Assembly (NCBI GenBank): GCA_025356505.1
Contig: JANXSV010000082.1
Coordinates: 1-5,743, forward strand
From: Methylovirgula sp.
GTDB lineage: Bacteria; Pseudomonadota; Alphaproteobacteria; Rhizobiales; Beijerinckiaceae
DNA: 5,743 nt
Direction of reading: 5' to 3'
Below, in pieces: positions 1 through 5,743 of the stretch (the first letter of the stretch is position 1; each line of letters opens with the position of its first letter). The notes beneath the pieces were generated by a model. It saw only the letters and a program-made list of their open reading frames with translations. It had not been told where the DNA came from and did no database searches. The position numbers and the translations under genes were made by a program.

Positions 1-6
1 CACGCC

Positions 7-35
7 TTGATTGCCTCAGATAAGAGGGCTAAGTA
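7..35 (+). promoter_or_regulatory. Possible mbfA promoter (weak)
   Basis: TTGATT at 7-12 could serve as a -35 box, with TAAGTA at 30-35 as a poor -10 box after a 17-bp spacer. A start about 7 bp further on would fall inside the palindrome at 38-56, which would suit repression by an Irr-type regulator. The -10 match is weak, so this is a suggestion from spacing and context only. Confidence 0.25.
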
Positions 36-37
36 CA

Positions 38-56
38 GTTTAGAAGTATTCTAAAC
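38..56. promoter_or_regulatory. ICE/Irr-box-like palindromic operator of mbfA
   Basis: The sequence GTTTAGAAGTATTCTAAAC is a perfect inverted repeat: two 8-bp half-sites separated by GTA. It lies 23 bp before the mbfA start codon. It matches, as I recall the consensus, the iron control element bound by Irr in Hyphomicrobiales (TTTAGAA-N3-TTCTAAA-like). Irr is the haem-responsive Fur-family regulator that represses iron-export genes when iron is low. I infer that mbfA is repressed by Irr here. The position, just before the gene and probably at or near the transcription start, fits a repressor site. Confidence 0.8.
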
Positions 57-79
57 AACTCAGAACGAAAGAGCGAACC

Positions 80-1075
80 ATGAAGGGTCTAGCAGAACTT
101 ACCGAGCGCGAGGTTTTGGCTGTTGCAATCGCCAATGAAGAAGAGGATTCGCGCATTTATCAGCAGTTCGCGGATGATCTCATGGCAGAATACCCCGAGT
201 CGGCGGCATTTTTTGTTGAGATGGCGGAAGATGAGCGCGAGCACCGCGGCATGCTTTTTGATCTTTACCGGCAAAAATTTGGTGAAAACCTGCCGCCTAT
301 CCGCCGCGAAGACGTCAAGGGCTTCGCCAAACGCCGGCCTTTCTGGCTGACGCGCAACCTCGGCGTCGAGCGGATGCGCAAAGAGGCAGAGATGATGGAA
401 CTGCAGGCGGCGCAGTTTTACGATGCTGCGGCGGCGCATTCGACCAATGTTTCGGTGCGTGAGCTGCTTTACAAGCTCGGCGAACTGGAGCGAAGCCACG
501 AGAAAAAGGCCGTCGATCTGACAAGCAAGCATCTGGCAGGGGACGCTGCGGCGGAAGAGGCGGCAACGGCGCGGCGGGCATTCGTGCTGCGCTATGTGCA
601 GCCCGGTCTGGCAGGATTGATGGATGGATCGGTTTCAACACTGGCGCCGATTTTTGCTGCGGCTTTTGCCACGCACAACAATTGGAGCACCTTTCTGGTG
701 GGTATGGCCGCGTCGATTGGAGCGGGCATCAGCATGGCGTTTGCCGAGGCACTTTCTGACGATGGTTCGTTGACCGGACGCGGTACGCCATGGCTGCGCG
801 GCGGCGTTACCGGCATTATGACGACGATCGGCGGTATCGGGCACACATTGCCCTATCTGGTGCCCGATGGCATTACGATGAAACTCGGGTCTCTGGTGCT
901 GGACTCATTTCATATCGCCACCGGGATCGCGGCTATTATCGTCTTTATCGAACTCTGGGCCATCGCCTATATCCGGGCGCGGTTTATGGATACGCCGTTC
1001 CTGCACGCTGCATTTCAAGTGGTACTGGGCGGCGTCGCCGTGTTCATCGTCGGCATTTTGATTGGCTCGGCTTGA
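80..1075 (+). CDS. mbfA: Membrane-bound ferritin-like iron exporter MbfA (rubrerythrin-VIT1 family)
   Basis: This 331-residue protein has the two-domain build of MbfA, an inner-membrane exporter that removes excess ferrous iron and protects against iron and peroxide stress in rhizobia and Agrobacterium. Residues 1-150 form a ferritin-like (erythrin) domain with probable di-iron ligands: E20 in NEEEDSRIY, E52-x2-H55 in DEREH, a Glu in the 102-107 helix, and E137-x2-H140 in ELERSH. Residues 165-331 form a VIT1/CCC1-type membrane domain that opens with GLAGLMDGSVSTLAP (177-191) and has about five hydrophobic segments (about 183-200, 203-222, 240-258, 271-297, 308-329). The length is normal for the family. 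The start has a purine-rich site, GAAAGAG at 67-73, six bases upstream. The ICE-like palindrome just upstream predicts iron control by Irr. Family and architecture are clear; transport activity is inferred from homologues. Confidence 0.93.
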   Translation: MKGLAELTEREVLAVAIANEEEDSRIYQQFADDLMAEYPESAAFFVEMAEDEREHRGMLFDLYRQKFGENLPPIRREDVKGFAKRRPFWLTRNLGVERMRKEAEMMELQAAQFYDAAAAHSTNVSVRELLYKLGELERSHEKKAVDLTSKHLAGDAAAEEAATARRAFVLRYVQPGLAGLMDGSVSTLAPIFAAAFATHNNWSTFLVGMAASIGAGISMAFAEALSDDGSLTGRGTPWLRGGVTGIMTTIGGIGHTLPYLVPDGITMKLGSLVLDSFHIATGIAAIIVFIELWAIAYIRARFMDTPFLHAAFQVVLGGVAVFIVGILIGSA

Positions 1076-1106
1076 CCGCGCACGAGAGTATAGCCAAAGA
1101 GTGGGC

Positions 1107-1985
1107 ATGATTTTTCGTCTTGCCCACCTTTCTGACGCGCACATCGGCCCGCTTCCACGGCCCAGATGGAATGAGTTGATGGGCAAGCGGCTGACGGGTT
1201 TCCTCAACTGGCACAATGGCCGTCATAACATCCACAATATGGATGTGTTACGAGAGCTGGTGCAGGATATCCATGCGCAGAGCCCTGACCATATTGCGAT
1301 GACCGGCGATATTCTCAATATTGGATTGCGCAGTGAGTTTGCCCCGGCGCGTGCCTGGTTGGCGCATCTTGGCCCTCCTGAACTGGCGAGTTTCGTCCCT
1401 GGAAACCATGACGCTTACGTCCCGAGCAATATTGCAGATCTCACCCGGCATTTTGCACCCTGGATGGCCGGAGGCGTGTTTCCGTTTGTGCGCAAAATTG
1501 GTCCGGTGGCGCTCATCGGGCTTAATTCCGGCGTTCCGACACTGCCGTTTTCAGCTGCCGGACGGCTGGGGAAAAGGCAACTTGCGGACTTTGCCGACCT
1601 GTTACAATCGCCGGAACTTGCGGATCATGCGCGCGTCGTGATGATTCATCATCCTCCCTATCAGGATGGTGCCCGTTTCGCCCGCGGCTTGGAAGATGCT
1701 GCAGCTTTTGAACGGATTATCGCGCAGAAGGGGGCGGAATTGGTTTTGCATGGTCATAATCACCGCGCACAAGTGCATCTGCTCAAGGGTCCGCAAGCGC
1801 TGGTTCCGGTGGTTGGCGTGGCGTCAGCATCCGCGGTGCCCGGCTCGCCGCATCATTTGGCCGCCTATCATCTTTATGAAATTTCGAGGCGCGGCGCATC
1901 ATGGCAGGTGCAGGCGCGCATTCGTGGCAGCCGCGCCGGTGAGACTGGAGTGCATGATCTTGGAGCGATCAACCTAGGCCGTTGA
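1107..1985 (+). CDS. Calcineurin-like metallophosphoesterase (Icc/CpdA-like)
   Basis: This 292-residue protein carries the full set of metallophosphoesterase metal-binding motifs in order: HLSDAHIG (D10, H12), GDILN (D68, N71), GNHD (N100, H101), MIHHPP (H181) and HGHNH (H217, H219). Such enzymes use two metal ions to hydrolyse phosphomonoesters or phosphodiesters. CpdA/Icc members cleave cyclic AMP, but the substrate here cannot be read from sequence. No signal peptide is seen, so it is probably cytoplasmic. I chose ATG 1107 because MIFRLAHLSDAHIG is a typical family N-terminus and AAAGAG lies just upstream. An in-frame ATG at 1062 would overlap mbfA and add 15 residues with no family look. 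The gene starts 31 bp after the mbfA stop, so co-transcription is likely. Its 3' end overlaps the convergent gene by 17 bp. Confidence 0.9.
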   Translation: MIFRLAHLSDAHIGPLPRPRWNELMGKRLTGFLNWHNGRHNIHNMDVLRELVQDIHAQSPDHIAMTGDILNIGLRSEFAPARAWLAHLGPPELASFVPGNHDAYVPSNIADLTRHFAPWMAGGVFPFVRKIGPVALIGLNSGVPTLPFSAAGRLGKRQLADFADLLQSPELADHARVVMIHHPPYQDGARFARGLEDAAAFERIIAQKGAELVLHGHNHRAQVHLLKGPQALVPVVGVASASAVPGSPHHLAAYHLYEISRRGASWQVQARIRGSRAGETGVHDLGAINLGR

Positions 1986-2988
1986 GCCGCAGATAGAGCC
2001 AGAAGCCTGCCGCAATCAACAAAGCCAATAAAGCTGAAACGCCAAGAAACTCGATGATAAACAACAGACTACGAACGAACCACCCGTGACGGTGCCTGCG
2101 CGCGGGCACTGTTATTGACTCCGCCGTTTGAACCGAAACGGGGGCGGTCAACGTGTTGAAGGGCGCGGGTGCAGCAGCTTGCAACGGCTTCACTGAATTT
2201 GACACCGCTGAGCTAAGCGGTGGCCGCGTGGACGAGCCGGATGAGAGTGTGTTTGCGGGACTATCTACGCTGGCCTTTTGGAGTTGCGGGTCCAAGCCGG
2301 CATTTGGCTGCGGGCGCTTTGGCCAACGGCCAGGTTCGTCGGAGCCGGTTTCCAGAGCCTTATCACGCTGAACCAACCGGCGGGCGATATAGTCCGTGAT
2401 GCTTTTTGTCATCTGCGCCAGATCGCTGCTTTGCGCCAGCGTTATGCGGCCGTCGCGGCGGTCCTGCTTGAATTCGTAGGTGCGTTTGTCGCGAGCCATC
2501 TGCACAAAGGCGATCATGTCGATAAACAGGCGCGGGGTTTCTCCGGGCGTTATGCCCGTGTCAAACAGGTCCACGCCGTGGGGCAGTTGCTCAAAAATCG
2601 GCTTGAGACTGTCCTGGAGGAGTTCAAGTCTGGCAAGCTCGGCGCTGCGCAAATCATTGAAGCCCTGGGCGTGTTCTGCGGCATCGAGGCGCGCACGGCG
2701 AATCGCTTGGGCAAGGTTTGGCGGCTCCGCCATGGGAATGGCCGAAATGGGCTTGTCTGGAATGGGCATGTCCGGCATGGGCTTGGCCGGGGTCAAATCA
2801 GATGCGACAGGCGCAAGTTCGGGGTTGCTTCGCGCCAGACTGTTCGAGAAAGCGCTGGAGGCGCTGGCAGCCGAAGAGAAACGCGCAGGAGAAGATGTTG
2901 TGGCGGGCACTGCGGCCTCCAGTGCTAAAATCCGCTCAAGCTCTTCAGGGGTGAGAGGTCGATTGCCCGAGGGCTTCATTTGATCCAT
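1969..2988 (-). CDS. Unrecognised alphaproteobacterial protein with a C-terminal membrane anchor
   Basis: I do not recognise a named family for this 339-residue protein. Four parts can be seen. The N-terminus is short and polar (LTPEELERILALE, 12-24). A low-complexity Ala/Ser/Pro stretch (25-92) includes a Met-Pro-rich run at 69-90. A well-formed, charged domain (about 93-210) contains LFIDMIAFVQMARDKRTYEF (154-173) and DGRITLAQSSDL (179-190), and looks globular and conserved. A long Ser/Pro/Ala linker (215-295) leads to basic residues RRHRH (297-301) and one hydrophobic helix (about 307-333) close to the C-terminus. This suggests a tail-anchored or single-pass inner-membrane protein with a cytoplasmic domain. 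The start at 2988 is supported by CGGAG about seven bases upstream. It lies 78 bp downstream of ftsY on the same strand, so an operon is likely. Its role is unknown. Confidence 0.8.
   Translation of the reverse strand: MDQMKPSGNRPLTPEELERILALEAAVPATTSSPARFSSAASASSAFSNSLARSNPELAPVASDLTPAKPMPDMPIPDKPISAIPMAEPPNLAQAIRRARLDAAEHAQGFNDLRSAELARLELLQDSLKPIFEQLPHGVDLFDTGITPGETPRLFIDMIAFVQMARDKRTYEFKQDRRDGRITLAQSSDLAQMTKSITDYIARRLVQRDKALETGSDEPGRWPKRPQPNAGLDPQLQKASVDSPANTLSSGSSTRPPLSSAVSNSVKPLQAAAPAPFNTLTAPVSVQTAESITVPARRHRHGWFVRSLLFIIEFLGVSALLALLIAAGFWLYLRLNGLG
2731..2790. repeat. Short degenerate repeats encoding a Met-Pro-rich linker
   Basis: Units resembling ATGGGC or CATGGG recur at roughly 10-20 base intervals on the plus strand. 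They encode, on the minus strand, the KPMPDMPIPDKPISAIPM part of the linker in the membrane-anchored protein. This looks like slippage-driven linker expansion inside a gene rather than a separate element. Confidence 0.5.
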
Positions 2989-3066
2989 TGCACGCTCCGA
3001 AAATTTAACATCACTCTACTTGGAAAAATGAGAAGGCGCAGAATATCTGTCACGGCGCCCATTCTT

Positions 3067-4293
3067 TTACTGTTCCAATCCGGCAATAGCGCGGGCAAAA
3101 TCGCGCGCCTTGAACGGCTCCAGATCATCCGCTGTTTCACCTACACCAATGAAGTGCACGGGTAATTTAAACCGCTCGGCGATGGCCACGAGAATGCCGC
3201 CGCGCGCAGTGCCGTCCAGTTTTGTCATCACCAACCCGGTGACTCCGGCAACTTTGCCGAAAATCTCAACCTGACTGAGAGCGTTCTGGCCAACGGTGGC
3301 GTCGAGCACAAGCAAAACGCTGTGCGGAGCCTCGGGGTCGAGCTTTTTCAAAACGCGGACGATTTTTTCGAGTTCGTCCATCAACTCCTTGCGGTTTTGC
3401 AGCCTGCCGGCTGTATCTATCAGGAGCACATCTGCGCCGCTCTCCTTGGCAGCTTTCAAGGCGTCAAAGGCGAGGCCGGCAGCGTCGGCTCCTTGTTCGC
3501 GTGCGATAACTTCCGCGCCGATGCGTCCGCCCCAGATTTTAAGCTGTTCAATGGCAGCGGCACGAAATGTATCTCCGGCGGCCAGGACGATCTTCTTGCC
3601 TTGGCCGGTGAAGGTCGCGCCAAGTTTGCCGATGGTGGTGGTTTTGCCCGAGCCGTTAACACCCACCACCAAAATCACATATGGTTTATGGCCGCTGAGC
3701 AGCAGGGGATGCGCAACCGGCATCAGTACTTTTTCGATTTCATCGCTCAGGATGATTTTTACCGTATCGGGATCGATGCTTTTATCATACCGGCCTTTGC
3801 CTACCACCCCGGCAATGCGCGATGCCATAGGCAGCCCCAGATCGGCCTGAATCAGTAGGTCTTCAAGGTCTTCCAAGGTGGCGGAGTCGAGTTTGCGCTT
3901 GGTGAAAATGTCCGAAATGCCGCGGCCAAGCTGCGACGAGGTGCGTGTCAGGCCGGATTTGAGGCGGTTCCACCAGCTTGTTTTGGGGGCAGGCACTGCA
4001 ACTTCGGCGGGGCTGGCAGATTGGCTGGCAAACTGGCTGGCAATCGGATTGGCCGCGACATCGGGCAATACCAAACTGGATTTGGCTTCAACATCGGGTT
4101 GAATTTCGTCGGCAAAAAGCACCTGCGTTCCGGTTTGGCCTGCCTCACTTTGGCTTGTAAGGTCCGCCCACCAATTTGCCTGTGCGGCGCTCTCCGCATC
4201 CGTTTGCGGCGCAGAAACAGTGGCAGCTGGCTCGCTTTTTCCCAAGATGCGGCGAAAAAAGCCCGGCTTCTGTGTGTCTTTGGGTTCGTTCAT
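3067..4293 (-). CDS. ftsY: Signal recognition particle receptor FtsY
   Basis: FtsY is the SRP-GTPase that docks the Ffh-ribosome complex at the inner membrane, so that nascent membrane proteins reach SecYEG. The 408-residue protein has a short basic-hydrophobic N-terminus (GFFRRILGK, 11-19) and an acidic, Ala/Ser-rich A region (20-105). The N domain runs from WWNRLKSGLTRTSSQ (107-121) to about 195, and includes LEDLEDLLIQADLG (140-153). The G domain follows: G1 GVNGSGKTTT (211-220), G2 DTFRAAA (241-247), G3 DTAGR (293-297), G4 TKLD (357-360) and GVGE..DDLEPF (383-394). All catalytic motifs are intact. I chose ATG 4293; an in-frame ATG at 4365 would add 24 residues that do not resemble FtsY. 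Neither start has a strong ribosome site. It is divergent from the pseudouridine synthase gene and upstream of the membrane-protein gene. In many rhizobia ftsY follows mtaB, which agrees with the mtaB fragment found at 5019-5252. Confidence 0.96.
   Translation of the reverse strand: MNEPKDTQKPGFFRRILGKSEPAATVSAPQTDAESAAQANWWADLTSQSEAGQTGTQVLFADEIQPDVEAKSSLVLPDVAANPIASQFASQSASPAEVAVPAPKTSWWNRLKSGLTRTSSQLGRGISDIFTKRKLDSATLEDLEDLLIQADLGLPMASRIAGVVGKGRYDKSIDPDTVKIILSDEIEKVLMPVAHPLLLSGHKPYVILVVGVNGSGKTTTIGKLGATFTGQGKKIVLAAGDTFRAAAIEQLKIWGGRIGAEVIAREQGADAAGLAFDALKAAKESGADVLLIDTAGRLQNRKELMDELEKIVRVLKKLDPEAPHSVLLVLDATVGQNALSQVEIFGKVAGVTGLVMTKLDGTARGGILVAIAERFKLPVHFIGVGETADDLEPFKARDFARAIAGLEQ
4016..4058. 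repeat. Short tandem-like repeats in the ftsY A-region
   Basis: The 11-12 base unit around TTGGCTGGCAAACTGG recurs with small changes about three times, and encodes the repeated Ala-Ser-Gln residues in IASQFASQSASPA of the FtsY acidic region. This region is known to vary in length and sequence between species, so the repeat is probably neutral linker expansion. Confidence 0.45.
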
Positions 4294-4393
4294 GGCGCGC
4301 ACTCGGTGTCTGAAGTCTTGCCCCTGAATTGACGCAACGCGCTGCAAGGTGCAAGTGAAAAGCATCGCGTAACACTCAAACCCGAGCGGGATT

Positions 4394-5113
4394 ATGACCG
4401 AGCAAGAGATTCTGGCGCGTCTGCTCTATCGCGACGGTCTGATCCTTATTTTAAACAAGCCTGCCGGGCTGGCGGTTCATCGCGGCCCGAAGGGCGGAGA
4501 AACGCTTGAGGATTCGCTGCATTTTCTGACCTTCGGCCTGCCGCGCAATCCGGCGTTGGCGCATCGGCTCGATAAGGACACGTCGGGGTGCCTTATCTTG
4601 GGGCGGCACCGCAAGGCGCTTGAAAAAATGATGCAGCTGTTTAAGCGGGGCGAGGTTGAAAAGACCTATTGGAGTATTGTCGAGGGTGGCCCACCTGAAG
4701 ATTCTGGTTTGATCGATTTGCCACTGGCTCCGCAAAATCCGGATCGGGGCTGGTGGATGAAGGTTGATGCCGGTGGCGCACCCTCGCAAACCAAATGGTC
4801 CGTGCTGGGACGAGGACTAGAAAACGGTCGGCCGGTGACGTGGCTGCAGCTTGAGCCTCTCACGGGGCGCACCCACCAACTACGGGTTCATTGCGCCCAT
4901 ATGGGCTGGCCGATTCTGGGTGATGCGATTTACGGCGTAAATGGCCAATCCGAGCGCGAGATGATGCACCTGCATGCGCGCGACGTCACTTTTTCACTGT
5001 CCAAAAACAAACCGCCGCTCAAGGTTGAAGCGCCGCCGCCACCGCATATGCTGGCGCGACTGGCTCTATGCGGTTGGAAACTGCCTGAAGCTGACCTTCT
5101 TGCAGCGCTGTAA
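4394..5113 (+). CDS. RluA-family RNA pseudouridine synthase
   Basis: This 239-residue enzyme of the RluA family converts specific uridines in rRNA or tRNA to pseudouridine. The core is complete: ILNKPAGLAVHRG (19-31), the catalytic motif HRLDKDTSG (57-65, with D60 as the nucleophile), EVEKTYWSIV (87-96), and the C-terminal family motif LTGRTHQLRVHCAHMG (156-171) followed by GDAIYG (176-181). It has no N-terminal S4 domain, so it resembles the short RluA/TruC-type members; the target RNA and a precise gene name cannot be assigned. The ATG at 4394 lies 100 bp from the divergent ftsY start, with only a weak GAG-rich site upstream. Its last 95 bp overlap, on the opposite strand, the 3' end of an mtaB fragment. 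A second copy of its C-terminus lies inverted at 5502-5743. Confidence 0.93.
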   Translation: MTEQEILARLLYRDGLILILNKPAGLAVHRGPKGGETLEDSLHFLTFGLPRNPALAHRLDKDTSGCLILGRHRKALEKMMQLFKRGEVEKTYWSIVEGGPPEDSGLIDLPLAPQNPDRGWWMKVDAGGAPSQTKWSVLGRGLENGRPVTWLQLEPLTGRTHQLRVHCAHMGWPILGDAIYGVNGQSEREMMHLHARDVTFSLSKNKPPLKVEAPPPPHMLARLALCGWKLPEADLLAAL

Positions 5114-5252
5114 TGGTAACGTGCACCATTTTATTGGGTTCAAATCCAGCAAGTCTCACGGGAGTGAAGTCCGGTGTGCGGGCTAGGCCACCGCGCTCTG
5201 TGAGCACAGTGAGGCTTCTGCCGATTTGCGCTTTTAAATGAGTGAGATTTGC
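4872..5252 (+). repeat. Left arm of a large inverted repeat
   Basis: This 381-bp arm matches the reverse complement of 5363-5743 without gaps: paired positions always sum to 10615. By hand count there are 36 mismatches, about 90% identity. It contains the last 80 codons of the complete pseudouridine synthase gene and, antisense, the last 78 codons (stop included) of an mtaB fragment. The longest identical blocks are 4991-5064 (74 bp) and 5134-5180 (47 bp). The arm may extend further left, because its partner is cut by the window edge. Confidence 0.95.
5019..5252 (-). pseudogene. mtaB: mtaB 3' fragment, left copy
   Basis: The minus strand reads ANLTHLKAQIGRSLTVLTER, then LARTPDFTPVRLAGFEPNK and VHVTITALQEG, before a stop at 5019. 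This has the look of the C-terminal, TRAM-like RNA-binding end of MtaB, the radical-SAM enzyme that adds a methylthio group to t6A37 of tRNA. Only 77 residues are present of a protein usually over 400 long. The reading frame loses MtaB similarity at about 5252-5257, where the sequence switches to the inverted second copy. The last 95 bp overlap the 3' end of the pseudouridine synthase gene. Differences from the right copy are mostly silent in this frame, which shows that it was a real coding sequence. In the source genome the gene would have continued on the minus strand and would stand upstream of ftsY, as in many rhizobia. Confidence 0.8.
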
Positions 5253-5256
5253 ATGT
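5249..5256. other. Head-to-head junction between the two mtaB fragments
   Basis: Up to about 5252-5256 the sequence continues the left mtaB copy (minus strand, ...ACA CAT GCA AAT CTC). From about 5249 it continues the right copy at an earlier part of the gene (plus strand, TTG CAT GTG TTT CCG, reading LHVFPFS). The roughly 4-8 bp TTGCATGT can belong to both, which is microhomology at an inverted join. No insertion sequence, target duplication or filler sequence is seen. Confidence 0.75.
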
Positions 5257-5596
5257 GTTTCCGTTTTCGGCCCGCGCCGGCACGCCTGCCGCAAAAATGC
5301 CCCCGGTCCCGTCTGCCACCATAAAGGCGCGTGCGTCGGCGTTGCGTGCCGCTTCCGCACAGGCAAATCTCAGTCATTTGAAGGCGCAAATAGGCAAGAG
5401 CTTGACTGTGCTGACTGAGCGCGGCGGCCTAGCGCGCACACCGGACTTCACTCCCGTGAGACTTGCTGGATTTGAACCCAACAAAATAGTGCACGTTACC
5501 ATTACGGCTCTGCAAGAGGGTCAGCTTCAGGCTGTTTCCAACCGCACAGGGCCAGTCGCGCCAGCATATGCGGTGGCGGCGGCGCTTCAACCTTGA
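5249..5596 (+). pseudogene. mtaB: mtaB 3' fragment, right copy
   Basis: The plus strand encodes LHVFPFSARAGTPAAKMP, the conserved segment that ends the radical-SAM part of MtaB-type methylthiotransferases. Next come a charged helix (IKARASALRAASAQ) and the TRAM-like end with LTVLTERGGLARTPDFTPV and VHVTITALQEGQLQAV, to a stop at 5594-5596. This copy starts about 37 residues further upstream than the left one but still lacks the Fe-S and radical-SAM core. The frame is closed by a stop at 5243-5245, just before the junction. A TTG at 5249 could be read as a start codon, but in full-length relatives this position is the Leu of an internal LHVFPxS motif, so I treat it as internal. The last 95 bp overlap the second pseudouridine synthase copy on the opposite strand. 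The residues after QLQAV are probably an overlap-derived tail. Confidence 0.83.
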
Positions 5597-5743
5597 GCGG
5601 CGGTTTGTTTTTGGACAGTGAAAACGTCACGTCGCGCGCATGCAGGTGCATCATTTCGCGCTCGGACTGGCCGTTCACGCCATAAATCGCATCGCCCACG
5701 ATCGGCCAACCCATATGGGCGCAATGCACCCGCAGCTGATGAG
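5363..5743 (-). repeat. Right arm of the large inverted repeat
   Basis: This is the reverse-complement partner of 4872-5252, and it is still matching when the window ends. The 110 bp between the arms (5253-5362) are not spacer of foreign origin: they are the extra upstream part of the right mtaB copy. The true length of the repeat is therefore unknown and may be several kilobases. Confidence 0.95.
5502..5743 (-). CDS. Second RluA-family pseudouridine synthase, C-terminal part (runs off window)
   Basis: The minus strand encodes the last 80 codons of a second RluA-family pseudouridine synthase, from THQLRVHCAHMGWPIVGDAI through CGWKQPEADPLAEP to a TAA at 5502-5504. It matches residues 160-239 of the complete copy with five substitutions: one Leu-to-Val in the body and four in the last ten residues (Leu to Gln, Leu to Pro, Ala to Glu, Leu to Pro). 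The 5' part, with the catalytic HRLD motif, lies beyond the right edge, so its completeness cannot be judged. Nearly all base changes before the overlap with mtaB are silent, so this copy has been under selection as a protein. It is convergent with the right mtaB fragment. Confidence 0.87.
   Translation of the reverse strand, partial: HQLRVHCAHMGWPIVGDAIYGVNGQSEREMMHLHARDVTFSLSKNKPPLKVEAPPPPHMLARLALCGWKQPEADPLAEP

Follow-up and report, generated by a model that had tools for sequence, protein, structure and literature searches.

The inverted repeat at the right end of this contig is, at a probability that we put near 93%, a fold-back artefact that joins the DNA of two strains and would not be a feature of the genome. 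The window analyzed here, 5,743 nucleotides, is the whole of contig C231 in a draft genome of 453 contigs and 2,571,602 bases with an estimated completeness of 97.22%. This reading is carried by a sister contig that continues the left arm of the repeat straight on, by the gene order in relatives and by two further contigs of the same draft that end in the same way. The initial annotation had leaned toward a chimeric inverted join of two related strains, and these three lines of evidence support that leaning.

The right end of the contig carries two versions of one gene junction

A single inverted repeat dominates the window. Its arms, at 4874–5257 on the plus strand and 5358–5741 on the minus strand, measure 384 nt each, lie 100 nt apart and agree at 348 of 384 aligned positions without any indel. 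The initial annotation had described gapless arms of at least 381 bp, about 90% identical and 110 bp apart, which is essentially right. A chance origin of arms this long is excluded, because among the other inverted pairs listed for the window the longest has only 27 nt at 74% identity. The right arm stops 2 bases short of the contig end and no unique sequence follows it.

In both arms a pseudouridine synthase gene (PUS) and mtaB converge with their 3' ends, as had been recognized from the start. The complete PUS gene (4394–5113, plus strand) matches Pfam family PF00849 above the cut-off; its best NCBIfam match is the RluA subfamily with 163.1 bits, below the cut-off of 192.7 for that model. 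The 3' part of mtaB (5019–5252, minus strand) runs toward it in the left arm. In the right arm the same junction appears reversed, with a second version of the 3' part of mtaB (5250–5596, plus strand) and of the 3' part of PUS (5502–5741, minus strand) forming what is probably a chimeric tail. PUS and mtaB converge so far that their reading frames have 95 bases in common (5019–5113); in the listed relatives the matched parts of the two genes lie at least 79 bases apart, as measured with an mtaB query minus its last 38 residues. A structural RNA was considered and rejected, the Rfam search of the window having returned zero matches at gathering score. Further to the left, the window encodes an MbfA-type iron exporter (80–1075; NF045676, 505.7 bits against a cut-off of 450) and, at 1969–2988 on the minus strand, a reading frame of 339 amino acids that has no Pfam match.

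The collinear continuation lies on a sister contig

The left arm is continued up to 5252 by contig C343 (5,989 bases) of the same draft. Positions 1–119 of C343 are identical to window 5134–5252 (plus strand), and at the end of this stretch the two continuations part. Past base 119, mtaB continues in frame on C343 and is followed by dapF; the rest of MtaB encoded there matches TIGR01579 with 412.9 bits (cut-off 357.05), and it is this match on the sister contig that identifies the gene as mtaB. Since the left arm runs collinearly into C343, mtaB is complete across the two contigs. It had been argued from the window that a genome with these fragments only would lack a complete mtaB here, and a search for an intact gene elsewhere in the genome had been suggested; C343 and the left arm together supply the full gene and so answer this concern.

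Alignment of the window against C343 in forward and reversed orientation placed the junction at 5250–5252. At these three shared letters, TGC, the contig switches to the opposite strand and resumes at the equivalent of C343 position 232, which lies 113 bases further on. From there, 5250–5355 reversed is identical to C343 over 106 bases, the longest identical run in C231. The loop side of the junction (5253–5357, minus strand) consists of mtaB sequence on the reversed strand. The few bases of microhomology originally noted at the head-to-head join are these shared letters TGC. The accompanying claim that both mtaB pieces are cut at the same point has to be revised: the left piece ends at the equivalent of C343 position 119 and the right piece at that of position 232. 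As the right piece reaches this far, the spacer between the arms is mtaB as well.

The right arm is most likely a second strain's version

Beyond the 106 identical bases, 36 of 386 positions in the tail (about 9%) differ from the collinear version. When the right arm was compared with the collinear version, the changed codons were synonymous in 16 of 21 cases for PUS and in 13 of 19 for mtaB, without any indels; some changes are counted twice in these numbers because the two genes overlap, and of the six non-synonymous mtaB codons the one at 5253 is already beyond the junction and hence does not count as a true difference. Judged by this pattern, the right arm appears to be a functional homologue. 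A decaying duplicate is ruled out by the lack of indels and the mostly synonymous changes. With its divergence of 9%, the right arm most likely derives at least in part from a second strain, and another strain's copy of the PUS/mtaB junction is its most likely source.

On the other side, when the bin was searched with this region, the second version turned up on no contig apart from the tail itself. We also looked for a donor among relatives, using the best 80 of at least 514 PUS loci. Within this set, which may omit the genome of the window itself or very near records, no close relative was found as a donor for the right arm, the protein identities being 53–67%; among the 40 relatives searched, none belonged to the same genus. 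Signs of strain redundancy are present in the draft: sampled contig pairs overlap at 93–98% identity, and judging by these overlaps of contig ends the bin appears to mix strains. The left end of C231 (window 1–667) likewise overlaps the end of contig C346 with 96.4% identity over 668 columns, likely reflecting strain redundancy in the bin.

The path into the sister contig restores the gene order of relatives

Among the 80 loci of relatives, 60 hold both PUS and mtaB, and 58 of these have the order ftsY(-) PUS(+) mtaB(-), the exceptions being L057 and L063. The gene dapF(-) comes next in 55 of the 60. In the remaining 20 of the 80 PUS loci, mtaB had no match within the stretch examined. The path from C231 into C343 gives ftsY(-) PUS(+) mtaB(-) dapF(-), the same order as in the relatives.

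Two further contigs of the draft end in fold-backs

We surveyed 100 of the 453 contigs besides C231 and C343. This sample was non-random, with roughly each fifth contig number taken, together with eight contigs whose numbers are close to those of C231 and C343. In total, 29 of the 100 contigs consisted entirely of N and 71 were readable; including C231 and C343, the readable set comprises 73 contigs with 503,368 bases. Terminal inverted repeats were found in 2 of the 71 other readable contigs, C75 (L152) and C180 (L123). The fold-back of C75 lies at 4894–5161, has exact arms of 109 bases and shares the five letters AGCCG at its junction. In C180, 8704–8737 folds back on 8124–8157 over 34 exact bases, and the eight junction letters are AAAGCATC. 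Three letters are shared in C231. The joined segments lie 113 bp apart for C231 (measured on C343), about 55 bp apart for C75 and about 550 bp apart for C180. The unrearranged sequence is present in the same bin in all three cases: as C343 does for C231, the sister contig C176 passes straight beyond the junction of C75 (467 bases at 96.6%, and 164 reversed at 95.7%), and C335 does so for C180 (406 bases at 96.1%).

An exact 20-mer test asked whether a sequence recurs as its reverse complement within one contig; 2 of 145 contig ends were positive (C75 and C180), against 0 of 7300 internal 20-mers. The fold-back of C231 was detected by alignment and not by exact 20-mers because its arms differ. 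Repeating the survey without the low-complexity filter again gave just C75 and C180, plus a near-palindrome of 26 bp in C40 (17–42). A perfect palindrome of 20 bases was also seen in the interior of C233. As a control we used the draft genome of a relative (G007), in which 0 of 33 ends were positive; at the rates seen here, 17 readable contigs (of 20) from a single genome are too few to reveal whether the present draft is unusually rich in fold-backs. Two of its contigs carry internal inverted repeats.

Origin of the fold-back

Library preparation is reportedly a source of fold-back reads also in a study on long reads. For chimeras of multiple displacement amplification (MDA), passages of Lasken and Stockwell (2007; PMC1855051) report that 85% of 475 were inverted, that 83% of the inversions join segments less than 10 kb apart, and that at least 2 complementary letters, with a range of 2–21 nt, are found at 76.8% of the junctions. 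Measured against these published passages, the second segment of C231 is inverted as in MDA inverted chimeras, the joined segments of C231, C75 and C180 are close, within less than 10 kb, and their junctions of 3, 5 and 8 nt fall within the range of 2–21 nt (PMC1855051). The three junctions thus fit a chimera of the MDA type made in the tube with respect to orientation, distance and shared letters. Unlike the MDA chimeras in those passages (PMC1855051), C231 has a right arm that differs by 9%. Excerpts of another study describe inverted chimeras from short-read library preparation as well (PMC10908179), so that the cause may lie in either chemistry. With the fold-back reads described there, C231 would share an inverted join that is made during preparation or sequencing and is absent from the cell; unlike the artefacts in those excerpts, which arise at inverted repeats or palindromes pre-existing in the genome, the join in C231 had just three shared letters to start from (PMC10908179).

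We therefore favor a fold-back of the following kind. While the DNA was being amplified or made into a library, a strand would have used the three shared bases to switch to the opposite strand of the same gene region, about 113 bp away; we infer that this switch happened in the tube as a step of DNA preparation. Following this chimeric path, the assembler would then have entered DNA that likely belongs to a related strain and stopped where its sequence ended. The change of strain may already have been present in the chimeric molecule, or the assembler may have introduced it once past the loop's 106 identical bases.

The overlap of C231 and C343 is consistent with such an assembly. The default k-mer sizes of MEGAHIT include 119, according to parts of a published description (PMC9784204), and the exact fork at 119 bases fits a fork in a k-mer graph. 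This match is suggestive only, because it concerns one overlap and the 73 readable contigs yielded no second exact end overlap of 16–250 bases. All three fold-backs have exact stretches shorter than 119 bases: 109 in the arms of C75, 34 in those of C180 and at most 106 in C231. Such a limit would be expected if no path through a k-mer graph can use one k-mer twice.

A real inverted rearrangement, in which some cells carry a diverged and inverted second copy of the PUS/mtaB junction beside the first, is very improbable in our view. Microhomology-mediated template switching could have produced it, as could an insertion of related-strain DNA. In its favor, both arms are coding and have no gaps, microhomology is present at the junction, and a minority strain could carry the structure. 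Against this, the bin also contains the collinear continuation with its exact overlap of 119 bases, only 2 bases separate the repeat from the contig end, and the unrelated contigs C75 and C180 end likewise, each with a collinear sister. Inverted repeats of 102–185 bp do occur in 21 of the 80 loci of relatives, some of them adjoining these genes, with identities of 70–83%; no inverted repeat of at least 100 bp in the 80 loci reaches 85% identity. Moreover, none of the six window proteins searched against Pfam matches a transposase or mobile-element family, two of the six (the full-length frame at 1969–2988 and the short tail frame at 5502–5741) matching no family at all. On the strength of C343 and the two further fold-backs we reject this explanation, and a strain in the population that acquired an inverted partial PUS/mtaB duplication from an approximately 9% different strain by microhomology-mediated template switching is just as improbable.

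Less probable still is a purely computational misjoin, in which an assembler or scaffolder placed contigs of two strains end to end in inverted orientation although no chimeric molecule existed: the overlapping contig ends of an apparently strain-mixed bin would favor it, but only 3 bases are common at the join, far below any k-mer, the window contains no run of N, the fork comes after exactly 119 matching bases, and k-mer graph assembly generally requires reads that span a join.

A fold-back artefact at the contig end, as favored here, carries a warning about the quality of the draft. At least three of its contigs (C231, C75 and C180) end in reversed and most likely chimeric tails, which could pass for inverted repeats, for split mtaB genes or for duplicated genes. 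Such tails can be flagged without reads by the combination of a terminal inverted repeat and a sister contig that passes straight beyond the junction.
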